Source of the DNA: a virus
IMG/VR virus record: IMGVR_UViG_3300030117_006141
Span: 1 to 64,000 of that record
Reading direction: 5' to 3' (one strand)
DNA length: 64,000 bases
Shown: positions 1-64,000 of the stretch, piece by piece
Layout: each line of letters begins with the position of its first letter
How positions within the stretch are numbered: position 1 is the stretch's first letter
The notes under the pieces: generated by a model
Databases searched by the model: none
Told to the model about the DNA's origin: nothing
The model's input: the letters and a program-made list of their open reading frames with translations, nothing else
Position numbers and translations under genes: made by a program

Positions 1-428
1 GGCATTGCTCCTGGAGGAGGCATACCTGGTGGCATTGCTCCTGGAGGCATTCCTGCTTCTGGTCCCGGAGGAGGTGGCATTTGTGCTGCCATTGCTTCTT
101 GTTCTGCTGCTTCTTTTTCAGCCTTTTCTTGTTCTTCCTTAAATTCTTTATTTGCTTTATTCTTCAAATAATCATTTCTGGCTTTTACTACTTCAAATCT
201 AGTTTCTGCCGGCATTTTTTTAAGATCGTCTTCAGGGATATCTATACCTAGTGCCATATCTACTTCTAATTTACCCTGATCGTCTAGATCTTCATAAAAT
301 GGTGCAGGTGGTGGTCCTGGGGGTGGTCCTGGAGGTGGTCCTCCCATCATTGCTGGATCCATACCCGGAGGCGCTTGTTCAGCAATAAATCTTTTCCATG
401 CTTTATCAAATTTATAGTTTTTTGACAT
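1..428 (-). CDS. Pro/Gly/Met-rich head protein with capsid-targeting-like N-terminus (3' partial)
   Basis: The gene starts at 428 behind a strong AAGGAGGT ribosome site and runs off the left edge. The N-terminus ends KRFIAE|Q about 17 residues in. This resembles the T4 capsid-targeting peptide (MKTYQEFIAE|A in internal proteins), which prohead protease gp21 cuts after (I/L)-x-E. A Pro/Gly/Met-rich segment (GGPPPGPPPG) follows, then an acidic region and a charged helix (KEFKEEQEKAEKEAAEQEA), then another Met/Pro/Gly-rich tail. It overlaps the upstream gene by 17 nt and lies two genes downstream of the portal, where T4 keeps prohead core genes. A scaffold or core role is inferred from position and signal; I do not recognise the family. 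Confidence 0.7.
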   Translation of the reverse strand, partial: MSKNYKFDKAWKRFIAEQAPPGMDPAMMGGPPPGPPPGPPPAPFYEDLDDQGKLEVDMALGIDIPEDDLKKMPAETRFEVVKARNDYLKNKANKEFKEEQEKAEKEAAEQEAMAAQMPPPPGPEAGMPPGAMPPGMPPPGAM

Positions 429-1275
429 CTTTTACCTCCTTGATAAGTTCATAAACCCTCATTAAAGATAATACATGATTATCCTTAACAGTTTTTGATG
501 AATTAATTTTATCTATTTGATTAATTACTTCATTAATTTTAATTTTAGTAACATCATCATTTATACGTTTTACACCTATTTCTAAAGCACTTTTAATTTT
601 AGGCAATTTTTTATCCACATACAATTTCATATTTTTAGGATTATTACCATTATTAACATATTCCTTCAATAATGCTTTCTGACTTCTAGATAATGAGCCA
701 TCATATTTTTCATTAAATTTATCAACCAATATTTTATAAGATAATAATCTTAAATCCTTATCTTGTGTAGAATATTCACTTATCATATTAGGGGCCTTGT
801 TAGGTTTTATATTATTTCCCACAATATGCTCAACTATAGTAAATTTATTTCTAACAACCTCTGCAGGGTTTGATAATTTAATATTATGCTCAAATAATTT
901 ATATATAGCAGCTAATGGAGTATAATTATTAATTTTCGTTCTAAAGAAATTATCCAAATTATAATTTGATTTAATCTCTTTAATTAAATTATACTTCTGT
1001 TTTCTAAGTGTCGTATTGTTTATTTTACGCCTTTCACCTATAACTACGTCTACTAAATACTGAGCTCTATCCTCTTTTTTATACTTTTCCTTCAATAATG
1101 TATTATATAAAACAAGTTCTCTCTTTAGCGCTGAACCATTTTTAAAGTTTTCTTTAATAATTTTCAGTGCCGGAGAATTTTCCTGATTATTCAATACATC
1201 CGAAGTCACTTGGCGTGTTAATAACTCGAATAACATACCTGTGTTTTTATATTTAGAATGTTTCATTTTTGCCAC
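412..1275 (-). CDS. conserved hypothetical next to portal, possible prohead core
   Basis: A 287-residue, Lys/Asn-rich, probably all-helical protein without signal peptide or membrane segment. The start is a GTG with AGGAG about 8 nt upstream; an in-frame ATG lies three codons further in. The N-terminus (KHSKYKNTGMLFELLTRQ) resembles, as far as I recall, proteins found beside gp20 in marine T4-like phages, but I cannot assign a function. It follows the portal gene after 44 nt and overlaps the next gene by 17 nt, so it is probably co-expressed with head genes. A candidate late promoter (ATATTTATATTTG) lies 23 nt before the start. A prohead-core role (gp67/gp68 position) is inference. Confidence 0.75.
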   Translation of the reverse strand: MAKMKHSKYKNTGMLFELLTRQVTSDVLNNQENSPALKIIKENFKNGSALKRELVLYNTLLKEKYKKEDRAQYLVDVVIGERRKINNTTLRKQKYNLIKEIKSNYNLDNFFRTKINNYTPLAAIYKLFEHNIKLSNPAEVVRNKFTIVEHIVGNNIKPNKAPNMISEYSTQDKDLRLLSYKILVDKFNEKYDGSLSRSQKALLKEYVNNGNNPKNMKLYVDKKLPKIKSALEIGVKRINDDVTKIKINEVINQIDKINSSKTVKDNHVLSLMRVYELIKEVKDVKKL

Positions 1276-1297
1276 TTAGTTTTCTCCTATATATACT

Positions 1298-1310
1298 CAA
1301 ATATAAATAT
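1298..1310 (-). promoter_or_regulatory. candidate late promoter, ATATTTATATTTG
   Basis: The minus strand reads ATATTTATATTTG, 23 nt before the GTG start of the gene that follows the portal. A 16-nt stretch here (plus strand tcaaatataaatatgt) is identical to one before the 22021 start. The core recurs before other structural genes, always in the same orientation. No TTTG box lies 20 nt upstream, unlike the early-type promoters. Function is inferred from recurrence and position. Confidence 0.4.
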
Positions 1311-1319
1311 GTGCCACCT

Positions 1320-3266
1320 TTAGTTTCCAGTAGAATCTTCGTCAAGAAGATTGCTTTCATCAAGTAAAGAACCTTTATCTTGATATTTTTTATCCGGTTT
1401 TTCAAAGGTTTCTGTAATTATATCCTTTTTTGTTGGCATACTATCTTTAATTTTACTAATTTGTTCCGTTCTTGACATGCCCTTTCTATCTGGGTGCATT
1501 TTAGCTCTTTTGGCTCCTTCAAATCCTAAAACATCTCTGCCTCTAGGATGGCCATCGGTTCCATAACTTCCTTCACCCTTACCCGGTTCATTTGGTCTTC
1601 CACCTTCACCACTTAATCCATACTTTCTTTCAAAATCAGTAGATCCTGCTGTTGTATAATCATCACCGTCAGAAGCTCTATCATCCATATCCATAAACTT
1701 TTCTTCAGGTTTAGGTCCTGGCATACCTGCCATTTGTAATGCCATCATATCATGTGCCGTTCCAAATGACTGTTTAGTTACCGCAACATCATTTCCTTCC
1801 ATTTCAATTTGACTAAATCTAAAGTTACGCTTAACATCATCTATTACTTTATCTTTTTCACCTCTCCATTCTTCTGGGCTCATCTTAAATATGTTTTCAT
1901 ATATCCATTCCTGAGAAAGCATTCTGTTACCTTTAAATGATTCTGCTAAACCTGCTTTTTGTTCCCATATAGCTAATTTTTCTTGCTCCGCAATCGTTGA
2001 TGGATTGTTTAATTGAATAGTAAAATCAACTAAAGCTTCATCCTTGAATCCTTGTGAATATAAATGAACTATAGCTATTTTTGTTAACTCAGAAACAACT
2101 ATTCTTTGCAATCTTTCTATTGTTCTCGCAAATCTTACATCTTCTGCTGCTAGAGTTGCCTTACCTTCTACATTTTCATCATATCCCAAAAATGCTCTGG
2201 GTACTCTTAAAGCAGCCATCATTCTAGATTTTAAATATTCCACATCATCAATATTAGGACCATCTAATCCAGGCAATTCAGAAACCTCAGTTCCTGATTG
2301 TCCGCCCCTAACAGGAAGATAAAAGTCTTCCATCATATTTTGAAGATTAAATTTTAGATTATATTGTCCCGATTGTTCGTCCACATATGGTGTTTTTTTC
2401 ATTTTACTGATAACAGTATTCATATACGAATCAACCTCATTAGGAGGAATATTACCAATATCTATTCTAAATATTCTTTTTGATGGGGCTCTCATTATTC
2501 TATGCAGCATCATTGCATCTTCCATAAGAGTTAATTGTTTCCATGTCTTTCTTGCCGGCTCGACCATTGATCTACCATAAGGCAGGAAATTTGTATCGGA
2601 TATTAGTCTAAAATGTGCTACCTCATATGATTCTAATTTTTTCTTTTTAGAAGATTTACCCATACTAGGCGTATTAGAAATACTAGCATCATGCCAAAAT
2701 ACAGTATACTCTGGTTTGTCCGGTTTTGTTCCTTCTTCTCTAAACATCTCATATGGTGATATAGGGGTTACATTGGTAATACCATACTTTTCCGTAATAT
2801 CAAATTTTAGATATGCATCCCCATATTTGCACATGTTACGTATCCAAGGCCATAAATTGAATTCTACATTTAATACGTCAAAAAATAAATTATGTAATAT
2901 TTTTTCTATCTCTTCCGAACCGGCTGATATATTTAATATGTCCCCAAATTCATTTTTTGTAGTACATTCATCGGCATAAATATCTAATGCAGATGAAATT
3001 ATAGAATCCTCATCCATTGTTTCATAATCATTAAATAGATTCATTCGTTGCGTATCATAATTTGCTGATGAGTATTGTGAGCCGTAGCTACTGGGCGATC
3101 CATGTAATCTATTATATCTATCTATGACCCTATTTGTAGCTAAATTGCCACCCGATTGTAATCTTGATGTGTCAACTACTTTAAGTTTATTTTCACCAGT
3201 TCGTCTTATAATAACACCTGTTGAAAATAATTTTTTTAATCTTGTAAATAAGCCTTTATCAGCCAT
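1320..3266 (-). CDS. 20: portal vertex protein, T4 gp20 family
   Basis: A 648-residue portal protein, longer than T4 gp20 (524). It forms the dodecameric ring at the packaging vertex through which DNA enters and to which the neck attaches. Family features seen are the N-terminal NYDTQRMNLFNDYETMDEDSI...ALDIYADE block, the LWPWIRNMCKYGDAYLKFDI segment and the FLGYDENVEGKATLAAEDVRFARTI segment. The last ~130 residues are a Gly/Asp-rich, low-complexity extension with GSLLDESNLLDED at the end. The start has a clear AAGGAGAA ribosome site. It follows the terminase gene directly (22 nt), a compressed order: in T4 the tail sheath and tube genes 18 and 19 lie between genes 17 and 20. Confidence 0.95.
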   Translation of the reverse strand: MADKGLFTRLKKLFSTGVIIRRTGENKLKVVDTSRLQSGGNLATNRVIDRYNRLHGSPSSYGSQYSSANYDTQRMNLFNDYETMDEDSIISSALDIYADECTTKNEFGDILNISAGSEEIEKILHNLFFDVLNVEFNLWPWIRNMCKYGDAYLKFDITEKYGITNVTPISPYEMFREEGTKPDKPEYTVFWHDASISNTPSMGKSSKKKKLESYEVAHFRLISDTNFLPYGRSMVEPARKTWKQLTLMEDAMMLHRIMRAPSKRIFRIDIGNIPPNEVDSYMNTVISKMKKTPYVDEQSGQYNLKFNLQNMMEDFYLPVRGGQSGTEVSELPGLDGPNIDDVEYLKSRMMAALRVPRAFLGYDENVEGKATLAAEDVRFARTIERLQRIVVSELTKIAIVHLYSQGFKDEALVDFTIQLNNPSTIAEQEKLAIWEQKAGLAESFKGNRMLSQEWIYENIFKMSPEEWRGEKDKVIDDVKRNFRFSQIEMEGNDVAVTKQSFGTAHDMMALQMAGMPGPKPEEKFMDMDDRASDGDDYTTAGSTDFERKYGLSGEGGRPNEPGKGEGSYGTDGHPRGRDVLGFEGAKRAKMHPDRKGMSRTEQISKIKDSMPTKKDIITETFEKPDKKYQDKGSLLDESNLLDEDSTGN

Positions 3267-3288
3267 AATAATTCTCCTTTAATAACCT

Positions 3289-4875
3289 TTATTTAATCAA
3301 CCAAGTCAAATCTTCTTTGCCATGTCGACCTAAATCCATTTCCCATGGATTTTTTTGTAAATTCTTTTGTGTATAAATTGCCGCGTTTGATTTTGTTTTA
3401 CCCATACTATTTAATGATGCTTTATTTAGGGCCAATCCTTGCTGTCTTAATTTCAGCGCAGTATCTCTAACAAATAACCCAATACTAAAGGCCATTACTA
3501 AATCATCATTATACCCATTTTGTGCTTCGGCCCTCTGACCATTCCAAATAAATACAAAGAGTTCATCTAATAATCTTTTAGAACGCACTATGCATTCTTT
3601 TTCTCTAAAATAAATATCTAGTTTTGATATCAAAAGAGGCCTTGTCCTTGCTGAAGTTGTAAATCCAGCTACCATTTGAGCTTTATCTTTTAAATCATAT
3701 GTTTTTCTTAAATGGACATCGGGATCAGTATATCCATCCTGTTTATATGTATAATATAAATTCTTATATTCTCTGTCTATAGCTGGTTGTATTGCTGCCC
3801 AACCGACATTAGCATTTTCAATAACTAATAATGCATCATTATATTCTGTTGCAACATTTACCAACATATTACCAAATTCTTTTGTTGGTACTTGGCCTTT
3901 GAATTCCGCAACTTGAGTAACAGTTTCTACATCGAATACATGAAATGCTGAATAATCACTACTATCTCCTCTCGCAACATCAGCTACCACCATATAGTCC
4001 CTGGAATAATCGCACTGCTCCCATACCCAAAAATTCTTTTCATTACCCCTCATTTCTACAGGGTCCTTCATATATGTAGCTTTATAATATTCTAAGGTTG
4101 CAAAATCAACAACCGAATTACCCGATGCTAAGAAATCACAATCACATTCTTGTGCAGCCATTTTTGGTCCAAGCAATTCATCTTGTTGATCTCTCCAATC
4201 TTGTTCCCTTTCTGGGTGTAATGACCAGTGTAATTTTATTGTATTAAATCTATTTTCACCTGCTTCGGCTTTTACCCATTGTTTGTGGAAAAAATTTCCA
4301 ACACCGTTTGGAGTTGATAATACTATTGCCCCACCTCCAGTTGCTAGTGTTTGTTGTGATGATGCCCATATATCATCTATTCTATCGATAAATGCTGCTT
4401 CATCTAATACTAATAATGATAAGGCTTCCGATCTACCTGCATCACCGCCTGAAGAAATTGCTTTAATTTGAGACCCATTAGCTAATCTTAATGATAGTTT
4501 ATTATCTTCTACCGTTTGTCCCTTCAACCAGCTAGGTAATCCATCATGCATAATTCTAACTTTTGTTACAAGATTTTTTGCTACATCTTGCTTTGTTGCA
4601 ATTACAAGAACATTTTTATCACGCTTAAATATCATCATCCATAAAGAATATCCCGCGGTCAGTGTAGAAATTCCTAACTGTCTGGATTTTAATATAATAT
4701 TATAATCATGATTTTTGAATTCAGTCAAACATCTTTCCTGAAACGGATACAGATGGAAAGGTATTTTACCTCTCTGTGGGTGTTGGATCACACAATATTT
4801 TTTCATAAAATATATGGGATCCTTAGCACATTTAATGTATTCTTTTTTTATTATGTCTTTTATGTTCTTTGCCAT
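3289..4875 (-). CDS. 17: terminase large subunit, T4 gp17 family
   Basis: A 528-residue packaging motor: an ATPase plus a headful nuclease that docks on the portal. The ATPase shows a phage-type Walker A (LKSRQLGISTLTAG, about residues 62-75), Walker B (LLVLDEAAFI) and a downstream VLSTPNG coupling motif. The nuclease shows an RNase H-like acidic set: VVADVARGDSSDYSAF, VIENANVGW and NGYNDDLVMAFSIG. No Shine-Dalgarno is visible; the start is preceded by two ATATTTATAT-like copies within 35 nt. The portal gene follows immediately. No small terminase (gp16) gene is recognisable upstream, where small membrane-protein genes sit instead. Confidence 0.95.
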   Translation of the reverse strand: MAKNIKDIIKKEYIKCAKDPIYFMKKYCVIQHPQRGKIPFHLYPFQERCLTEFKNHDYNIILKSRQLGISTLTAGYSLWMMIFKRDKNVLVIATKQDVAKNLVTKVRIMHDGLPSWLKGQTVEDNKLSLRLANGSQIKAISSGGDAGRSEALSLLVLDEAAFIDRIDDIWASSQQTLATGGGAIVLSTPNGVGNFFHKQWVKAEAGENRFNTIKLHWSLHPEREQDWRDQQDELLGPKMAAQECDCDFLASGNSVVDFATLEYYKATYMKDPVEMRGNEKNFWVWEQCDYSRDYMVVADVARGDSSDYSAFHVFDVETVTQVAEFKGQVPTKEFGNMLVNVATEYNDALLVIENANVGWAAIQPAIDREYKNLYYTYKQDGYTDPDVHLRKTYDLKDKAQMVAGFTTSARTRPLLISKLDIYFREKECIVRSKRLLDELFVFIWNGQRAEAQNGYNDDLVMAFSIGLFVRDTALKLRQQGLALNKASLNSMGKTKSNAAIYTQKNLQKNPWEMDLGRHGKEDLTWLIK

Positions 4876-4912
4876 GCTATATATAAATATATATAAATAT
4901 AAAAATTAATAT

Positions 4913-5293
4913 TTAATTACCCAATTGTCCTGCTAAATAAATTGCTGTTGATGTGCTTACTACTCCAACAACTACACCAAACCATCTTTTATTATACCAC
5001 TTATCGGTTAATTTTAATCTATCTGCATATAGTTTAATTTGGTTATTTAGTAAAATAATTTCTTGATCTTTGTTTAATAATATAGATTCATTTTTTGCAT
5101 TTAATGTTCTAAAATTATCTAATTGTAATTCTAAATCAGTTATCAAAAGGGTTTTGATTGAGTCTTGCTGTTCCAATGTGTCAACTGCTAAAAAGAAAGC
5201 GTCTAATTCTGATTGAGGAATTTTAACAATTTTGTCTTGTGCAAAACAGTTTAATGATATAATCATTGTTAATATAAATAATAAATGTTTCAT
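4913..5293 (-). CDS. exported coiled-coil protein with C-terminal hydrophobic segment
   Basis: 126 residues. The N-terminus is a signal peptide of Bacteroidota flavour (MKHLLFILTMIISLNCFAQ|DK), followed by a heptad-rich middle (LELQLDNFRTLNAKNESILLNKDQEIILLNNQ). A C-terminal hydrophobic stretch (WFGVVVGVVSTSTAIYLAG) could be a membrane anchor. This layout suits a periplasmic spacer such as a spanin-like lysis component, but no spanin motif is recognisable. It overlaps the next membrane-protein gene by one base (TAATG), so the two are probably co-translated. The function is unassigned. Confidence 0.7.
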   Translation of the reverse strand: MKHLLFILTMIISLNCFAQDKIVKIPQSELDAFFLAVDTLEQQDSIKTLLITDLELQLDNFRTLNAKNESILLNKDQEIILLNNQIKLYADRLKLTDKWYNKRWFGVVVGVVSTSTAIYLAGQLGN

Positions 5294-5589
5294 TATTTTT
5301 TACTCCTATACTTTTTCTTAAAATCAGATACTGTTTTTTTAGCTGATTTTGTTGTTTTAACTTTTGATTTTGTTTTCTTTATTTTAGTATCTGTTTTAGA
5401 TATCTTTTCTTTGACAGCTTTCTTCTCTTTCTCTAATTCCTTACCTACTTTTTTAACATCCTTTAATTTTTTCTTATTATCTTTAAGATCTTTTTTGAAC
5501 TGTTTTTTGCTACCCGATTTTGCTGTTAGTGCAAACACACCTGCTACAATAGCAAATATGCCTAAAATAATTTTCCATAACTTTTTCAT
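5293..5589 (-). CDS. small membrane-anchored Lys-rich coiled-coil protein
   Basis: 98 residues: an N-terminal transmembrane helix (LWKIILGIFAIVAGVFALTA, residues ~4-23), then a very Lys-rich heptad region (KKQFKKDLKDNKKKLKDVKK onward) and a basic tail KKKYRSKK. One membrane helix plus a long charged coil in a cluster of small membrane proteins suggests a lysis or envelope role, but this is inference. The stop overlaps the start of the next gene. Confidence 0.65.
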   Translation of the reverse strand: MKKLWKIILGIFAIVAGVFALTAKSGSKKQFKKDLKDNKKKLKDVKKVGKELEKEKKAVKEKISKTDTKIKKTKSKVKTTKSAKKTVSDFKKKYRSKK

Positions 5590-5590
5590 A

Positions 5591-5866
5591 TTATATCTCC
5601 GTTGGATCTATTGGTTCGCCCATTAATGCTCTATTAAAAACATCTTCTGCTTTTTGTACTTTCTTATGTAGGGCTATTAATTCTTTTTTTAATTTTTCTC
5701 GTTTTTTTGGATTCTTTTCGTTGACAAATTTCTTTTTGAGATTTTGCTGTTTTACCATTAAATCTTGATAATTTTCTGTTGCCTTGCGAAACCCTTTAGT
5801 CATACGCATCTCATTTAAACGCTGAAGTTCCTCACTAATAATTTGTTTTATAGTTGATATTTTCAT
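5591..5866 (-). CDS. small helical protein with capsid-targeting-like N-terminus
   Basis: 91 residues from the chosen ATG (an upstream in-frame TTG would add four residues but has no ribosome site). The N-terminus MKISTIKQIISEELQRLNE|M forms an amphipathic helix ending in L-N-E, matching the gp21-type (L/I)-x-E cut site. The remainder is a charged helical region (VKQQNLKKKFVNEKNPKKREKLKK). Similar IxQIIxEE...LNE stretches occur in the 139-residue protein upstream and in the protein at 41872. A packaged internal head protein is a reasonable hypothesis, not proven. Confidence 0.65.
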   Translation of the reverse strand: MKISTIKQIISEELQRLNEMRMTKGFRKATENYQDLMVKQQNLKKKFVNEKNPKKREKLKKELIALHKKVQKAEDVFNRALMGEPIDPTEI

Positions 5867-5868
5867 AA

Positions 5869-6081
5869 TTAATCCCAAAATATTAATTTAGCAATTATAC
5901 CTAATAATGCTACCCAAATAGACCACAATGTTTTTTGCGTATTTTTTCTAAATGTGGTATTATTATTAACCCGTGCTACTGTGCCATCATCCGGATCCAA
6001 TAGTCTGATTTTTATTTCTCGAACATCTTGTTTAAGTTCTAATATTTCTTGATGCAATTGCTCGTTAGTTAGTCGTGCCAT
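5869..6081 (-). CDS. XhlA/holin-like small membrane protein
   Basis: 70 residues: an N-terminal heptad-rich segment (NEQLHQEILELKQDVREIKIRL), a polar linker, and a C-terminal transmembrane helix (TLWSIWVALLGIIAKLIFW). This soluble coil plus C-terminal membrane helix is the layout of XhlA-type holin-associated proteins. No sequence motif proves the family. It overlaps the upstream gene by 17 nt and ends just before the next start. A lysis role is tentative. Confidence 0.6.
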   Translation of the reverse strand: MARLTNEQLHQEILELKQDVREIKIRLLDPDDGTVARVNNNTTFRKNTQKTLWSIWVALLGIIAKLIFWD

Positions 6082-6643
6082 TTTTTTCCCACTTTTCTTC
6101 GAAATCCTTTATTTGCTTATTAAACGATTCCTTCAAATATTGTTTACTATATCCACCAGACCATGTTTCTGTATCTCCGGCTTCTGTAATAAAATGCTGG
6201 TTTTCTATGTTATCTAAATATTCTACTACCCTTATTTTTAAATCCTTAATAAAAGAATCTACGTTAGCTCTTTTTGTTTCGTCCTGATATTTATCCCACT
6301 CATCATTAATTCTAATTTGATGCTCATCATCTACTACACAATCAAAACATTTTTTACGCAGTTTCCAAAATTTCTTATCTAACTTTTTTCTCATTCTATT
6401 ATTACACTGAGGACAACAAATTGGCATCAAGACTGCGTCTCTTACTGCTTGTAGCTTAGGTATATTCTGTTTTATACCATTTTTAATTGTCCAAGTTTTT
6501 CCCCTTTCTTCCCAAACATCACCTTCACCATAACTTTCATTTACTTTTTTATAACCTTGCATAATTGCAGTCTTGTTATTGAATTTCTTCGTAACAAGAT
6601 TACGCATACGCTGAACCTTTCGTTCACTTATTGCTTTTTTCAA
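6065..6643 (-). CDS. zinc-ribbon protein, conserved in marine T4-like phages
   Basis: 192 residues. The middle carries four cysteines arranged as a zinc ribbon (CCPQCNNRMRKK...KKCFDC). The basic N-terminus (ERKVQRMRNLVTKKFNNKT) is followed by KVNESYGEGDVWEERGKTWTIKNGIKQ, which I recall as a recurring block in marine phage proteins of unknown role. Aromatic/acidic residues fill the C-terminus (TEAGDTETWSGGYSKQYLKESF). It could bind nucleic acid or be structural. It sits in the head-protein neighbourhood between terminase and the NMNAT/ligase gene. Confidence 0.7.
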   Translation of the reverse strand: MKKAISERKVQRMRNLVTKKFNNKTAIMQGYKKVNESYGEGDVWEERGKTWTIKNGIKQNIPKLQAVRDAVLMPICCPQCNNRMRKKLDKKFWKLRKKCFDCVVDDEHQIRINDEWDKYQDETKRANVDSFIKDLKIRVVEYLDNIENQHFITEAGDTETWSGGYSKQYLKESFNKQIKDFEEKWEKNGTTN

Positions 6644-6653
6644 TTATTTTCTC

Positions 6654-7073
6654 CTAAAACTCAGTACTATTAATTTTCATCTGTGAATATAGAGTCATTA
6701 AAGCTTTTTGTACTTTACCAAGATCTTTTTTAATTTTTCTATATCCCTCAGGCGACTTCATCTTCATCTTGATTTTTGCGACATCTAAGTGTTTAAGTCC
6801 TTCCTTAAAATCCTTTTCCCAGGAATAAACTTTCATTTTAGGTGCCTGTTCATTCAAGGCACTAGATACCTCTTCTTTTATAATTTGCTGTAATCTTTTT
6901 TTATCCATCTTTGTATTCTCCGGTATTAATTTTTTAATACGAAATTTTAGAATAGGTCTACCGTTGATGGTTGGTTGTCCCTTTTCATCAGTTCCAAATT
7001 CTTTTACTTCAACCGGCTTGTTTTTGAACCTACCAGTTAGTATTATATCGCCTATATTTAAGTCTAGTTTCAT
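6654..7073 (-). CDS. two-part small protein: conserved N-terminal domain plus capsid-signal-like segment
   Basis: 139 residues. Residues 1-50 form a compact beta-rich domain (IGDIILTGRFKNKPVEVKEF, then GQPTINGRPILKFRIKK). I recall this as a recurring short marine-phage protein of unknown function. A linker is followed by KRLQQIIKEEVSSALNE|QAPKM, which resembles the N-terminus of the protein at 5591 and ends in an L-x-E site. A Lys-rich helical tail completes it. It looks like a fusion, or a precursor that could be cut internally. The start lies 2 nt after an ATATTTATAT-like element. Confidence 0.65.
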   Translation of the reverse strand: MKLDLNIGDIILTGRFKNKPVEVKEFGTDEKGQPTINGRPILKFRIKKLIPENTKMDKKRLQQIIKEEVSSALNEQAPKMKVYSWEKDFKEGLKHLDVAKIKMKMKSPEGYRKIKKDLGKVQKALMTLYSQMKINSTEF

Positions 7074-7086
7074 TATATATAAATAT

Positions 7087-9510
7087 TTATAAACTTAATA
7101 AAGCACCAGTTATTTGATTAATTGGTGCAAAAGTCCCTGTTAATTTGTATGTTTTGCCGCCATAAATGAATACTAATCCTTCGGTTGGCACTACTGCTTT
7201 CCATCCACCTATAGCTTTAATTTTATTTAGGTTATCCTTAACCTTATTTATCTTCTTTAGATCGCCCGATCCTTTAACTGCCTTAACAGCTGTTGCAACT
7301 TTTTTACGCATTGCTTGAATTGCTTTATTTGGATTTGCGGCTAAAAATCCTTCTGTGTTCTTTAATATTTCTGCGCCTAGTTCAAAAAATAGTAACTCAA
7401 ATGGCAACATATTTTTCTTTACCTGCACAGCATGATTTTCTTTGTCTATTTTTTTAGCCCATTCTAATGTTTTTTCATCTTCTATAAATTTACCATTAAT
7501 TCTAAATGACTTATCAAAGAATGCCCATCTTTTAGTTAATCCGACCAATATATTATTGTTAACCTTTGAAGGCGCTTTTTTATTTATAAAATCTTCCCAC
7601 CATGATTGATGATAAACAGCAAACTCATCACTATCCTTTAGATCAAATTCTTTCATTAATTTATTTAATTTAGATACAAAGTAATTTCTTCGTTTTCCGA
7701 AATCTTGGCTTTTTATTGTTTTTAATGGATTTGGCCCAATAATCTTAAAAGTCTTCTGCAATTGTTGATTTACTTGTTTAATCATCCCCGCTAACATTCT
7801 ACCACTATCTCTTACTGTTCCAACCGGTCTTCCATCCTTATATTTTAATGCACCATGGAATTGTAGATATGGGGCATCATATACTATTACATTAACACTA
7901 TCTGGATACATAATTTCCATATTCATCCAATTATTTCCATTATCAAATATTTTTATTTGTTGCTTGTCTGATAGTTTTCCTATAGCTTTATCTAAATCCT
8001 TGAATGCTCCTACAAATGCTTTATATAATGGACCTCTTCCTTTAAATTTAGCTGCTATATCTCTACCCGACATTCCACCTCTTTTTATATCACCTGCATT
8101 TCTAGCTGCCTTTAGGGATCCATCCCATGTGATAAATAAATTTTGTCCATCGGTTTTTTCAGTAGCAGTTTGTTCTATACTTAAATTACCTTGAAGAGAT
8201 AATTCTATCATTTTTTTGAAATCACTAAACTTTAAGTCTTTATCATCGAAAGGGTGTGCCATGTGGCCATATGCTCCACCTTCGGTTATTAATTTCCTAG
8301 CTTCCCCTGCCAACCAAGTATTTATATTTTCTTTTATATCTTTACCCCTATCATCGATTGCAGGAACCATATCAACATCCTTTCCTTTCTCCATATCCTT
8401 CTGAGACTTTTTAGTAATCTTAGTAAGTTTTTTAATCATAGATGGAGTTGGTTCTTCTTTCTTTCTTAGTCTTTCACCTTTACTATCTTTCTTAACATCT
8501 TCAGCCCCCAGGAAATTAACAAATTCCCAACCAACCGTTTTTGCTACTTTAGTTATATGCTTTTTCCATTTATTATATGCCGCGGCCCCAACTCTTCCTT
8601 CACCTTTATAATCATCCCTTACTTCAGGCTGAGCAATTCCAGTTGGTGCATATGAGACAGGGCCCACAGGACCATTTGGATATTTAGTTCCATAGGTTTC
8701 AAATTTTTTCATATCGCCTACTATATAATCAACAACTTCCCAACCCAATCTTGCCGCACCTTCTTCTGAACGTTTCTTATATCCCTTGTGACTTGTTCTC
8801 CAATATCTCGGGCCATCATCTGTTGGGAGGCCTCCCGAAGTTGTATCTGTTCTAGACACCTCTGAAATTAATTGTTTGATATCTACAGCACAACAAAATC
8901 CTTCCATCACTTCATTTAATTTTTCAAGTTTATTAATTATAAGATTGTAATTTTTCGTATGACCAAATATACCTTTGAATATTTTTTTCTTATCCGCTTG
9001 ATCTGTATCCTTATCACCTAAAGCTTTACGAATAGCTGTTCCGCTCATTTCTCCTTGACCCGGGACATTTAATTTTACGTGAGGGGCTATAATTGTATAA
9101 GCTCCATCTCTATATCCTACCTCGGCTTTTCCTTTCCATGGTCTGAAAAATCTGCCACCCAATCTTTGTGCATCCTTTTTTCCGACTGCAAATATAACCG
9201 CAGTAGTTTTTGGATCATACTTTTTTAATATTTCTTCGGCTTTATATGGATTTTTTACCTGGGCTACTTTTTGGATTCCATGAGAATTAATTATTTTTTT
9301 CTTTTCATTAAAATTAAATGGAGATTTTGGTAAATCCACCTTATTACTTGTAGCTACCCAAACCTCACCAAATTTTTTAACTAATTGTTTATATACCTGA
9401 GCATGATGTTTGCCCATAGGCTGAAATCGTCCGGGGTATATAACTACAGTTTTAGTTATATTTGCCTGTTCTGCTATAATGTTATCGGCTAACCAATTGC
9501 CCAAGTTCAT
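7087..9510 (-). CDS. multidomain NMN-adenylyltransferase / unknown / nucleic-acid-ligase-like protein with putative protease sites
   Basis: 807 residues from the ATG with GGAGAATACT before it (an ATG four codons upstream lacks a ribosome site). Residues 1-14 end IIAE|Q, a T4-type capsid-targeting/cleavage signal. Residues ~20-195 are a nucleotidyltransferase of the NadM/NadR type: GRFQPMGKHH (27-36) and MSGTAIR (155-161). LNE|V (200) and LISE|V (217) follow, then an unrecognised domain (~218-400) with two similar GWE(V/F)V segments. LITE|G (410) leads to a ligase-like domain with EKTDG (K452, motif I), NMEIMYP (530-536, like motif III), EGLVF (777-781, motif IV) and YKLTG (788-792, motif V). 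The likely chemistries are NAD synthesis and covalent AMP transfer to nucleic acid. Delivery inside the head is inference. Confidence 0.8.
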   Translation of the reverse strand: MNLGNWLADNIIAEQANITKTVVIYPGRFQPMGKHHAQVYKQLVKKFGEVWVATSNKVDLPKSPFNFNEKKKIINSHGIQKVAQVKNPYKAEEILKKYDPKTTAVIFAVGKKDAQRLGGRFFRPWKGKAEVGYRDGAYTIIAPHVKLNVPGQGEMSGTAIRKALGDKDTDQADKKKIFKGIFGHTKNYNLIINKLEKLNEVMEGFCCAVDIKQLISEVSRTDTTSGGLPTDDGPRYWRTSHKGYKKRSEEGAARLGWEVVDYIVGDMKKFETYGTKYPNGPVGPVSYAPTGIAQPEVRDDYKGEGRVGAAAYNKWKKHITKVAKTVGWEFVNFLGAEDVKKDSKGERLRKKEEPTPSMIKKLTKITKKSQKDMEKGKDVDMVPAIDDRGKDIKENINTWLAGEARKLITEGGAYGHMAHPFDDKDLKFSDFKKMIELSLQGNLSIEQTATEKTDGQNLFITWDGSLKAARNAGDIKRGGMSGRDIAAKFKGRGPLYKAFVGAFKDLDKAIGKLSDKQQIKIFDNGNNWMNMEIMYPDSVNVIVYDAPYLQFHGALKYKDGRPVGTVRDSGRMLAGMIKQVNQQLQKTFKIIGPNPLKTIKSQDFGKRRNYFVSKLNKLMKEFDLKDSDEFAVYHQSWWEDFINKKAPSKVNNNILVGLTKRWAFFDKSFRINGKFIEDEKTLEWAKKIDKENHAVQVKKNMLPFELLFFELGAEILKNTEGFLAANPNKAIQAMRKKVATAVKAVKGSGDLKKINKVKDNLNKIKAIGGWKAVVPTEGLVFIYGGKTYKLTGTFAPINQITGALLSL

Positions 9511-9522
9511 AGTATTCTCCAT

Positions 9523-9535
9523 ATATTATAAATAT
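9523..9535 (-). promoter_or_regulatory. candidate late promoter before the NMNAT/ligase gene
   Basis: The minus strand reads ATATTTATAATAT, followed by ATGGAG and the ATG at 9510. It matches the motif seen before other structural genes at similar spacing (about 13 nt to the start). The one-base insertion relative to ATATTTATATT lowers confidence. Confidence 0.35.
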
Positions 9536-10173
9536 CAACCTACCAATTTTAGTAAAGGAATTATAGCTTTATTATTTGATTCGTGGTAGTTTTGAATATT
9601 ACTAGCACCAATTTCTATAATACGTTCATTATAATTCCATTTAGGATTATCTATATATTTGCTTCTCCAAATGGGGTCATTATATAAGGTATCTTTTTTA
9701 CATATATATGCTGAAATTTTGCTTCCAATTTTTAAATGATATTGTCTTAAAAATTCTAAAAATAAATGAATTCTATTATTTATTTCAAACTGATCTTTTG
9801 TGGATTTAATAAGAGCATTGTTAGGAAAATCATCGAAAAAAATTTCATCATATTTATTTAATTTATCTGTGCAGATAACCTCTTGCCACCTAGCATGTAT
9901 TATATTAACATTATCGTAATCCTTAGCCCAATTTTTACATTTATTAATTACAGCAGAGTCGCATTCTATTATTGTGTAACTTTTTGGATTATATTTTTGT
10001 ATTTGTGTGGCAGAATATCCCATGCCAAATCCTATTTCTAAAACATCACCCCTTGGTTCTAAAAAATCTATACATGCTTCCATATAAGATTTTTCCCATT
10101 CCATCATCACTTGACCGTTATTTTGGTCGAGTAATATATCTTCATTATTTTTATCTTTAGTATATACTAACAT
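9535..10173 (-). CDS. SAM-dependent methyltransferase, class I
   Basis: 212 residues. A Rossmann SAM-binding motif is plain: GDVLEIGFGMGYSATQIQ (about residues 39-56), with the acidic end of strand 2 in YTIIECDS. NVNIIHARWQEV and KYDEIFFDDFP follow as motifs II/III. The ARWQEV and FDDFP blocks recall guanidinoacetate/arginine-type N-methyltransferases, but the substrate cannot be read from sequence. The gene lies between tail-fibre and head-associated genes. It may modify a structural protein or a small molecule. Confidence 0.8.
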   Translation of the reverse strand: MLVYTKDKNNEDILLDQNNGQVMMEWEKSYMEACIDFLEPRGDVLEIGFGMGYSATQIQKYNPKSYTIIECDSAVINKCKNWAKDYDNVNIIHARWQEVICTDKLNKYDEIFFDDFPNNALIKSTKDQFEINNRIHLFLEFLRQYHLKIGSKISAYICKKDTLYNDPIWRSKYIDNPKWNYNERIIEIGASNIQNYHESNNKAIIPLLKLVG

Positions 10174-10186
10174 ATTATTTAACTAC

Positions 10187-13100
10187 CTATATTGTCTCTA
10201 GTATTAATGTGGCTCCATATAATGCATCATCGGCAGCGGCTGGATTATACATTATTGTTACATATGAACCCGCTTTGGTTTTGGGTATGGATGTAAGAGA
10301 TGTTGCATCAGCAATCAAATCAGCTTCGGTGGTGCTAGCATTAAGAGAGGTATTGCAAGCTTCATTAGAAAGAACCTCTTCTACAGAATCTGAGAATACA
10401 TCATTACCGTACACATGAAAATTCCCGTCGGATGCATAAACCATTGCTTTTGTAACCTTATATCCTGCAGGAATTACGTAAGATGCAAATGCATTTACTG
10501 ATGCTAAGCTTACCCTCGCATAACTACCGCCCTGTCCCCGAATCCAAGTTCCATAAAATCTTGTAGTAGCATTATCATTAGAAGCAAATTCCGTGGGTGG
10601 CAAAGAAACAACACTTTCCCAACCCTGGGTTCCTGACCTACCTAAACTTCCAGTAGTTCCCCCGGCATATAGTGCTAATTTACCCTTCACTGCATTTGTG
10701 TGTGCTGAACCTGTTACCTCTATTTGGTTAGTTCTATGAAAAGATGCTGTTACTGCACTTGAATGCAAATTTAGACCCCTATTAGATCCGCCCCCAATTG
10801 TGATTCTTGAGTAATCATCTCCTACATATAAATCGTTAGCCTCATTATATAAAGCCCTAGTACCAGCATTAGAACCATCAGGATCGCCCATTCTTAATTC
10901 CGTTTCAAAAGTTGCTGATGGAGCTATAATCCTGTCACTTGAACTTATGTGACCTGATGCTGTTATGTGGGATAGAGTACTTATATATCCACTTGAACTT
11001 ATAGGACCATTAAATTTGGTAAATTTAGTCACTGAATTTAATGTTAGGACTGTATCAGTTTCATCTCCCTGACAAACCCTTAATTCATAAGCCGCTTTAT
11101 TATCAAATAAAAAACCGCGATGTGTATCTGATCCCCAATTATTATCTAATACCATTACGCCGGTCTTAAAGTGACCTTTTTCTAGGGTTACATCCCCTAT
11201 AAAATTAGCGCCTGGAGCTATAATTGTTCCACTTGAACTTATATCGCCCGAGGCTGTTATGTGGCCTTGACCTGGATTTATTGATATACCAGTATCTGAA
11301 CCACTTATAAACAAAAGATCACCATTATGTCCACGCATTCTTATTTCATTAGCAGTATCTGAAGCAAATTTAAATGAAGCACCATTATCTAATAGAACAC
11401 CACTCGCAATAATATCACCACTTGCACTAATATTGCTTGAGGCTGTAAAATTACCAGTTAGATTTAAATCCCCTGTTTTACCGAATACTGCTATATCAGT
11501 TGATGTTCCACCTTGTTGGATAAAAAATCTACCCTTATTACCACTATTACCGGCTTTAACTATAACATTACCACCAGATTTATTATTCTGGTATATCATG
11601 TCATTTGAGGTATTCATAAAAATATTACCAAATTCTGATGCGCCCGATGTGTTTATAAATTTTAATTTTTGGTTATTATCTAAAACTATATCAGCACCTT
11701 TCATATTTAGATCGCCGCCTAAATAATTTTCTCCGGTTCCCGAAGAACTTATTTGACCCGATGCAGATATACTTCCTGTTGTCGATATACCTCCTATTGA
11801 TCCGATAGAGCCTGCACTATGGAATCTGTTTTCATCCCAATGGCCTTTTTTACCTACCTGTCCACCTCCTCCCAATCTAAATGAAGAACCAGAAACCCAA
11901 CCCTGCCCTGAGCCTATATATGGAACCTTTAAATATCCAATTAGTGGGTTGTATGTTAATTGAGAATCAGATTCTAGTTCTTGTTGACCTGAATTACCAT
12001 CCGCAAAGGGGATGTACATATAAGCATTTTCACTTTCATTATTTGTAAATAATATCTGTTCAGCGAATGTTGCATTTGTTGCTGCACCAAGTACGGATCC
12101 AGTAAGGTCTCCAATAAATTGACTTGAACTAATATATGATCCTTGTACTAATATATTACCGGAAGATGATACGTGTTGTGATGTAGATCCTCCCAATTCA
12201 ATTGTTGCACCTCTAAGTCTAGCGTTTTGATTATTTTGTCCAAATATAATTTTTGAAGAACCTTTAGTATAATCAATAGCTGTTTTTCCTTCAATCCAAT
12301 AATCTGATGCGTATATGTTGGCGCTAGAACTAAAATTTCCAGAAGCAGTTGTATGCATATTTGCTGCTGTTCCTAGTTCAATTTTTTTATTTGTTAACTC
12401 TATTACATTTGCTCCCCCAACAGTATGAGTGATACCCCCAACAGCTAGACCTATTAATGTACTGAAATTTGCATTTGCTTTAATCTGATCTAAATTTGCG
12501 GCACTTGCTATAAATTCACCACTTGCGCTTATATCAGCCGATCCTGTAATATCGCCTGTAAAAGAATGTTGGTCGGTTATTTCATTACCATACGTAATTT
12601 TTGTCCAATAGTTATTACCTGCAATTTTAAGAGTATCGGATGAATTTTGTAGAACAGAGTATCCATCTACCCTATACTTTGCAGTGCCATTTGCGTCATA
12701 ATTACTATCAGTTAAAGTTATTCCCTGTGAGAATGTTCCCATTCCACTGGAACTTATATCTCCTGAGGCTGTTAGGTGAGATGAAATATGTACATCACCA
12801 GTAACACTAAATTTAGATGATGCTGCCGTTGGTTTATTACCTATACCTACCTTGTCCTCGCCTGCATCCGCATATATAAGTTCATTATCATTGTCACCTT
12901 CAACGGCAAAGTCTAGATCTGCGCCATTATAATTGATAGAAAATAAATCATCTGTTATTCTAGTAAGTTTAGTTCCTGATGTTTTTATGTCTATAGTGTC
13001 TTCAACAGAAAAATCTATTAAATCAGTGGTACTACCCATTCGTCTGAATTTTTTTGAGTAAACATTGTTCGCCGTTAGATCACCACTTGCACTTATATCA

Positions 13101-13843
13101 CCTGATGCAGTTACATTTCCTGATACTTTGAATGGGTTATAAAAGGTAGTATATTCTTTACCAACCGCAAATTTTTGTACACCACCGACATATGCTTCAA
13201 TTTTATCAGAAGTGCCTGGATTATGGAGATATGTGTTTACGGGAGTCCATCCTGCAGGATCATTACCATCAAAATATAATTTCCCACCCTCATTCATTAT
13301 AATATCACCAGAAGCTGATATATTTGTCGCATTAATGTCGCCGCTTGCACTTATGTTACCTAACGTATTTATACTTCCAGTCATATGTATATTACCAGAA
13401 CCTGAAATACTACCATTATTTATTGTGAGTCCCGACCCGGCTACATAAAATTTACCTTGTAATTTTAATGTCGATATATCTGGTTGGTATGTTAAACTTG
13501 GGGTTGTATGTAAAACATCGCAAGTAGGAGCTTCATTCGCATATCTACTAAATACCAAAAAATGGGGATCTTCTTGCCCATCCGCAAGAGTCGTTTTAAT
13601 TTGATCAGCACAACTTGCTAAAGAAGCAGTTTCTGCATAAGATGATGATACCTCGTAAGTTATTTCATGAGATGAAGATAAGGCATAAGAAGCCGACAGT
13701 ACAGTCATGCTGCCTGTTTGTGCTGCTGTAATAAAATGTATTGCTGATCCCGAGCCGTCTGCAAATTTTCCACCCTCAGTTTGCACTAATTTGTGGAAAG
13801 TGTCAGATACATTGGAGCTCGACAGATGAAACAATTGAGCCAT
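10187..13843 (-). CDS. large tail-fibre / adhesin with SASGDI repeats
   Basis: 1218 residues, low in Cys, rich in Ser/Gly/Thr/Asn. More than a dozen modules carry SASGDISASG, TASGDISSSG or SSSGYIST-type strings spaced along the protein, as in trimeric beta-structured fibres. The N-terminus (MAQLFHLSSSNVSDTFHKLVQTEGGKFADGSGSAIHFI) is probably the attachment part. The last ~150 residues (PTEFASNDNATTRFYGTWIRGQGG...) are a non-repetitive tip likely to contact the receptor. Only a weak ribosome site (AAGGTAAG) precedes the start. It heads a fibre cluster with three further fibre genes upstream. Confidence 0.8.
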   Translation of the reverse strand: MAQLFHLSSSNVSDTFHKLVQTEGGKFADGSGSAIHFITAAQTGSMTVLSASYALSSSHEITYEVSSSYAETASLASCADQIKTTLADGQEDPHFLVFSRYANEAPTCDVLHTTPSLTYQPDISTLKLQGKFYVAGSGLTINNGSISGSGNIHMTGSINTLGNISASGDINATNISASGDIIMNEGGKLYFDGNDPAGWTPVNTYLHNPGTSDKIEAYVGGVQKFAVGKEYTTFYNPFKVSGNVTASGDISASGDLTANNVYSKKFRRMGSTTDLIDFSVEDTIDIKTSGTKLTRITDDLFSINYNGADLDFAVEGDNDNELIYADAGEDKVGIGNKPTAASSKFSVTGDVHISSHLTASGDISSSGMGTFSQGITLTDSNYDANGTAKYRVDGYSVLQNSSDTLKIAGNNYWTKITYGNEITDQHSFTGDITGSADISASGEFIASAANLDQIKANANFSTLIGLAVGGITHTVGGANVIELTNKKIELGTAANMHTTASGNFSSSANIYASDYWIEGKTAIDYTKGSSKIIFGQNNQNARLRGATIELGGSTSQHVSSSGNILVQGSYISSSQFIGDLTGSVLGAATNATFAEQILFTNNESENAYMYIPFADGNSGQQELESDSQLTYNPLIGYLKVPYIGSGQGWVSGSSFRLGGGGQVGKKGHWDENRFHSAGSIGSIGGISTTGSISASGQISSSGTGENYLGGDLNMKGADIVLDNNQKLKFINTSGASEFGNIFMNTSNDMIYQNNKSGGNVIVKAGNSGNKGRFFIQQGGTSTDIAVFGKTGDLNLTGNFTASSNISASGDIIASGVLLDNGASFKFASDTANEIRMRGHNGDLLFISGSDTGISINPGQGHITASGDISSSGTIIAPGANFIGDVTLEKGHFKTGVMVLDNNWGSDTHRGFLFDNKAAYELRVCQGDETDTVLTLNSVTKFTKFNGPISSSGYISTLSHITASGHISSSDRIIAPSATFETELRMGDPDGSNAGTRALYNEANDLYVGDDYSRITIGGGSNRGLNLHSSAVTASFHRTNQIEVTGSAHTNAVKGKLALYAGGTTGSLGRSGTQGWESVVSLPPTEFASNDNATTRFYGTWIRGQGGSYARVSLASVNAFASYVIPAGYKVTKAMVYASDGNFHVYGNDVFSDSVEEVLSNEACNTSLNASTTEADLIADATSLTSIPKTKAGSYVTIMYNPAAADDALYGATLILETI

Positions 13844-13851
13844 AACTTACC

Positions 13852-14424
13852 TTACTTTTTTTTAACTAAAACCTCAGTTATTCCTTTAATAACCTTATTC
13901 TTTTTATTTTCCGATAGTGGATTTTTAGCCATATACGTAGCTATAATATTATTTAATTTATTTCTTTTAATACTCAAATTTTTTAAATTAATATTTTCTT
14001 TTACTAATAACTTTACAACATTAATAACATGCTGTTTTTCTGAAGTTGATATTTTTGATTCCTTTATACCACTAACTTTTACTTTAGGCTTGCTTTCAGT
14101 AATTAAATTACCAGTTTGAGATTTAACCTCAACTACAACTTTTTTACTAGCTTCAACTTCAAAATCAGATTCCCACGGAACAAAATAAGTGTCCTCTGCG
14201 ATAACTTCTAATTTAATATTTCCTTTAGTATTTTCGTCTAAAAGACCTTTTAATTTTTTAACAGGAACTTGGCATTTTCCCGAAGAGTCTAATTTACCAT
14301 TAAAAAGTAAATTAATATCATTTGATTCTATGATAAGGCGTGCCGATGAGTTTCTTAATGAGGCACCTTCTATAGATATATCGCATTCAAATAATTCCGT
14401 TTTGTCTGTAAATAATTTATACAT
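13852..14424 (-). CDS. conserved hypothetical of fibre cluster
   Basis: 190 residues. The N-terminal half looks beta-sandwich-like (FECDISIEGASLRNSSARLIIES, CQVPVKKLKGLL, KLEVIAEDTYFVPWESDFEVEASKKVVVEV). The C-terminal half is Lys-rich and helical (HVINVVKLLVKENINLKNLSIKRNKLNNIIATYMAKN). I recall similar proteins beside tail genes in marine phages but know no function. The placement between two fibre-cluster genes would fit an assembly factor or a small structural component. It overlaps the upstream gene by 8 nt. Confidence 0.65.
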   Translation of the reverse strand: MYKLFTDKTELFECDISIEGASLRNSSARLIIESNDINLLFNGKLDSSGKCQVPVKKLKGLLDENTKGNIKLEVIAEDTYFVPWESDFEVEASKKVVVEVKSQTGNLITESKPKVKVSGIKESKISTSEKQHVINVVKLLVKENINLKNLSIKRNKLNNIIATYMAKNPLSENKKNKVIKGITEVLVKKK

Positions 14425-14758
14425 TTATATTCTCCAACTTAATTTGAGCTTTTACCTCTTTTATAATAAATTCAATATCCTTAGCATGTGCTGAAAAGTT
14501 TTTTATTTCCTTAGTTTCATCATACATTTTTATTCCTCTTCTGCGCATGACTAGTCGAATTAGTCTTTTTTTCTTTTTTTTGTCAATGCTGGTAAGATCT
14601 ATATGATCACCACCATCAACAACAAGGCTTTCTACTAATACAACATCTTGCCAAGTATAATCGAATCTTCCGAATTCCTTATTATATGCATCATCACCTT
14701 TGGCTGTTCCCCAATTAAATGATGCATCTTTCCATTGTATTTTAGTCTTACTCGCCAT
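14417..14758 (-). CDS. small hypothetical of fibre cluster
   Basis: 113 residues, mixed charge, with no signal peptide or membrane segment. Notable pieces are the aromatic N-terminus (IQWKDASFNWGTAKGDDAYNKE, residues 7-28), the acidic DGGDHIDLTSID and a basic block (KKKKKRLIRLVMRRRG). The start has no Shine-Dalgarno and abuts an ATATTTATAT element. It is translationally coupled to the 190-residue gene by an 8-nt overlap. The family is not recognised. Confidence 0.6.
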   Translation of the reverse strand: MASKTKIQWKDASFNWGTAKGDDAYNKEFGRFDYTWQDVVLVESLVVDGGDHIDLTSIDKKKKKRLIRLVMRRRGIKMYDETKEIKNFSAHAKDIEFIIKEVKAQIKLENINV

Positions 14759-14795
14759 ATATAAATATCTATTAAAATACCTTTTATGTATTTTA

Positions 14796-15572
14796 TTACC
14801 TTAAACCTATCGAACCTCTTTGGCCGTCTCTATTTTCAAAATTAACTGTAGTTCCTGATACAGATATTGTAACATTGCCAATTATTAATTTTGTTACAGT
14901 TAAAGCCCCAGTACTTGGATTATAATAAAAATCCCTATCCATTTCTAATCCGTGCATTCCATCTGAATTTTTTGCATCCTTTACGAATGTTACTAAATTA
15001 TCTTCATTTGTACTATCATTAGTATTCACGGTTATATTAGACGATGACGCGGCATATGAAGCAGATGTAGCAGAGCCGGGGGTTATATTAGAACCACCAT
15101 CAAAACTAGTTCCTCCTATCAATCTAGCAGTTTGAAGTTGAGTTGCAGTTCTAGAATTACCAATCACATCTCCAGTTAAATTTCCAACAAATCCACTGCT
15201 GGCACTTATTATACTACCGGTTACGGGTTTATCAAAGGTTTGTGATTTTCTTTCTATCCTAAAAATAGATTCCTTTCTAGCATCCCTTTCATCTGAAACA
15301 TCTTCTGCAATATCCCGAACATCAAATGCAGATTCCGGGTCTTTTGTTCCTATACCAATTCGCCCACTAGCCGATACATAAAAAGCTATTCTATCATTTG
15401 CTGTTCCAATTTTTTCCTTCGGGATTCTTAATTGTATACTCTGCCCGTCATCTGGATCTAACTCCCACTTCCCTGCTATTATTGAAGATGATGGTGCCCC
15501 ATCAGAACCTGTGTGCATTGTACTACCGCTAGTGAATGTGGCTACACCATTAATTATACTAAATATTCCCAT
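14796..15572 (-). CDS. tail-fibre protein, short
   Basis: 258 residues of Ser/Gly/Thr-rich fibre sequence: SASGRIGIGTKDPESAFDVRD (a typical phage-fibre block), SASSGFVGNLTGDVIGNSRTA and SASYAASSSN. The C-terminus (VSGTTVNFENRDGQRGSIGLR) is short and non-repetitive. The gene overlaps the end of the upstream S74-domain fibre gene by one base, so the two products may be co-translated and assemble together. It lacks its own S74 domain. Confidence 0.7.
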   Translation of the reverse strand: MGIFSIINGVATFTSGSTMHTGSDGAPSSSIIAGKWELDPDDGQSIQLRIPKEKIGTANDRIAFYVSASGRIGIGTKDPESAFDVRDIAEDVSDERDARKESIFRIERKSQTFDKPVTGSIISASSGFVGNLTGDVIGNSRTATQLQTARLIGGTSFDGGSNITPGSATSASYAASSSNITVNTNDSTNEDNLVTFVKDAKNSDGMHGLEMDRDFYYNPSTGALTVTKLIIGNVTISVSGTTVNFENRDGQRGSIGLR

Positions 15573-16687
15573 TACTTATTCTCCAATTCCTTTACACGTG
15601 CTTCTAACACTTGAATGGCTTTTACTAAATGTGGAACCAGGGCCGCATTGTTTATATCCCTCTGATCACTAAATCCACCATTGTCAGTGTTATCCCGCGA
15701 TGTTATTACATCCGGAAATATTTTTTCTACCTCCTGCGCTATATGTCCTATATGTATAATGGATGAATCTTTGTTAGTTTTTTCATTCCAATTAAATGAC
15801 ACGGGTCTTAGTTTGCAAACTTTTTCCAGAATATCATCCCCAAGACTAATTACATTTTTCTTTAATCTACCATCAGAGGAAGAAAATGTCCCATTACCAT
15901 AAAACGCTCCATTTGATTGGATATAGGCATTTTCGGAATTATTGTCACGAAAGGCTAACATTTTTACCTTAGTATTTGAATCATCATTCTGTATCACACC
16001 CACATATGACCAATCACTATCTCTATCGCAGTATACATGAAATGGATAACTTGGATCGGAGGTTATTGAATCCACTGTTGTGTTAAATCTAATACCATCG
16101 CTATTATCCATTCTCACAACTTCGTGGCCACCACTTTTAAGTGTTAATCTTTTAGAACCACCACTATTAAATGTAGATTCTATAATAGCACCATCATCAT
16201 CTTTAGCTTCCAATCTCAGTCTAGACCTTTTAGTGGCGTCGGCCGAATAAATTCTTATCATGGAATTATGTCCATCACAATATCCAACACGAAATTCGTC
16301 TTCTAAAAATCTAAATGTGGGTACGGATCCAAAAGATGTTCCATTATGTAATATAAATTCGCCATCATAACTTGCACCTAGGCCCATCGACCAATTGTCT
16401 TGATTTTTTTCATTTCGAAATTCTATTCTTGTATCGGAACTCGTACTTTTTCGCGGATTATGTATGTATACTATCTCTTGGGCATGTGAATTGGAATTAC
16501 CGGCCAATATAATAGGGGCTTGTGAATATACGCTTAATCTTCCATCACCATTCGAGGCAGATACAGTCAGGTCATTGTGGATAAACTTGGGTGCACCCGC
16601 GCTATCAGTCGATGATACTATAACAGGTATATTATCTTGTTTTGCTAAAGTATACGAGTGTCCATTTCCTAATTTAATTTGAGCCAT
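15572..16687 (-). CDS. tail fibre with C-terminal S74 intramolecular chaperone
   Basis: 371 residues. The C-terminal ~100 residues are a peptidase S74 (endosialidase-type) chaperone: S271-D-G-R-L-K-K-N, LRPVSFNWNE, HIGHIAQEVEKIFPDVI, ALVPHLVKAIQVLEARV. In this family the Ser/Lys dyad releases the chaperone after the trimer folds; the expected cut is just before S271. The upstream part is beta-rich fibre (LRLEAKDDDGAIIESTFNSGG). The start has a strong AAGGAGAA site. The next gene lacks a chaperone and could share this one. Confidence 0.88.
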   Translation of the reverse strand: MAQIKLGNGHSYTLAKQDNIPVIVSSTDSAGAPKFIHNDLTVSASNGDGRLSVYSQAPIILAGNSNSHAQEIVYIHNPRKSTSSDTRIEFRNEKNQDNWSMGLGASYDGEFILHNGTSFGSVPTFRFLEDEFRVGYCDGHNSMIRIYSADATKRSRLRLEAKDDDGAIIESTFNSGGSKRLTLKSGGHEVVRMDNSDGIRFNTTVDSITSDPSYPFHVYCDRDSDWSYVGVIQNDDSNTKVKMLAFRDNNSENAYIQSNGAFYGNGTFSSSDGRLKKNVISLGDDILEKVCKLRPVSFNWNEKTNKDSSIIHIGHIAQEVEKIFPDVITSRDNTDNGGFSDQRDINNAALVPHLVKAIQVLEARVKELENK

Positions 16688-16699
16688 TTTTTATTCTCC

Positions 16700-19600
16700 T
16701 TAATTTCTTCCCATTAGATTAGGTGCACCGGCAATATCACCATCGTCTAATGTAACCCCGGCAACATTTACTAATAATTGACAGTGTGTAACAATCCCTG
16801 TACCTTGACTTGGTAATTTAATATCACCAATTTGATAATCTGGTGCAACATCTATTTGTAAGTTTAATGTAACATCTCCTCCTAGAGAACCATCACAAAT
16901 TATTCTAGTTCGGTTTCCTCCGTCACTATAATTTTCATAATATTGGGCTTTATTCCCTGATGTAATTATTGTATATTTTTCACTAAAGTTCGTAGCAGAC
17001 ACTAATCCATCTGCCGTAACCTTAAATGATGATGTAGCAGAACCACCAAATGTTATTGTTCCTGCATCTAAATCTATTTCTCCACCCGCATCAGTACCAT
17101 AATTTTTTGATTGTATTTGACCAGTTTTTATTCTACCACCTTCTATAATTGTGCTAGCCGGTGATGCGGCTCCTGCGGGAACTCCAAATAGACCTTTAAT
17201 TTCATTTTCAGAAAGTGCTTTTCCATAATATATTCTAAGTTCATCTATTGAACCAGTGTACGGTGCTTGGCCGGTATCAAATGTTGGTGCAGAATAAGGA
17301 TTTTCGTTATTGGAAACCAATCTGACATCATTGTAACAGGCGCCTACTCCCATTCTTCCAGTATATGTTAGTGCATATGAATTTTTACTATAATTTTCTT
17401 TATAGTCTACCCGTCTTCCATCTAACCACAAACTAGATGTTCCTTTTGCATAAACCCCAGCTGCATGATACCATTTACTTGATGTAATACTAGACGATAC
17501 AACTACCTGTTCATTTGCCTGATCGCCACTATTGTCATAGCTAGTATAATATAACATTGATCTTGATACAAAAGCTGCTTGTGCTGCTGTATTTCCACCA
17601 ACTTCCCAAATTATCTGTGGTTCGGTATGAGCTACGTTTTTAGCCTTAAACCAAACAGAAAAACTTTGGGAGAAAACATTAGCGGCTGATCCACCAGGTG
17701 CCCAAGCCTCTCTATCTTCGACCTGAATATAACAATTATTGCCCTCATCTAATTTTAATGAGGTTCCGGTTACTGCATCGCTTCCAGAACCATATAATAC
17801 CGTTCCTTGTATTGAACCTGAATACATAGTCCAATTGTCAGCAGGTGCTGCCTGATTGATAACCGTACTTCCTGTTCCCGCTGCAAAATTGTAATGTATT
17901 ATCTCTTCATCAGATACAAACGGGGCTGATGGTATTGATGCTACTTCTATTTTTCCTTTGAAATATCCGTTTGAAGTGTATATTCCATGACCTGTTACAC
18001 CATCAGAAAAATCATTATCCGTTATTCCTGATAAATCTCCAACTCTGGCGGTAATATTTGTATCATTATAGCCCGAGCCTGTTCTTTCAACTATATCCAT
18101 ATAAGGAGTATTAGCATTCGATGGTGAAGCATTCATGTGGATATACCCAGTTCCACTAGAACCTAATGAAACCAGAGTTTGGCCGGCTGACATGGATGGG
18201 ATTATGTTGTTATTTTGGCCTCTAGTAAGGGTCAATGTGTTTGCATTTTTTACAGTGCTAGTAGCAGTGACCTTCATTATTTCTTCCGTAAATCCATTAG
18301 AAGAAGTAGCCTTAGCCATTACATATTCGTTTGCTATAAATCCGGATGCGTTATCTACAGGAACTACACAAGATACACCTGCTGAGATAATTGCGCCGGT
18401 AGTGGAACCAGTAATATTACTACCAGTTACAGCCGTAGCATTAGCTATTATTAATTGTCCCCCTACTGCCGATACTGTGTCTTTTTCAAACACGGCTGTA
18501 GATAAGGTTCCCCTAATTTTTGCTTCTTCAAATTCCGCCTTTCCATCAGATGAAATTTTCCAACCCTTTCCGGTTCCAAATTCCGATGATTGAAAGTCTA
18601 TAGTTTTTATAGTGCCACTAGATGATAATACTAAATTACTAGATGATATCTGAGAATGGTTGAATGACCATCCTCCTATTTGGTTTGTAGAACCCGCTTG
18701 AAAAACATTTGCTCCATTTACGTGTGCTGTAAATCCATTATCGGTTGCGCTTGCATAATGTATTTTTATAAAATTATCATCATCTCGTCTTACTAATATT
18801 TGAGGAGTGGATGTATCCCCATCTAATCTAATTCCTGCGTTGCCTCCATAACCTAATGATTGTAATTCATCTCCGTTAATTTTCCACCCAGCAATCTTAC
18901 CAGCACTAGCCGTCATTCTTCCATCAGCTGATACTTTAAATGCTGATGAGCTTATGAATCCTACGGGATCATTATTATCTGTGGATGATGATATATGCCA
19001 ATTATTAGAAGATGAAATAAATCCACCCTTATTTAATACAAGATTTCCTCCCGTGAGTTTTTCACTGTCAAATCTCCACCCAGCTATACTATTTCCTTGG
19101 TTTAATGGGTTACCGAGTTCGAATTCAACTTTGCTATCCTTTCTACCAACTATTCCCCATAAAAAATCACTACTATAATATTGTAAAATACTATCAGCTG
19201 AATCTCCAGCTACTTTATAAATAGAAATATTATCACCTGTAGCTGTAGAACTAAATCGAATTCTTCCATCTGCTGATTCTAGCTTAGTGTTTGAGATGGT
19301 CCATCCACCTATTGTACCTTTAGATGCTGTTAGATAACCTTGCATGTTTACCGCAAATGGTGGTGGATCAAGTACGTCTATACCATCCCTACCTACCCAC
19401 AAGCCTTCATCAGCATCGGCTACAATTACATCATCCCCAGAACCTAGTGTAATTCTTTTATCTGATGAATCTATAGTAAAATTAGTTGCGGTTAAATCAT
19501 TTGTGCCAATAGTAAATCCACCAATGGTACCTCCAGCTTCTGCTGTAATAGTTCCCTGCATTGTAACATTACCATCTGTTCCTAATTCAAAATTAGAGGA

Positions 19601-22021
19601 TGATATAGCTATAGTTCCATCACCCGAACCTGATATAAAAGATGTTCTTTCACTACCTAAGAAAAATTTGTCTGTTGTGATATCTAATTCACCACCTGCT
19701 CCTGCGCTTGAACCTGTTTTAGTTCTAAATCTTATCCATGATGAAGATCCGACTAATTCCATACCCACCCCATAATAAGGTTGGCCTGCATATTCTTTGC
19801 CGTCAGCTCCAATAGACCCTGACCATATTATTATACCACCACCGCCTGAACCTGTTGCTTGATTAAATCCTGGATATGTTGGGTTTGTTGTTCTCAGTAT
19901 AGCAGAACTCATACCTGAAAATGAAAATCCAACATCAGTCGCGTCAGGTCCTATATTAAATACTCCTGGTAATAATGCTTCTTCTATGTATGTATTGGAA
20001 CCTGAGAAGTGCATACTGTGTGTAACCAAATATACATTATTTTTGTTTCCTTCACCGTCGTAAAATTCCCATTTGAAATCTAATAAATCATTCATTTTTT
20101 CATTCGGAATGTGACTTAATAAAAATGTATGATTTGGTGTAAATCCAGGTAATGCTACTGATTTAATAGATAATTTACTTATATCCCACATCCCAGCTTT
20201 AACTTGAAAGACGGGAACACCTGTTCCATTTCTGTCTGCCTTAAATGTATAAGTTTGGGTTTGAGGATCCGGAATAATGTTTGCACCAGCTACAGACCAG
20301 AAGGTTTTACCGGATTGTTGTTGATTTGTACTTGTCTGTCCCGAAAATGCCGGACTCGCTGCCAAACCTCCATTATTATTAGCCATATTATTTGAATCAA
20401 ACGTCCAATTGCCTGTCTCATCAGCCGTTATCCCAAGGCCTGGAATAAAGTTTGGATTTGTTAGTGTTTCTGCGACCTGTTCTTGCCAAGTACTAAATGT
20501 ATTTTCTTCTCCGAGTGATACTATTTTTTTACCTAATGTTGGATCCGTAATCTGCCCATTCGCATCAACATTATCAAATGAAGATCCTGACATGAAAACA
20601 ATCATTTCAGGTGGAAATCCATCATATAGATCCGTGGTGTGGGCATAATTAAATGATATTTGATAATCACACCCAGCATAAAATGTTAATGGTATAGTGC
20701 AGTTTGTTCTAATATATGCATTTTCTCTATCCGCGGCGGTAACTAATCCATCTGATAATTCTTCACTACCAGATATCCTAAGAGAATCCATCATGGACGA
20801 AGATTGTCTACTTAAAAACGGTTTGCCGAAAGAATTATCATACCCCACTCCTGAAGATGTCCAATATGTATTTACAGTATATTCATCAGCAAAGAATCCC
20901 ATTTTTTTAGTTAATTCGTGGGAGTTCCCATCTATAAGTAATTCTTTAAAATTTAGATTATCATCACCAATTTTTTCCCATTCTGTAAATCCAGCGGATC
21001 TCATTTTAGTTGTGACCCTTTCCACATCACCAGCAATTGGTTCTAAATTAGCTAAAGTTACTAAGGCATAAGATTCAACATTTCCAGAACCTGTTGTATA
21101 TGTTGGCGTTTGAATATAATCTAATGTAAATGCACTGGGTAAAACAGTATTTACCAAATAAGAAGCATGTTGTGTTGTATCGTATATGGGAACTTGGTAA
21201 GAGAACCACCCCCCACCAGTAAAATACCCTGCAATAAATGTTTCTGATACATTTAGCAATTCATATGGATGATTAACTATTGCCTGACTCGAGTTGATAA
21301 CTTGTTGGATGTATCCATCGTATGCCTGTGGTGTGTTTGATGAACCGTCTGGGGCTGTTGCGTCTAGAGCAAAACCACTAGGTAAATTATAAATTGGATT
21401 TTGTATTATTAAATGTCCACCCTCGTGTTCTGAAGTCCAGTTAAATCCAATCGCGTATGCATGTGTTGTTGTCACGCCGTTTGCAATAGTAGTCACCAAC
21501 TCAACAGTTCCTGTAGAAATCTGGGTTTCTGCTGTATTTCCTACGGCATATCCTTGATTAAGAAATTCCTTACGCTTTTCTTGCACGAATGCTTTTGGTT
21601 TTCTACCAAATACGATAGGGGTGATGTTTGGGCTATAAGGATCTATCTGTATTAATCTTTTCCATCTTACAGTTCGTCCACTTCGAAGTTTAGCAACTAA
21701 CGTAATAATACCATTACCTATAGGGGTCCATGGGTATACCCATAAAGTTAACATTCTATTACCAGAAACGCCATACCAATTAGGCACCTCCATATAGACG
21801 TTACTCCCATCAACAGCTACGCATTCAAATTTGATTTCAGAATTTGGTTTAAATGCTAAACTATTTCCGGCTAATAAAAAGGCATTCTTTCCAGCAGTAA
21901 GTTTTTTAGGAAATTGAGTTATCCTAAAATAATCGGGTGAGTTAAAAGAAGTGTCTTCTATTAAATCACTATACTTCTGAAGATGTAGTCCTTGATATTT
22001 GCTTTTTTTGATAAATCCCAT
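16700..22021 (-). CDS. giant tail-fibre/tip protein with LamG-like domain
   Basis: 1773 residues. The N-terminal ~150 residues (YFRITQFPKKLTAGKNAFLLAGN..., NVYMEVPNWYGVSGNRMLTLWVYPWTP) look like an attachment domain. The middle has many KI(A/S)GWKING, IGGWTISN and TIGGFTIG repeats typical of phage fibre shafts. Residues ~1375-1612 form a concanavalin/LamG-like domain (FSVWFKAKN, WYHAAGVYAKGTSSLWLDGRRVD, YTGSIDELRIYYGKALSENEIKGLFG), likely sugar-binding. A short C-terminal tip follows. The start has AAGGGAAAC and a candidate late promoter 27 nt upstream. It is the first gene of the fibre cluster in transcription order. Confidence 0.85.
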   Translation of the reverse strand: MGFIKKSKYQGLHLQKYSDLIEDTSFNSPDYFRITQFPKKLTAGKNAFLLAGNSLAFKPNSEIKFECVAVDGSNVYMEVPNWYGVSGNRMLTLWVYPWTPIGNGIITLVAKLRSGRTVRWKRLIQIDPYSPNITPIVFGRKPKAFVQEKRKEFLNQGYAVGNTAETQISTGTVELVTTIANGVTTTHAYAIGFNWTSEHEGGHLIIQNPIYNLPSGFALDATAPDGSSNTPQAYDGYIQQVINSSQAIVNHPYELLNVSETFIAGYFTGGGWFSYQVPIYDTTQHASYLVNTVLPSAFTLDYIQTPTYTTGSGNVESYALVTLANLEPIAGDVERVTTKMRSAGFTEWEKIGDDNLNFKELLIDGNSHELTKKMGFFADEYTVNTYWTSSGVGYDNSFGKPFLSRQSSSMMDSLRISGSEELSDGLVTAADRENAYIRTNCTIPLTFYAGCDYQISFNYAHTTDLYDGFPPEMIVFMSGSSFDNVDANGQITDPTLGKKIVSLGEENTFSTWQEQVAETLTNPNFIPGLGITADETGNWTFDSNNMANNNGGLAASPAFSGQTSTNQQQSGKTFWSVAGANIIPDPQTQTYTFKADRNGTGVPVFQVKAGMWDISKLSIKSVALPGFTPNHTFLLSHIPNEKMNDLLDFKWEFYDGEGNKNNVYLVTHSMHFSGSNTYIEEALLPGVFNIGPDATDVGFSFSGMSSAILRTTNPTYPGFNQATGSGGGGIIIWSGSIGADGKEYAGQPYYGVGMELVGSSSWIRFRTKTGSSAGAGGELDITTDKFFLGSERTSFISGSGDGTIAISSSNFELGTDGNVTMQGTITAEAGGTIGGFTIGTNDLTATNFTIDSSDKRITLGSGDDVIVADADEGLWVGRDGIDVLDPPPFAVNMQGYLTASKGTIGGWTISNTKLESADGRIRFSSTATGDNISIYKVAGDSADSILQYYSSDFLWGIVGRKDSKVEFELGNPLNQGNSIAGWRFDSEKLTGGNLVLNKGGFISSSNNWHISSSTDNNDPVGFISSSAFKVSADGRMTASAGKIAGWKINGDELQSLGYGGNAGIRLDGDTSTPQILVRRDDDNFIKIHYASATDNGFTAHVNGANVFQAGSTNQIGGWSFNHSQISSSNLVLSSSGTIKTIDFQSSEFGTGKGWKISSDGKAEFEEAKIRGTLSTAVFEKDTVSAVGGQLIIANATAVTGSNITGSTTGAIISAGVSCVVPVDNASGFIANEYVMAKATSSNGFTEEIMKVTATSTVKNANTLTLTRGQNNNIIPSMSAGQTLVSLGSSGTGYIHMNASPSNANTPYMDIVERTGSGYNDTNITARVGDLSGITDNDFSDGVTGHGIYTSNGYFKGKIEVASIPSAPFVSDEEIIHYNFAAGTGSTVINQAAPADNWTMYSGSIQGTVLYGSGSDAVTGTSLKLDEGNNCYIQVEDREAWAPGGSAANVFSQSFSVWFKAKNVAHTEPQIIWEVGGNTAAQAAFVSRSMLYYTSYDNSGDQANEQVVVSSSITSSKWYHAAGVYAKGTSSLWLDGRRVDYKENYSKNSYALTYTGRMGVGACYNDVRLVSNNENPYSAPTFDTGQAPYTGSIDELRIYYGKALSENEIKGLFGVPAGAASPASTIIEGGRIKTGQIQSKNYGTDAGGEIDLDAGTITFGGSATSSFKVTADGLVSATNFSEKYTIITSGNKAQYYENYSDGGNRTRIICDGSLGGDVTLNLQIDVAPDYQIGDIKLPSQGTGIVTHCQLLVNVAGVTLDDGDIAGAPNLMGRN

Positions 22022-22047
22022 TTAGTTTCCCTTTATCTACAATTATT

Positions 22048-22060
22048 CAAATATAAATAT
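22048..22060 (-). promoter_or_regulatory. candidate late promoter before the giant fibre gene
   Basis: The minus strand reads ATATTTATATTTG, part of a 16-nt stretch identical to the one before the 1275 start. The fibre gene starts 27 nt downstream after AAGGGAAAC. No TTTG box lies 20 nt upstream. Confidence 0.42.
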
Positions 22061-22064
22061 GTAG

Positions 22065-25000
22065 CTAGAGAATTACTTTGCTAAATCCGCTATCTTTCTT
22101 GATATCTATCAGACTGTCTACCACATCCCTAACAGAATCTAAATGCGATATTACCATTAAAAATTCAAATTGAGATTTTAAGTATTCGAATAGCATAAAC
22201 ATTGAATTAAGATTCTCAGAATCGAGATTTCCTAATCCTTCATCTATTGCTAAAAAGTTTGGTCTAGATAAATTTGAAATATTAATTAAAGCCGTTCTAA
22301 TTGCGATAGAAGATATAAACTTTTCCATACCAGATGTCAATTCCAATGGCCAAACTTTATCATCACCATAAGTAATATAAGTATTAATATTTTTACCATC
22401 TAAATTAAACAAAATATTAAATTCAACAATTCTATTTAATATATCATTTACTTCATCTTCAACAATTGGAATTATTTTGGATATCAATTCATATGGGACA
22501 CCATCTCTTTGAATTGCATCTAAATAATATTCATATGCCTTATACTTGTCCTGCAAACTTTCTGCGCGTTTTATTGAGTCTAAGATAGTTTTCTTTGTGT
22601 TTAACGCGACTTCTATACTACCGTGGATAGTTAACAACTCGTCCTCTTTGACTTCTATTTCATTTTCCAAAAGTATTTTTTGATTGCCCAAATCATTTAA
22701 TATATCATTTATTTTTTGATTATGAATTATATCCTTTTTATTTTGGTGATATTTAGATATTTCTGCATTTATTTGTTCTATTGTTTGCTCTGTCTTATTT
22801 AACTTTTCCTTTGCTTTATAATATTCTATCCTTCCAATATTCCTTTCAGATTCTATTCGTTGTATTGTAGAATTATATTTTTGTGCTTCAATAAGTGCAT
22901 CCGAATATTTTTTATTTTTATCCATTATATTATTGGATTCTTCTAAGTCACTTATCAATCTTTTAGCCTTTATTTTATCTGTTTCTAAATCATCTTTGGT
23001 TTTTTTAGCATCCAAAACAAATGGGTTGTTTATGCAATATTTACAGTTAGGATCATACTCATGTTTATCCAAGTGCTTTAATTTATCCAATTTATTTTTA
23101 ACAATTATTTTAATCTTTTCAATTTCATTTTTAAGATTATTACTATTTTTTTCAGCTTCTATATATTTTTTATTTCCGTCTTCTATATCCTTAATATCAC
23201 CCAACTTTGTCAATTTATTATTTGTTTCTGCTAAAATTACTTTATTATTTTTTGATGTTTGTTCGTCTCGTCTAAGCCTTTCTTCTATATTTTTCTTAAT
23301 ATCTTCATTATGTAAGCGATCAAATTCTAGACCTTCAATATCTTCATTTACGTGGCCAATTTTAACAAGTTTGTCCTCATTTTTTGTAATTCTCTTTTCT
23401 AATGTCTTTAGTCTATTTGTTGCAGATGTCTTCTCTTTTTTTGCATCCACTTTTAGATTTTTATTTTCATCAATATTTGCTTCCGCATCTGCTAATTGTT
23501 GTGTAAAATCGGTTTTTTTGAATTCATCAAGAATCGCAGAAACGCCCTTTATCTCATTATTTGCTAAAGTATATAATTCTTCAAAAACAGAGATATCAAG
23601 AAATTGGGCTAAAAGGTCTTTTCGCTCAGATTGTGATTTTTCAATAAACGCAGTATTGTTGTTTTGCACAGATAAAGTTGTTAAAATAAAATCATCATAT
23701 GTTCCAACATAATTACGAATATTTTTATTTGTATCATATCTTTGCTCACCATTTAATGATTCTTCTTGTCCATCGTCATTTATGGTCCAAAAGTTAACTT
23801 TCACGGTAACTTTGCCTTTATGATATCCCTTCAATACTCTATGTGCTTTTCTTTCTATAAAATAATCCTGGCCGTCTATTCTATATTGAAGCTTACAACT
23901 GAAGTTATTTTTCTTATTATTCATAACATCATTTGCGCTCGAAGATCTACTACATCTATCAAATAAACAAAAACATATCGCGTCTAGTAGGGCTGATTTT
24001 CCGCTTGCGTTAGCCGCAAATAGTCCGTAGGTTCCTTTGCAATTTTCAAAATCTAATTCATTATCGGGTCCATATGAAAACATGTTACCAAAAGTAAATT
24101 TTATTGGTTTCCATCTAAGATTTCTAGCAACCTCTACCTGATTCATCTGACCATTTAATTCCTTATTAATCTTAAAAATTTCTTTTGTAATGGAGTCATC
24201 TACAACATAATTTCTATCTAAATAGTCCTTAATTAATTCATTTTGAAAACTGACGTTTCTTACATCACCAATACCATTTTTTAAATCCCTATTACCTATT
24301 TTAGTTTGAGATAATCTATCATTACGCAATACCGTCACATCTTTTAATTTACATTTCTTGCGAACTATTGTTAATAATTTTTTTAATGTTGGTTCATCTG
24401 TATTTGTCAGTCTTACCCTTAATCTTGGTCTTTTGGGGATATGTGTCAGATCGGGTAGTTTACCATCTACAATATCTAATGTGTAGTATGCTTGATCATT
24501 CACAATGCGCTTGAATTCCGATTTTCCATTTGACATATCCCATAACAAATATCCATGATCTATAGGATGTTCTCCAAAATTTTGACAAACAGTCGAACCG
24601 GCATATGCAATTGTTTTTTTGCTATTCAAATATTGATGCTTATGTATATCGCCCAACAAGGTAAAATCATACCCATCAAATGCATTTGTTTTAACATCAC
24701 CCGGCAATCTAAATCCTGCATCTGTTTGTGCATCTGAAACGCATCCGTGGTAAAGAGCAATTTTTTTATTATCGCCCTTTATGTCTGATGCTTTTATATA
24801 ATTCTCAGGCTCATCGAATACTGAGAATACAGTAAAGTCTATATCAGCCATAGTATATACACCCGAATCTTTTAGATAATAAAAATTGTCCAAATTCAGG
24901 GAATCCACTATCGGTGTTAATGCATCGAGTCTACTTGCATTATTCAAATTACAATCATGATTTCCTGCTATAAGGATGGTTGGTCTAATTTTAGATAAAT

Positions 25001-25232
25001 TAGTAAATAGTTCAGATACCATCCTAATCAGCTCAGGTGACATTTCTGTTTTAGCATGAACGATATCGCCTGCTAAATATATCACACTATTTGGATCCAA
25101 ACTATCCTTTAGATCCTTATATAATTTCTTAAATACATTTCGATATTCACCATGTCTTTTCAAATTTCTAATGTGAACATCCGCTATATGTGCTATATGT
25201 TTTATGTTTTCAAATCCAATATCAATTTTCAA
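22065..25232 (-). CDS. fused gp47-gp46 (SbcD-SbcC / Mre11-Rad50) recombination nuclease
   Basis: 1055 residues joining both subunits of the DNA end-resection complex in one chain. Residues 1-~350 are the Mre11/gp47 phosphoesterase: DVH (18-20), GD..H (55-59), GNHD (90-93), LYHG (160-163) and GDIHKHQ (194-200). From ~370 comes the Rad50/gp46 ATPase: Walker A AANASGKS (406-413), long coiled coils with a zinc hook CKYC (730-733), signature LELTSGMEK (963-971) and Walker B FLAIDE (993-998). In T4 these are two separate genes. All catalytic motifs are intact, so it should be active in recombination-dependent replication. It overlaps the primase gene by 4 nt (ATGA). Confidence 0.93.
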   Translation of the reverse strand: MKIDIGFENIKHIAHIADVHIRNLKRHGEYRNVFKKLYKDLKDSLDPNSVIYLAGDIVHAKTEMSPELIRMVSELFTNLSKIRPTILIAGNHDCNLNNASRLDALTPIVDSLNLDNFYYLKDSGVYTMADIDFTVFSVFDEPENYIKASDIKGDNKKIALYHGCVSDAQTDAGFRLPGDVKTNAFDGYDFTLLGDIHKHQYLNSKKTIAYAGSTVCQNFGEHPIDHGYLLWDMSNGKSEFKRIVNDQAYYTLDIVDGKLPDLTHIPKRPRLRVRLTNTDEPTLKKLLTIVRKKCKLKDVTVLRNDRLSQTKIGNRDLKNGIGDVRNVSFQNELIKDYLDRNYVVDDSITKEIFKINKELNGQMNQVEVARNLRWKPIKFTFGNMFSYGPDNELDFENCKGTYGLFAANASGKSALLDAICFCLFDRCSRSSSANDVMNNKKNNFSCKLQYRIDGQDYFIERKAHRVLKGYHKGKVTVKVNFWTINDDGQEESLNGEQRYDTNKNIRNYVGTYDDFILTTLSVQNNNTAFIEKSQSERKDLLAQFLDISVFEELYTLANNEIKGVSAILDEFKKTDFTQQLADAEANIDENKNLKVDAKKEKTSATNRLKTLEKRITKNEDKLVKIGHVNEDIEGLEFDRLHNEDIKKNIEERLRRDEQTSKNNKVILAETNNKLTKLGDIKDIEDGNKKYIEAEKNSNNLKNEIEKIKIIVKNKLDKLKHLDKHEYDPNCKYCINNPFVLDAKKTKDDLETDKIKAKRLISDLEESNNIMDKNKKYSDALIEAQKYNSTIQRIESERNIGRIEYYKAKEKLNKTEQTIEQINAEISKYHQNKKDIIHNQKINDILNDLGNQKILLENEIEVKEDELLTIHGSIEVALNTKKTILDSIKRAESLQDKYKAYEYYLDAIQRDGVPYELISKIIPIVEDEVNDILNRIVEFNILFNLDGKNINTYITYGDDKVWPLELTSGMEKFISSIAIRTALINISNLSRPNFLAIDEGLGNLDSENLNSMFMLFEYLKSQFEFLMVISHLDSVRDVVDSLIDIKKDSGFSKVIL

Positions 25233-26149
25233 AACAATTTCCCCATAATTCTTTTTTCCATTAACGAACTTCCAGTTAATGGTCTTGTTTCATGTAACAT
25301 TTTATTAAATATCGAAAATCCTAAATCACTTGGGTCTTTATCCTGCATTTCAACCAAATGAACTCTGATTCCATGATTCAAAAAATAATCACAAATATCT
25401 AATGCCTTAATCAGTGCATCTTTATCTAGTGCTATGTATAATTTTTTAACACGTTTTTCTATAATCTTTTTACGTAATTTATCTAGAACAATTTTACCAA
25501 ATAATGGAATTGCATTTCTTTTTACAGCAATCGCATCGAATGCACCTTCTACAATTGTAATAGGTTCATTCCAATTAATCATTAAATCAAACCCAATAAT
25601 ATCCTTTGAAACCTGTGGATTTTTGTGCTTAAAGTCTGTATTATAATATGCTCTGCCAGTAAAAAAGTTTAATGTTCCTGCTTCATCATAACTTGGAATT
25701 ATTATCTTACCCTTATATTGTCCCCTACTACAAAATCCTATATTATATTTTATAATATCCATATCATCAATACCGCGATTATTTAAGTAATGCAGTGCAT
25801 TTCTAACTTCCGGGTTTTTTATTGATGCATTGTATAGTGGTTCAAATTCATCAGGCAATGATAAAGTATCATACTTTTTTTCTATGTGTTTAGGAATATA
25901 ATCGCCTATACACTCATTTAATTCCTTTATTTGATTTTGTGAAGCATTTGCTTTTTTAAATAATGAGTATAATTTTCTTCCCTTTGCACCGCATACCCAA
26001 CATTGCCACAATTGGGTTAGTAAATTAACCTGTAGCTTTCTTTTATGATGTCTACAAAAGGGGCAGTAAAATGATGACTCGCTATTTCTTAATTGTTTAC
26101 TTTTACCTATAACCCTTTCGATTATATTTAATAAAGATAAATTACCCAT
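25229..26149 (-). CDS. 61: DnaG/gp61-type primase
   Basis: 306 residues, close in size to T4 gp61 (342). The N-terminal zinc finger is CPFCRHHKRKLQVN...WQCWVCG (two CxxC pairs). A TOPRIM core follows with ITIVEGAFDAIAVKRN (catalytic Glu) and LYIALDKDA (D-x-D). It makes RNA primers for lagging-strand synthesis, normally with a gp41 helicase, which is not in this window. It overlaps the nuclease-like gene upstream by 8 nt and the gp47-gp46 fusion downstream by 4 nt, forming a tight three-gene replication/recombination unit. Confidence 0.9.
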   Translation of the reverse strand: MGNLSLLNIIERVIGKSKQLRNSESSFYCPFCRHHKRKLQVNLLTQLWQCWVCGAKGRKLYSLFKKANASQNQIKELNECIGDYIPKHIEKKYDTLSLPDEFEPLYNASIKNPEVRNALHYLNNRGIDDMDIIKYNIGFCSRGQYKGKIIIPSYDEAGTLNFFTGRAYYNTDFKHKNPQVSKDIIGFDLMINWNEPITIVEGAFDAIAVKRNAIPLFGKIVLDKLRKKIIEKRVKKLYIALDKDALIKALDICDYFLNHGIRVHLVEMQDKDPSDLGFSIFNKMLHETRPLTGSSLMEKRIMGKLF

Positions 26150-26486
26150 TCGCTTTTTTTATCAAATCTACAAAAGTTTCAAAAGGAATTGCCACGTATG
26201 TTTTAGTTCTATTTCTCTTAAAAACAACAGCTGGATCATATCCTTGATCGTTAGCTTCAGCTTGTTTAATTGCAGACCATATATTTAATTTTTCTTGATT
26301 TTTACACTCGAAAGAAAAAGGTATATGTCTTCTTGCTAACGGGCTCATTTGTAAATCTTCACCCGATTGTCCCATTGCCGTTGATCTAATATCATCGGGT
26401 AATAATTCAGTAAAGGCTTCAACTAATAAGGCTCTAACCTCCTGTTGTAACCTTCTACCTTTAGCTTTTGCAGATGATGTCTTCAT
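26142..26486 (-). CDS. PD-(D/E)XK-like nuclease, possible Holliday-junction resolvase
   Basis: 114 residues. The centre carries SGEDLQMSPLARRHIPFSFECKNQEKLNIW. The D...ECK pattern fits the PD-(D/E)XK active site, and a following KRNRTKTYVAIPF strand is typical of small archaeal-Hjc/VRR-like nucleases. The Lys/Arg-rich N-terminus (AKAKGRRLQQEVR) is common in this group. The start has AAGGAG 6 nt upstream. It is the first gene behind a host-like promoter and leads an operon with primase and the gp47-gp46 fusion, fitting a recombination role. Confidence 0.7.
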   Translation of the reverse strand: MKTSSAKAKGRRLQQEVRALLVEAFTELLPDDIRSTAMGQSGEDLQMSPLARRHIPFSFECKNQEKLNIWSAIKQAEANDQGYDPAVVFKRNRTKTYVAIPFETFVDLIKKANG

Positions 26487-26514
26487 ACATAACTCCTTAA
26501 TTTTTTTCCTTATT

Positions 26515-26546
26515 TTAATATAAGAAAATTATTTGAATTAACCAAA
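26515..26546 (-). promoter_or_regulatory. host-like promoter, TTTG-N20-TATATTAA
   Basis: On the minus strand a TTTG box (26546-26543) and TATATTAA (26522-26515) are separated by exactly 20 nt. It resembles the Bacteroidota sigma-A pattern (TTTG at -33, TAnnTTTG at -7). The sequence after TTTG (GTTAATTCAAATAATTTT) closely matches other promoters in the window. The nuclease/primase/gp47-46 operon starts 29 nt downstream. Confidence 0.65.
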
Positions 26547-26548
26547 TT

Positions 26549-28408
26549 TTATCGATCAAATCTTATAACTATTGTAGTGTCCATATTTTTAGGTTTTTTT
26601 ATTGGTGTCGCCATTTTAGCAACTGCTAATAAATCAAATTCATCATTATATAATCCAACGGATGTTATGTACGGTGAAAAATTTGAAGATGATGCAAATC
26701 CTTTCATTCTATAATCTTTTATAGAATTATCTATTCTAAGAGTCGGGTTCATTGATGATTCAAATTCATCATCCTTAATATGACAATAATATTCCGATTC
26801 ATATATAGTGTGTTTATTTTGGAAGTTTATATACCATTTAGATGTATCACTAAACATATTAGTATAAGGTTCTCTTGGATCAGTAATCACCGCTAAACCA
26901 TAATCATAAAAAATATTACCTACTATATTTGTATTGGTAATACTAGATGATAATATCTGTAATGATGCTGATGGTATGGCTGAGTTATATAATCTTAGTT
27001 CATCTATAGAGCCCGTAAATGGTCGTATCATATTTTCCACGCTCGTTTTATATTTTATTCCTCCTCCCATTGAATCTCTATATACCATCGGTTCATAATC
27101 ACTTAACAACTCAGCACTGCCTTCCAAAAGACCCGGTCTAGATGAATAAAATGATTCATATGCTGGGATGTGTCTTGCTGCGCCTATTTGGATTGGTGCA
27201 TCCGATATTGTCGATAAAGATGTGTCAGTAAAATCATTCACTAGTCCCTTTCTTTGACCATTACAATACATTTCCAATTTAGAGCCTGTTTTTTGAAACA
27301 AAAAATGTCTCCAAGTATTATCATTATATTTATCAGCAGATATAATTGTTTTTGTGGTAACACCTGTTGATCTTCTAAAGATAATTTTACCATCATTTGA
27401 ACCCCATGAATTACCTACTGAAATTTCAAATGGATACGGAAGACCGTCTTTTTGTTTCTTAGAAATAATTACATTTTCTGTATGATTACTTAATGGTCTT
27501 CTTTTTACAAAATACGTGTTACCGTCTCCAGCTGGTAGGTTTTTGTAGGATTCAAAGGCTCCTTCTCTACTTTGACTAACAGACTGACTTGTTGGTATTT
27601 TCAACCACATTCCAATTGCAAATTCTTGATCAATCCCCAGTCTTGTTTGTTCAGGGCCCTGTCTTTTTGCTAATACATAACTTCCACTTACACCTTGCGT
27701 ATTTAATGCATACCCATTCATTCCCTTTTTATATTTTACCTTATGAGATGATACATTATATGGATAGGGGCCTTTATAATCTAATCCACGTTTTTCACCA
27801 TAATATCTACCTTGAGATATAGGGTTGTCAACAGGATTGTCATATCTAAATCCATCACTAAAGGGTATATGAATCATTAAATTTTCTTTACCAACCATAC
27901 TACTTGTAGATATTGTTTTGTCTATCAAATTAGTATATCCATCATCCTCTAATCTTATTGTTGGGGTCACTCCACTATCCATTATTTTTATAGTATTAGC
28001 TTTTATACCTTCTCCCCATAATGATTGGGGAATTGATATTATATGGGCTTGTGAATGCAAATCTCTATGTTGTCTACCGGGATCATTCATTTGACATGGT
28101 TGGGCATTTACATCATTTTCCATGCCTCTAGAGTTATATCTATAAAACAATTGGTCTATATTAGAATGTAATATAAATTTATAACGTGTATTCGATACAG
28201 GTTCAGATGATGATGCTGATATAAATGAATTCTTAGAAGCAGAAGAAAAAGATGCTATATAATGATTAGAACCAGTAATTAGACTTCCCGTTAATTGTAT
28301 CGATGCATTTAACGCTCCGCCTGTTACAGTCCAAACCTTATTAGCCACAAATGGTTGAAGAGATACATCTTCTGGTTTGAATGATTTAAAATATCCTATT
28401 TTTGCCAT
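26549..28408 (-). CDS. structural protein with LamG-like domain
   Basis: 619 residues. Residues ~235-483 form a concanavalin/LamG-like jelly roll: EFAIGMWLKIPTSQS, TWRHFLFQKTGSKLEMYCNGQRKGL and FTGSIDELRLYNSAIPSASLQ. The C-terminal ~45 residues (YITSVGLYNDEFDLLAVAKMATPIKK) are similar to the end of the next upstream gene, so both share an attachment or assembly module. The start has AAGGAAAT. Likely a tail or baseplate decoration, possibly carbohydrate-binding. Confidence 0.75.
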   Translation of the reverse strand: MAKIGYFKSFKPEDVSLQPFVANKVWTVTGGALNASIQLTGSLITGSNHYIASFSSASKNSFISASSSEPVSNTRYKFILHSNIDQLFYRYNSRGMENDVNAQPCQMNDPGRQHRDLHSQAHIISIPQSLWGEGIKANTIKIMDSGVTPTIRLEDDGYTNLIDKTISTSSMVGKENLMIHIPFSDGFRYDNPVDNPISQGRYYGEKRGLDYKGPYPYNVSSHKVKYKKGMNGYALNTQGVSGSYVLAKRQGPEQTRLGIDQEFAIGMWLKIPTSQSVSQSREGAFESYKNLPAGDGNTYFVKRRPLSNHTENVIISKKQKDGLPYPFEISVGNSWGSNDGKIIFRRSTGVTTKTIISADKYNDNTWRHFLFQKTGSKLEMYCNGQRKGLVNDFTDTSLSTISDAPIQIGAARHIPAYESFYSSRPGLLEGSAELLSDYEPMVYRDSMGGGIKYKTSVENMIRPFTGSIDELRLYNSAIPSASLQILSSSITNTNIVGNIFYDYGLAVITDPREPYTNMFSDTSKWYINFQNKHTIYESEYYCHIKDDEFESSMNPTLRIDNSIKDYRMKGFASSSNFSPYITSVGLYNDEFDLLAVAKMATPIKKPKNMDTTIVIRFDR

Positions 28409-28431
28409 ATATTGATTTCCTTAAAATAAAA

Positions 28432-28458
28432 GCTTCTCTATAATAAATATAAAGAAGC
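28432..28458 (-). terminator. hairpin with T-rich tail between two structural genes
   Basis: The minus strand reads GCTTCT, a 15-nt AT loop, AGAAGC, then TTTTATTTT, a factor-independent terminator shape. It sits 30 nt after the stop of the 344-residue gene. The loop contains TATATTTATTATAG, resembling the candidate late-promoter motif, so the site could combine termination with restart for the 619-residue gene. Confidence 0.5.
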
Positions 28459-28487
28459 CATATTTTTTAAGAATTATATAACTATAA

Positions 28488-29522
28488 TTAGTATTCTAAT
28501 TTTACTTTAATTAAAGCTTCTCTTGAAAAACTTTTTAGTAATGGTTTACTAAGCTTGGCTACGGCAAGTAATTCATTTGCATTATTATACATACCAACTG
28601 TTGTAATATAAACTTGTGGGTTTTGCTTCATTGTCGCATGTTTTAGACTTCCATTAGAACCAGTAACAAATGAAGGATTATTACTATAATTATAATCTTT
28701 ATTTTTTACTCTTACAAAATAATATGCACATGTTAATTGTTGAGCGTTTCTAGCTTTAAACGATGCTCCTCCTTTTACGTGATTATAAAATTTAGCCGGT
28801 TCTGCTGGTGTATCTGCCGTATTAGATCCACTTCTTCTACCCCTAGTAGCTACAATACCCATAGAACTAGATGAAATCAATCCTGCATCAAATATTAAAA
28901 TTCCTTGTTCAGGATACACCTTTCCGTATCTAGTTTTATTGTTTGTATGAGCTCCAGTTGTTCCTATTGAACCACTAATAATATCATAACTAGCTCCTGC
29001 AGTTCCAATTTCTCCTGCTGCATCTGCACTGTTATCTATAAATTTTACGGGTGCTTTACCAACTGAACCTGATAATGTTAGTTCCCAATTTCCTGGGTCT
29101 AGTGCTTCTTTTGCCCTAGCTCTATTGAAATTAATAACAAATATTTCTTTAACGGATCTTGTATTTCCGGCACCATCAGTTGTTGTCCAAGTAGTTGTTC
29201 CATCATCTAATAATAATTGTTTATATTGCGAGAATATAGCTTTTGTTGGAGAATCTCCAGCTCGTCCACCTGTTGTTTTATATGATCCACTGCCGTCTAT
29301 ATTTCCATATGCCACAGAAAATTGAGGTACAGCTGTAGTATCTGAATTGATATCTTTATCATATATTTCTAAGTAATAATTACCTGAGCTACCGCTCTGT
29401 GTAGATGATGTAAAAAATGTTGCTAGTGTAGCACTATTATCTGACCATGCTGTTGATGTAACTATTTCCTGTTTTCCATAAATTGTGTCATCGCTCGTAA
29501 ATGCTTGATATATCTTAGCCAT
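28488..29522 (-). CDS. structural protein, marine T4-like family
   Basis: 344 residues, beta-rich and low in Cys. The N-terminus (MAKIYQAFTSDDTIYGKQEIV) is followed by NYYLEIYDKDINSDT...PQFSVAYGNIDGSGS and KEIFVINFNRARAKEALDPGNWELTLSG. The C-terminus (YITTVGMYNNANELLAVAKLSKPLLKS) is shared with the 619-residue neighbour. I recall similar proteins among marine phage virion proteins but no specific role. The start has AGGAGAA. It lies in the run downstream of gp6, so it is probably a baseplate-proximal or tail component. Confidence 0.75.
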   Translation of the reverse strand: MAKIYQAFTSDDTIYGKQEIVTSTAWSDNSATLATFFTSSTQSGSSGNYYLEIYDKDINSDTTAVPQFSVAYGNIDGSGSYKTTGGRAGDSPTKAIFSQYKQLLLDDGTTTWTTTDGAGNTRSVKEIFVINFNRARAKEALDPGNWELTLSGSVGKAPVKFIDNSADAAGEIGTAGASYDIISGSIGTTGAHTNNKTRYGKVYPEQGILIFDAGLISSSSMGIVATRGRRSGSNTADTPAEPAKFYNHVKGGASFKARNAQQLTCAYYFVRVKNKDYNYSNNPSFVTGSNGSLKHATMKQNPQVYITTVGMYNNANELLAVAKLSKPLLKSFSREALIKVKLEY

Positions 29523-29535
29523 TTTTTAATTTCTC

Positions 29536-30183
29536 CTATTTATTTGGGTCCAAGTTTACAGCAAGAGATACTGTTAATGAACCTCCTGTTTCATTACCTA
29601 TAAATGTAACAGTTGCTGATCCTGCTGCAGATAACGATTTAGCTGTGATTCTAAATGAATTTCCAGATACAGTTACTGTATTATTAACAGGAGTTCCTTC
29701 GGTTGTTGTATTATATACATTAGAATATGAACCTCCAGTTGTTGCTGAACCTACTACATCCAAAAATGCTATATCTGAATCTGATAATATCGCGGTATAA
29801 CCTGCCGTTCCATTTGAGCCGGGTAAGTTAGGTGTTGATGGACTTATGACAATTGATTGTCCCTGGTCTAAAGGTCCTAGTGCAGTGCTTCCAATATTAA
29901 TTATAGGTAATTTAGTTGTATTTTGTCCAAGTGAAACTAGTTTATGTTTCATTACATGTTGTTGATTAGGTGATGCCTCAACTACAGGCATACTTTCTAT
30001 CACTGTTCCATAATAGTTACTACCTAACTCATGTGCCGGATTCCAAAGGTTATAATCCACTTCATCATCCGCTAAGGCAAATTTTGTAATTTGAAAAGAA
30101 CCGTCACCTTTTGCTAAAAGTTCCCTTCCCTTTTTTGTTAATATTGCGTCCACTGTAATTGAACTATTGTCTAAATATCCCAT
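29536..30183 (-). CDS. structural protein, MGYLDNS-type conserved family
   Basis: 215 residues. A conserved N-terminal block (GYLDNSSITVDAILTKKGRELLAKGDGSFQITKFALADDEVDYNLW, residues 2-47) is one I recall in marine T4-like structural gene clusters. The C-terminal ~75 residues look like a small beta-sandwich (TVTVSGNSFRITAKSLSAAGSATVTFIG), perhaps Ig-like. The start has GAGGA and a candidate late promoter 20 nt upstream. The function is unassigned; probably a virion component. Confidence 0.75.
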   Translation of the reverse strand: MGYLDNSSITVDAILTKKGRELLAKGDGSFQITKFALADDEVDYNLWNPAHELGSNYYGTVIESMPVVEASPNQQHVMKHKLVSLGQNTTKLPIINIGSTALGPLDQGQSIVISPSTPNLPGSNGTAGYTAILSDSDIAFLDVVGSATTGGSYSNVYNTTTEGTPVNNTVTVSGNSFRITAKSLSAAGSATVTFIGNETGGSLTVSLAVNLDPNK

Positions 30184-30202
30184 AATTTTTCCTCTTATTA
30201 TT

Positions 30203-30216
30203 CTACATATAAATAT
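30203..30216 (-). promoter_or_regulatory. candidate late promoter before the 215-residue gene
   Basis: The minus strand reads ATATTTATATGTAG, 20 nt before the start at 30183. It shares the ATATTTATAT core with the sites at 1298, 22048, 42363 and 46272 and lies in a 94-nt gap between structural genes. Confidence 0.4.
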
Positions 30217-30277
30217 ATACTTATAGTAAAAAGCTGTCCTTTATTATAATTATATGTTGCTCTAAATATTCTTTCAT

Positions 30278-33200
30278 TTATTTTCCTGATTTACCACCTG
30301 CCCAAGATGTATTAGGTGGGCTTGCTGTTATCCAAACCATTTCATACCCATTATTTAACCAATATCCATTTGTTTGACCCTGAGGTCCTGGTTGTTGAGA
30401 ACCTGGAATTATATCACCCTTTTGACCGCCCATAACAGATACTTCTGCAGGCAATTCACCGGATAATAGCAACTCACCTTTACCTGCCTGGGCTTCTGCT
30501 GCGCTAAATAATAAATTAGGATTTGTTTCAAAATATTCTACTACTGCATTTCCATCAGGTGTTTGGGAACTTGGTATATTGAAATCCGCTCCACGCATTT
30601 GAGCTCCCATGAATGATAGTAATTGTATTCCAGTATTGTCATCAATATTAACTTCCGCAAATTTTATTGAACTAGAATACGCCTGTTTTTTATATGAACC
30701 CAGGTGTGCGCCAAATTGACCATTGGGTGTTTTTCTATATGGTTGTTTAGGGTTTCTAGCATACTCAAATGGCCCTCTCCAAGATCCCGCATCTAAGTAT
30801 AACATATGATTAGATGCACTTATAGAAGAACTATAAAAATATTGTTTTGTTTTATAAATACTAGATACTCTCGATGCTGTAATTGCGGGATTGGTTCCTT
30901 CTCTAGAAATTATGCTAGCTAATTGTATAGATGAGGATCCTTTCGTATATGAATCTGTTCCTTTATGTATAACAGTTTGTGTTTGCAAATATCTAGAACC
31001 ATCTTCTCTTATATTATATCCATGTCTGCTATGGATAGGTCCAGTTCCAACAATCGACATTTCCCAAGGAACTCCTGCGCTTCCTGTTTTATATACTACA
31101 TCATTTGAAGACGTAAAATGATAAATAATATTTTCCGTTTGGTTAATATTTTTTAAGCTTCCTGATGTCATAATGTATTCACCATATATTTTTGCATGTG
31201 ATGATGTTACAAATATATCATTAGGAGTTGTTGTATTATAATCCATTTTTATGGTAGCCGGATCCTTAAATTGGTCTTCCGACAGAACAGGTTGTGCTCT
31301 TTCAATTTTAGTTCTTTCTAATATTGTTGGCTCTATTAATAACCCTGATAATTCGTTAGCTTTACTCGGAATAAATTTATTAATTATCTTAAATAGAGAA
31401 CCATCAAAAAACTCTATCTGCCTGATATAATCCCAAAGATTTTTTCCTGATGAATATTTTTTAAAGTATTCGTTGCGAATATTATTTAATTGTGTATATT
31501 CATTTTTATATTGATCTCTCGGATCGCCAACGAATTGATCTAATCGTGTTTGGCCTATTGAGTTTGCTATATCTATGTTTACGTCATTTGTTGGTGACAA
31601 ATATATACCTATCTTATTGGTATCTATAGGCGCAGTGTCTAACGATGATTGTTCCTTTCGAGTATGCCTTGAAAGTATTGAGTACTTTTCCCCATCAGCT
31701 GCAGTCTCTTGTGGTAATTTATTATCTTCTATTCTAATCTTATTACTAGTAGGACTGTTTCCAACCGTACTTGGCATATTAATATAATACACCTCTTCTA
31801 CGTCTTCATAATCATTACCATATTTACTAAATCCTGAACCTGAAGCGTATCCGTATTGTAATCCGCCGTTAGTAGACCAGTCTACATATTTATGAGCAGA
31901 AGGATGACTACTAGATATTATCTTATTTCCCGATGAACTATGATCATATGTTTTTAAATCCGTTCCTAATCGGAATCTAGTTACTAAATCATAATATGAT
32001 GACGAATAATTATTACCAACAATACTTTGAGGATTTTGGATATGTTGATCAAATGCCCCGACTGATAGTCTATTTATCCACAATCTATATTCTTGCATTG
32101 ACCCACTAAATCCATAATCTTCCGGCCATGCCGCTTTAATGTCAGCAGGGCAACCATTTGTTGAATCCCATTCATCTGGTCTAAGTCCTATAGTTTGATT
32201 CTGGACGCCCGCTTTTATCCAATGATTTTGATTAACTGATCCGGATATTGTTCTGGTGCTAGCTGATACCGCATGCGTTATTCTACCCTGGGAATGATCT
32301 GCTGATTTTTTTGCAAATACGTCAAATGTTACAGGTTGTAATTTTTGGTGAGCTGGAGTTCCAGAACCTGTAGGCATTGTTCGTCTTAACATTATATTCC
32401 ACCAATCTCCGTCGTATAGCGGAGTCCAAGCTGTGGAGCAAGATACAATTCCCCCTTGGCCGTTATTCTCTATACTACCCGAAGCCCAGTATTTTAATCT
32501 TCCATATGGAGATTTACCAACCTTATAAGTTAAATGTGCGGAAGAACTGTGTTCTAATACAAGACCTCTGCTGCTTTGGATATCCGCCCATAATACCTGA
32601 TTCCTTTTGTATGAAGTTTTAATTCTCATTTCCATTGTATTTGGAAAGAAATTCATATGTGAATTAGGGTGGTGTTTATCTATTTTTGTCCAGTCATGTG
32701 TTATCTTATCTGTTCCTGAAAATCTTAGTGCGTTAGCATATCTATTGATCGCAAATTGGGAATTTTGACCTTCTAAATCCGGTCCACCAAATTCTACAAT
32801 TCTTAAAATTGAAGATGGTATACCATAACAATTTACAAGTGCTCTAATACTTCTTTCAGTTCCTTTCGTTTTTAATAACGAAGGTAAATTATTGATTATT
32901 CTATTCCATATCTCAGTCGTTCTATCATAACCCGAAATTGTAGGCAATGATCCTGATGTTGTTCCTAACCCAGTTTGTAATGTTGTTCCGGACTGATTTG
33001 TTCCTAGTGCATAGGACCAAAGATCTTCATTAACGTTACCATTAAATAATTGGGTTCCCAATGATTGGGCTATATCATATAATAGTTCTTTAGGTGCACC
33101 AATATTTGGGTCCTCTTCCCTGCTATGAATACTTGTTAGATTTTGTATATAATTAAATAGGATATCATAATGCTGACCTAACATATGTGTATAGGTAAAC

Positions 33201-34549
33201 ATTGTACTATTTTGTGGGTCGTCCAATATAAATGTTGGAAGAGCTTTTAATAGCATATCCTGATTATCCCTATCATGCATAGATGCAGAATATACTTGAC
33301 CTCCAAAAAATGGACTACTTGTGCTTGTGTTACCAAACCATTTTTTAACAACAGTATCTGAAGATGATACATTGCAGTATGGTTTTGTATTATTATATTT
33401 GGGCCATGTTGATGGTTCGTATTTTATATTTCCGTCATCTCCTGAACCTGAGCCATAGTACAAAAATCTTTCATATCCATCAAATCCATTTAACAAGGCA
33501 TCTATTTGTTGTTTTTTTATTTGTATATTTCCAGTAGCTTCCGTTCCGGCTCCTGATAAATTATTTAGATCATTAATATCCGATCTATAATCTTCTATGA
33601 GGGTCATTTTATAATGAAAATTTCTTAATCTTTCTTCTGCAGAACTAAAATGTATAAAATTATTAAAATCCCTATAATCAATATTTAATTCAACACCTTC
33701 TCCCCAACTTCCACTAACAAATTTAGATATTAATTGCTGGGATGTTTCTTGACCAGATCCTAGTATTTCATCCCATGTCTTTTCAGCAGTACCATAAGAT
33801 TTTACACCGTCTAAATTTAATTCAAAATTAGGATGAAGTAATCTAAACCCCTCAGAGGCAACTGGTGTCTGTAAGTTAATATTAATATCTACTATATCTG
33901 AACATAATACAGAAATGTTAATAACCGATTGGCCTTCTGTTTTTAATGGGGTAAGTAATTTTAGATAAACATTTTTATTATCATCTAAAGCGGCACCGCC
34001 CTCAGCATATAAATTTATAACATGAGATACATCACCTTTACCTTCTTCAATAATAAGAGGCAAGGTAAACATACTACCAGGGTCATCGCCTATATATCGA
34101 ACTTCATGCAATCTATATATCGCGGACCAAAGCATATGGTATTTTGATGCATATTGTTGACCAGCAATTTCTGGATCATTATTTAACTGTTCTATAGTTT
34201 CACCTGTAATTTTTATTTCTTTGAAATCTTCTGATATTTCATCAATCGGTATTCCTGTTAAGTGGTTTCTAACGAAAAGTAATTTTACATTAAATTCGCC
34301 TGATGAGAATCCAGCCTTTGTTAGTGCGGCCTCTATATCTACTAATGTGGCGCCTGAAGTTTTTTCTGGGATGGACCCATCAGAATTTGTGCTAGAAGTA
34401 TACCAATCCCCGGGATCCACAACAGTAGATATTATAAAATTACCCGCGGTATTATATACATGCATAATAACGCGATCATCACTAGATACGCCGAAGTTTG
34501 TTAAAAACTTGCGTCCTGGTAAATTTGGTGTTAATGTTATTCTAGCCAT
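30278..34549 (-). CDS. large baseplate/tail structural protein with LamG-like domain
   Basis: 1423 residues. The N-terminal part has KILVFNV-like beta strands and EIAGQQYASKYHMLWSAIYRLHEVRYIGDDPGSMFTL. Later comes LWNRI/NNLPSLLKTKGTERSIRALVNCYGIPSSILRIVEFGG, a block I associate with marine phage tail proteins. Residues ~600-835 look concanavalin/LamG-like (ANALRFSGTDKI..., MEMRIKTSY, SGSMQEYRLWINRLS). By position downstream of gp6 it could stand where gp7 stands in T4 (1032 residues), but sequence alone does not show this. AGGAAAA precedes the start. Confidence 0.72.
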   Translation of the reverse strand: MARITLTPNLPGRKFLTNFGVSSDDRVIMHVYNTAGNFIISTVVDPGDWYTSSTNSDGSIPEKTSGATLVDIEAALTKAGFSSGEFNVKLLFVRNHLTGIPIDEISEDFKEIKITGETIEQLNNDPEIAGQQYASKYHMLWSAIYRLHEVRYIGDDPGSMFTLPLIIEEGKGDVSHVINLYAEGGAALDDNKNVYLKLLTPLKTEGQSVINISVLCSDIVDININLQTPVASEGFRLLHPNFELNLDGVKSYGTAEKTWDEILGSGQETSQQLISKFVSGSWGEGVELNIDYRDFNNFIHFSSAEERLRNFHYKMTLIEDYRSDINDLNNLSGAGTEATGNIQIKKQQIDALLNGFDGYERFLYYGSGSGDDGNIKYEPSTWPKYNNTKPYCNVSSSDTVVKKWFGNTSTSSPFFGGQVYSASMHDRDNQDMLLKALPTFILDDPQNSTMFTYTHMLGQHYDILFNYIQNLTSIHSREEDPNIGAPKELLYDIAQSLGTQLFNGNVNEDLWSYALGTNQSGTTLQTGLGTTSGSLPTISGYDRTTEIWNRIINNLPSLLKTKGTERSIRALVNCYGIPSSILRIVEFGGPDLEGQNSQFAINRYANALRFSGTDKITHDWTKIDKHHPNSHMNFFPNTMEMRIKTSYKRNQVLWADIQSSRGLVLEHSSSAHLTYKVGKSPYGRLKYWASGSIENNGQGGIVSCSTAWTPLYDGDWWNIMLRRTMPTGSGTPAHQKLQPVTFDVFAKKSADHSQGRITHAVSASTRTISGSVNQNHWIKAGVQNQTIGLRPDEWDSTNGCPADIKAAWPEDYGFSGSMQEYRLWINRLSVGAFDQHIQNPQSIVGNNYSSSYYDLVTRFRLGTDLKTYDHSSSGNKIISSSHPSAHKYVDWSTNGGLQYGYASGSGFSKYGNDYEDVEEVYYINMPSTVGNSPTSNKIRIEDNKLPQETAADGEKYSILSRHTRKEQSSLDTAPIDTNKIGIYLSPTNDVNIDIANSIGQTRLDQFVGDPRDQYKNEYTQLNNIRNEYFKKYSSGKNLWDYIRQIEFFDGSLFKIINKFIPSKANELSGLLIEPTILERTKIERAQPVLSEDQFKDPATIKMDYNTTTPNDIFVTSSHAKIYGEYIMTSGSLKNINQTENIIYHFTSSNDVVYKTGSAGVPWEMSIVGTGPIHSRHGYNIREDGSRYLQTQTVIHKGTDSYTKGSSSIQLASIISREGTNPAITASRVSSIYKTKQYFYSSSISASNHMLYLDAGSWRGPFEYARNPKQPYRKTPNGQFGAHLGSYKKQAYSSSIKFAEVNIDDNTGIQLLSFMGAQMRGADFNIPSSQTPDGNAVVEYFETNPNLLFSAAEAQAGKGELLLSGELPAEVSVMGGQKGDIIPGSQQPGPQGQTNGYWLNNGYEMVWITASPPNTSWAGGKSGK

Positions 34550-34563
34550 TTATATTTTTCCTA

Positions 34564-36960
34564 TTAATCCGGTGAATATCCAAAATTATTTCTAGGTGAT
34601 TCAGTTACTGCCTTACTATGACCATAATTTCTTGCATCTTTATAATGGCCACTATATTCTTCCGATTTCATTCTTTCCAACATAGCCCTAAAAGCACAGT
34701 CCAGTAAATGAAAAGTTAAACGTTGTTTTATCATATTTTTTATTTGTTCTTCCTTAGCACTAAATACTTCTTCAGGAACTTGTGTCTGAGCTTGTAGTAT
34801 TTGATATATTTTATTCCAATTCATGGTATCTTCTAAAGTAACTTTAATTTCACTAATATCATCTTCACTGATTCCTGTAATTGATATATCCTGTGGATTG
34901 TAGTCCATCATAAACCAATATAAACCGCACAGACCCCAATACATATTAGGCAGGACATAATTATCACTAGGATCATTTAAAAAGTCATCAAAATCAGACC
35001 AATGTTGTGTCCCGGAAATACCACTATGAGTAATTTGCTTGAATACATCGTATATTGGTCTTTTTAGAAAAGTATAATCTCCATCCTCAAAAGACCATGC
35101 TCCCTGCATAGTTTCTAATTTGTTTAGATGGGGTTTGAAGTTATCAGTATTTTTATGAACCTCATAAATAGCATCATCTATATCTTCGTATAATAATTTT
35201 TGTCTAATAACAGGAATTATATTAGCTCCAGCCATAACCAGAATTCTTCTTTTTGTCATAACAGAACTCAGATCCTCCTGATCTCTAGTTAATGCCGGTA
35301 TGCTAAATTGGAAATATATAGCCGATTTACCATCCCTATCCATTTGATTATTATTAAAATCCTTGAGCCATTCTAAATTCATTCTCTTTACATTCAGTGC
35401 TGCCATTGCCGCATGTCTAACCATAATCGGTTTGCCAAAATAAATATCCTCTGCATCATCCATGTCCGGCCGACTAGTTTTTGACGTTTTACTATACCCA
35501 ACCCAAGAGCTCCAAGGCAGATTATGATCCCACGAAGATTCTGGTTCGATTCCCGTATTGGGTCTATAAATATTAAAACATATATGTTTATTTCTTATCC
35601 CTTCTTCTTCATTTGGCCATCTATAAAAATCTTTGACAGAGCCTACCCAGGTGGATAATGGGTATGCGGTATCTCTTACTGCACCCATACTTCCATTCCC
35701 CCAAGTTGCTCTTTCATTCCATTCCTCTAATTGACTCCACTCTGTAAATTTATATTTTAATACAGCGGGGTTTAGAGCTGCTCTACGAGGCATTTCCCAT
35801 GTTTCATATTGTCTATTAAAATCATCACCCAATCTATTTACAATAATTCTAGCATTTATTCCCCAACAACCAGTAAGAATAGATTTAAATCTTATGTCGT
35901 TCATTGATCTATCCCAAGCCCTACTACCGTCTCTATGAGCTACTAATTCCACTCTTAATTTTCTGGCCCCGATCGGCATTCCTATTCTTCTGTGCTTGAA
36001 ACACATTAAGGTTCTTTGATAACTATTTCGTGTATTACTTAACTGAACTCTTCTTATTTCATCGTCCCTATCATTGAATAAAATAAAATTTATTCTAATC
36101 ATATCATTTATAAATGCTTGTTTGATATGCCAAAAAGCCGGGTGATCATTTCTCTCGTGGGAGGAATCATCTGATGCAATACCCCTTCTCCAGTTAACAT
36201 CCCCATCATCATCTATTTTAGTATAACAGTGAGTATCATGCACATGAAATCTTTTTCCCACTAACCAAGCACCGCATCTAAGATCAACTTCCTCTATACC
36301 TTCTATTTTTCTATCTATCACATCTTTTATTTGTGTTAAATCTATTTCCTGATGTAGTTTTATTTCATTATGTAAATTTCTATTAGCAAACGGACCTAAT
36401 ACCCTATCACCTTTGTCTGGTTTTGGGTATATTTCTTGATCGATTATGTGACGAGTTGATGGTGACATATCCCATGTAGATACCCATCCTAATTTTTTAT
36501 TACTATCCCAAAAATAGGGAGCTACTTGTTCCATGGAACCCTCTATTACTGACCATCCCGCATCTCCTAATCTTTGTTCTCCATTTTGAACTATATTCTT
36601 CGTTAATAAATTATTTTCCAAAACATCCAAAACTTCTACGGTTGTTGGCTCAGATGTCACTGTCCCGAACTGATTGGAGATTTCACACTGATATATTCCA
36701 GCGTCATCTACTCGTATATCATTAAGTTCAATAGATGGTCTATCCCACCAAGATCTGGGTCTTTTATAATCATGATATGCAAGATCGCCTTCCTCTGTTC
36801 CAAAGGGAATACCATCTTTGGTCCATAGATAATGTAATGTATTATCATTTGCAGAATTAACAAAAGAATTATGTGTCACACCAACGCTCAATATTAAATT
36901 AGAGCCCTGGACGACTGTTCTGATATTATCTTTTACATATATCGTTTTGGTTTCTGACAT
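34564..36960 (-). CDS. structural protein with N-terminal Ig-like domain
   Basis: 798 residues. Residues ~5-110 form an Ig-like domain: core Trp (LHYLWTKDG, W46) and the hallmark D-x-G-x-Y-x-C (DDAGIYQCEISNQFGTVTS, C92). The partner cysteine is absent. The rest is Trp/Arg/Asp-rich (WNERATWGNGSMGAVRD, SWDHNLPWSSWVGYSK) and ends ARNYGHSKAVTESPRNNFGYSPD. Ig-like domains are known add-ons of phage tail and baseplate proteins and may bind surface sugars. The gene overlaps its upstream neighbour at one base and is followed closely by the 1423-residue gene. Confidence 0.75.
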   Translation of the reverse strand: MSETKTIYVKDNIRTVVQGSNLILSVGVTHNSFVNSANDNTLHYLWTKDGIPFGTEEGDLAYHDYKRPRSWWDRPSIELNDIRVDDAGIYQCEISNQFGTVTSEPTTVEVLDVLENNLLTKNIVQNGEQRLGDAGWSVIEGSMEQVAPYFWDSNKKLGWVSTWDMSPSTRHIIDQEIYPKPDKGDRVLGPFANRNLHNEIKLHQEIDLTQIKDVIDRKIEGIEEVDLRCGAWLVGKRFHVHDTHCYTKIDDDGDVNWRRGIASDDSSHERNDHPAFWHIKQAFINDMIRINFILFNDRDDEIRRVQLSNTRNSYQRTLMCFKHRRIGMPIGARKLRVELVAHRDGSRAWDRSMNDIRFKSILTGCWGINARIIVNRLGDDFNRQYETWEMPRRAALNPAVLKYKFTEWSQLEEWNERATWGNGSMGAVRDTAYPLSTWVGSVKDFYRWPNEEEGIRNKHICFNIYRPNTGIEPESSWDHNLPWSSWVGYSKTSKTSRPDMDDAEDIYFGKPIMVRHAAMAALNVKRMNLEWLKDFNNNQMDRDGKSAIYFQFSIPALTRDQEDLSSVMTKRRILVMAGANIIPVIRQKLLYEDIDDAIYEVHKNTDNFKPHLNKLETMQGAWSFEDGDYTFLKRPIYDVFKQITHSGISGTQHWSDFDDFLNDPSDNYVLPNMYWGLCGLYWFMMDYNPQDISITGISEDDISEIKVTLEDTMNWNKIYQILQAQTQVPEEVFSAKEEQIKNMIKQRLTFHLLDCAFRAMLERMKSEEYSGHYKDARNYGHSKAVTESPRNNFGYSPD

Positions 36961-38117
36961 TATTCTCTTCCTGCTACTTCATCTCTATTTAATGCAACCG
37001 GGAGATTGTTTTCGCCCGGAGGTGCTTGGCCTGGATCATCACTAAATTCTATAGTATTAAGATCCGAGGTAATCTTAGGTTTAGAACCATATATACCTGG
37101 TGATTTTGTTTCATCTTCTATTAAATGATTAAATTCATAATCTGTTTGTTCTAATATAGCTACGGACTCGGCTGCAGTTACCAAATTATCAAAAGCTATA
37201 AAATCCCTATTTTGTCCAGCTGTGGTTGTATCTACTATAGCTGTAAAATTGGTAATATCACTTTGGTTGTTCAAATTTTCTCCTAATGATGTAGTATCTA
37301 TACCATCAGCTATGATAAGATCATACCAATGTCTCATACTTTGGCCTTCTAGTTCTGTTACATCCTCACCTGCATTATATGCTAAGAACCTATTTGCGGG
37401 ATCTACTGGTAATAACACAGCGTTGTTTCCTGTAAATGTTCTTCCTGCCATTATGGTTCCTGCAGTTATGAGTTCGCCTGTTGATGTTGTTGGCAAGTCT
37501 CCCGGGCCATGAACATGATAGTAACCCTGATATTCTTGATTATTAGAAGCTAATATTAATTCTCCACCTGTTGTATGCAAATTGTTCATTGTTTGATCTG
37601 GTATCTGTCCTAAAAAATATCCAGGAACTACCCAACATGAACCATCATCTTCATCAGCCATTGGGTTATAATTCCATGCATTCGGATTTGTACATCCTTT
37701 AATAACAGGTGCATCTAAGGCGCCCAGTGCTTCCAATAAACCATATTTTTCAAACCATTTTCTTTTTGTGTATAATGGAGGACCATCATATTCTATATCT
37801 TTATGTTCTGTAGGAATTATAGTTTCATATTGAGTGCCAAAATTTCTAATATGATACCACCCAGAATATGAATTTAATTCTGTTAAGCTATCCACACCCG
37901 GATTTTGATCTAAATTCCAAACATCTACTTCTTCAGACCATAGCTCATTACCATCAGTATGTAGATAACTTCTATAAGGACCAAAGTCATCCGGGCCGAA
38001 TTGTAACAAATCGACAGCTTCTTCTTCTATCAACTCAGCAACTTCACCATCAGTTAAAACTTGCCCGCTTTCTAGTTCGTCTAGTTGTTCTTGTAATCTT
38101 TCTAAATCGTCTGGCAT
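36960..38117 (-). CDS. structural protein with Bacteroidota-type GCT...DDGSC motif
   Basis: 385 residues. An acidic coiled N-terminus (DDLERLQEQLDELESGQVLTDGEVAELIEEE) precedes domains of unknown type. Residues 141-161 carry GCTNPNAWNYNP...DDGSC, the cysteine-framed repeat unit common in surface proteins of marine Flavobacteriia. A single copy is present. The C-terminal part contains VLLPVDPANRFLAYNAGEDVTELEGQSMRHWYD. It abuts the Ig-domain gene (one-base overlap) and lies in the baseplate/tail cluster. The motif suggests exchange with, or adaptation to, such hosts. Confidence 0.7.
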   Translation of the reverse strand: MPDDLERLQEQLDELESGQVLTDGEVAELIEEEAVDLLQFGPDDFGPYRSYLHTDGNELWSEEVDVWNLDQNPGVDSLTELNSYSGWYHIRNFGTQYETIIPTEHKDIEYDGPPLYTKRKWFEKYGLLEALGALDAPVIKGCTNPNAWNYNPMADEDDGSCWVVPGYFLGQIPDQTMNNLHTTGGELILASNNQEYQGYYHVHGPGDLPTTSTGELITAGTIMAGRTFTGNNAVLLPVDPANRFLAYNAGEDVTELEGQSMRHWYDLIIADGIDTTSLGENLNNQSDITNFTAIVDTTTAGQNRDFIAFDNLVTAAESVAILEQTDYEFNHLIEDETKSPGIYGSKPKITSDLNTIEFSDDPGQAPPGENNLPVALNRDEVAGRE

Positions 38118-38123
38118 GGTTTA

Positions 38124-39299
38124 TTATCTCACAACTTTAAATAAATAATCTTTATCATAAAACTCTACTCTACTACCTGATACTACTTTATACACAAATC
38201 TATAATATCTTTCAGGCTGTAAACCATCCATATATAAATCAAAATAATTACCATTCGAATCACATGATAGTGCTGTATATTTTGTATCAAAAGGAACCAC
38301 AACTTCTTCTGTGTGGGCATCTTTAATTGAATAATAACTGCTGCTAGGTAAGTATTTAACCGTTAGTGCTGCTGATTTTGTTGCGAATGTTTTAGCAGGA
38401 TATTTTTCTCTACCATAAACTCTAAATCTTGTTCTAGAATTTTCTTTATATTGACCGCTATTATTATTCATATACACTATATTATCTTTATCTAAGATAT
38501 CCAAAGGATCCAATGATCCTGTAGAAAAGTTTCTGTCTGTCCAACAAATTTCTAATCTAGGAGAATATATTGTGTGAGTGTCTCTAGAAAAGAATTTTAG
38601 AGAACCCCTATCCTTAGAATCTCTTTCTTCCGAACCACTTCTTTTTAGTATCAGCCCATGGTTTGGAATACTTCCAGACATCCATTTTTTGCACATATTA
38701 GTAATGTCCATTCTAACATCATTAGATTGATATGTAAAAGTTTGTGAAGCATAATAATTAGAATCAGTATACCAAGTTCCTCCACCAGCTACAGTTACTC
38801 CTTCTCCTGAATTTCCTGCACCAGATTTATCACCTACAGTTTCATTGTAAGAAGCTGTGGTCCAACTACCGGTTGATGATGCTGCCCAGGAAGACGTAGT
38901 CCAACTATTGCCTGCATTGGCGCCATCTCTATATGTCCAACTAGCTCCCTCTTTTGTTGTGGGATAATGATTTTTTCTACCAATACCCATTTCCCAAGAT
39001 TCAGATACTGCTCGTGTCTCTAATCCATAACTATATGGTAAGTCAGATGCTTCAGATATAAATAAATTTAAATAAAATTTTAGATTACTTTTACCAATAA
39101 CTCCATCTACTATAGATTGTGATATAGCTGCCATATCAAATTGCATTAATGTTCTTGAGTTATAAATCTTATCACCGTATGGTTCAGCCGATTGTGATAT
39201 TAATTTAGTTATTTCTAATATCTCATCTATACCAGTATTCATCGAAGCTGAATTTTCGTATATTGTTGTGTCTTTTGTTGGAAATACGCTATATATCAT
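38124..39299 (-). CDS. structural protein with DNRLRE-like domain
   Basis: 391 residues. The N-terminal ~240 residues follow the DNRLRE pattern: TKDTTIYENSASMNTGIDEIL, SRTLMQFDM, LKFYLNLFI, SWEMGIGRK...WTYRDG, VRMDITNMCKKWMSG and NHGLILKRSG. Such domains are beta-rich and occur in surface and carbohydrate-related proteins. The C-terminus (YMDGLQPERYYRFVYKVVSGSRVEFYDKDYLFKVVR) looks like a separate beta domain. It directly follows gp6 in transcription, so a peripheral baseplate role is likely. I do not see a T4 equivalent. Confidence 0.7.
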   Translation of the reverse strand: MIYSVFPTKDTTIYENSASMNTGIDEILEITKLISQSAEPYGDKIYNSRTLMQFDMAAISQSIVDGVIGKSNLKFYLNLFISEASDLPYSYGLETRAVSESWEMGIGRKNHYPTTKEGASWTYRDGANAGNSWTTSSWAASSTGSWTTASYNETVGDKSGAGNSGEGVTVAGGGTWYTDSNYYASQTFTYQSNDVRMDITNMCKKWMSGSIPNHGLILKRSGSEERDSKDRGSLKFFSRDTHTIYSPRLEICWTDRNFSTGSLDPLDILDKDNIVYMNNNSGQYKENSRTRFRVYGREKYPAKTFATKSAALTVKYLPSSSYYSIKDAHTEEVVVPFDTKYTALSCDSNGNYFDLYMDGLQPERYYRFVYKVVSGSRVEFYDKDYLFKVVR

Positions 39300-39309
39300 T
39301 TTTTAGCTC

Positions 39310-41202
39310 CTAATACGTTGATATCTTACCCGAAATATCTTTTGTCGGGAATCTTAATTCAAATATTGCTGGATCGATTGATGGGTATATTATACCATTT
39401 TTAGTAGCAGTTACTATATCATATTTATTACCCGAGTACCCGGCTGATGCTCTCCATTTATTTTTTATCTCTAGATTTTGAACTGATTGTACTCCTTCAA
39501 CATTTGCTATTTTTGTAATTATTTTGTTAATTGTAATATGTTCTCCAAACTGCCATCTATCTATATCAAAATGGCCTCTAATTACAGATATGCATTTTAA
39601 CAATACCTCATTATTATTATAATTCGGTAAAGGAATGATATCAAAAACTACAGCTATGTTTATTACAAACCCATTTTTTATATTAATAGAATCCGTCAAC
39701 ATTCTGTATGGTGTTAGATATGTTTTTAAGTTTTCTTTGGTAGCTTGATTGACATTAGTTAATATTTTATTTTTATCATATCCTAAAACATATATATTTG
39801 TGGCATTACTGTTTGATACGGATTGATATTCTTCCGAATCAGCTACTTTTTGTAATATAGTATCAGGTGCTACGTATGCTTTAGATATTGAACCATATCT
39901 TGGAGGCATAGAATAAACCCTACCCAAATAATCCTCTTTAGTCACTATTCTATTCTGTGCTTGGAAATATGCCAAAGCATTTCTTTTTATTTCAGATGGT
40001 GTTTCCGGGCCTGATCCTCCCTGTGCTGCTTCCTGATTTTCCACAGCCAATGAATTTTTTACATCATTAAGTAATCCTTCGGATAAGTCAACACTTGCAT
40101 TAGACCAATTAGCAGTTACAACCGAATTGATTGTATTAGCCGAAACATTAGATACTGATCCCCCACCTATTTTATATTTAATGGTTAATGTTGTATTTGA
40201 TGGTGCCTGACCATATGTTTTAGTATGTAAAAAATTAGATGGGTCAAAGGCTCTATCTAATTTACTTACCCCATCCGGATTGTTACCACCAACATTTTCG
40301 GGATTAGGTATGATTAATTCATCTGCAACGGTATTAATTCCCGAACCAAAAACCAATACGGTTTTATTGTTGGGGGTCGTTCTTGTGATAAATCTTTTAG
40401 AAGTCTTTTTTAATTTTAATAAATAAGGTGCGGACCCTGCTCCATCACTTAACACACTATCAATTTCAGATGTATTGTTTCTATCTATAAATACGGTTTC
40501 CTGGGCTAGGTATGGAACCTCATGCCATGTGTTACCTGATGAGTCTTTTACAGATTCTATTTCAACAACATTTGTTTCCGGCAATTCAACTTTTCTGTAT
40601 CGTTGGGTATCATTTCCTATTACAATATCAGTAGATTTTCTAGTCCCGTTTATTGCATTAACATCTTTTTTTACTAAAAAATATGATGGTAATTGGGTTG
40701 TTGAGTTTATCTTATAAACAGTTGTTGTTGTTGGATCTAGTGATGAAGAATGTCTAAAATCAACATCTCTGGTTGTTGTAAATGTTTGATTGGCATCTGA
40801 GGATTGAAATACACTATCCTGAATTAAAGTTGGTGCATATTTCCAATCAGGACTTCCTGCAGTGTTTGCTGGTATAATAATAAAGGTGGTCACTTTAGCT
40901 TGTGATACTTTTGTTGGCGATACTTTATACCCTAACGTAGTTGCCATATTAACAATATTAGATCTTTCCTTTGCAAATGGAAGTAAATTTTCCTTTAATT
41001 GACTATCCATGTAATATGACAAAACGTCACCCACATATGATGCTATTTCTATAAACATCGTTCCAGGTGAAGCTGTCGAAAAATCATTATAAATTGTCGG
41101 GAAATATGTTTTAGCAAATTCCGTAAGATTATTCTTAAAACTATTAAAATCCTTACCTAAATAGTTTATATCTTTATTTTCTATGTCATTATTATAAGCC
41201 AT
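39310..41202 (-). CDS. 6: baseplate wedge protein, T4 gp6 family
   Basis: 630 residues (T4 gp6: 660). The conserved N-terminus is present: YLGKDFNSFKNNLTEFAKTYFPTIYNDFSTASPGTMFIEIASYVGDVLSYYMDSQL (residues 14-69). The baseplate_J-like core includes APSNTTLTIKYKIGGGSVSNV and EIKRNALAYFQAQNRIVTKEDYLGRVYSMPPRYGSISKAYV. It forms the wedge dimer clamp around the hub. It follows gp25 by 13 nt, a normal pairing in marine T4-like phages. The ribosome site is weak (AGGGAA). Confidence 0.93.
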   Translation of the reverse strand: MAYNNDIENKDINYLGKDFNSFKNNLTEFAKTYFPTIYNDFSTASPGTMFIEIASYVGDVLSYYMDSQLKENLLPFAKERSNIVNMATTLGYKVSPTKVSQAKVTTFIIIPANTAGSPDWKYAPTLIQDSVFQSSDANQTFTTTRDVDFRHSSSLDPTTTTVYKINSTTQLPSYFLVKKDVNAINGTRKSTDIVIGNDTQRYRKVELPETNVVEIESVKDSSGNTWHEVPYLAQETVFIDRNNTSEIDSVLSDGAGSAPYLLKLKKTSKRFITRTTPNNKTVLVFGSGINTVADELIIPNPENVGGNNPDGVSKLDRAFDPSNFLHTKTYGQAPSNTTLTIKYKIGGGSVSNVSANTINSVVTANWSNASVDLSEGLLNDVKNSLAVENQEAAQGGSGPETPSEIKRNALAYFQAQNRIVTKEDYLGRVYSMPPRYGSISKAYVAPDTILQKVADSEEYQSVSNSNATNIYVLGYDKNKILTNVNQATKENLKTYLTPYRMLTDSINIKNGFVINIAVVFDIIPLPNYNNNEVLLKCISVIRGHFDIDRWQFGEHITINKIITKIANVEGVQSVQNLEIKNKWRASAGYSGNKYDIVTATKNGIIYPSIDPAIFELRFPTKDISGKISTY

Positions 41203-41215
41203 AATATTATATTCC

Positions 41216-41869
41216 CTATACTACAAATTCATCATCATCATAACCATTATCTATTTTAACAGGGTCTTCACCATCCTGCCAATTTGCTGGTTTACCGTAG
41301 TTCCAAAGGTTATCACTTGTAGTAGAATATGATGCAAAAATTGGACCATCATTTCTATTCATTAATGTTGTTAATATTTCTTGTATATCTCCCAATACTC
41401 GATATTTAATCTGTATAGTTATTCCATGCCCTTCTTTACCATCTTCATTATATCTATTTACATTCAAAGATATAATTTGGACTCCGATTTGAGTTTCAGT
41501 TTCATATTTTTGAAATGCACCTCTTATTTCTTCTTCTATTAAAGGAACTATTTCCGAGGTGTTTTGTCTAAATAAAAACTTGTGTAAATTGGTTCCAAAT
41601 TCTTTATTACTATATCTTTCACCCTTCTGTGTTAATATTAAGTTAATCAAATCAGATTGTACCGCCTGTGCAGTGCTATATGCTAATTTCATTCCATATG
41701 GACTATGTTCATCAGGGTTAAATGGAAGTGTAATACCAACACCATAATTAGATACTGCATCTTGTATTACTTGTAAGCCACCACCATTTTCTGCTATTCT
41801 TGATTGGTAGGTTGCCGAACTACCATATAGCCGATCATTATTCATTTGCCAATTTGGAACATTAGACAT
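41216..41869 (-). CDS. 25: baseplate wedge protein, T4 gp25 family
   Basis: 217 residues. The gp25/lysozyme-like fold core is visible: GITLPFNPDEHSPYGMKLAYSTAQAVQSDLINLILTQKGERYSNKEFGTNLHKFLF, then IEEEIRGAFQKYETETQIGVQIISL and GHGITIQIKYRVLGD. It is longer than T4 gp25 (132) because of N- and C-terminal extensions. In sheathed injection systems this protein nucleates the sheath at the baseplate. GAGAGGTAAA precedes the start. Confidence 0.93.
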   Translation of the reverse strand: MSNVPNWQMNNDRLYGSSATYQSRIAENGGGLQVIQDAVSNYGVGITLPFNPDEHSPYGMKLAYSTAQAVQSDLINLILTQKGERYSNKEFGTNLHKFLFRQNTSEIVPLIEEEIRGAFQKYETETQIGVQIISLNVNRYNEDGKEGHGITIQIKYRVLGDIQEILTTLMNRNDGPIFASYSTTSDNLWNYGKPANWQDGEDPVKIDNGYDDDEFVV

Positions 41870-41871
41870 AA

Positions 41872-42351
41872 TTATTTACCTCTCTTTTTATTTACTGCTT
41901 TCATCAAACCACTATAATCCCTAGTTAATGCTTTAGAAACAGCGTCTGGAATTGGTGCACCTTGTCTGTCTGCTGGTACCATTTCTTGTATAGTAGTAGG
42001 TCCTGCATTTTGATTTAATGATGGTAACCCCATTGCAGCTGCTAGTGCTGATTTGCCACCTACTGCATCTGCTGCTGATAATTGTCTTCCAGCAGTCGGA
42101 TAAGCTTGCATATCATTTGCTGTTTCATTTAATAATTCATTTAATGTGGAATTTTTAGTATATTCGACATTTGATTTTGGAGTGGCTTCTGCCTGTCTAT
42201 GCATTTGCACACCATTTTGGATCTGTTCATTAAATGTATCTACACTGTTATCTCTAGGATTTAGAATTTCATTTAGTTCTGTTCTTATAGAACGTCTAAC
42301 TTCCTTTGATACAGTTTCCCTAATTAATTTAACAAATTCATTCTTTTTCAT
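41872..42351 (-). CDS. conserved hypothetical between gp25 and a coiled-coil protein
   Basis: 159 residues. The N-terminus is a basic amphipathic helix (MKKNEFVKLIRETVSKEVRR) ending ...TELNE|IL, an L-x-E site like those in the head cluster. The middle is disordered and Asn/Gln-rich. The C-terminus (IPDAVSKALTRDYSGLMKAVNKKRGK) is a helix I recall in related marine phages. It is placed among baseplate genes, so the signal-like N-terminus may be coincidental. A candidate late promoter lies about 12 nt upstream. Confidence 0.65.
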   Translation of the reverse strand: MKKNEFVKLIRETVSKEVRRSIRTELNEILNPRDNSVDTFNEQIQNGVQMHRQAEATPKSNVEYTKNSTLNELLNETANDMQAYPTAGRQLSAADAVGGKSALAAAMGLPSLNQNAGPTTIQEMVPADRQGAPIPDAVSKALTRDYSGLMKAVNKKRGK

Positions 42352-42362
42352 GTTAACTCTCC

Positions 42363-42378
42363 ATTCTAATATAAATAT
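42363..42378 (-). promoter_or_regulatory. candidate late promoter before the gp25 operon
   Basis: The minus strand reads ATATTTATATTAGAAT, then GGAGAG and the ATG at 42351. It has the same ATATTTATATT core as the sites at 1298, 22048 and 46272. It would drive the 159-residue gene, gp25, gp6 and following genes. Confidence 0.42.
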
Positions 42379-42391
42379 TTGTAACCTTAAA

Positions 42392-44545
42392 TTATCCGTA
42401 AGAAATCCATGGTGTTAATACAGGTCCACCAGGTGTTGGCATCATCCATGTTCCCGTTACGGTTTTTGCGTGCACGTCGAAAACATTAGCTAATGTTCTC
42501 ATTTTATCAGCATTATCCATCTCACTATCTTTATTAAACACTTTAGCTACCGCTTCTACAGCCGGTTCACCATCTAAGGTTTTTAATGATTGTAGTGGTA
42601 ATCCAGGAAAGGTAATCATACCTCCCGGTAATGCTACTTGGCCTGCAGTCCAATAAGTAATTAATCCTACTGATAGTGCCGATGCGATTAATTTTCCCGA
42701 TGGAGTTACTTCTGCTGGTACAGGTGGTTTAGCTATTTTAGTAACAAACGATTTATACCTTTCTAACCTTTCCTCTATCGGTTTCATTTTTTCCTCGATA
42801 CGTGCCTTTGCTTTTTCTAATTTTTTTTCATACTTTTCTAATTTTTTTTGATTCTTTTCCTTTATTTTATCAACTCTTTTCATTATAGCTTTTTTTAACT
42901 GTTCCTCATTAGTAAATGTATCCTTTTCTTCCTTCAGCTTATCAAATCCAGGAATTGTTGGACTTTCAAATGGTTTAGCTCCCTCATCGATTGCGGTCAT
43001 ATAATTTTTAACACCACCCTGTTTTACCAAATCAATTATAGCCATTATTGCTTTACCTCTTGCTATTAATTTTTTTATTTGTTCAATTCGTTTTACAACC
43101 TCTTCTTCCACCTGTTCTTTTAATTTTTTTATTTTGGCTAATAACTCTTTTATCTTTTTTTGTTTCTCCTTGATTATTTTAGCCTTAGCTGTTGGATCCT
43201 TGTCCCCCGGTGGTATCATTTTTTTTAATAATTTTTTTCCTGCAGCAATAGCTTTCTTTTTTATTTCTTTAATTTTGTCTTCGATTTTTTTCTTTAATTC
43301 ATCTATCTTAGCTTGAATCTTTTCTAGTTTAGCTTCTATTTTCTTTTTAGTTTTATCTATCTTGGCTTCCAATTTAGCTGTTTTTCTTTTTAGATCGGGA
43401 TTATTTTTAACAGCATCTACACCTTTCTCCTTTAATTCTTCAACTAATGAAGTTACATCTGGTGGGTCGGGTAACTCGGGTAATTCAAATTCCTTAGATC
43501 TTATATCCAAATTCATCTTCCCAAAACCTAATATGTTACCTCCTGGTAAATTTGGTGGTGGTGGTGGAGAAGGTGGTTTTAATAAATCCTTAAGCGCTGG
43601 TATGTTTTTTGAAAATTCTTTTAATTTATTAATAAATAATTTTAATCCCTTTACCCATGCTACAATTTTAATCCCGTTCGCAACCATTATTTTTATTTTT
43701 TTTACCATTTCCTTAGCTGCGGCTATTTTTTGTTTGGCTAGAGCTATATTAGCCTCAACAGTTTGGACATAACTCATTGAAGCCGCTTTAGCAGTGTCGG
43801 CAGCTAGCTTAGCTTTTTTCATTTGAGCTTCAGCTATTTTTTTAGTTATCTTTTGAGTTACTCTATTTATTAAATCCTTAATTTTCTTTTCTATTTCATC
43901 AAGTTTTTTTTGAATTTTTAATTTTAATGGTTCTAATTTTTTTAATTGTTTCTGTTTTTCTTTTTCTATTTTTTTATTTATTTCTTTTTTAATTTCGGGT
44001 TCTGTTAAATCATCTGCCTTTTCTTTAAGTTTATCGAACCCGGGAATTAAAGGACTTTCGAATTCCTTAGCTCCAGCATCTATTGCTCCCCTATAATCCA
44101 AGGCTTTCGATTTATCATATACATCTTTTATACCCTTTAATTTATCAGCAATCTGTTTACTCTTTTTAATTAAGGGTTCTAATTTTTCCCTTTTCTCATT
44201 TAACTTATCAATTTTATCTTTATTTTTTTTCATAGCTTTAGCTAAGGCCTTTTCCGCTAAAACTAATGGTGGGGTAGTAACTAAATTTAATACCTCGGAT
44301 GCCTTTAATCCTACAAAAAATGATGTTTGGAATAATGGTGTTTTACCCGTTGTCATGGGTGCTGGGGGTGTTGGTCCAGTGGGTGGAAAATTGCAAGCTC
44401 CTGTTTTAATAACAGAATCATAATGTTGGGATATTAATTGACATAGATGTAATGTGCCCTTAACTTGTCCCATATCCATTTGCTGTGCAATTGGTTGTAC
44501 AAAAAGGGCTTCCCAAGCTAATCGTGATTTTATTACTACAGGCAT
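42392..44545 (-). CDS. coiled-coil structural protein with internal duplication
   Basis: 717 residues. Non-coiled ends (1-100; ~620-717, with TFPGLPLQSL and TWMMPTPGGPVLTPWISYG) flank ~500 residues of Lys/Glu-rich coiled coil interrupted by a Pro-rich hinge (LKPPSPPPPPNLPGG). Two copies of a ~75-residue unit are seen: GAIDAGAKEFESPLIPGFDK (from residue 153) and TAIDEGAKPFESPTIPGFDK (from 517), each followed by related Lys-rich coils. TGGAGT precedes the start. It lies between the gp5-like and gp25 genes, so a baseplate hub, tape-measure-like or tail-core role is possible. I do not recognise a named family. Confidence 0.7.
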   Translation of the reverse strand: MPVVIKSRLAWEALFVQPIAQQMDMGQVKGTLHLCQLISQHYDSVIKTGACNFPPTGPTPPAPMTTGKTPLFQTSFFVGLKASEVLNLVTTPPLVLAEKALAKAMKKNKDKIDKLNEKREKLEPLIKKSKQIADKLKGIKDVYDKSKALDYRGAIDAGAKEFESPLIPGFDKLKEKADDLTEPEIKKEINKKIEKEKQKQLKKLEPLKLKIQKKLDEIEKKIKDLINRVTQKITKKIAEAQMKKAKLAADTAKAASMSYVQTVEANIALAKQKIAAAKEMVKKIKIMVANGIKIVAWVKGLKLFINKLKEFSKNIPALKDLLKPPSPPPPPNLPGGNILGFGKMNLDIRSKEFELPELPDPPDVTSLVEELKEKGVDAVKNNPDLKRKTAKLEAKIDKTKKKIEAKLEKIQAKIDELKKKIEDKIKEIKKKAIAAGKKLLKKMIPPGDKDPTAKAKIIKEKQKKIKELLAKIKKLKEQVEEEVVKRIEQIKKLIARGKAIMAIIDLVKQGGVKNYMTAIDEGAKPFESPTIPGFDKLKEEKDTFTNEEQLKKAIMKRVDKIKEKNQKKLEKYEKKLEKAKARIEEKMKPIEERLERYKSFVTKIAKPPVPAEVTPSGKLIASALSVGLITYWTAGQVALPGGMITFPGLPLQSLKTLDGEPAVEAVAKVFNKDSEMDNADKMRTLANVFDVHAKTVTGTWMMPTPGGPVLTPWISYG

Positions 44546-44557
44546 TTTATTACTCCA

Positions 44558-45898
44558 TTAAGCCTGATCTTCACCGCTAGATAAAGCATCTGCCAATTTA
44601 TCTTTTATGCTTTGTATAGAAGGACTCGGATTAGCAGTCCCTGGGCCTGTTGCTGTAATAACACTTAGGCCCATAATTTCATCACACAAGTCTTCTAGTA
44701 GTTCTACTAATTTTTCACCATTTATTGCTTTACCACCACCTACTCCATATTTTACTTCCCCTGCGAGTTCTATAACAGGAGCACTAATTGTTATGGTATC
44801 ATTGGATTCAATTACAATATCATTATCAGCAGCTAGCCCAATTCCATTTTTACCAAATAATAATATCTCATCATCCTTTGCAGCAAAAATTATTCTATCG
44901 GATGTTATTATAACCTGTGGGGTTGCTTTTCCAAAATCAGTGTATACGTTTCCTAATCCGTTAGCCTTAATTTGTGATGTTGTCATTACACCAGAGCCGT
45001 CTTCTGTTGCGTCATTTAATAATTCAGATAATGAATTTATGGTCTGTCCATCTGTTAACCATATACTGCTTTTATCATCCTTTAAATTTTCAAACATAGG
45101 AAGCAGTGCTTCGGGACTTGTGTGAATCACATCTCTAGATTCATCACTTTGACCATTTCTTATTATTAATATAGGATCCTCACCAACATTATTTTCATTA
45201 TCAGACCACGGATTGTCCAAATATCCCTTTGTTTCATCCAATTCCTGATAGCCCGATGGGTTTGGTTGTGATGTACTAAATCTAATGCTATTGCCATATC
45301 TACCATTTATTATTGTGTCGCCCTCTAAAGGCTGTAATGGGTATATACTAGATGCTCGGACAAAGGAATATCCATATTTGTTTAATACGAAATCCGCCTG
45401 TTCCGATGTGGGATCCGAATTACTTTCCCTTACATAATTGTCCGCAGGATTTCCCGAACTAAGATTTATATCAGTTTCTAGTACCTGACTTATTGCATTT
45501 TCATTTACAGCATTTTTATAATTAAATGGTCCTATATAATAAAATGCACACATCTTAACATCTCCATCGTGATAATAATCAGATGGGGCTGATGGTCCTT
45601 TAGAGACCAAAACCATTTCCCCCTTTACCGGATATGTGGTCATATTATTTAATGGCATCGCCCATTCCAAATTACTTTCTGGGGTACCTCTATCAGTTTC
45701 GAGTCTTCTAAACTTTACCCAACCTAGTCCTATTTCGGGATTGTTGCCGAGAATATCTTCCCCGTAGTTCATTTTGATATCTACGATCAAAGCTGTTTCC
45801 CAACTTGCAGGTATATTAGTCTTTAGATTAGCTGCATTAGCAGATTCATTTATTCGATTCTGTGCCTGACTCGCGTTCTGTCTGTTCCACTTTGCCAT
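44558..45898 (-). CDS. baseplate spike/hub, gp5-like without visible lysozyme domain
   Basis: 446 residues. The N-terminal ~130 residues resemble the gp5 OB-fold (SWETALIVDIKMNYGEDILGNNPEIGLGWVKFRRLETDRGTPESNLEWAMPLNN, GEMVLVSKG, FYYIGPFNYKN). Residues ~195-270 include INGRYGNSIRFSTSQPNP and DPILIIRNGQ. The C-terminus has strand repeats suited to a beta-helix (VIITSDRIIFAAKDDEILLFGKNGIGLAADNDIVIESNDTITISAPVIEL, ending near residue 388). T4 gp5 carries a lysozyme between OB and helix; none is seen here. It overlaps the upstream 137-residue gene by 53 nt. Confidence 0.82.
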   Translation of the reverse strand: MAKWNRQNASQAQNRINESANAANLKTNIPASWETALIVDIKMNYGEDILGNNPEIGLGWVKFRRLETDRGTPESNLEWAMPLNNMTTYPVKGEMVLVSKGPSAPSDYYHDGDVKMCAFYYIGPFNYKNAVNENAISQVLETDINLSSGNPADNYVRESNSDPTSEQADFVLNKYGYSFVRASSIYPLQPLEGDTIINGRYGNSIRFSTSQPNPSGYQELDETKGYLDNPWSDNENNVGEDPILIIRNGQSDESRDVIHTSPEALLPMFENLKDDKSSIWLTDGQTINSLSELLNDATEDGSGVMTTSQIKANGLGNVYTDFGKATPQVIITSDRIIFAAKDDEILLFGKNGIGLAADNDIVIESNDTITISAPVIELAGEVKYGVGGGKAINGEKLVELLEDLCDEIMGLSVITATGPGTANPSPSIQSIKDKLADALSSGEDQA

Positions 45899-46259
45899 CT
45901 ATTTTTTCCTCTTTTTTGGATTCGGGTTCTTTTTCCACTTCAGTAATCGTTTCCATTAATTGTTTTTTCTCATCTTCCGTAAGCAGTAATGCGTCTAATT
46001 CTCCGGAATCATTTCTGGCCATTGCTCGCTGAACTATAGCTGCCATTCTAACTAATGCATCGTCATTCTTTACTGCAACATCCAAATACTCTTTTATAAG
46101 TGGGACTATGATAGTTGCATCACCGATATTTGATATCAGTGGTTTAAGTTCAGATATTAATGTATTTATCTGAATCTCTTTTTTCTTGGAATTTTTGTAT
46201 ATGTCTTCCAATAAATTTGAAAATGATTTGCCCTCAAATAATTCTTTATCAAAACTCAT
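45846..46259 (-). CDS. conserved hypothetical preceding the gp5-like gene
   Basis: 137 residues. The N-terminus (MSFDKELFEGKSFSNLLEDIY) and ISELKPLISNIGDATIIVPLIKEYLDVAVKND form a helical domain; the C-terminal third is acidic and Lys/Glu-rich. I recall this family just before gp5 in marine T4-like phages but know no function. The 53-nt overlap with gp5 implies coupled translation. GGGAG and a candidate late promoter lie just upstream. Confidence 0.7.
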   Translation of the reverse strand: MSFDKELFEGKSFSNLLEDIYKNSKKKEIQINTLISELKPLISNIGDATIIVPLIKEYLDVAVKNDDALVRMAAIVQRAMARNDSGELDALLLTEDEKKQLMETITEVEKEPESKKEEKIDGKVEQTERESGTESNK

Positions 46260-46271
46260 TAGTTTCTCCCT

Positions 46272-46284
46272 TTAATATAAATAT
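46272..46284 (-). promoter_or_regulatory. candidate late promoter before the gp5 operon
   Basis: The minus strand reads ATATTTATATTAA, followed by AGGGAG and the start at 46259. It is identical in core to the 42363 and 22048 sites and is placed directly after the late sigma factor gene. Confidence 0.42.
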
Positions 46285-46300
46285 AGTGGAGGTGAAAATA

Positions 46301-47143
46301 TTAGTTGAGGAATGAAGATTTAGGCATCGTTATCTGACCACGTTTTTCATATTCCAAGTATAGCTCTGCATAACTTTTCTTCAAACAATTTATAACCCTA
46401 GTTATATATAATGTCTTAACGTCAGTCATTTCTCTTATGACTATATATAATGCCTTTTTATTAAAATTTTCTATATTATGTCTCTCCCTGAATAGGGTCA
46501 ATATTGCATCTACTATTTTCAGGTCTCTCTGTTTGGTATATGTATTATACATATGTACCTCCCAATATGATATGAATTGATTCATGAAATTATACTGATC
46601 ATCCATAATACCTTCTCTAACTATCTCATTAGTCAGATCGCGCTGTGTATCTATTTTTAATATAGGGGCTTTATTAATTAATTTTTTATAATTTTTATTA
46701 TTATTAATAATCAAATAGTGTTTAGCCACTATACTAAAATATGAAAATGCCTTACCTTTATCAGGTGTAAACTTGTGCATCTTTTCTAATAGGAAAGAAA
46801 CCACCTCATGTTTAAGTTGTGTTGCTGTACAATTAAAATGATACAACTTAAATGTATGTATTATATTTTCAGATAGTTTAAGAAATGCTTTGTAAATATA
46901 CTCGTTAAATACTTTGTTGCGTAGCCTATCATTTGTATCATTATTATACGCGATAATAGCATCCTGCGTGTCATCAGTAAAATAATATTTTTTCTTAGGC
47001 CGTCCTCTTTTTCTCTTCGACTTCTGATATGCTCTTTTTTCTTCAGGCGATAAAGAGTCATAATATTTTTGTCTTTCCGCTTCTTCCTTAGCCCGCTTTT
47101 CAAGTCTAATATAAAATTGTTCTATAGCCGATTCTTTATTCAT
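46301..47143 (-). CDS. 55: late transcription sigma factor, gp55-like
   Basis: 280 residues (T4 gp55: 185). The region-2-like segment is FTPDKGKAFSYFSIVAKHYLIINNNKNYKK, which matches the gp55/marine-phage late sigma signature. The N-terminal ~50 residues are very charged and basic (KRKRGRPKKKYYF, an AT-hook-like RGRPKK). The C-terminus is helical. It should direct host RNA polymerase to late promoters; the ATATTTATAT sites in this window are candidates. It is coupled closely with the 92-residue gene (3-nt gap). No gp33 or gp45 partner is in the window. Confidence 0.82.
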   Translation of the reverse strand: MNKESAIEQFYIRLEKRAKEEAERQKYYDSLSPEEKRAYQKSKRKRGRPKKKYYFTDDTQDAIIAYNNDTNDRLRNKVFNEYIYKAFLKLSENIIHTFKLYHFNCTATQLKHEVVSFLLEKMHKFTPDKGKAFSYFSIVAKHYLIINNNKNYKKLINKAPILKIDTQRDLTNEIVREGIMDDQYNFMNQFISYWEVHMYNTYTKQRDLKIVDAILTLFRERHNIENFNKKALYIVIREMTDVKTLYITRVINCLKKSYAELYLEYEKRGQITMPKSSFLN

Positions 47144-47146
47144 AGA

Positions 47147-47425
47147 TTACTCATTAACCTTCACTATTAAATTTTCTAATGTTTCTATAATTTTTTTTAA
47201 CTCACTATATAATGATCCAACTTCATCATCCTTCTCAAACATTCCCCTTCTATCTATGGAACGTGCTTTTCTTAAAACGTCATTGGTTCTAGTGCTGATA
47301 TCATTCATCCATGTATTCATAAATTCAATATCATCTTCCTGTGCTTCATTTTTTCTGAGCAAATTCCAATTAGCAAATAAACTAACACATAATAGAATGC
47401 TCAATATTATTATAGCAATTAACAT
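47147..47425 (-). CDS. single-pass membrane protein with coiled coil
   Basis: 92 residues: an N-terminal transmembrane helix (MLIAIIILSILLCVSLFANW), then an acidic coiled-coil region (NEAQEDDIEFMNTWMNDISTR; LYSELKKIIETLENLIVKVNE). The start overlaps the stop of the HD gene by one base. Membrane-anchored, cytoplasmic or periplasmic coil; the function is not recognised. Confidence 0.65.
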   Translation of the reverse strand: MLIAIIILSILLCVSLFANWNLLRKNEAQEDDIEFMNTWMNDISTRTNDVLRKARSIDRRGMFEKDDEVGSLYSELKKIIETLENLIVKVNE

Positions 47426-48183
47426 TATTTATCTCCAAACAAATCACTAAAAATTTTATCAGTATTAATTGATTTTTTAGGATCCGAAATTGTATTAGAT
47501 TTTTTATAAGTGGATTTTGACACAGTCGGGTTATCCGATTTATTTTTTAACCATTTCTCGTATTCAATTCTAGACGCCATCATATCAGCATGGTGCAATA
47601 CATAAGGTAGATTTATTTGTAATCGTGTTGAAGGATTGTAGCCTATAAAATATGGTTTATTGGCATCATCAAACATACCGTCATGTGTTTTGATTCCCAG
47701 GAATTCATTAAAACTATATTTAATACCAAACTGATTTAATAAAAACAGACTCCTATCCGGAACCATAGAGAATGGTACTTCCGGGTTAGGTATGTATAAT
47801 GCGCCCTGATTCTTTCTGTGCCATTCACTAGGGTTTGGAATATATGCAGGTCCCTCCATATCACCTACTTTACCTAAGTCATGATTAAGGGCAGAGAATA
47901 TTAATTCTTCCCGAGTATATCCTTCACATTCCGATCCTAATGTTTTCCATAGCGCGTATGTTTGATCTGCACAGTTTATAACATTTAATACATGATCTAC
48001 GTAACCGCCAATAAAACAATTATGGAAATGTTCCTTAGAACTTGCAGGTGCATACATCATTCTATCTTGCATATGATTATATAATTCTACAAGTTTATCC
48101 TGTCGCTCGCCGCTAAATTCGGTAGCGATACATTCCATTAATTTATTCCAGTTGTCTAATAATTGTTGTTCGTCTAATTTCAT
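47425..48183 (-). CDS. HD-domain phosphohydrolase
   Basis: 252 residues. The HD motif set is present: HNCFIGGYVDHVLNV (first His), LNHDLGKVGD (H-D with DLGK), KTHDG and LPYVLHHADMMASRIEYE (final D). The family hydrolyses phosphates of nucleotides or RNA with divalent metals; the exact substrate is unknown. In phages such enzymes may serve dNTP supply or counter nucleotide signalling. Its C-terminal ~40 residues are a Lys/Ser-rich tail. It overlaps or abuts both neighbours, suggesting an operon that runs into the sigma factor gene. Confidence 0.85.
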   Translation of the reverse strand: MKLDEQQLLDNWNKLMECIATEFSGERQDKLVELYNHMQDRMMYAPASSKEHFHNCFIGGYVDHVLNVINCADQTYALWKTLGSECEGYTREELIFSALNHDLGKVGDMEGPAYIPNPSEWHRKNQGALYIPNPEVPFSMVPDRSLFLLNQFGIKYSFNEFLGIKTHDGMFDDANKPYFIGYNPSTRLQINLPYVLHHADMMASRIEYEKWLKNKSDNPTVSKSTYKKSNTISDPKKSINTDKIFSDLFGDK

Positions 48184-48184
48184 A

Positions 48185-48433
48185 TTATGATTTTTTTTGT
48201 GTAACCCTTAAATATTTTTTACCTATCTGTCTAACTTCGTATCTGAATCCTTGGTTTGTATTTATATTCATTATTTCCAAAAATTCATTTGCCGATTCTT
48301 TGCTATCAAACTCTAATGGATCTCCATGCGAGTCCAACATTAATACAGGCAAGTGTTTTTTCTTTCCAACCTCATTTGTAGTTGGATTGTAATGCCATTT
48401 TATTACAATATAAAATTCATTATGTCTACTCAT
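48185..48433 (-). CDS. small hypothetical
   Basis: 82 residues, mixed alpha/beta (EFYIVIKWHYNP, LPVLMLDSHGDPLEFDSKESANEFLEIMN, FRYEVRQIGKKYLRVTQ). No signal peptide, membrane helix or cysteines. The ESANEFLEIM pattern resembles small phage proteins with a SPOR-like alpha/beta layout, but this is only a resemblance. It overlaps the transglycosylase gene by 8 nt and ends 2 nt before the HD gene. Confidence 0.6.
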   Translation of the reverse strand: MSRHNEFYIVIKWHYNPTTNEVGKKKHLPVLMLDSHGDPLEFDSKESANEFLEIMNINTNQGFRYEVRQIGKKYLRVTQKKS

Positions 48434-49022
48434 TCGATGCTAATATATCTTCTACCTTATTCCAGTAGCCCATTGTGTATGGGTTATTAATTCCTCTTGG
48501 GCCTCCATTCCAACATCTTGCCATTTCTTCTGCTGTTGTTAATCCATAATATTCACAAAAGATTCTAAACATCTCATGCGATTTTTGTACATCCCACCTG
48601 TCTCCATAAGAATATCTTACATATGATTTTCTTCTTTCTAGAATTCTATTTACATCATCAACCATACACTTTCTAATCTGTAATATACCGACCGCATCTT
48701 CTTTTGGATTATATGCATTTGAATCACCACTACTCTCTACTTCCATTATAGCGTTGATTATATCTATCATATTACGTGCTGGTGGGGTTTCAAATATTTG
48801 ATATCTATTATTAAGTGAATCTAATTGTGACTCGAGTTCTTCCTGATATCTGTTATTAAATTCATCAAGTGCTTCATAGCATTCTACTTCTTCAGTAAGG
48901 GTTTCTATCTTTGTATTCAATCTTTCAATATTTCTGTTATATCTAAATGAGTTTAGAAACATGTATGCCATTAAGACAATCATTATAACAGTAAACGATG
49001 TATTATAATTTTTCTTATTCAT
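48426..49022 (-). CDS. membrane-anchored lytic transglycosylase (SLT-like)
   Basis: 198 residues. An N-terminal signal anchor (FTVIMIVLMAYMFLNSF) is followed by a coiled spacer (NRNIERLNTKIETLTEEVECYEALDEF). The SLT-type domain shows IMEVESSGDSNAYNPKEDAVGILQI (catalytic Glu in EVESSGD) and ARCWNGGPRGINNPYTMGYW. Such enzymes cleave peptidoglycan and would serve lysis or cell-wall passage. No ribosome site is seen; the start is preceded by AT-rich sequence. It is an endolysin candidate, though anchoring by a signal anchor is unusual. Confidence 0.82.
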   Translation of the reverse strand: MNKKNYNTSFTVIMIVLMAYMFLNSFRYNRNIERLNTKIETLTEEVECYEALDEFNNRYQEELESQLDSLNNRYQIFETPPARNMIDIINAIMEVESSGDSNAYNPKEDAVGILQIRKCMVDDVNRILERRKSYVRYSYGDRWDVQKSHEMFRIFCEYYGLTTAEEMARCWNGGPRGINNPYTMGYWNKVEDILASNE

Positions 49023-49032
49023 AATTATTTAT

Positions 49033-49290
49033 TTATTCAAATTCACCATATAGGTTATATCTTTTCGGTGGTTCTGGTTCCGGTTCTGATATGTCTTGTT
49101 CGTGGTATATGTATACCTTTCCCTCGCCTGCCTTTATCACATAATCTTTTTCCTTCGTTTGCTGGAAGACCCATTCTATGCCTGCAGTCAATGATTCAAA
49201 TATCGTATTATCATTATCAGCAGGAGTCCATCTATCACCCGGAGGGAATCTCTTTAATACCAATTTTAATTTAATATCTTTTTCTGCCAT
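49033..49290 (-). CDS. small hypothetical
   Basis: 85 residues. LKLVLKRFPPGDRWTPADNDNTIFESLTAGIEWVFQQTKEKDYVIKAGEGKVYIYHE suggests a small alpha/beta fold; the tail is acidic and proline-rich (SEPEPEPPKRYNLYGEFE). No motif of known function. Ten bases separate it from the transglycosylase gene; no Shine-Dalgarno is visible. Confidence 0.6.
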   Translation of the reverse strand: MAEKDIKLKLVLKRFPPGDRWTPADNDNTIFESLTAGIEWVFQQTKEKDYVIKAGEGKVYIYHEQDISEPEPEPPKRYNLYGEFE

Positions 49291-49291
49291 A

Positions 49292-49510
49292 TTAATCTTT
49301 CAATAACCGTTTAATATCTTTTTCTTTTGATGAAGGATTTTCACCAAATGCTTCTTCGATGCTTTTATTATTATATCCCAAAGCACCAGCTAGTCTCTTA
49401 CATATCATTTTGAAATCCCATATATCCAAATTTTCTCTGACGTCCATCTCTATCTTCTGTGCTTCTTTAGAATATGTTCCTCTTGTATAAATGATCTTAT
49501 CCATCTCCAT
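49292..49510 (-). CDS. small hypothetical
   Basis: 72 residues from the first ATG, or 70 from an ATG two codons later that is better spaced behind GGGAG. Helical and charged (YSKEAQKIEMDVRENLDIWDFKMICKRLAGAL). It overlaps the upstream membrane-protein gene by 14 nt. The family is not recognised. Confidence 0.55.
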   Translation of the reverse strand: MEMDKIIYTRGTYSKEAQKIEMDVRENLDIWDFKMICKRLAGALGYNNKSIEEAFGENPSSKEKDIKRLLKD

Positions 49511-49742
49511 CTCTCCCAGCTAGATAATTTAATGTGGCTCCTATTAAAGCTAAACCCAACACTGATAATAATAATATTTTTAAACAAAATGTATACGTTA
49601 TTTTTGCCATGAACAATCCAAATGAAAAGTTCCACCCTATCATTAATGGTCCTGCTAGCATTGCACAAAAAATAAAAGTACATGCTAATATAAATAATAA
49701 AGCCGTTGCCTTATATACGATTGGTTGTAATTTTTCTTTCAT
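49497..49742 (-). CDS. small two-helix membrane protein, possibly leaderless
   Basis: 81 residues with two hydrophobic segments (ATALLFILACTFIFCAMLAGPLMIG and KILLLSVLGLALIGATLNYLAG). The ATG lies only 4 nt after the -7 box of the promoter at 49746-49777, so an mRNA from that promoter would start at or near the ATG. No Shine-Dalgarno. Holin-like size, but no specific evidence for that role. Confidence 0.55.
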   Translation of the reverse strand: MKEKLQPIVYKATALLFILACTFIFCAMLAGPLMIGWNFSFGLFMAKITYTFCLKILLLSVLGLALIGATLNYLAGRDGDG

Positions 49743-49745
49743 ACT

Positions 49746-49777
49746 ATATTATACAAAAATTATTTGAATTATCCAAA
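49746..49777 (-). promoter_or_regulatory. host-like promoter, TTTG-N20-TATAATAT
   Basis: The minus strand has TTTG (49777-49774), exactly 20 nt, then TATAATAT (49753-49746). The spacer begins GATAATTCAAATAATTTTT, nearly identical to the sites at 54720 and 26515. It partly overlaps the gap after the zinc-ribbon gene and points at the two-helix membrane protein. Confidence 0.62.
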
Positions 49778-50287
49778 TTATTTGAATTTTTTTAATTCAC
49801 GTTCGATTTTTCTAATGGATACACCTATAGCTTTAATATCTTTCTTAAGCTTGGCCTTATTTTGTTTCTTCTTCAACTTATGTAACTCGACCATTAACCT
49901 ATTACGCTTATCCGCTTTTTGGAATTTATTTAATTTTCTTTCCTGCTTTTTCTTCTTCTTTATTTTAGTAATAGGTAATGTTCCTTTAAGATCAGGTTGC
50001 TCAACACCCTTATGATATACAGTGCCATCCTTGTGAACATATACATTCATAAAATGCCAACCCGGTGGCTTATCAGACTTTTTCTTTGTAATAATATTAG
50101 GGGGTTCCGTCATATTATGGACACATATATAACATGTGACTGCAGTAGCATCTTCACCTACTTCAGTTAATGCTCCACATTCCCTGCATTCCATATGTCT
50201 GTATTTAACATCAGGGAGCCTATTCCATCTGTTAATTTTTAAATACTTAACTTCATAATTTATCTTATCTTTAGTCTTTGTTGCCAT
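49778..50287 (-). CDS. zinc-ribbon protein with basic tail
   Basis: 169 residues. Two CxxC pairs form a zinc ribbon: MECRECGALTEVGEDATAVTCYICV (about residues 32-56). A conserved block follows (KPPGWHFMNVYVHKDGTVYHKGVEQPDLKGTLP, about 73-105). The last ~65 residues are highly basic and helical (KKKKKQERKLNKFQKADKRN). The composition suggests nucleic-acid binding. I recall similar proteins in marine phages but no defined function. No Shine-Dalgarno. Confidence 0.7.
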   Translation of the reverse strand: MATKTKDKINYEVKYLKINRWNRLPDVKYRHMECRECGALTEVGEDATAVTCYICVHNMTEPPNIITKKKSDKPPGWHFMNVYVHKDGTVYHKGVEQPDLKGTLPITKIKKKKKQERKLNKFQKADKRNRLMVELHKLKKKQNKAKLKKDIKAIGVSIRKIERELKKFK

Positions 50288-50299
50288 ATATAAAATTTA

Positions 50300-51484
50300 T
50301 TAGTTTAATGGTTTAGGCCTTTTCTTATCGGCCTTTTTTTCTTGTACAGCATTTGATTTTTTTACAAATACCTTCTCTTGTTCTGGTTCTCCATATACTT
50401 TATAAGTATCAACCTCTTTCATTTCCAAACCTGACTTATCAGATGGATTGTCTTTGTTCTCAGGTATAAAAGATTCTAAGTCACTAAAATAATCTTCTTC
50501 ACCATCACCCCACTTTTCTTTTAATTCATCCAAAGTATATGGTGTGTCAAATTCCAATCCAGGTGGGCAAGATGCTTTAACTTGCTCATCAAAATCCATC
50601 GCAGGCTCTGATGAATATATAAACTCCTCACCATCTGGTATATCTTTAATATCATCTTTGTTGGTTACAACTCTTATACCATCTTTTTTAATTTGGGAAA
50701 ATGCAAAGTTGGCTGCTACGACCATCGCAATCGCCAATGGATCAAATACAAATATAATTAATAATAAAAACCAATTAACAACTTGACCCATATCCTTACC
50801 AGTTGTTTCTGATAGATATTTTAATGGACCCAGTTCTCTTTGTTCTTCATTACCAATTTCTAATTCTAGTAGTTCTGTATCAATCCTCATCACAGAATCC
50901 ATTACAGCTTCTAATCTTAGATTTACATTATCCCTATCAACAATTGTTGATTCTAATTCTTTTTGTAATGCTCTTCTTGTAGAACTAGACGTTGTTGTAA
51001 TTACCTGCTGTGCAGTCTCATCCCAATAGGATACGGATGTCGGATTTGAAAGTGATGTCCTCAGATCAGATATAGTTGTATTTAATTGTGTCTTCTCTAT
51101 ATTAAGATCAGTCTTCTGTTCTTCAAACCTATTTTGTTTAGTTTGCAATACAGCTAATGACTTATCTAAAAATTCGGACTTGGTGGCAGTTTCTTGGTAT
51201 GCCCCGGATAAGAATCCGTATATACCACCACTCGTAATTACCATCAAAACAAATACAGCTATCGACAAATAAAATCGTAACCACTTATTAATAGTCCCCC
51301 AATATTGATATAATAAAGAAGCCACCACAAGTTTTGCAAACTCGAGTGACCCAGCCATTATGATTACTTGGGTTGATGCTCCCGCGAATAGTTTACTCAA
51401 TCCGAACACAGAATAAAATGCCGCAGATCCAGAAACCAATAAAGCCGCGAGGCCTATTAATAATGGAAACAATCTTTTTTTCAT
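50300..51484 (-). CDS. multi-pass membrane protein with periplasmic coiled coil
   Basis: 394 residues. Transmembrane helices are predicted at about 5-27, 37-58, 68-92 and 235-260 (FLLLIIFVFDPLAIAMVVAANFAF). Between helices 3 and 4 lies a ~135-residue coiled-coil segment (LAVLQTKQNRFEEQKTDLNIEKTQL; RRALQKELESTIVDRDNVNLRLEAV). The C-terminal ~125 residues are acidic and cytoplasmic. It may act in superinfection exclusion, membrane remodelling or lysis control; none is shown by sequence. The start overlaps the stop of the 61-residue gene by one base. Confidence 0.7.
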   Translation of the reverse strand: MKKRLFPLLIGLAALLVSGSAAFYSVFGLSKLFAGASTQVIIMAGSLEFAKLVVASLLYQYWGTINKWLRFYLSIAVFVLMVITSGGIYGFLSGAYQETATKSEFLDKSLAVLQTKQNRFEEQKTDLNIEKTQLNTTISDLRTSLSNPTSVSYWDETAQQVITTTSSSTRRALQKELESTIVDRDNVNLRLEAVMDSVMRIDTELLELEIGNEEQRELGPLKYLSETTGKDMGQVVNWFLLLIIFVFDPLAIAMVVAANFAFSQIKKDGIRVVTNKDDIKDIPDGEEFIYSSEPAMDFDEQVKASCPPGLEFDTPYTLDELKEKWGDGEEDYFSDLESFIPENKDNPSDKSGLEMKEVDTYKVYGEPEQEKVFVKKSNAVQEKKADKKRPKPLN

Positions 51485-51669
51485 TATTGTGCGCTATCGT
51501 AATTTAATGATATCTTTTGTTGAACCTCTAAAATATGTTCTTTAGCTTGTGCAATTCTTTTCATCGCCTCAGGTGCACTAATATGAGACTTGTCAATTCC
51601 TTGGTATGTCGACTCTAATAAATTAGTAGCTTTCTCCAAGTTGTTCTCGATCATTTGTTTATACTTCAT
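51484..51669 (-). CDS. small helical hypothetical
   Basis: 61 residues, fully helical and charged (MIENNLEKATNLLESTYQGID; EAMKRIAQAKEHILEVQQKI). A strong AAGGAGAA lies 6 nt before the start, unusual among genes in this half of the window. It is coupled to the downstream multi-pass membrane protein by a one-base overlap. The function is unknown. Confidence 0.6.
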   Translation of the reverse strand: MKYKQMIENNLEKATNLLESTYQGIDKSHISAPEAMKRIAQAKEHILEVQQKISLNYDSAQ

Positions 51670-51778
51670 GTAGTATTCTCCTTAATAATATATTAATAAT
51701 TATATAATAATAATAAAATATAATAAATAATAAAATAATTATATTATATACTATATTACATATTATATTATATGTTTA
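51670..51778. other. extremely AT-rich untranslated leader
   Basis: About 110 nt with almost no G or C, made of TAATAAT/TATAT strings. No gene is seen. It lies between the promoter at 51779-51810 and the 51669 start and would be the 5' leader. An easily melted element (for example an origin-like site) is possible but unsupported. Confidence 0.5.
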
Positions 51779-51810
51779 TTAATATAATAAAAATTTTTCA
51801 TAAAAGCAAC
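51779..51810 (-). promoter_or_regulatory. host-like promoter, GTTG-N20-TATATTAA
   Basis: The minus strand has GTTG (51810-51807), 20 nt, then TATATTAA (51786-51779). Same architecture as the other host-like sites. It faces the 61-residue / multi-pass membrane-protein pair across a ~108-nt AT-rich leader. Confidence 0.58.
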
Positions 51811-51821
51811 CTTTTACGCAA

Positions 51822-52055
51822 TTATTTTTCAATTATTTTTGCCTCTTCAATAACCTCACAAATTAAGTATTGTTCTGTCATTGCCGTGCGCATTACATGA
51901 TTACCACCAATATGATCCCTCCAAGCCTGTAATATTTTCATTCTATTCTCGTGGGTGTCTGATACACCATATGGTCTAGGATCTAAATTGTGTTCTTTAA
52001 TCTTTCTCAAGATTCTATATGCTTTGCCGTTATTATAAAATATGTTTTCGTACAT
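51822..52055 (-). CDS. small hypothetical
   Basis: 77 residues (YENIFYNNGKAYRILRKIKEHNLDPRPYGVSDTHENRMKILQAWRDHIGGNHVM..., then an EEAKIIEK tail). Helical, with two His-containing segments; no known motif. No Shine-Dalgarno. An 11-bp inverted repeat (GGTGGACTGGA) lies just upstream at 52062-52072, its partner at 52567-52577 beyond the Hsp20 gene. Confidence 0.55.
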   Translation of the reverse strand: MYENIFYNNGKAYRILRKIKEHNLDPRPYGVSDTHENRMKILQAWRDHIGGNHVMRTAMTEQYLICEVIEEAKIIEK

Positions 52056-52061
52056 AACTAG

Positions 52062-52577
52062 GGTGGACTGGAATTACCTAAATATAACCTACTTGATTGT
52101 TATAGTCTTTGGTTTGCTTTCTTCAGACACAGGCACCTGTATCATTAATAAACCATTTTGCATTGATGCATTGATTGTGGTAAGATCATACTTTGGACTT
52201 ACCTTCCATCCCATATCAAAACTTCTTCTAGCTATACCCTTATGGATATAATCATTAGCTTCTATATTTGAAGGGTTTGATTCAACTGATGGTTTTTTAT
52301 AAGCAACCTTCAAAGTATTGCCTTCAGTTGTAATACTGATATCGTCTTTCTCTAATCCAACGCAAGCGATATCAAAACATAATTCACCCATATCATTAGT
52401 ATAAATGTCTACAGGGTAATTAGGTTTCTGTTCCACAAATGATTGGAACATTGATTCATTGTCAAAAAAATTTCTGAATAATAGGTCCGTTGGTAAGAAC
52501 CTCTCTTGTAAGAATGTTGTCATAATTAAATCTCCTTAAATAATTTAATGTTAATATAAGGCGTCATCCAGTCCACC
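52062..52577. repeat. 11-bp inverted repeat flanking the Hsp20 gene
   Basis: GGTGGACTGGA on the plus strand at 52062-52072 and its exact complement TCCAGTCCACC at 52567-52577 bracket the Hsp20 gene. The arms are perfect. They may be regulatory sites, a remnant of insertion of the gene, or chance. Confidence 0.4.
52089..52523 (-). CDS. small heat-shock protein, Hsp20/alpha-crystallin family
   Basis: 144 residues. The alpha-crystallin core is visible: NYPVDIYTNDMGELCFDIACVGLEKDDISITTEGNTLKVAYKK, then KGIARRSFDMGWKVSPKYDL and NGLLMIQVPVSEESKPKTITIK. The final TITIK is in the place of the I-x-I anchor. This ATP-independent chaperone holds unfolding proteins and is common in marine T4-like phages, where it may assist virion assembly. 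GGAG lies 8 nt before the start. Confidence 0.92.
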   Translation of the reverse strand: MTTFLQERFLPTDLLFRNFFDNESMFQSFVEQKPNYPVDIYTNDMGELCFDIACVGLEKDDISITTEGNTLKVAYKKPSVESNPSNIEANDYIHKGIARRSFDMGWKVSPKYDLTTINASMQNGLLMIQVPVSEESKPKTITIK

Positions 52578-52601
52578 TTTATTATAATTATATGTTAACC
52601 T

Positions 52602-53198
52602 CTATTTTAGATCAAATATGTAAGTATGCAATTCTTCTCCTTCTCTCATAGTAGTTCTATACTCATAAGAAGTTACGCCTCTCACAGCTTCAATCATTTC
52701 TTTTGCTTTATCTAATATTGTTATCTCATTTGAAGACAAAGCTAATTTGTCATTTATAACAGTCATTTGGAGTGAACCTGTTTTAGAACCCGGGGTGTCA
52801 ACAAGATCATCGGGTAATAACGATTTGCCCTTCTCCAGTCTATCCGTATAATAATGTTTTAGTTTAATAGACAATGATTCCCACCATTTTGCAAATTCGG
52901 GTTTAGAGTTCTTAAACCATTCAGCTGCTTCATCGTCAGTCAATGCATCCCATACCTCATTAACGTCTGGTAGATTGTGTTCGAGGTGTTTGAACCAATT
53001 TATAATCCTATCATAAGCTTTCTTTTCACTAGATAACCCTGTTGTGTATATAGCATTATATGGTCTGGTAGGATCGAACGTCATCCGTTTATTTGGGTAA
53101 GACTTCTTTGGATTAATATACTCAACAAAAGTCCAATCCTTATATTTGAATTTGTTTAACATATTATCTTCCCATGTTCCGTTATTATCTGTTATCAT
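52602..53198 (-). CDS. hypothetical protein downstream of the tmRNA
   Basis: 198 residues from the first ATG, which has no close ribosome site. An ATG at residue 13 (MLNKFKYKDW) lies behind GGGAAG and may be the real start. Features: FDPTRPYNAIYTTG, a helical DALTDDEAAEWFKNSKPEFAKWWESLS block and a C-terminal beta segment (YEYRTTMREGEELHTYIFDLK). No known family. It may be transcribed together with the tmRNA precursor, whose 3' end is ~25 nt upstream. Confidence 0.65.
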   Translation of the reverse strand: MITDNNGTWEDNMLNKFKYKDWTFVEYINPKKSYPNKRMTFDPTRPYNAIYTTGLSSEKKAYDRIINWFKHLEHNLPDVNEVWDALTDDEAAEWFKNSKPEFAKWWESLSIKLKHYYTDRLEKGKSLLPDDLVDTPGSKTGSLQMTVINDKLALSSNEITILDKAKEMIEAVRGVTSYEYRTTMREGEELHTYIFDLK

Positions 53199-53221
53199 AC
53201 GCAGTAAATTTTAACCTCTAG

Positions 53222-53444
53222 CCTCCGGGATTTTGACGACATGATCCCTGTTCGCCGTTGGGTCAGGGTGCCTATCAGGCAGCCATCGCCATTTCAACTT
53301 GTTCGCCAGTTGTTACGGTGACCTTCCTTATATCCTTATCATCCTGTCAAATCCGATCATCCCCATGTCGTAAATATCTTTTAGTGGAGATGGAGGGAAT
53401 CGAACCCTCGTCCAAGAATGTAGCTAATACAAGTACTAGCGGTC
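53222..53444 (-). ncRNA. ssrA: circularly permuted (two-piece) tmRNA
   Basis: Reading the minus strand: first an acceptor piece (~53444-53385) with T arm GGACGAGGGTTCGATTCC and 3' acceptor strand CATCTCC-A. A ~20-nt intervening segment follows (53384-53365). Then the coding piece starts GGGGATG...GGATTTGACAGG (5' end at 53364), the conserved tmRNA 5' end. GGGGATG pairs with CATCTCC (one G-U). The tag frame is 53307-53278 (GEQVEMAMAA) with tandem stops TGA TAG inside a TGCC/GGCA hairpin, then a CCCTG/CAGGG hairpin. The CCA is not encoded. It frees stalled ribosomes and tags nascent chains; host SmpB would be needed. The 3' border of the coding piece is approximate. Confidence 0.88.
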
Positions 53445-53456
53445 ATATATAAATAT
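53445..53456 (-). promoter_or_regulatory. ATATTTATATAT element directly before the tmRNA
   Basis: The minus strand reads ATATTTATATAT immediately 5' of the acceptor piece and touching the stop of the 80-residue gene. It matches the candidate late-promoter core, so the tmRNA precursor could start here; alternatively it is just the AT-rich gene end. Confidence 0.35.
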
Positions 53457-53699
53457 CTACTTCTTCCTTAATAATTTAACTAGTTTGGCACATTTTTCAT
53501 ATTCCTCTGTTCCGGTAAAGTAATCTATTAAACTATTAATAGCCTCTTTACCCTCCGGATCGTCTAACATCCAATACGCTTCAGGTAGGCTGTCCCAGTC
53601 ATAACCTTTAATTATAAAGTCATATGTATTACGCATTGCTTCATCAGCCAATTCCTGATCAAGCTCATTATTCTCCATGTCTTTATAAAAGTCTTCCAT
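53457..53699 (-). CDS. small protein with UVR-like C-terminal motif
   Basis: 80 residues, acidic. The C-terminus (LIDYFTGTEEYEKCAKLVKLLRKK) resembles the UVR-type helix pair (xxEYEKAAxLRDxI) and matches the end of the protein at 56252 (LMEYFIKTEEYEKCGKLKQM). The N-terminal part (DFYKDMENNELDQELADEAM, then GYDWDSLPEAYWMLDDP) is helical. Role unknown; perhaps a protein-protein contact helix. No Shine-Dalgarno. Confidence 0.6.
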   Translation of the reverse strand: MEDFYKDMENNELDQELADEAMRNTYDFIIKGYDWDSLPEAYWMLDDPEGKEAINSLIDYFTGTEEYEKCAKLVKLLRKK

Positions 53700-53712
53700 A
53701 TATTAATAAATA

Positions 53713-54117
53713 TTAAGTAAGTAGTTTATTTACACCATTATGTTTTTTATATATAGCATTAATTTTTTGTAAGCTAGATTTACTAAAAACCTCATGGCTT
53801 TTGTTTCCTAAGAAACTTTGCATAAGAAATAATATATCTGATAATTCCTTTCTATCATTTTTATATTCATCTATATCAAAATTATTATGCCCCTCGGCTA
53901 ATATAATATTTTTCTTTACTAATGATATAGCCTTTTTAGTCTTATCAATATATTCATTCGTACTTAAATCGGGTGAGGCAAATGAATCCAGGATCCCATT
54001 TACAGAATCACTGAATCCACTACCCGTATTTATATTAGATAAAGCATCTGCTTTATCCTGTGCCTCTAACATCTTATCAGCGAGCCTAGTTAACTTTTTT
54101 CTTTTTTGCTCTTCCAT
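53713..54117 (-). CDS. hypothetical helical protein
   Basis: 134 residues, helical, no cysteines. A charged N-terminus (EEQKRKKLTRLADKMLEAQDKADAL), a Ser/Asn-rich centre and a basic C-terminus (SSLQKINAIYKKHNGVNKLLT). It overlaps the upstream membrane-protein gene by 32 nt. The function is not recognised. Confidence 0.55.
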   Translation of the reverse strand: MEEQKRKKLTRLADKMLEAQDKADALSNINTGSGFSDSVNGILDSFASPDLSTNEYIDKTKKAISLVKKNIILAEGHNNFDIDEYKNDRKELSDILFLMQSFLGNKSHEVFSKSSLQKINAIYKKHNGVNKLLT

Positions 54118-54301
54118 TGTATCTCTTCTTATAAGGCTTATTACTTCTTTTAGGTAACTGCTCTTTAATAAGCTTAGTGATTAATGTTTTATCTAATAAG
54201 TCTGCTTGTAGCATTCCCATCTTCTTACGGACATAAACTGCTACTGCTATTGCTCCTGCAATAAATCCAATTATAAATAATAAAATATAATTTAGTATCA
54301 T
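54086..54301 (-). CDS. single-pass membrane protein with basic tail
   Basis: 71 residues: N-terminal transmembrane helix (ILNYILLFIIGFIAGAIAVAVYV) and a very basic cytoplasmic tail (LPKRSNKPYKKRYNGRAKKKKVN). AAGGAG lies 12 nt upstream of the start. It overlaps the next gene by 32 nt. Unknown role. Confidence 0.55.
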   Translation of the reverse strand: MILNYILLFIIGFIAGAIAVAVYVRKKMGMLQADLLDKTLITKLIKEQLPKRSNKPYKKRYNGRAKKKKVN

Positions 54302-54320
54302 ATCATTCTAACTCCTTTCT

Positions 54321-54671
54321 TTAAAAATTAAACGTTCCTCCAGTAGGCATCTCAGATCTTTTATCTTCGATGATTCCCATTCTCTTGGCTTTAGCATAAA
54401 CATCTTTGAGTGCATGACATGCCTCCATAATTTTATTAGCCTCTGTCCAAGTTACTTCATGCTTCTTACCATCTATTAATATATAACCCATAGTTGGTTG
54501 TGTAGCATCTCCCATAGGAGTTTGGTTTCCATATCTTAATTTGTATCCAATGGAACTCCATAGTTTACCATACCTCCCAGGATTGAATGGTTTCTTTTGA
54601 TTGTGTTTAATTGGTAGTCTACTTCCTGGTCCTCTACCTTCTCTTCTGATTCGATTATTATATCTCTTCAT
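54321..54671 (-). CDS. hypothetical basic protein
   Basis: 116 residues. The N-terminal third is very basic and Gly/Pro-rich (RYNNRIRREGRGPGSRLPIKHNQKKPFNPGRYG), the rest a small fold (MGYILIDGKKHEVTWTEANKIMEACHALKDVYAKAKRMGII). Possibly nucleic-acid binding by composition. The gene is preceded by a host-like promoter 49 nt upstream and lacks a Shine-Dalgarno. Confidence 0.6.
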   Translation of the reverse strand: MKRYNNRIRREGRGPGSRLPIKHNQKKPFNPGRYGKLWSSIGYKLRYGNQTPMGDATQPTMGYILIDGKKHEVTWTEANKIMEACHALKDVYAKAKRMGIIEDKRSEMPTGGTFNF

Positions 54672-54719
54672 CTTATTTTAGCATTAAGGGGGCAAGCCGG
54701 TCTTAGTTAATAATATATT

Positions 54720-54751
54720 TTAATATAAAAAATTTTTTTGAATTATCCAAA
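54720..54751 (-). promoter_or_regulatory. host-like promoter, TTTG-N20-TATATTAA
   Basis: The minus strand has TTTG (54751-54748), exactly 20 nt beginning GATAATTCAAAAAAATTTTT, then TATATTAA (54727-54720). The spacer is nearly the same as at 49746 and 26515. It drives the 116-residue basic protein. Confidence 0.65.
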
Positions 54752-54753
54752 TT

Positions 54754-55068
54754 TTATTTGACTTTTCTTGATATACTATCTAAGTCAAACATCTTGGAAT
54801 TTCTTTTGATTGTGTGCTGGGCGTGACAACATACGGATGCATTTCGCCATGCCTCAAATACGGAATTAAATTTATTGGGGAACCCCTCATCTGAATCCGT
54901 TATGATATTTTTTCCATTCTCCGTTATGAAGAATCTTCCGTCCGGTGTTCCTTGTGTTGCAGCATTTGGGAATTTTCTTAATACTGCTTTCTTGTACAAT
55001 TCGAATTGCGCTCTTTTGTCTATTTCATTAGAACGTCTTCCTAAAAACCTTAAATTTCTTTTTTTCAT
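54754..55068 (-). CDS. hypothetical basic protein
   Basis: 104 residues, basic N-terminus (KKRNLRFLGRRSNEIDKRAQFELYKKAVLRKFPNA) and an alpha/beta centre (GRFFITENGKNIITDSDEGFPNKFNSVFEAWRNASVCCHAQHTIKRN). The CCH.QH cluster could bind metal. No ribosome site; an AT-rich leader and a strong hairpin lie upstream. The family is not recognised. Confidence 0.6.
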   Translation of the reverse strand: MKKRNLRFLGRRSNEIDKRAQFELYKKAVLRKFPNAATQGTPDGRFFITENGKNIITDSDEGFPNKFNSVFEAWRNASVCCHAQHTIKRNSKMFDLDSISRKVK

Positions 55069-55090
55069 ATTTATTTATTTTGTGGTATTA

Positions 55091-55112
55091 CCCCCCACCA
55101 ATAGATGGGGGG
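55091..55112 (-). terminator. G/C hairpin after the 55133 membrane-protein gene
   Basis: CCCCCCA / TGGGGGG form a perfect 7-bp stem around an 8-nt loop in an otherwise AT-rich gap, 20 nt past the stop codon. No T-run follows on the minus strand, so it may be a transcription attenuator or mRNA 3'-end protector rather than a classic terminator. Confidence 0.5.
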
Positions 55113-55132
55113 CTTTACCTATTTAATATTCA

Positions 55133-55357
55133 TTACTTCTTCGTGAAGAATGAAGCTAGTATAACTAGTACGACTAGTCCGATGAATCCACCATTACCTA
55201 AAGTAGTTAACAGTGAAGTCATATTACCGACTACGTCCATTCCTAGAACACTAGTCCCAGTCAATACGTACCATAAAATTGCTAGCGGTATTAATCCCAT
55301 AAAGATTGTTCCCAATCCTGAGAAGAAACCATTTACCATTTTAAATACTGAATCCAT
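55133..55357 (-). CDS. small hydrophobic two-helix membrane protein
   Basis: 74 residues from the ATG preceded by AAGGAGAATTATT (an upstream TTG frame extension contains the ribosome site itself and is rejected). Two membrane segments: LGTIFMGLIPLAILWYVLTG and NGGFIGLVVLVILASFFT, with a Gly/Thr-rich connector. Size and layout are holin-like, but no specific motif. It is followed by a strong G/C hairpin, so it is probably a separate, well expressed transcript. Confidence 0.6.
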   Translation of the reverse strand: MDSVFKMVNGFFSGLGTIFMGLIPLAILWYVLTGTSVLGMDVVGNMTSLLTTLGNGGFIGLVVLVILASFFTKK

Positions 55358-55419
55358 AATAATTCTCCTTTTGTTTTTCAAATTAATAATTAATGAAGAG
55401 CATTAAATTATTTATTTAA

Positions 55420-55830
55420 TTAAAACTTAAAACCAAACCCTAATGTAAGGTTTGTAGTTTTAGTTCCCGTGTTATAAACGACTTTTGGATCTACGTAAAT
55501 GTTACTTCTTAAAGTAAATAATTTACCAGCTCCGAATGACATACCATCCGTAGATAGTCCGTCAGTTTCTAAATAAGCAAAATATCCTTTCACAAAATAT
55601 CTTGCGTGGAAATCTACATCCATATCCACTGTCGAATCCGCTTGGCTTACTGAAGCACCTACCATAAGGTTTTCCATTACACCGTAGCCGATTGTTGGAG
55701 ATACTGACCACTCAGTCCAAGCTGTATTAGCTACATCACCTGTTCCCACGTACCAGTCTCCTGCTGTTTGTGCTTGTGCACCGATTAACGTCGCAATTGT
55801 TAATGCGAATGTTAAAATTAAGTTTCTCAT
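55420..55830 (-). CDS. outer-membrane beta-barrel protein
   Basis: 136 residues. Signal peptide MRNLILTFALTIATLIGAQAQ|TAG, then alternating beta strands (WSVSPTIGYGVMENLMVGASVS, VDMDVDFHARYFVKGYFAYLE, MSFGAGKLFTLRSNIYVDPKVVY) and a final aromatic strand ending LTLGFGFKF, the C-terminal Phe pattern that marks BAM substrates. About six to eight strands fit. Phage barrels can block receptors or change the surface during infection; which applies is unknown. AGGAGAA lies before the start. Confidence 0.78.
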   Translation of the reverse strand: MRNLILTFALTIATLIGAQAQTAGDWYVGTGDVANTAWTEWSVSPTIGYGVMENLMVGASVSQADSTVDMDVDFHARYFVKGYFAYLETDGLSTDGMSFGAGKLFTLRSNIYVDPKVVYNTGTKTTNLTLGFGFKF

Positions 55831-56025
55831 ATTTGTTCTCCTAATTTCTTTTTACTTGTTTTGTCGCTCTTCATTTTTAATGTCAATACCATACTTTCTT
55901 ATAAACTAACCTGATTAATAAAACATTGATTATTCCCTACACACTGGTTGATACACCGAATAAATTGTGTGTTTCGGTTTTAGAATTTATGATATATATT
56001 TTTCATCTATTATACATATATAGAC
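55831..56025. other. 195-nt gap upstream of the outer-membrane protein
   Basis: No gene recognised. It holds the outer-membrane protein's ribosome site and, at about 55938-55975, an interrupted inverted repeat (ACACAC ... GTGTGT) that could fold or bind a regulator. No clear TTTG-N20-TATATT promoter was found. Confidence 0.4.
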
Positions 56026-56265
56026 TTATTTTTTAATATTCGTTTTGTTATTATCTTTTATAAATTTTTCTATCATTTCTGATACACGTAACCATAATTT
56101 GTCATCCCGTTTACTATTCAAAACCTCATTACATACTTCAGATGCCAAGCTATCATCGGACACATATGCGTCAGCTGTAAAGATATTTTTTATACTATCT
56201 ATACCATGTGTCTGATATTTCTCTATCATTGTATCAGTCATTACCCACCTTTTATGAAAGCCCAT
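56026..56265 (-). CDS. small hypothetical
   Basis: 79 residues, helical (MTDTMIEKYQTHGIDSIKNIFTADAYVSDDSLASEVCNEVLNSKRDDKLWLRVSEMIEKF). A strong AAGGAGAA lies 7 nt upstream. It overlaps the UVR-like gene by 14 nt. Function unknown. Confidence 0.6.
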   Translation of the reverse strand: MGFHKRWVMTDTMIEKYQTHGIDSIKNIFTADAYVSDDSLASEVCNEVLNSKRDDKLWLRVSEMIEKFIKDNNKTNIKK

Positions 56266-56512
56266 AATACTTCTCCTTCATTTGTTTAAGCTTACCACAT
56301 TTCTCATACTCTTCGGTCTTTATGAAATACTCCATTAGATTATTCAATTCCTTTCTTACCTTATATGGGCCACCCTTAATGATATCCACTTTACCATTCT
56401 GATCATATTCCTCAACCAGGATATCATATAGTTGATTATTGATTTCATATACCGCTTCGTCTATTGAGTTCAGCAGATCCTCGTGTGTTATATTTTTACC
56501 GTTTATATTCAT
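56252..56512 (-). CDS. small protein with UVR-like C-terminal motif, paralogue-like
   Basis: 86 residues. The C-terminus (NLMEYFIKTEEYEKCGKLKQMKEKYYG) parallels the 80-residue protein at 53457. The N-terminal helix (HEDLLNSIDEAVYEINNQLYDILVEEYD) is different. Overlaps both neighbours (14 and 17 nt), so it is probably co-translated. Unknown function. Confidence 0.6.
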   Translation of the reverse strand: MNINGKNITHEDLLNSIDEAVYEINNQLYDILVEEYDQNGKVDIIKGGPYKVRKELNNLMEYFIKTEEYEKCGKLKQMKEKYYGLS

Positions 56513-56762
56513 ATCCTTCCTTCTTCATAAAAGTTAATATCTTCTTACCAATATACGAATCGATATCCACCATATTCTGATCTTCATTATCATTGAATAT
56601 CACTCTATCTACATTCCCATCTTCATCGCGATAGTCTGTAACTAGGTATTTAACATCTACACCATCTGCGTCCTCTAATAGGATACGATAATCAGTATTA
56701 TAGTGGGCTTCTGATGAAGTCCATTTATCTGTTAATGTAAATTTTGCTTTTCTTGTAATCAT
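56496..56762 (-). CDS. small hypothetical, beta-rich N-terminus
   Basis: 88 residues. Strands RKAKFTLTDKWTSSEAHYNTDYRILLEDADGVDVKYLVTDYRDEDGNVDRVIFND form a compact acidic domain, then IGKKILTFMKKEGYEYKR. No cysteines or known motif. Four nt separate it from the VWA gene's stop. Confidence 0.6.
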   Translation of the reverse strand: MITRKAKFTLTDKWTSSEAHYNTDYRILLEDADGVDVKYLVTDYRDEDGNVDRVIFNDNEDQNMVDIDSYIGKKILTFMKKEGYEYKR

Positions 56763-56766
56763 ATTA

Positions 56767-58839
56767 TTATTTTTTTAGAAATAGTTTATTAAGTGTTTTG
56801 GCTAATTGAATTAACGCATTAACATCAATCGTCTCTGCATCTCTCCCATACATCATTTGGAAGTTTCGAGATCCATAATCTCCTCTTGAAGATATAAAGT
56901 AACTTAATACTTTAATACCCATCTTTTTAATATCGTTAACCCTTTTTCTTGTATGCTCTGCAGCAGGCTCTCCACCATAGTAGAATCCTTTTGGATTAGC
57001 ATAAGGCTCTCCATCACTAAAGTTAATAAAGTAACTATCCATGTTAGCAGAACTCTGAACCATTATATCTTTAATGGCCTCAAAACATAAACCTTCAGGT
57101 GTTAATCCACCAGGAGATAAATGCTTAAATAATCTTTGGATCTTATTAACATTGTCTGTTCTAGAATCATAGGCCATAAGAACCAATGGAACTTGATTCT
57201 GAGTAGTTCTGTAAGATATCTGAACATGAATGTTATCGATCATAGAAGCAGCCTTAGCAATAGCTACAGCAGCGATCTGTGTCTTTTCCCATTTAGTTCC
57301 ACCCATCGATCCACTAGCATCAATACTAAGGTGAATGTTGGCTGGATTATATTTATCACACATTGTCTGTGTAAAGATTCTCTCTGCGCCAAATCCTAAA
57401 CTAGCAATTAATCTCTTATCAATCTTACCAGACTCTAATCTTGTAAACTTAGTGTTTCTTTCTTCACTTCTAACTTTAAGCTTCTTACCAAGCATACGAC
57501 CCAATCTAAGACCGGCATTAATATTACCTTGCATATCTTCTCTTTCATATGTTCGAGATACTATATTACTAATAGTTCCTGAATCGATTACTCTCTGACT
57601 AAAGTTCTTAATAACGATAACATCAGTAGAGCTACCCTTAGAGTGATAGTAGCTTTCATAGTCTTTACCAACTTCTTTAATCTCTGATCCAGATTCTTCT
57701 AACGATTGTAATTTTTTATAATCAGCCTTAGTAATTTTTTTCTTTCTAATATCACCATCTAAGAAATCTTCTTGTTTCTTTATAGCTCTTTTTACTTTAG
57801 ATTTTTGTGCATCAGACAATTCAGGTAAATCATCTGTAGGTGTACACCCGCCTCTTTGGCCTCCACTACTCTTCTTAGCTTCACCTCCCTCAGCTTTGGA
57901 TCCATCATCATTAGATTGACCTTCTGGAGTTTTAGCTTCTTTAGTTCCATTTGGATTAGAACAACTAGCACCTTCTCCCTGACAATCTTTTTCCTCTTCA
58001 CCTTCTCCCTGACAATCTGTATCTTCAGTTGTAGGTGTAGGTAAGTTTCTTTCTACTATTCTAAATATATCAAATGCAACCTCTAATGCTTCATCAGAAT
58101 TCTTTAATCTACTAATACATCTTAAATTAATAGTATTCCAGATATTCATAAATCCAGGTAATGCATTTAGATCACGATTCTCATTTGTGATATTACATAT
58201 TCTAAACATATAAGAATCCCAAGTAAGCTCTCTATACTCTTTAGAAGCTAGAGCTTTATCAATCGACTTATCATTAAAGTATTTATTATATAATGCATGA
58301 TAGTATCCTTTATAACCAGGAGCCGATGTAAATATAAAATTATCAATACGTCTATCTTCTATAATATTTAATAACTGTCTAACTTTACTTACAATATAAT
58401 TCTCAACCATCCATTTAGCATCGCTATCATCCTTATCTGAAAAGTATTTATCTTTAATCATTTCCTTAATAGAATTTGGAATAACCATATCCGAGCTTTG
58501 TATCAAATCTCTTAATGTATTAAAGTTAGTTAACTTAATATGAGAACCCTCATGTAAAGCTAAACCAACAGCAGAATCAAATTCCTTCTCATTTAGATTA
58601 GCAGATATAACTACTCTCTCACCATCAGTATAAGAATCACCACGTTGATCAAATGTAACAGGTATATCTTTACCCGTAACTAAATTTACGAAATTAGCAA
58701 TAGCTCTTCTATAACTAGCTAATCTAATTAAGTGAGCAGTATTATCTTTTGATACTTCTCCAGTTAATACATCGATATCATCATTTAGAAAGTTATCGCT
58801 TAACCAGAAACTTGAATTGTTGTAATTTGTGTTTAACAT
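56767..58839 (-). CDS. VWA-domain protein of CobT-like type
   Basis: 690 residues. The C-terminal VWA domain shows the MIDAS set: HLSIDASGSMGG (DxSxS), a Thr in SPGGLTPEG and INFSDGEPYA. The N-terminal ~250 residues include the HEGSH motif (GLALHEGSHIKL), a zincin-like helix. A Glu/Gly/Ser-rich linker with repeated DCQGEGEEEKDCQGEG follows. This fits CobT-like partners of MoxR/CobS AAA+ ATPases, and such an ATPase is encoded at 60693. The likely job is ATP-driven remodelling or metal insertion; the target is unknown. No Shine-Dalgarno. Confidence 0.82.
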   Translation of the reverse strand: MLNTNYNNSSFWLSDNFLNDDIDVLTGEVSKDNTAHLIRLASYRRAIANFVNLVTGKDIPVTFDQRGDSYTDGERVVISANLNEKEFDSAVGLALHEGSHIKLTNFNTLRDLIQSSDMVIPNSIKEMIKDKYFSDKDDSDAKWMVENYIVSKVRQLLNIIEDRRIDNFIFTSAPGYKGYYHALYNKYFNDKSIDKALASKEYRELTWDSYMFRICNITNENRDLNALPGFMNIWNTINLRCISRLKNSDEALEVAFDIFRIVERNLPTPTTEDTDCQGEGEEEKDCQGEGASCSNPNGTKEAKTPEGQSNDDGSKAEGGEAKKSSGGQRGGCTPTDDLPELSDAQKSKVKRAIKKQEDFLDGDIRKKKITKADYKKLQSLEESGSEIKEVGKDYESYYHSKGSSTDVIVIKNFSQRVIDSGTISNIVSRTYEREDMQGNINAGLRLGRMLGKKLKVRSEERNTKFTRLESGKIDKRLIASLGFGAERIFTQTMCDKYNPANIHLSIDASGSMGGTKWEKTQIAAVAIAKAASMIDNIHVQISYRTTQNQVPLVLMAYDSRTDNVNKIQRLFKHLSPGGLTPEGLCFEAIKDIMVQSSANMDSYFINFSDGEPYANPKGFYYGGEPAAEHTRKRVNDIKKMGIKVLSYFISSRGDYGSRNFQMMYGRDAETIDVNALIQLAKTLNKLFLKK

Positions 58840-58858
58840 ATCTTATTTATTTATATAA

Positions 58859-58890
58859 TAAATATACGAACTATTATTGACTTTTCCTAC
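58859..58890 (-). promoter_or_regulatory. host-like promoter with degenerate -33, TATATTTA -7 box
   Basis: TATATTTA (58866-58859) sits 20 nt after a poor GTAG (58890-58887) on the minus strand, preceded by the CG seen in other strong sites (TTCGTATATTTA). It would drive the VWA gene, which starts 20 nt downstream. The -33 mismatch lowers confidence. Confidence 0.4.
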
Positions 58891-58996
58891 CGATTCCATA
58901 AAAAGTTATGAACAATACTACGATAAATACTACTACCTTTAGTACTATTCTTAATTCGTTTACCTGTAGGCCTGGATCTCCGTTTAATTCAAACAT
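58874..58996 (-). CDS. very small membrane protein (40 residues)
   Basis: ATG at 58996 in an AT-rich leader. Acidic/polar N-terminus (MFELNGDPGLQVNELR), one membrane helix (IVLKVVVFIVVLFITFYG) and a basic end. The LFITF part is encoded by the same TTGTTCATAACTTT string that recurs elsewhere in this region. A host-like promoter lies upstream (59018-59049). Confidence 0.5.
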   Translation of the reverse strand: MFELNGDPGLQVNELRIVLKVVVFIVVLFITFYGIGRKSQ

Positions 58997-59017
58997 ATTT
59001 ATTAATTATTTATAATA

Positions 59018-59049
59018 TAAATATACGTAAAATATTTCACTTTTCCAAA
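59018..59049 (-). promoter_or_regulatory. host-like promoter, TTTG-N20-TATATTTA
   Basis: The minus strand has TTTG (59049-59046), 20 nt ending in ACG, then TATATTTA (59025-59018). Among the closest fits in the window to TTTG / TAnnTTTG. It faces the 40-residue membrane-protein gene. Confidence 0.65.
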
Positions 59050-59071
59050 TATTTTCGCAGGTTTTTTCGGG

Positions 59072-59120
59072 TGGCGAGGCGAAAGTTATGAACCGCGCGG
59101 AGCGCGCCGTAAGCCCCGAC
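59072..59120. other. G/C-rich island in AT-rich surroundings
   Basis: About 50 nt rich in GCGCGG, GAGCGCGCC and GCCCCGACG, unlike the flanking sequence. It contains one copy of AAAGTTATGAAC. No gene or clear hairpin with loop was defined; CGCGC strings are partly self-complementary. It lies 3' of the 65-residue gene and may be its terminator or a foreign insert. Confidence 0.35.
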
Positions 59121-59127
59121 GTATATA

Positions 59128-59325
59128 TTATTTATCATTATGATAATATCCTTCGGGTTCGTTCTCCATTCTTATAAATTCTCCGAGGGATACCATTACT
59201 TGAACATACTCATTAGGTTCATACATATCCTTAAATTTATTATTGGTAGTATGGTATTCAGTGATGTTATTATTAATAAGATCCTCCTTGAGAACCCATA
59301 TAACTACTTGTTTAATATTCGCCAT
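59128..59325 (-). CDS. small hypothetical
   Basis: 65 residues (ANIKQVVIWVLKEDLINNNITEYHTTNNKFKDMYEPNEYVQVMVSLGEFIRMENEPEGYYHNDK): strand-helix-strand layout. No Shine-Dalgarno. It overlaps the upstream gene by 22 nt. Not recognised. Confidence 0.55.
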   Translation of the reverse strand: MANIKQVVIWVLKEDLINNNITEYHTTNNKFKDMYEPNEYVQVMVSLGEFIRMENEPEGYYHNDK

Positions 59326-59579
59326 ATCTTATTTAATTCTTTCATTTGGTATTTTAATAAACTGGAACTACTTGATGAGAACAAGACCTCTCTACATTCA
59401 TGGAATAAATCTGGTATAGTATCTACATCATATTCGGCACTACTCATTTTATCAGGATTATCTATTATATACGACCATATACGTAATAACTTCATATATT
59501 GATTAGAGTTATTATATATAGGAGTACCTACAGACATAGGAGGTTTAATAGTATGATCTTGTTTAATATACTTACTCAT
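59304..59579 (-). CDS. small helical hypothetical
   Basis: 91 residues, helical (SNQYMKLLRIWSYIIDNPDKMSSAEYDVDTIPDLFHECREVLFSSSSSSLLKYQMKELNKIWRIL). No known motif or membrane segment. Overlaps its neighbours by 8 and 22 nt. Confidence 0.55.
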   Translation of the reverse strand: MSKYIKQDHTIKPPMSVGTPIYNNSNQYMKLLRIWSYIIDNPDKMSSAEYDVDTIPDLFHECREVLFSSSSSSLLKYQMKELNKIWRILNK

Positions 59580-59754
59580 CTTTATTATCTTTACTACCTG
59601 TAATATTATTAAGAGCCTTCTCGAATAGGTCTCTAGTCTCCATATGGGGATGTTCGTCCCTTAGCCTATTAGTCTCTTTATCAAATTGCTTATTGACGCC
59701 AAGGCGATTCACTTCCTCCATAATGTGTATTAATTTATCTTCCCAATGTCCCAT
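59572..59754 (-). CDS. small helical hypothetical
   Basis: 60 residues from the ATG behind GGAGAAGGAAAC; an extension upstream lacks a ribosome site and overlaps the lipoprotein gene more. GHWEDKLIHIMEEVNRLGVNKQFDKETNRLRDE is helical and charged. Overlaps the small lipoprotein gene by 20 nt. Confidence 0.5.
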   Translation of the reverse strand: MGHWEDKLIHIMEEVNRLGVNKQFDKETNRLRDEHPHMETRDLFEKALNNITGSKDNKDE

Positions 59755-59845
59755 TAATAGTTTCCTTCTCCGTAGGTATATACTTCCCACATACGCAAGA
59801 CGACATACTACCTACTATTATTAATATCGTTATTATTCTAATCAT
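59735..59845 (-). CDS. very small putative lipoprotein (36 residues)
   Basis: Start at 59845. The hydrophobic signal (IRIITILIIVGS) is followed by a lipobox-like MSSC at residues 14-17, then a short tail with CGKYIPTEKE. A small outer-membrane lipoprotein such as a spanin partner is possible, but the tail is very short. It overlaps both the DUF2061 gene and the 60-residue gene. Confidence 0.45.
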   Translation of the reverse strand: MIRIITILIIVGSMSSCVCGKYIPTEKETINGTLGR

Positions 59846-60029
59846 TATCTTTTATTTTATTCCAAACCCTTTCATGTATATAATACATTAAAGCACCTGT
59901 TACATTCATTATAAGAGCGTTCCATAAAGGACTGGATGTTAGCAAAGCTGCTAGGATCAAATAACTATTTATTATAGCTATTATTCTCCAACTTACCGTC
60001 TTAGAGAAACTCCTCTTTCTACTATCCAC
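59838..60029 (-). CDS. DUF2061-type small membrane protein
   Basis: 63 residues. The family pattern is clear: KRSFSKTVSWRIIAIINSYLILAAL near the N-terminus, a middle helix (LWNALIMNVTGALMYYIHERVW) and the closing YYIHERVWNKI. DUF2061 proteins are two-helix membrane proteins of unknown function, often seen in marine bacteria and phages. Stop/start contact with the next gene (one base). Confidence 0.78.
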   Translation of the reverse strand: MDSRKRSFSKTVSWRIIAIINSYLILAALLTSSPLWNALIMNVTGALMYYIHERVWNKIKDND

Positions 60030-60310
60030 TATTTGTATTGTTTATACATTCTATTCATTGCAATTAAGTCTTCCTTAGCTACCCTATGATGTACTCCGTA
60101 TCTCTTTATATCCCTTAATACACGCTTAACGAAACCACAAGGTCCATTCCTTTCCCTTAATAGAGAATATAACATTGTGATCTTTTCATATAGAGGATGG
60201 AATTCATGTGTTATATCCCTAGCTACAGTATCTCCATAATCTCCTGGTCCACTAGTGTAGGTGTAGTATCTTCCTACCCTTCCTAGTTCTAAATCGCTCT
60301 TTGTTTCCAT
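60029..60310 (-). CDS. small hypothetical, possibly leaderless
   Basis: 93 residues. Tyr/Gly-rich N-terminus (GRVGRYYTYTSGPGDYGDTVARDITHEF) and a basic helical C-terminus (FVKRVLRDIKRYGVHHRVAKEDLIAMNRMYKQYK). The ATG lies 7 nt after the -7 box of the promoter at 60317, so the mRNA would begin at or next to the start codon. Function unknown. Confidence 0.6.
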   Translation of the reverse strand: METKSDLELGRVGRYYTYTSGPGDYGDTVARDITHEFHPLYEKITMLYSLLRERNGPCGFVKRVLRDIKRYGVHHRVAKEDLIAMNRMYKQYK

Positions 60311-60316
60311 AGTTGA

Positions 60317-60348
60317 TTAATATACAAAATTTATTTTAATTATCCAAC
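60317..60348 (-). promoter_or_regulatory. host-like promoter, GTTG-N20-TATATTAA
   Basis: The minus strand has GTTG (60348-60345), 20 nt starting GATAATTAAAATAAATTTTG, then TATATTAA (60324-60317). The spacer start GATAATT is shared with the 49746, 54720 and 62233 sites. The 93-residue gene begins 7 nt downstream. Confidence 0.65.
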
Positions 60349-60372
60349 ACTATTGTTGTTTTTCTTATACTC

Positions 60373-60387
60373 ACACATACTATGTGT
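60373..60387. promoter_or_regulatory. 15-bp palindrome, possible operator
   Basis: ACACATA-C-TATGTGT is a perfect 7-bp inverted repeat with a one-base centre, 25 bp upstream of the promoter at 60317-60348. A second TGTGTG half lies at 60391. The position suits a repressor or activator site, though no binding protein is known. Confidence 0.4.
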
Positions 60388-60692
60388 AATGTGTGTATGA
60401 AACCCATTTGGCAAAAAAATAGGTTCGCGATATGAATCGGTCAGTGCCTCAAAAAATTTATAAAAACTTTTGGGATGACCCGATAACCTCCCCCACGCGC
60501 GAGCTAGGAACTGAAGTAACCCCTACCCGGGTGAAGTAAATTAACTGTTCATAACTTTTCATATCTTTTTTTATTTATGAATACTTACGAACCACCCTAT
60601 TGTTCATTACTATAATAATGAAGTAGGAAAGGTGAAGTACTATACTGTCTATCTCTATATCGTATGTACTCCACCTCTAGAGTGTTAATCAC
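60388..60692. other. intergenic region with short repeats
   Basis: No convincing gene. It includes the palindrome ACCCGGGT (60525-60532) between two GAAGTAA strings, a GTTCATAACTTT element (60547-60558), and two more GAAGTA strings near 60620-60640, just 3' of the AAA+ gene. It may hold that gene's 3' end signals. Confidence 0.4.
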
Positions 60693-61844
60693 CTACTCCG
60701 CGTCCTCCATATCTTCGGTATTAAATAGATCCTCATTAGATCCATCGTCACAGTACTTCTGAACTAATTGCTTAACAAACGTTCTCTCACTATCTACTCC
60801 TCCGTCGTTACTATATTGAGGGTATATAGTTATCTCTGCTGCCTCTCCTAATGTAAAGCCATCATATAGTAGTCCTGCTATCTCTACGGCAGTTCTAGTA
60901 GATACCCCAGACTCTATACGTCCAGTCTCATTAGCTGCCTCTATACGTGTGTTAGTACATATCTCAGCTACATTATCTAATACCTTACTATCTACCCTTG
61001 GATATAATGATTGTAATAGATCAGACTCTTCGTCCTTACCTAGTAGGTCTACCTCTATAATAGTAAATCTATCTACTAAGGCTTTATCCATTACTCTAGT
61101 ACTAGTATATTCGTTACCTATATTAGCAGTCGCTATAAAGGTTACTCCGTCAGCTACTTTAATAGTTTCCTGACCTTCAGATTCATCTAGTCTAAGATAT
61201 CTCTGTCCATAGTCTAATACAGTCATTAGGATATTCCAAGCATCAGGATGTGCCCTTGATAACTCGTCCATTAGGATTACAGCGTTAGGTGTCTGGATCG
61301 CCTTAACGAATAAAGACTCGCTAAAGTGTGTGCCCTTCTCCTTGTCGAATTGAACATTACCGATTAGGGTAGCACGAGGATCTTGAGTAGCTCCTAGATT
61401 GAAATAGAAGTCAGGTCGATCCAGACCATTAACTAATGCCTTTGCAGCTAGTGTTTTACCACATCCTGCCGGTCCTACCATCATAATATTCTTACCTCTT
61501 ACGGCACTTCTTATAAGGTATTTCCACTTTAACTCAGGCATTTTTAGTGTATTAGGCTTTAGGTCATAAGACGTATTAATGAAATTCATTACCTCTAATT
61601 GCTCTTGAGGCACTTTTTCCGTCTTAGCTGACTCACGATTATGAGCTTTTACAGCCTTATTATACACTGACATTGGTACTTGTTTCCATGTAGTACCTGT
61701 AAATTCGATGGCATTTCCATTATCAGCCACCTTAGATTTCATTTGCGAATACAGTTTTCCTGGTAAACTAGATACAAAATTACCTGTTGCATCCTTTACT
61801 TGATACTTACCATCTACTCTTTCGACTTTAAATACATTTAACAT
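60693..61844 (-). CDS. MoxR/CobS-type AAA+ ATPase
   Basis: 383 residues. Walker A GPAGCGKT, Walker B VILMDE, sensor 1 FIATAN and sensor-2-like GVSTRTAVEIAG place it in the MoxR/CobS clade. The N-terminal ~90 residues (FKVERVDGKYQVKDATGNFVSSLP) are a phage-specific domain. The usual partner is a VWA protein such as the one at 56767. CobS-like genes are common in T4-like cyanophages; an actual cobalt-chelatase role is not shown here. Expression is probably from the promoter at 62020 through a 170-nt leader. Confidence 0.9.
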   Translation of the reverse strand: MLNVFKVERVDGKYQVKDATGNFVSSLPGKLYSQMKSKVADNGNAIEFTGTTWKQVPMSVYNKAVKAHNRESAKTEKVPQEQLEVMNFINTSYDLKPNTLKMPELKWKYLIRSAVRGKNIMMVGPAGCGKTLAAKALVNGLDRPDFYFNLGATQDPRATLIGNVQFDKEKGTHFSESLFVKAIQTPNAVILMDELSRAHPDAWNILMTVLDYGQRYLRLDESEGQETIKVADGVTFIATANIGNEYTSTRVMDKALVDRFTIIEVDLLGKDEESDLLQSLYPRVDSKVLDNVAEICTNTRIEAANETGRIESGVSTRTAVEIAGLLYDGFTLGEAAEITIYPQYSNDGGVDSERTFVKQLVQKYCDDGSNEDLFNTEDMEDAE

Positions 61845-62019
61845 ACACTCTATTTTTTAATTTAACACTCTTTAATAAGAACAGGACCGGGCGCAATTGA
61901 GATTTTATGCTAGATTAAATTTCTCCTTTTAGCTGTTAGACTCGTCGTCGTGAGCTCCTTTGGCGCATTATTGAGATTTTGCTATTGAATCCTCCCGGAT
62001 CCCTTTCTTATTTATATTA
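61845..62019 (-). other. 170-nt leader of the AAA+ gene with direct repeats
   Basis: Two near copies of GGCGCA(N)GAGATTTT on the plus strand (61890-61906 and 61962-61980) lie in the leader. On the minus strand a 10-codon frame starting at the ATG overlapping the second copy reads MRQRSSRRRV, ending TAA, with three CGA codons in a row. This might be a leader peptide or simply noise. AAAGGAG follows it but precedes no gene start. Confidence 0.4.
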
Positions 62020-62051
62020 TAAATATACGAACTTTTTCGCACATATACAAC
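62020..62051 (-). promoter_or_regulatory. host-like promoter, GTTG-N20-TATATTTA
   Basis: The minus strand has GTTG (62051-62048), 20 nt ending TTCG, then TATATTTA (62027-62020). The extended CG before the -7 box is shared with the 59018, 62233 and 62349 sites. It faces the AAA+ gene. Confidence 0.63.
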
Positions 62052-62068
62052 CTTTTTCTCAGTTATTT

Positions 62069-62206
62069 TTATAAAGTTATGAACAATCCGAATATAATAA
62101 CCACTACTCCGAGGGTCATATATAGCCTATTCATCTCTTTTTTTCCCTGGTTTAGGTCATCTTCTGTGACTAATGGTGGGAATGGGTTTCTATAGTTTGT
62201 AATCAT
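62069..62206 (-). CDS. very small membrane protein (45 residues)
   Basis: Start at 62206. Pro-rich N-terminus (ITNYRNPFPPLVTEDDLNQG), a basic patch and one membrane helix (YMTLGVVVIIFGLFITL). As in the 40-residue protein at 58874, the LFIT part is encoded by TTGTTCATAACTTT. It lies 27 nt downstream of the promoter at 62233. Confidence 0.5.
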   Translation of the reverse strand: MITNYRNPFPPLVTEDDLNQGKKEMNRLYMTLGVVVIIFGLFITL

Positions 62207-62232
62207 AACTTTAAATCTTTATATCTTATATA

Positions 62233-62264
62233 TAAAGATACGTAAAATTTTCCAATTATCCAAA
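62233..62264 (-). promoter_or_regulatory. host-like promoter, TTTG-N20-TATCTTTA
   Basis: The minus strand has TTTG (62264-62261), 20 nt GATAATTGGAAAATTTTACG, then TATCTTTA (62240-62233). It faces the 45-residue membrane-protein gene. Confidence 0.66.
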
Positions 62265-62348
62265 TTTTTTGACAGGTTTTTTCAGATTTTTTTGTAATTG
62301 TTCATAACTTTTTATTATTATTATAGGAATAGTCCTCCCAATATAATA

Positions 62349-62380
62349 TAAATATACGAAAAATAAACGTAATTTCCAAA
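62349..62380 (-). promoter_or_regulatory. host-like promoter with no obvious gene, TTTG-N20-TATATTTA
   Basis: The minus strand has TTTG (62380-62377), 20 nt ending TTCG, then TATATTTA (62356-62349). Downstream, before the next promoter at 62264, no gene longer than a few codons is seen. It may make a short RNA or act as a second promoter for the 45-residue gene. Confidence 0.6.
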
Positions 62381-62722
62381 TTTTTTTGCATAAATCGGCC
62401 TGCGATCTACCCTATCTTAGACAGTCTAGGACAGGCAATAACACGGGTTGGGTGAATAAGTATACGTCTGGAAGGAGATCTCGCAGTATATCGCCTCTAA
62501 ATAGCCTTAAATTGAATGGATTATAGGACAGGAAGTCCCACCATAAAAAAAAGTTACGAACAATTATTCATAACTTTGTATAGGGTTTTGCTGGGAGGAA
62601 AAATGAAAAGGGAGGGAGGCATGCGTGTGTCAAAATATCAAAAATCTTACATACTAGATACCAAAAATACGTAGATAAGTATCTGGTTTATCATATTATC
62701 GTATACATTGTAATTAGGGATC
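62381..62722. other. intergenic region with palindrome and a possible plus-strand microORF
   Basis: No sure gene. It holds a 28-bp palindrome (62550-62577). On the plus strand a 23-codon frame (62603-62674) starts with ATG behind GGGAGGAAAA, a good ribosome site in the opposite direction to all other genes. Its product is basic and has no known motif. A weaker inverted repeat (AGATAC...GTATCT) lies near 62656-62683. Confidence 0.35.
62550..62577. repeat. 28-bp near-perfect palindrome of the AAAGTTATGAAC element
   Basis: The two 14-nt arms AAAGTTACGAACAA and TTATTCATAACTTT match at 12 of 14 paired positions. Each arm is a copy of the element found singly at 58901, 59082, 60547, 62073 and 62300. 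The symmetry suggests a dimeric protein site or a cruciform. Confidence 0.55.
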
Positions 62723-62803
62723 CTAAATAGCTAGGAGGAATATAGCTATCATCATTATGATATAGATGGCTGGTGTTATGTCTATCTTATTAGTCTCGTT
62801 CAT
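62723..62803 (-). CDS. microprotein with one membrane helix (26 residues)
   Basis: A frame starting at 62803 encodes a polar start (MNETNKIDITP) and one membrane helix (AIYIIMMIAIFLLAI). A TATTTATATAC element precedes the ATG directly. No Shine-Dalgarno. Plausible by similarity of layout to neighbours, but short enough to be chance. Confidence 0.35.
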   Translation of the reverse strand: MNETNKIDITPAIYIIMMIAIFLLAI

Positions 62804-62863
62804 GTATATAAATAGGCAGAATGGTTGCTAGGCTGATGACCTAAACATGAAATTTACATGAAT

Positions 62864-63004
62864 TTAATGGTTCGGGTTCTTCAGGTATTCTCTTATTATA
62901 TAGATACAGTATGTAAGGGCTGGTGATCCCATAGCTAATAACCATAGGATTGAGGGATGTCCTTCCCCACATGCTCCGGTAAAGTGTCTTAAAAATTCTA
63001 TCAT
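62864..63004 (-). CDS. very small membrane protein (46 residues)
   Basis: ATG at 63004 overlaps the stop of the upstream gene as ATGA, indicating coupled translation. Sequence: EFLRHFTGACGEGHPSILW, then a hydrophobic stretch (LLAMGSPALTYCIYII) and a REYLKNPNH tail. Two cysteines. Function unknown. Confidence 0.5.
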   Translation of the reverse strand: MIEFLRHFTGACGEGHPSILWLLAMGSPALTYCIYIIREYLKNPNH

Positions 63005-63183
63005 TTGTGTACGTCCATAAAGTTCTTAACTAATACATATAGTGCCCAAGGCCATGCTAATACTATGAAGAGTCGTTCTCTCCATCCTAGGTAATGCTTT
63101 GGGTTATCAGGTTCTAGGTATAACCAATGTAATATATCTACTATACCCATAAATACTACACCTAATATTAAATATGCTGTCAT
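63001..63183 (-). CDS. small two-helix membrane protein
   Basis: 60 residues: MTAYLILGVVFMGIVDILHWLYL, a polar loop (EPDNPKHYLGWRERL) and FIVLAWPWALYVLVKNFMD. Coupled by ATGA overlaps to both neighbours. Unknown function. Confidence 0.58.
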   Translation of the reverse strand: MTAYLILGVVFMGIVDILHWLYLEPDNPKHYLGWRERLFIVLAWPWALYVLVKNFMDVHK

Positions 63184-63326
63184 TTCTTATTTCTTTCTTT
63201 TTCTTCTAACTTCTTTATATTATCTAATAACTTATCATTACTGTCATCACTCATATAACTGGATAGGATTGCCACTACTCCAAATGAGATGATTCCTATT
63301 GTTATTATTATTAATATATTTTCCAT
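63180..63326 (-). CDS. very small membrane protein with charged tail (48 residues)
   Basis: One membrane helix (NILIIITIGIISFGVVAILSSY), then a charged helical tail (MSDDSNDKLLDNIKKLEEKE). The stop overlaps the start of the next gene (ATGA) and the ATG touches the stop of the preceding one (TAATG). Confidence 0.5.
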   Translation of the reverse strand: MENILIIITIGIISFGVVAILSSYMSDDSNDKLLDNIKKLEEKERNKK

Positions 63327-63439
63327 TATTTTCTCTTTGTGTTCTTATCTATATGTCTTTCTATCTGACTCGATATATACATTCCTAACGCTACTCCTGC
63401 GCATAAGATAGTTAAATGTGATATTACCATTACTTCCAT
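63326..63439 (-). CDS. very small membrane protein (37 residues)
   Basis: One hydrophobic segment (VMVISHLTILCAGVALGMYI) and a basic end (QIERHIDKNTKRK). The start lies within the last codons of the Cys-rich gene upstream (10-nt overlap); the stop shares a base with the next ATG (TAATG). Confidence 0.48.
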   Translation of the reverse strand: MEVMVISHLTILCAGVALGMYISSQIERHIDKNTKRK

Positions 63440-63642
63440 GATTTAATTATTTCCTTTAGTTTATCTATTAATTCTAATACTTCCTCGGGTTCCATCGTTA
63501 TCGCACAACATACGTTAACGTTCTCCTCTATTTCCTCGAGTAATTTTAATGCTTCTTCTTTCATATTATACGGACAATTAGTACATCCATTCTTACAACA
63601 ATAACCTCTATTTAATAAGAATTCCCTGCTTAAAGGTTCCAT
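63430..63642 (-). CDS. small Cys-rich protein, DUF5522-like
   Basis: 70 residues. The N-terminus (EFLLNRGYCCKNGCTNCPY) matches the Cys motif of DUF5522-type proteins (xxKRGYCCGxGCRNCPY), probably a metal site. A helical acidic segment follows (KEEALKLLEEIEENVN), then CCAITMEPEEVLELIDKLKEII. The function of this family is unknown. TAATG overlap with the gene upstream. Confidence 0.68.
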   Translation of the reverse strand: MEPLSREFLLNRGYCCKNGCTNCPYNMKEEALKLLEEIEENVNVCCAITMEPEEVLELIDKLKEIIKSWK

Positions 63643-63734
63643 TATATATCAAGATCATCATCTACTTGTCTAATGATATGGTCGTAAACGAATTTACTCC
63701 AACATTTCTTTATTTTATTATATAGTCTTCTCAT
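63642..63734 (-). CDS. microprotein (30 residues)
   Basis: Basic start (RRLYNKIKKCWSKF) and acidic end (RQVDDDLDI). The stop and the next ATG share a base (TAATG), and a host-like promoter lies 15 nt upstream of the start, supporting a real translated frame. Confidence 0.42.
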   Translation of the reverse strand: MRRLYNKIKKCWSKFVYDHIIRQVDDDLDI

Positions 63735-63748
63735 TTATCTATACTCAA

Positions 63749-63780
63749 ATATAATACGATAGATGCCACAAATAAACAAC
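63749..63780 (-). promoter_or_regulatory. host-like promoter, GTTG-N20-TATTATAT
   Basis: The minus strand has GTTG (63780-63777), 20 nt ending ATCG, then TATTATAT (63756-63749), with an overlapping TATATTTG slightly downstream. It would drive the chain of small genes to about 62864. Confidence 0.5.
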
Positions 63781-63795
63781 CACATAAATACAATA

Positions 63796-63903
63796 CTAAT
63801 CCCATTTATCTTGATCTTTCTTTGCTTTATATAACAATAGTCCTATTATAGTAGGGATGGCTAACATTGTTACCACCATTAATATATCTTCTATTATTCC
63901 CAT
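63796..63903 (-). CDS. very small membrane protein (35 residues)
   Basis: GGAG lies before the ATG at 63903. A membrane helix (EDILMVVTMLAIPTIIGLLLY) is followed by a charged tail (KAKKDQDKWD). It overlaps the end of the upstream partial gene by 10 nt. Confidence 0.5.
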   Translation of the reverse strand: MGIIEDILMVVTMLAIPTIIGLLLYKAKKDQDKWD

Positions 63904-64000
63904 ATTGTATCTCCATCATTACCTATCCACATCTTCTCTTCATCGGACTCTAATAAATCATATAAATCTGATCTATTCCAATCTCTGTCGGAAGGTTCAT
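63894..64000 (-). CDS. acidic protein, C-terminal fragment (5' end outside window)
   Basis: An open frame enters from the right edge and ends at 63894. The visible C-terminus is acidic (DLYDLLESDEEKMW, then IGNDGDTIWE). No function can be assigned from ~35 residues. It overlaps the 35-residue membrane-protein gene. Confidence 0.5.
   Translation of the reverse strand, partial: EPSDRDWNRSDLYDLLESDEEKMWIGNDGDTIWE

Follow-up and report, generated by a model that had tools for sequence, protein, structure and literature searches.

The published two-piece tmRNA lineages are those of alphaproteobacteria, betaproteobacteria and cyanobacteria, together with their phages, and the known permuted forms already comprise several lineages. 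Here we analyzed a 64-kb stretch (the window) of a 79,615-base IMG/VR record, which carries a permuted tmRNA (ssrA) gene on its minus strand. The gene shares its gene order, tRNA-like domain and G-U identity pair with the alpha, beta and cyano permuted tmRNAs (RF01849, RF01850 and RF01851), but those resume translation at Ala, where the window gene uses Gly, and CCA is encoded in the alpha and beta-like genes. Two-piece tmRNA has also been described in the OM43 phage Melnitz and in a pelagimyophage, and ARAGORN classed as two-piece 53 of the 133 unique tmRNA structures counted in phages (PMC9004378). These phages resemble ours in being myophages with a tmRNA of the two-piece form. The Melnitz tmRNA, however, is of the alphaproteobacterial type and lies under a glutamine riboswitch and an early promoter (PMC9004378), whereas the gene described here has a Bacteroidota-like tag and a late-type motif upstream, and Rfam matched no riboswitch in the window.

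The tmRNA genes of the Bacteroidota hosts that we sampled were one-piece, as an earlier note on this DNA had stated. Those of Parabacteroides, Bacteroides and Phocaeicola resemble the window gene in their Gly resume codon, their GE- or GN-type tags (GENNYALAA in Parabacteroides, GETNYALAA in Bacteroides finegoldii and GNENYALAA in Phocaeicola), a TAACTGGCGAA-like context and the absence of an encoded CCA, but they are not permuted. Chryseobacterium phage MA9V-3, an isolate from a Bacteroidota host, carries a gene (PV245944.1, 22766-23124) that, like ours, is permuted according to ARAGORN, resumes at Gly, lacks CCA and matches RF04321 (64.7 bits) while failing the beta model (40.7 of 84 bits); it differs in having an unrelated tag, GNVIDINKYVAKLEVAA, and a 60-nt intervening sequence. 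This gene was deposited merely as tmRNA SsrA, and no paper on it was found in the literature searched. The Crassvirales are an order infecting Bacteroidales. Six of their tmRNAs (cr114_1, cr125_1, cr115_1, cr52_1, cr60_1 and cr10_1) are likewise permuted by ARAGORN, with Gly resume codons and no CCA, but have GN... tags and longer intervening sequences, that of cr114_1 holding a tRNA-His (L001 3041-3113). Two of the six reached the RF04321 cut-off (cr114_1, 50.9 bits; cr10_1, 49.6 bits).

The gene described here is therefore not the first permuted tmRNA in phages, or in phages of Bacteroidota hosts, since Melnitz, MA9V-3 and the crAss-like phages precede it. The earlier note had confined permuted ssrA to the alpha, beta and cyano groups; this was too narrow, given MA9V-3, the crAss-like phages and the published two-piece phage tmRNAs (PMC9004378). 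We found no description of permuted tmRNA in Bacteroidota phages in the literature searched; the GenBank records annotate the genes as tmRNA, so that such genes already stand deposited with their form unstated.

Layout of the permuted tmRNA gene

Independently of our reading of the layout, ARAGORN called a tmRNA of the permuted form on the minus strand (53184-53476), whose tag, GEQVEMAMAA, ends in a double stop. At gathering thresholds, the sole Rfam match in the 64-kb window was RF04321 (tmRNA_permuted) at 53275-53434 (minus strand), with 62.3 bits against a cut-off of 47 and an E-value of 1.2e-9 over the whole window; the standard one-piece model RF00023 gave no match in the window at its gathering threshold. 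Together with the covariation of 52 sequences, these calls set approximate limits of 53220-53440 (minus strand), close to the 53222-53444 given in the earlier note.

The features below are all on the minus strand. In transcript order the gene consists of an acceptor piece, an intervening sequence and a coding piece. The acceptor piece (53385-53440, from layout and covariation) follows the element TATTTATA (53448-53455) and contains the 5' strands of P2 (53427-53433 and 53415-53420), the T stem (53405-53409 with 53393-53397), the acceptor 3' strand CATCTCC (53386-53392) and the discriminator A (53385). CCA is not encoded, CTA being found after the discriminator. The intervening sequence, CTAAAAGATATTTACGACAT, separates the discriminator from GGGG by 20 nt (53365-53384), in agreement with the earlier estimate of about 20 nt. 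The coding piece opens with the 5' acceptor strand GGGGATG (53358-53364), with an RNase P cut expected before 53364, and continues through GGATTTGACAGG to the 3' strands of P2 (53340-53345 and 53327-53333, within 53327-53345), which together with P1 join the two pieces. The T arm and the acceptor 3' strand thus lie ahead of the 5' strand, so that the gene is permuted, as the earlier note had proposed. The pairing of GGGGATG with CATCTCC that it had pointed out was confirmed as well; the third pair is a G-U wobble of the G3-U70 type, the identity pair for alanine, and was invariant in 52 of 52 aligned sequences.

The tag was recognized as a stop-terminated frame with an Ala-rich end of small or hydrophobic residues: GEQVEMAMAA (53278-53307), running from GGC to GCC and followed by TGA TAG (53272-53277). 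The resume codon GGC (53305-53307) opens the 8-nt loop of a hairpin, CAACU-GGCGAACA-AGUUG (53295-53312), and a second hairpin, UGCCU/AGGCA (53269-53281), spans the last Ala codon and the stop. An H-type pseudoknot (53227-53258) lies 3' of the tag, in which ACGG (53255-53258) pairs with UCGU (53236-53239) and is crossed by GGGAU (53244-53248) paired with AUCCC (53227-53231).

Conservation of the structure in uncultured phages

The same tmRNA was present in a sister contig (3300030333_003285) and in larger contigs of 133, 115 and 67 kb. A scan with AACTGGCRAACAAGTTGAA retrieved 95 stretches, and ARAGORN called a permuted tmRNA in about 80 of these. In the resulting alignment, A2, the letters near the resume codon were invariant by construction, owing to the scan pattern; this was corrected with a second scan that was keyed on the acceptor piece and made no use of the tag, which retrieved 74 stretches, 36 of them new. 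A common layout fits 81 distinct sequences.

The structure was tested with a hand-drawn model of 39 pairs in 52 distinct aligned sequences (1987 cells), using shuffles and slid partners as controls. Pairing was found in 94.4% of the cells, versus 83.8% after shuffling and at most 52% with slid partners. Double changes affected 20 of the 39 pairs and 224 cells; slid partners gave no more than 9 such pairs and 37 such cells, and shuffles averaged 70 cells. Covariation was strong in the pseudoknot, in P2 and in the helices of the tRNA-like domain. The P1 and P2 pairing between the two pieces was conserved: P2 helices 1 and 2 were paired in 98.6% and 79.1% of cells, with double changes in nine pairs, P2a being weaker, as it is paired in just 79% of cells. 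Helix 5, the hairpin at the stop, was paired in 97.7% of cells. The pseudoknot corresponds to helices 6 and 7, and all five pairs of helix 7 showed double changes. Recurrence of the permuted layout in 52 distinct relatives, with strong pairing and double changes, places it far beyond chance. The single-strand folding energy of the gene was not unusual (z -1.0) and gave no support either way.

The resume-codon hairpin, a 5-bp stem with an 8-nt loop, was present in 80 of the 81 sequences, the remaining one being truncated at a contig end. The stem occurs in five versions that differ by compensatory changes, among them UAACU/AGUUG, UAACA/UGUUG, UAACC/GGUUA and UAAUC/GAUUA. The UAACA/UGUUG version turns GEQVE of the tag into GEHVE, as expected under selection for pairing. 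Taken together, these results confirm that a circularly permuted tmRNA gene lies on the minus strand of this phage genome, and that the rearrangement is genuine and has been kept across a large uncultured phage group that probably infects Bacteroidota. By eye, similar resume-type hairpins are seen in some crAss-like phage and L120 tmRNAs.

Tags and intervening sequences of the relatives

Ten-residue tags, open, stop-terminated and ending in AMAA, were found in 70 of the 81 sequences, alongside conserved longer forms. One subgroup (L187, L215, L282, L359, L360, L370, L380, L383, L384 and others) has conserved tags of 36-37 residues, such as GKQVETVKAGIFASLAAIRFLATETVATEESVFAMAV, which end in AMAA or a near form and constitute a natural set of extended tags. 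The tags that ARAGORN assigned to L187, L215, L282 and similar sequences were wrong and were discarded; the long tags appear when translation is started at the Gly resume codon.

The intervening sequence ranges from 16 to 91 nt among the relatives and is 16-21 nt in most members. In L216 and L282, both IMG/VR contigs, it contains an intact tRNA-Ala (UGC). A sequence that varies freely and is able to hold an intact tRNA-Ala fits its removal from the transcript. In cr56_1 (L195) and cr113_1, an endonuclease gene of opposite orientation lies between sequences resembling the two ends of the crAss-like tmRNA; the intervening sequence may there hold a mobile insert.

Phage type and host

The record encodes T4-type portal, terminase and baseplate wedge proteins, indicating a T4-like myovirus. 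Its terminase is 58.6% identical to that of Mel-JY01, 56.9% to that of Flavobacterium phage immuto and 33.7% to that of Rhodothermus phage RM378. Portal genes were found in six tmRNA contigs, each encoding a portal 57-64% identical to that of the window. In the portal tree the tmRNA carriers occupy several branches of one group that also holds immuto and Mel-JY01, so the tmRNA gene was either retained or transferred inside this group, and some members lack it. Mel-JY01, immuto and RM378 were searched over their whole records and gave no permuted tmRNA, and no phage of the INPHARED set matched the gene over most of its length. The carriers form a large clade of T4-like phages without a cultured member, comprising about 80-110 contigs, with immuto included in its portal tree. 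Mel-JY01 (PP395634.1), which groups with immuto in that tree, annotates a 'major paralogous domain' protein, and its recorded Microcystis host may merit a check.

The earlier note had guessed a Bacteroidota host, in part from promoters. The promoters gave no support: the canonical Bacteroidota promoter TTTG-N17-22-TAnnTTTG was not enriched, with 0 sense and 4 antisense sites against a shuffled mean of 1.2, a point against such a host. The guess itself probably holds. In the plasmid collection, the six best matches to the phage tRNA-Ala were all from Bacteroidota (86.7-93.3%), in the order Flammeovirga (93.3%), Persicobacter (two), Rufibacter, Aureibacter and Chryseobacterium; in the phage collection, cyanophages made up most of the matches (85-87%), which speaks weakly against such a host. 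Support also comes from the nesting of Flavobacterium phage immuto within the portal tree, from the 56.9% terminase identity to immuto, and from the resume codon and missing CCA of the tmRNA; overall, a Bacteroidota host is likely. Shine-Dalgarno use was intermediate, unlike that of immuto, and speaks against this host without being decisive (37% here versus 2% in immuto and 57% in T4). We also looked for a host among MAG bins with related portals, but their labels (Euryarchaeota, Pelagibacter and unnamed) were uninformative.

Lineage type and origin of the gene

The earlier note saw a choice between a wrong host and a foreign-type tmRNA. This choice proved false, as the Gly resume codon, the lack of an encoded CCA and the GE-type tag are all Bacteroidota-like. 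Only the general permuted model RF04321 passed its cut-off, which bears out the permuted reading, although most alphaproteobacterial genes scored more than twice as high with it. In this search, which used an E-value cut-off and did not list weaker overlapping clan matches, the next model was beta_tmRNA (RF01850) with 49.1 bits, below its cut-off of 84; alpha_tmRNA (RF01849) and cyano_tmRNA (RF01851) gave no gathering-level match, and neither outscored beta, their own scores being hidden by the overlap. Control genes passed their own models (alphaproteobacterial, 269 bits; beta-type viral, 117.7; cyanophage S-SSM7, 109.4; Parabacteroides standard, 134.8).

All 80 clade members examined resume at Gly, and 73 of the 80 do not encode CCA. 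By comparison, the alpha permuted genes have Ala and an encoded CCA in 27 of 27 cases each, and the AND group has both in 55 of 55, with the mis-tagged L282 excluded; Bacteroidota-like one-piece genes have Gly in 11 of 11 and no CCA in 10 of 11. Because only the general permuted model passed and the gene combines a Gly resume codon, no CCA and a GE-type tag, it looks like a permuted lineage of its own and not like a gene acquired from the alpha, beta or cyano groups. Its type is neither the one-piece form of the host nor, on present evidence, such an import. A Bacteroides ihuae control matched RF00023 and not RF04321, and neither tmRNA form was found in a Prevotella replicon (1.77 Mb) or a Flammeovirga plasmid.

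A tree of 58 columns from the tRNA-like domain has a split (92/84) with almost all alpha, AND and cyano genes on one side and almost all genes of the phage clade, crAss-like phages, MA9V-3 and Bacteroidota one-piece tmRNAs on the other. An AU test on 58 columns rejected a single clade of all permuted genes (p 0.0035), a result to be read against the several permuted lineages already known; constraining the phage genes with the Bacteroidota one-piece genes was not rejected (p 0.094, 58 columns).

Borrowing of the gene from alphaproteobacteria, betaproteobacteria or cyanobacteria, or infection of one of these by the phage itself, would agree with the source of the well-known permuted bacterial ssrA genes, with beta being the best lineage model, with the Microcystis record of Mel-JY01, the nearest phage by both terminase and portal, and with the Pelagibacter and Euryarchaeota bin labels. 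We nevertheless consider it improbable: beta lies far under its cut-off, with alpha and cyano no higher while the controls pass, the Gly resume codon and missing CCA are unlike the alpha and AND types, the closest plasmid-collection matches of the tRNA-Ala are from Bacteroidota, and the AU test speaks against one permuted clade.

The tree and AU test suggest that the phage gene was permuted independently; they are limited by the small number of columns, by shared selection, by misplaced rows and by the separate permuted lineages known before. More tentatively, these genes could represent a fourth permuted lineage in Bacteroidota phages, permuted independently from the Bacteroidota one-piece tmRNA and later spread among phages of the T4-like, crAss-like and other types, in which the tags of about 37 residues in one subgroup may serve a purpose other than marking for destruction. 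A large phage group whose permuted tmRNA has a messenger part like that of hosts with the one-piece form raises the question of how often permutation occurred, and whether it did so in phages.

Proposed processing and function

In our interpretation, a T4-like phage that most likely infects Bacteroidota carries here a functional two-piece tmRNA gene and belongs to a large phage clade with a permuted type of its own; we give this reading a probability of roughly 0.8. From its layout, conserved pairing and tag frame we infer how processing, charging and tagging would proceed. A single precursor would be transcribed, probably from the phage TATTTATA promoter, and tRNA-processing enzymes would excise the 20-nt intervening sequence, RNase P cutting before GGGGATG and 3' processing acting after the discriminator A. 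Two RNAs would result, the acceptor piece with about 55 nt and the coding piece with about 145 nt, and base pairing in P1 (7 bp) together with P2 (13 bp) would join them. In relatives with a tRNA inside the intervening sequence (tRNA-Ala, or tRNA-His in cr114_1), maturation of that tRNA would by itself part the two pieces. CCA would be added by the host, and host AlaRS would charge the RNA via the G-U pair. No smpB was found in the seven phage contigs examined, so that host SmpB would have to serve; SmpB and EF-Tu of the host would deliver the tmRNA to stalled ribosomes, GEQVEMAMAA would be added, the ribosomes released and the tagged product passed to proteolysis. The benefit to the phage would probably be free ribosomes late in infection, and the phage-borne rescue RNA would have to work with the SmpB of a host whose own tmRNA is one-piece.

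The lack of smpB in the phage contigs would also fit a tmRNA that is degenerate or acts as a decoy, competing with host tmRNA and performing no trans-translation. Such a role is quite unlikely for a gene family that keeps an open, stop-terminated tag ending in AMAA in its 70 ten-residue cases, as well as conserved longer forms, and in which the acceptor G-U pair is invariant and the resume hairpin is maintained through compensatory changes. That the transcript functions uncut as a one-piece permuted RNA, as the short intervening sequence of most members might allow, is very unlikely, because charging needs a free CCA end, which sits inside the uncut transcript, because maturation of the tRNA-Ala in some intervening sequences would split the pieces, and because permuted ssrA transcripts of other systems are cleaved into two pieces (PMC11915505).

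Probable promoter elements and genome neighborhood

On the two-piece reading, transcription would probably be driven by TATTTATA, which lies just upstream of the tmRNA gene and is conserved in relatives. The element, whose reverse complement is TATAAATA, the core of T4 late promoters, occurs 26 times in the sense and 13 times in the antisense orientation (about 9.7 expected), with many copies directly before gene starts. It stands ahead of many structural genes on the minus strand, for example at 46283, 42377, 30215, 22059, 14767, 9534, 7085 and 1309. Judged by this distribution, TATTTATA is a probable late-type promoter of the tmRNA.

Four intergenic copies of a longer element, approximately AAAATATTTGGA-N20-CGTATATTTATATTATAAATAA, were found at 59023, 62025, 62354 and 69391 of G000 (minus strand) and are possibly early promoters. 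No relatives were found for a neighboring gene of 198 amino acids. An Hsp20/alpha-crystallin gene (52089-52523, minus strand) lies two genes downstream of the tmRNA, and a gene for a PALP-family pyridoxal-phosphate-dependent enzyme (L003 6170-7120, minus strand; about 66169-67119 of G000) adjoins the phage tRNA-Ala gene. Upstream of several crAss-like tmRNA genes (L001, L195-L200) are RAGATH-9 or RAGATH-20 RNAs, and L001 also has a hatchet ribozyme.
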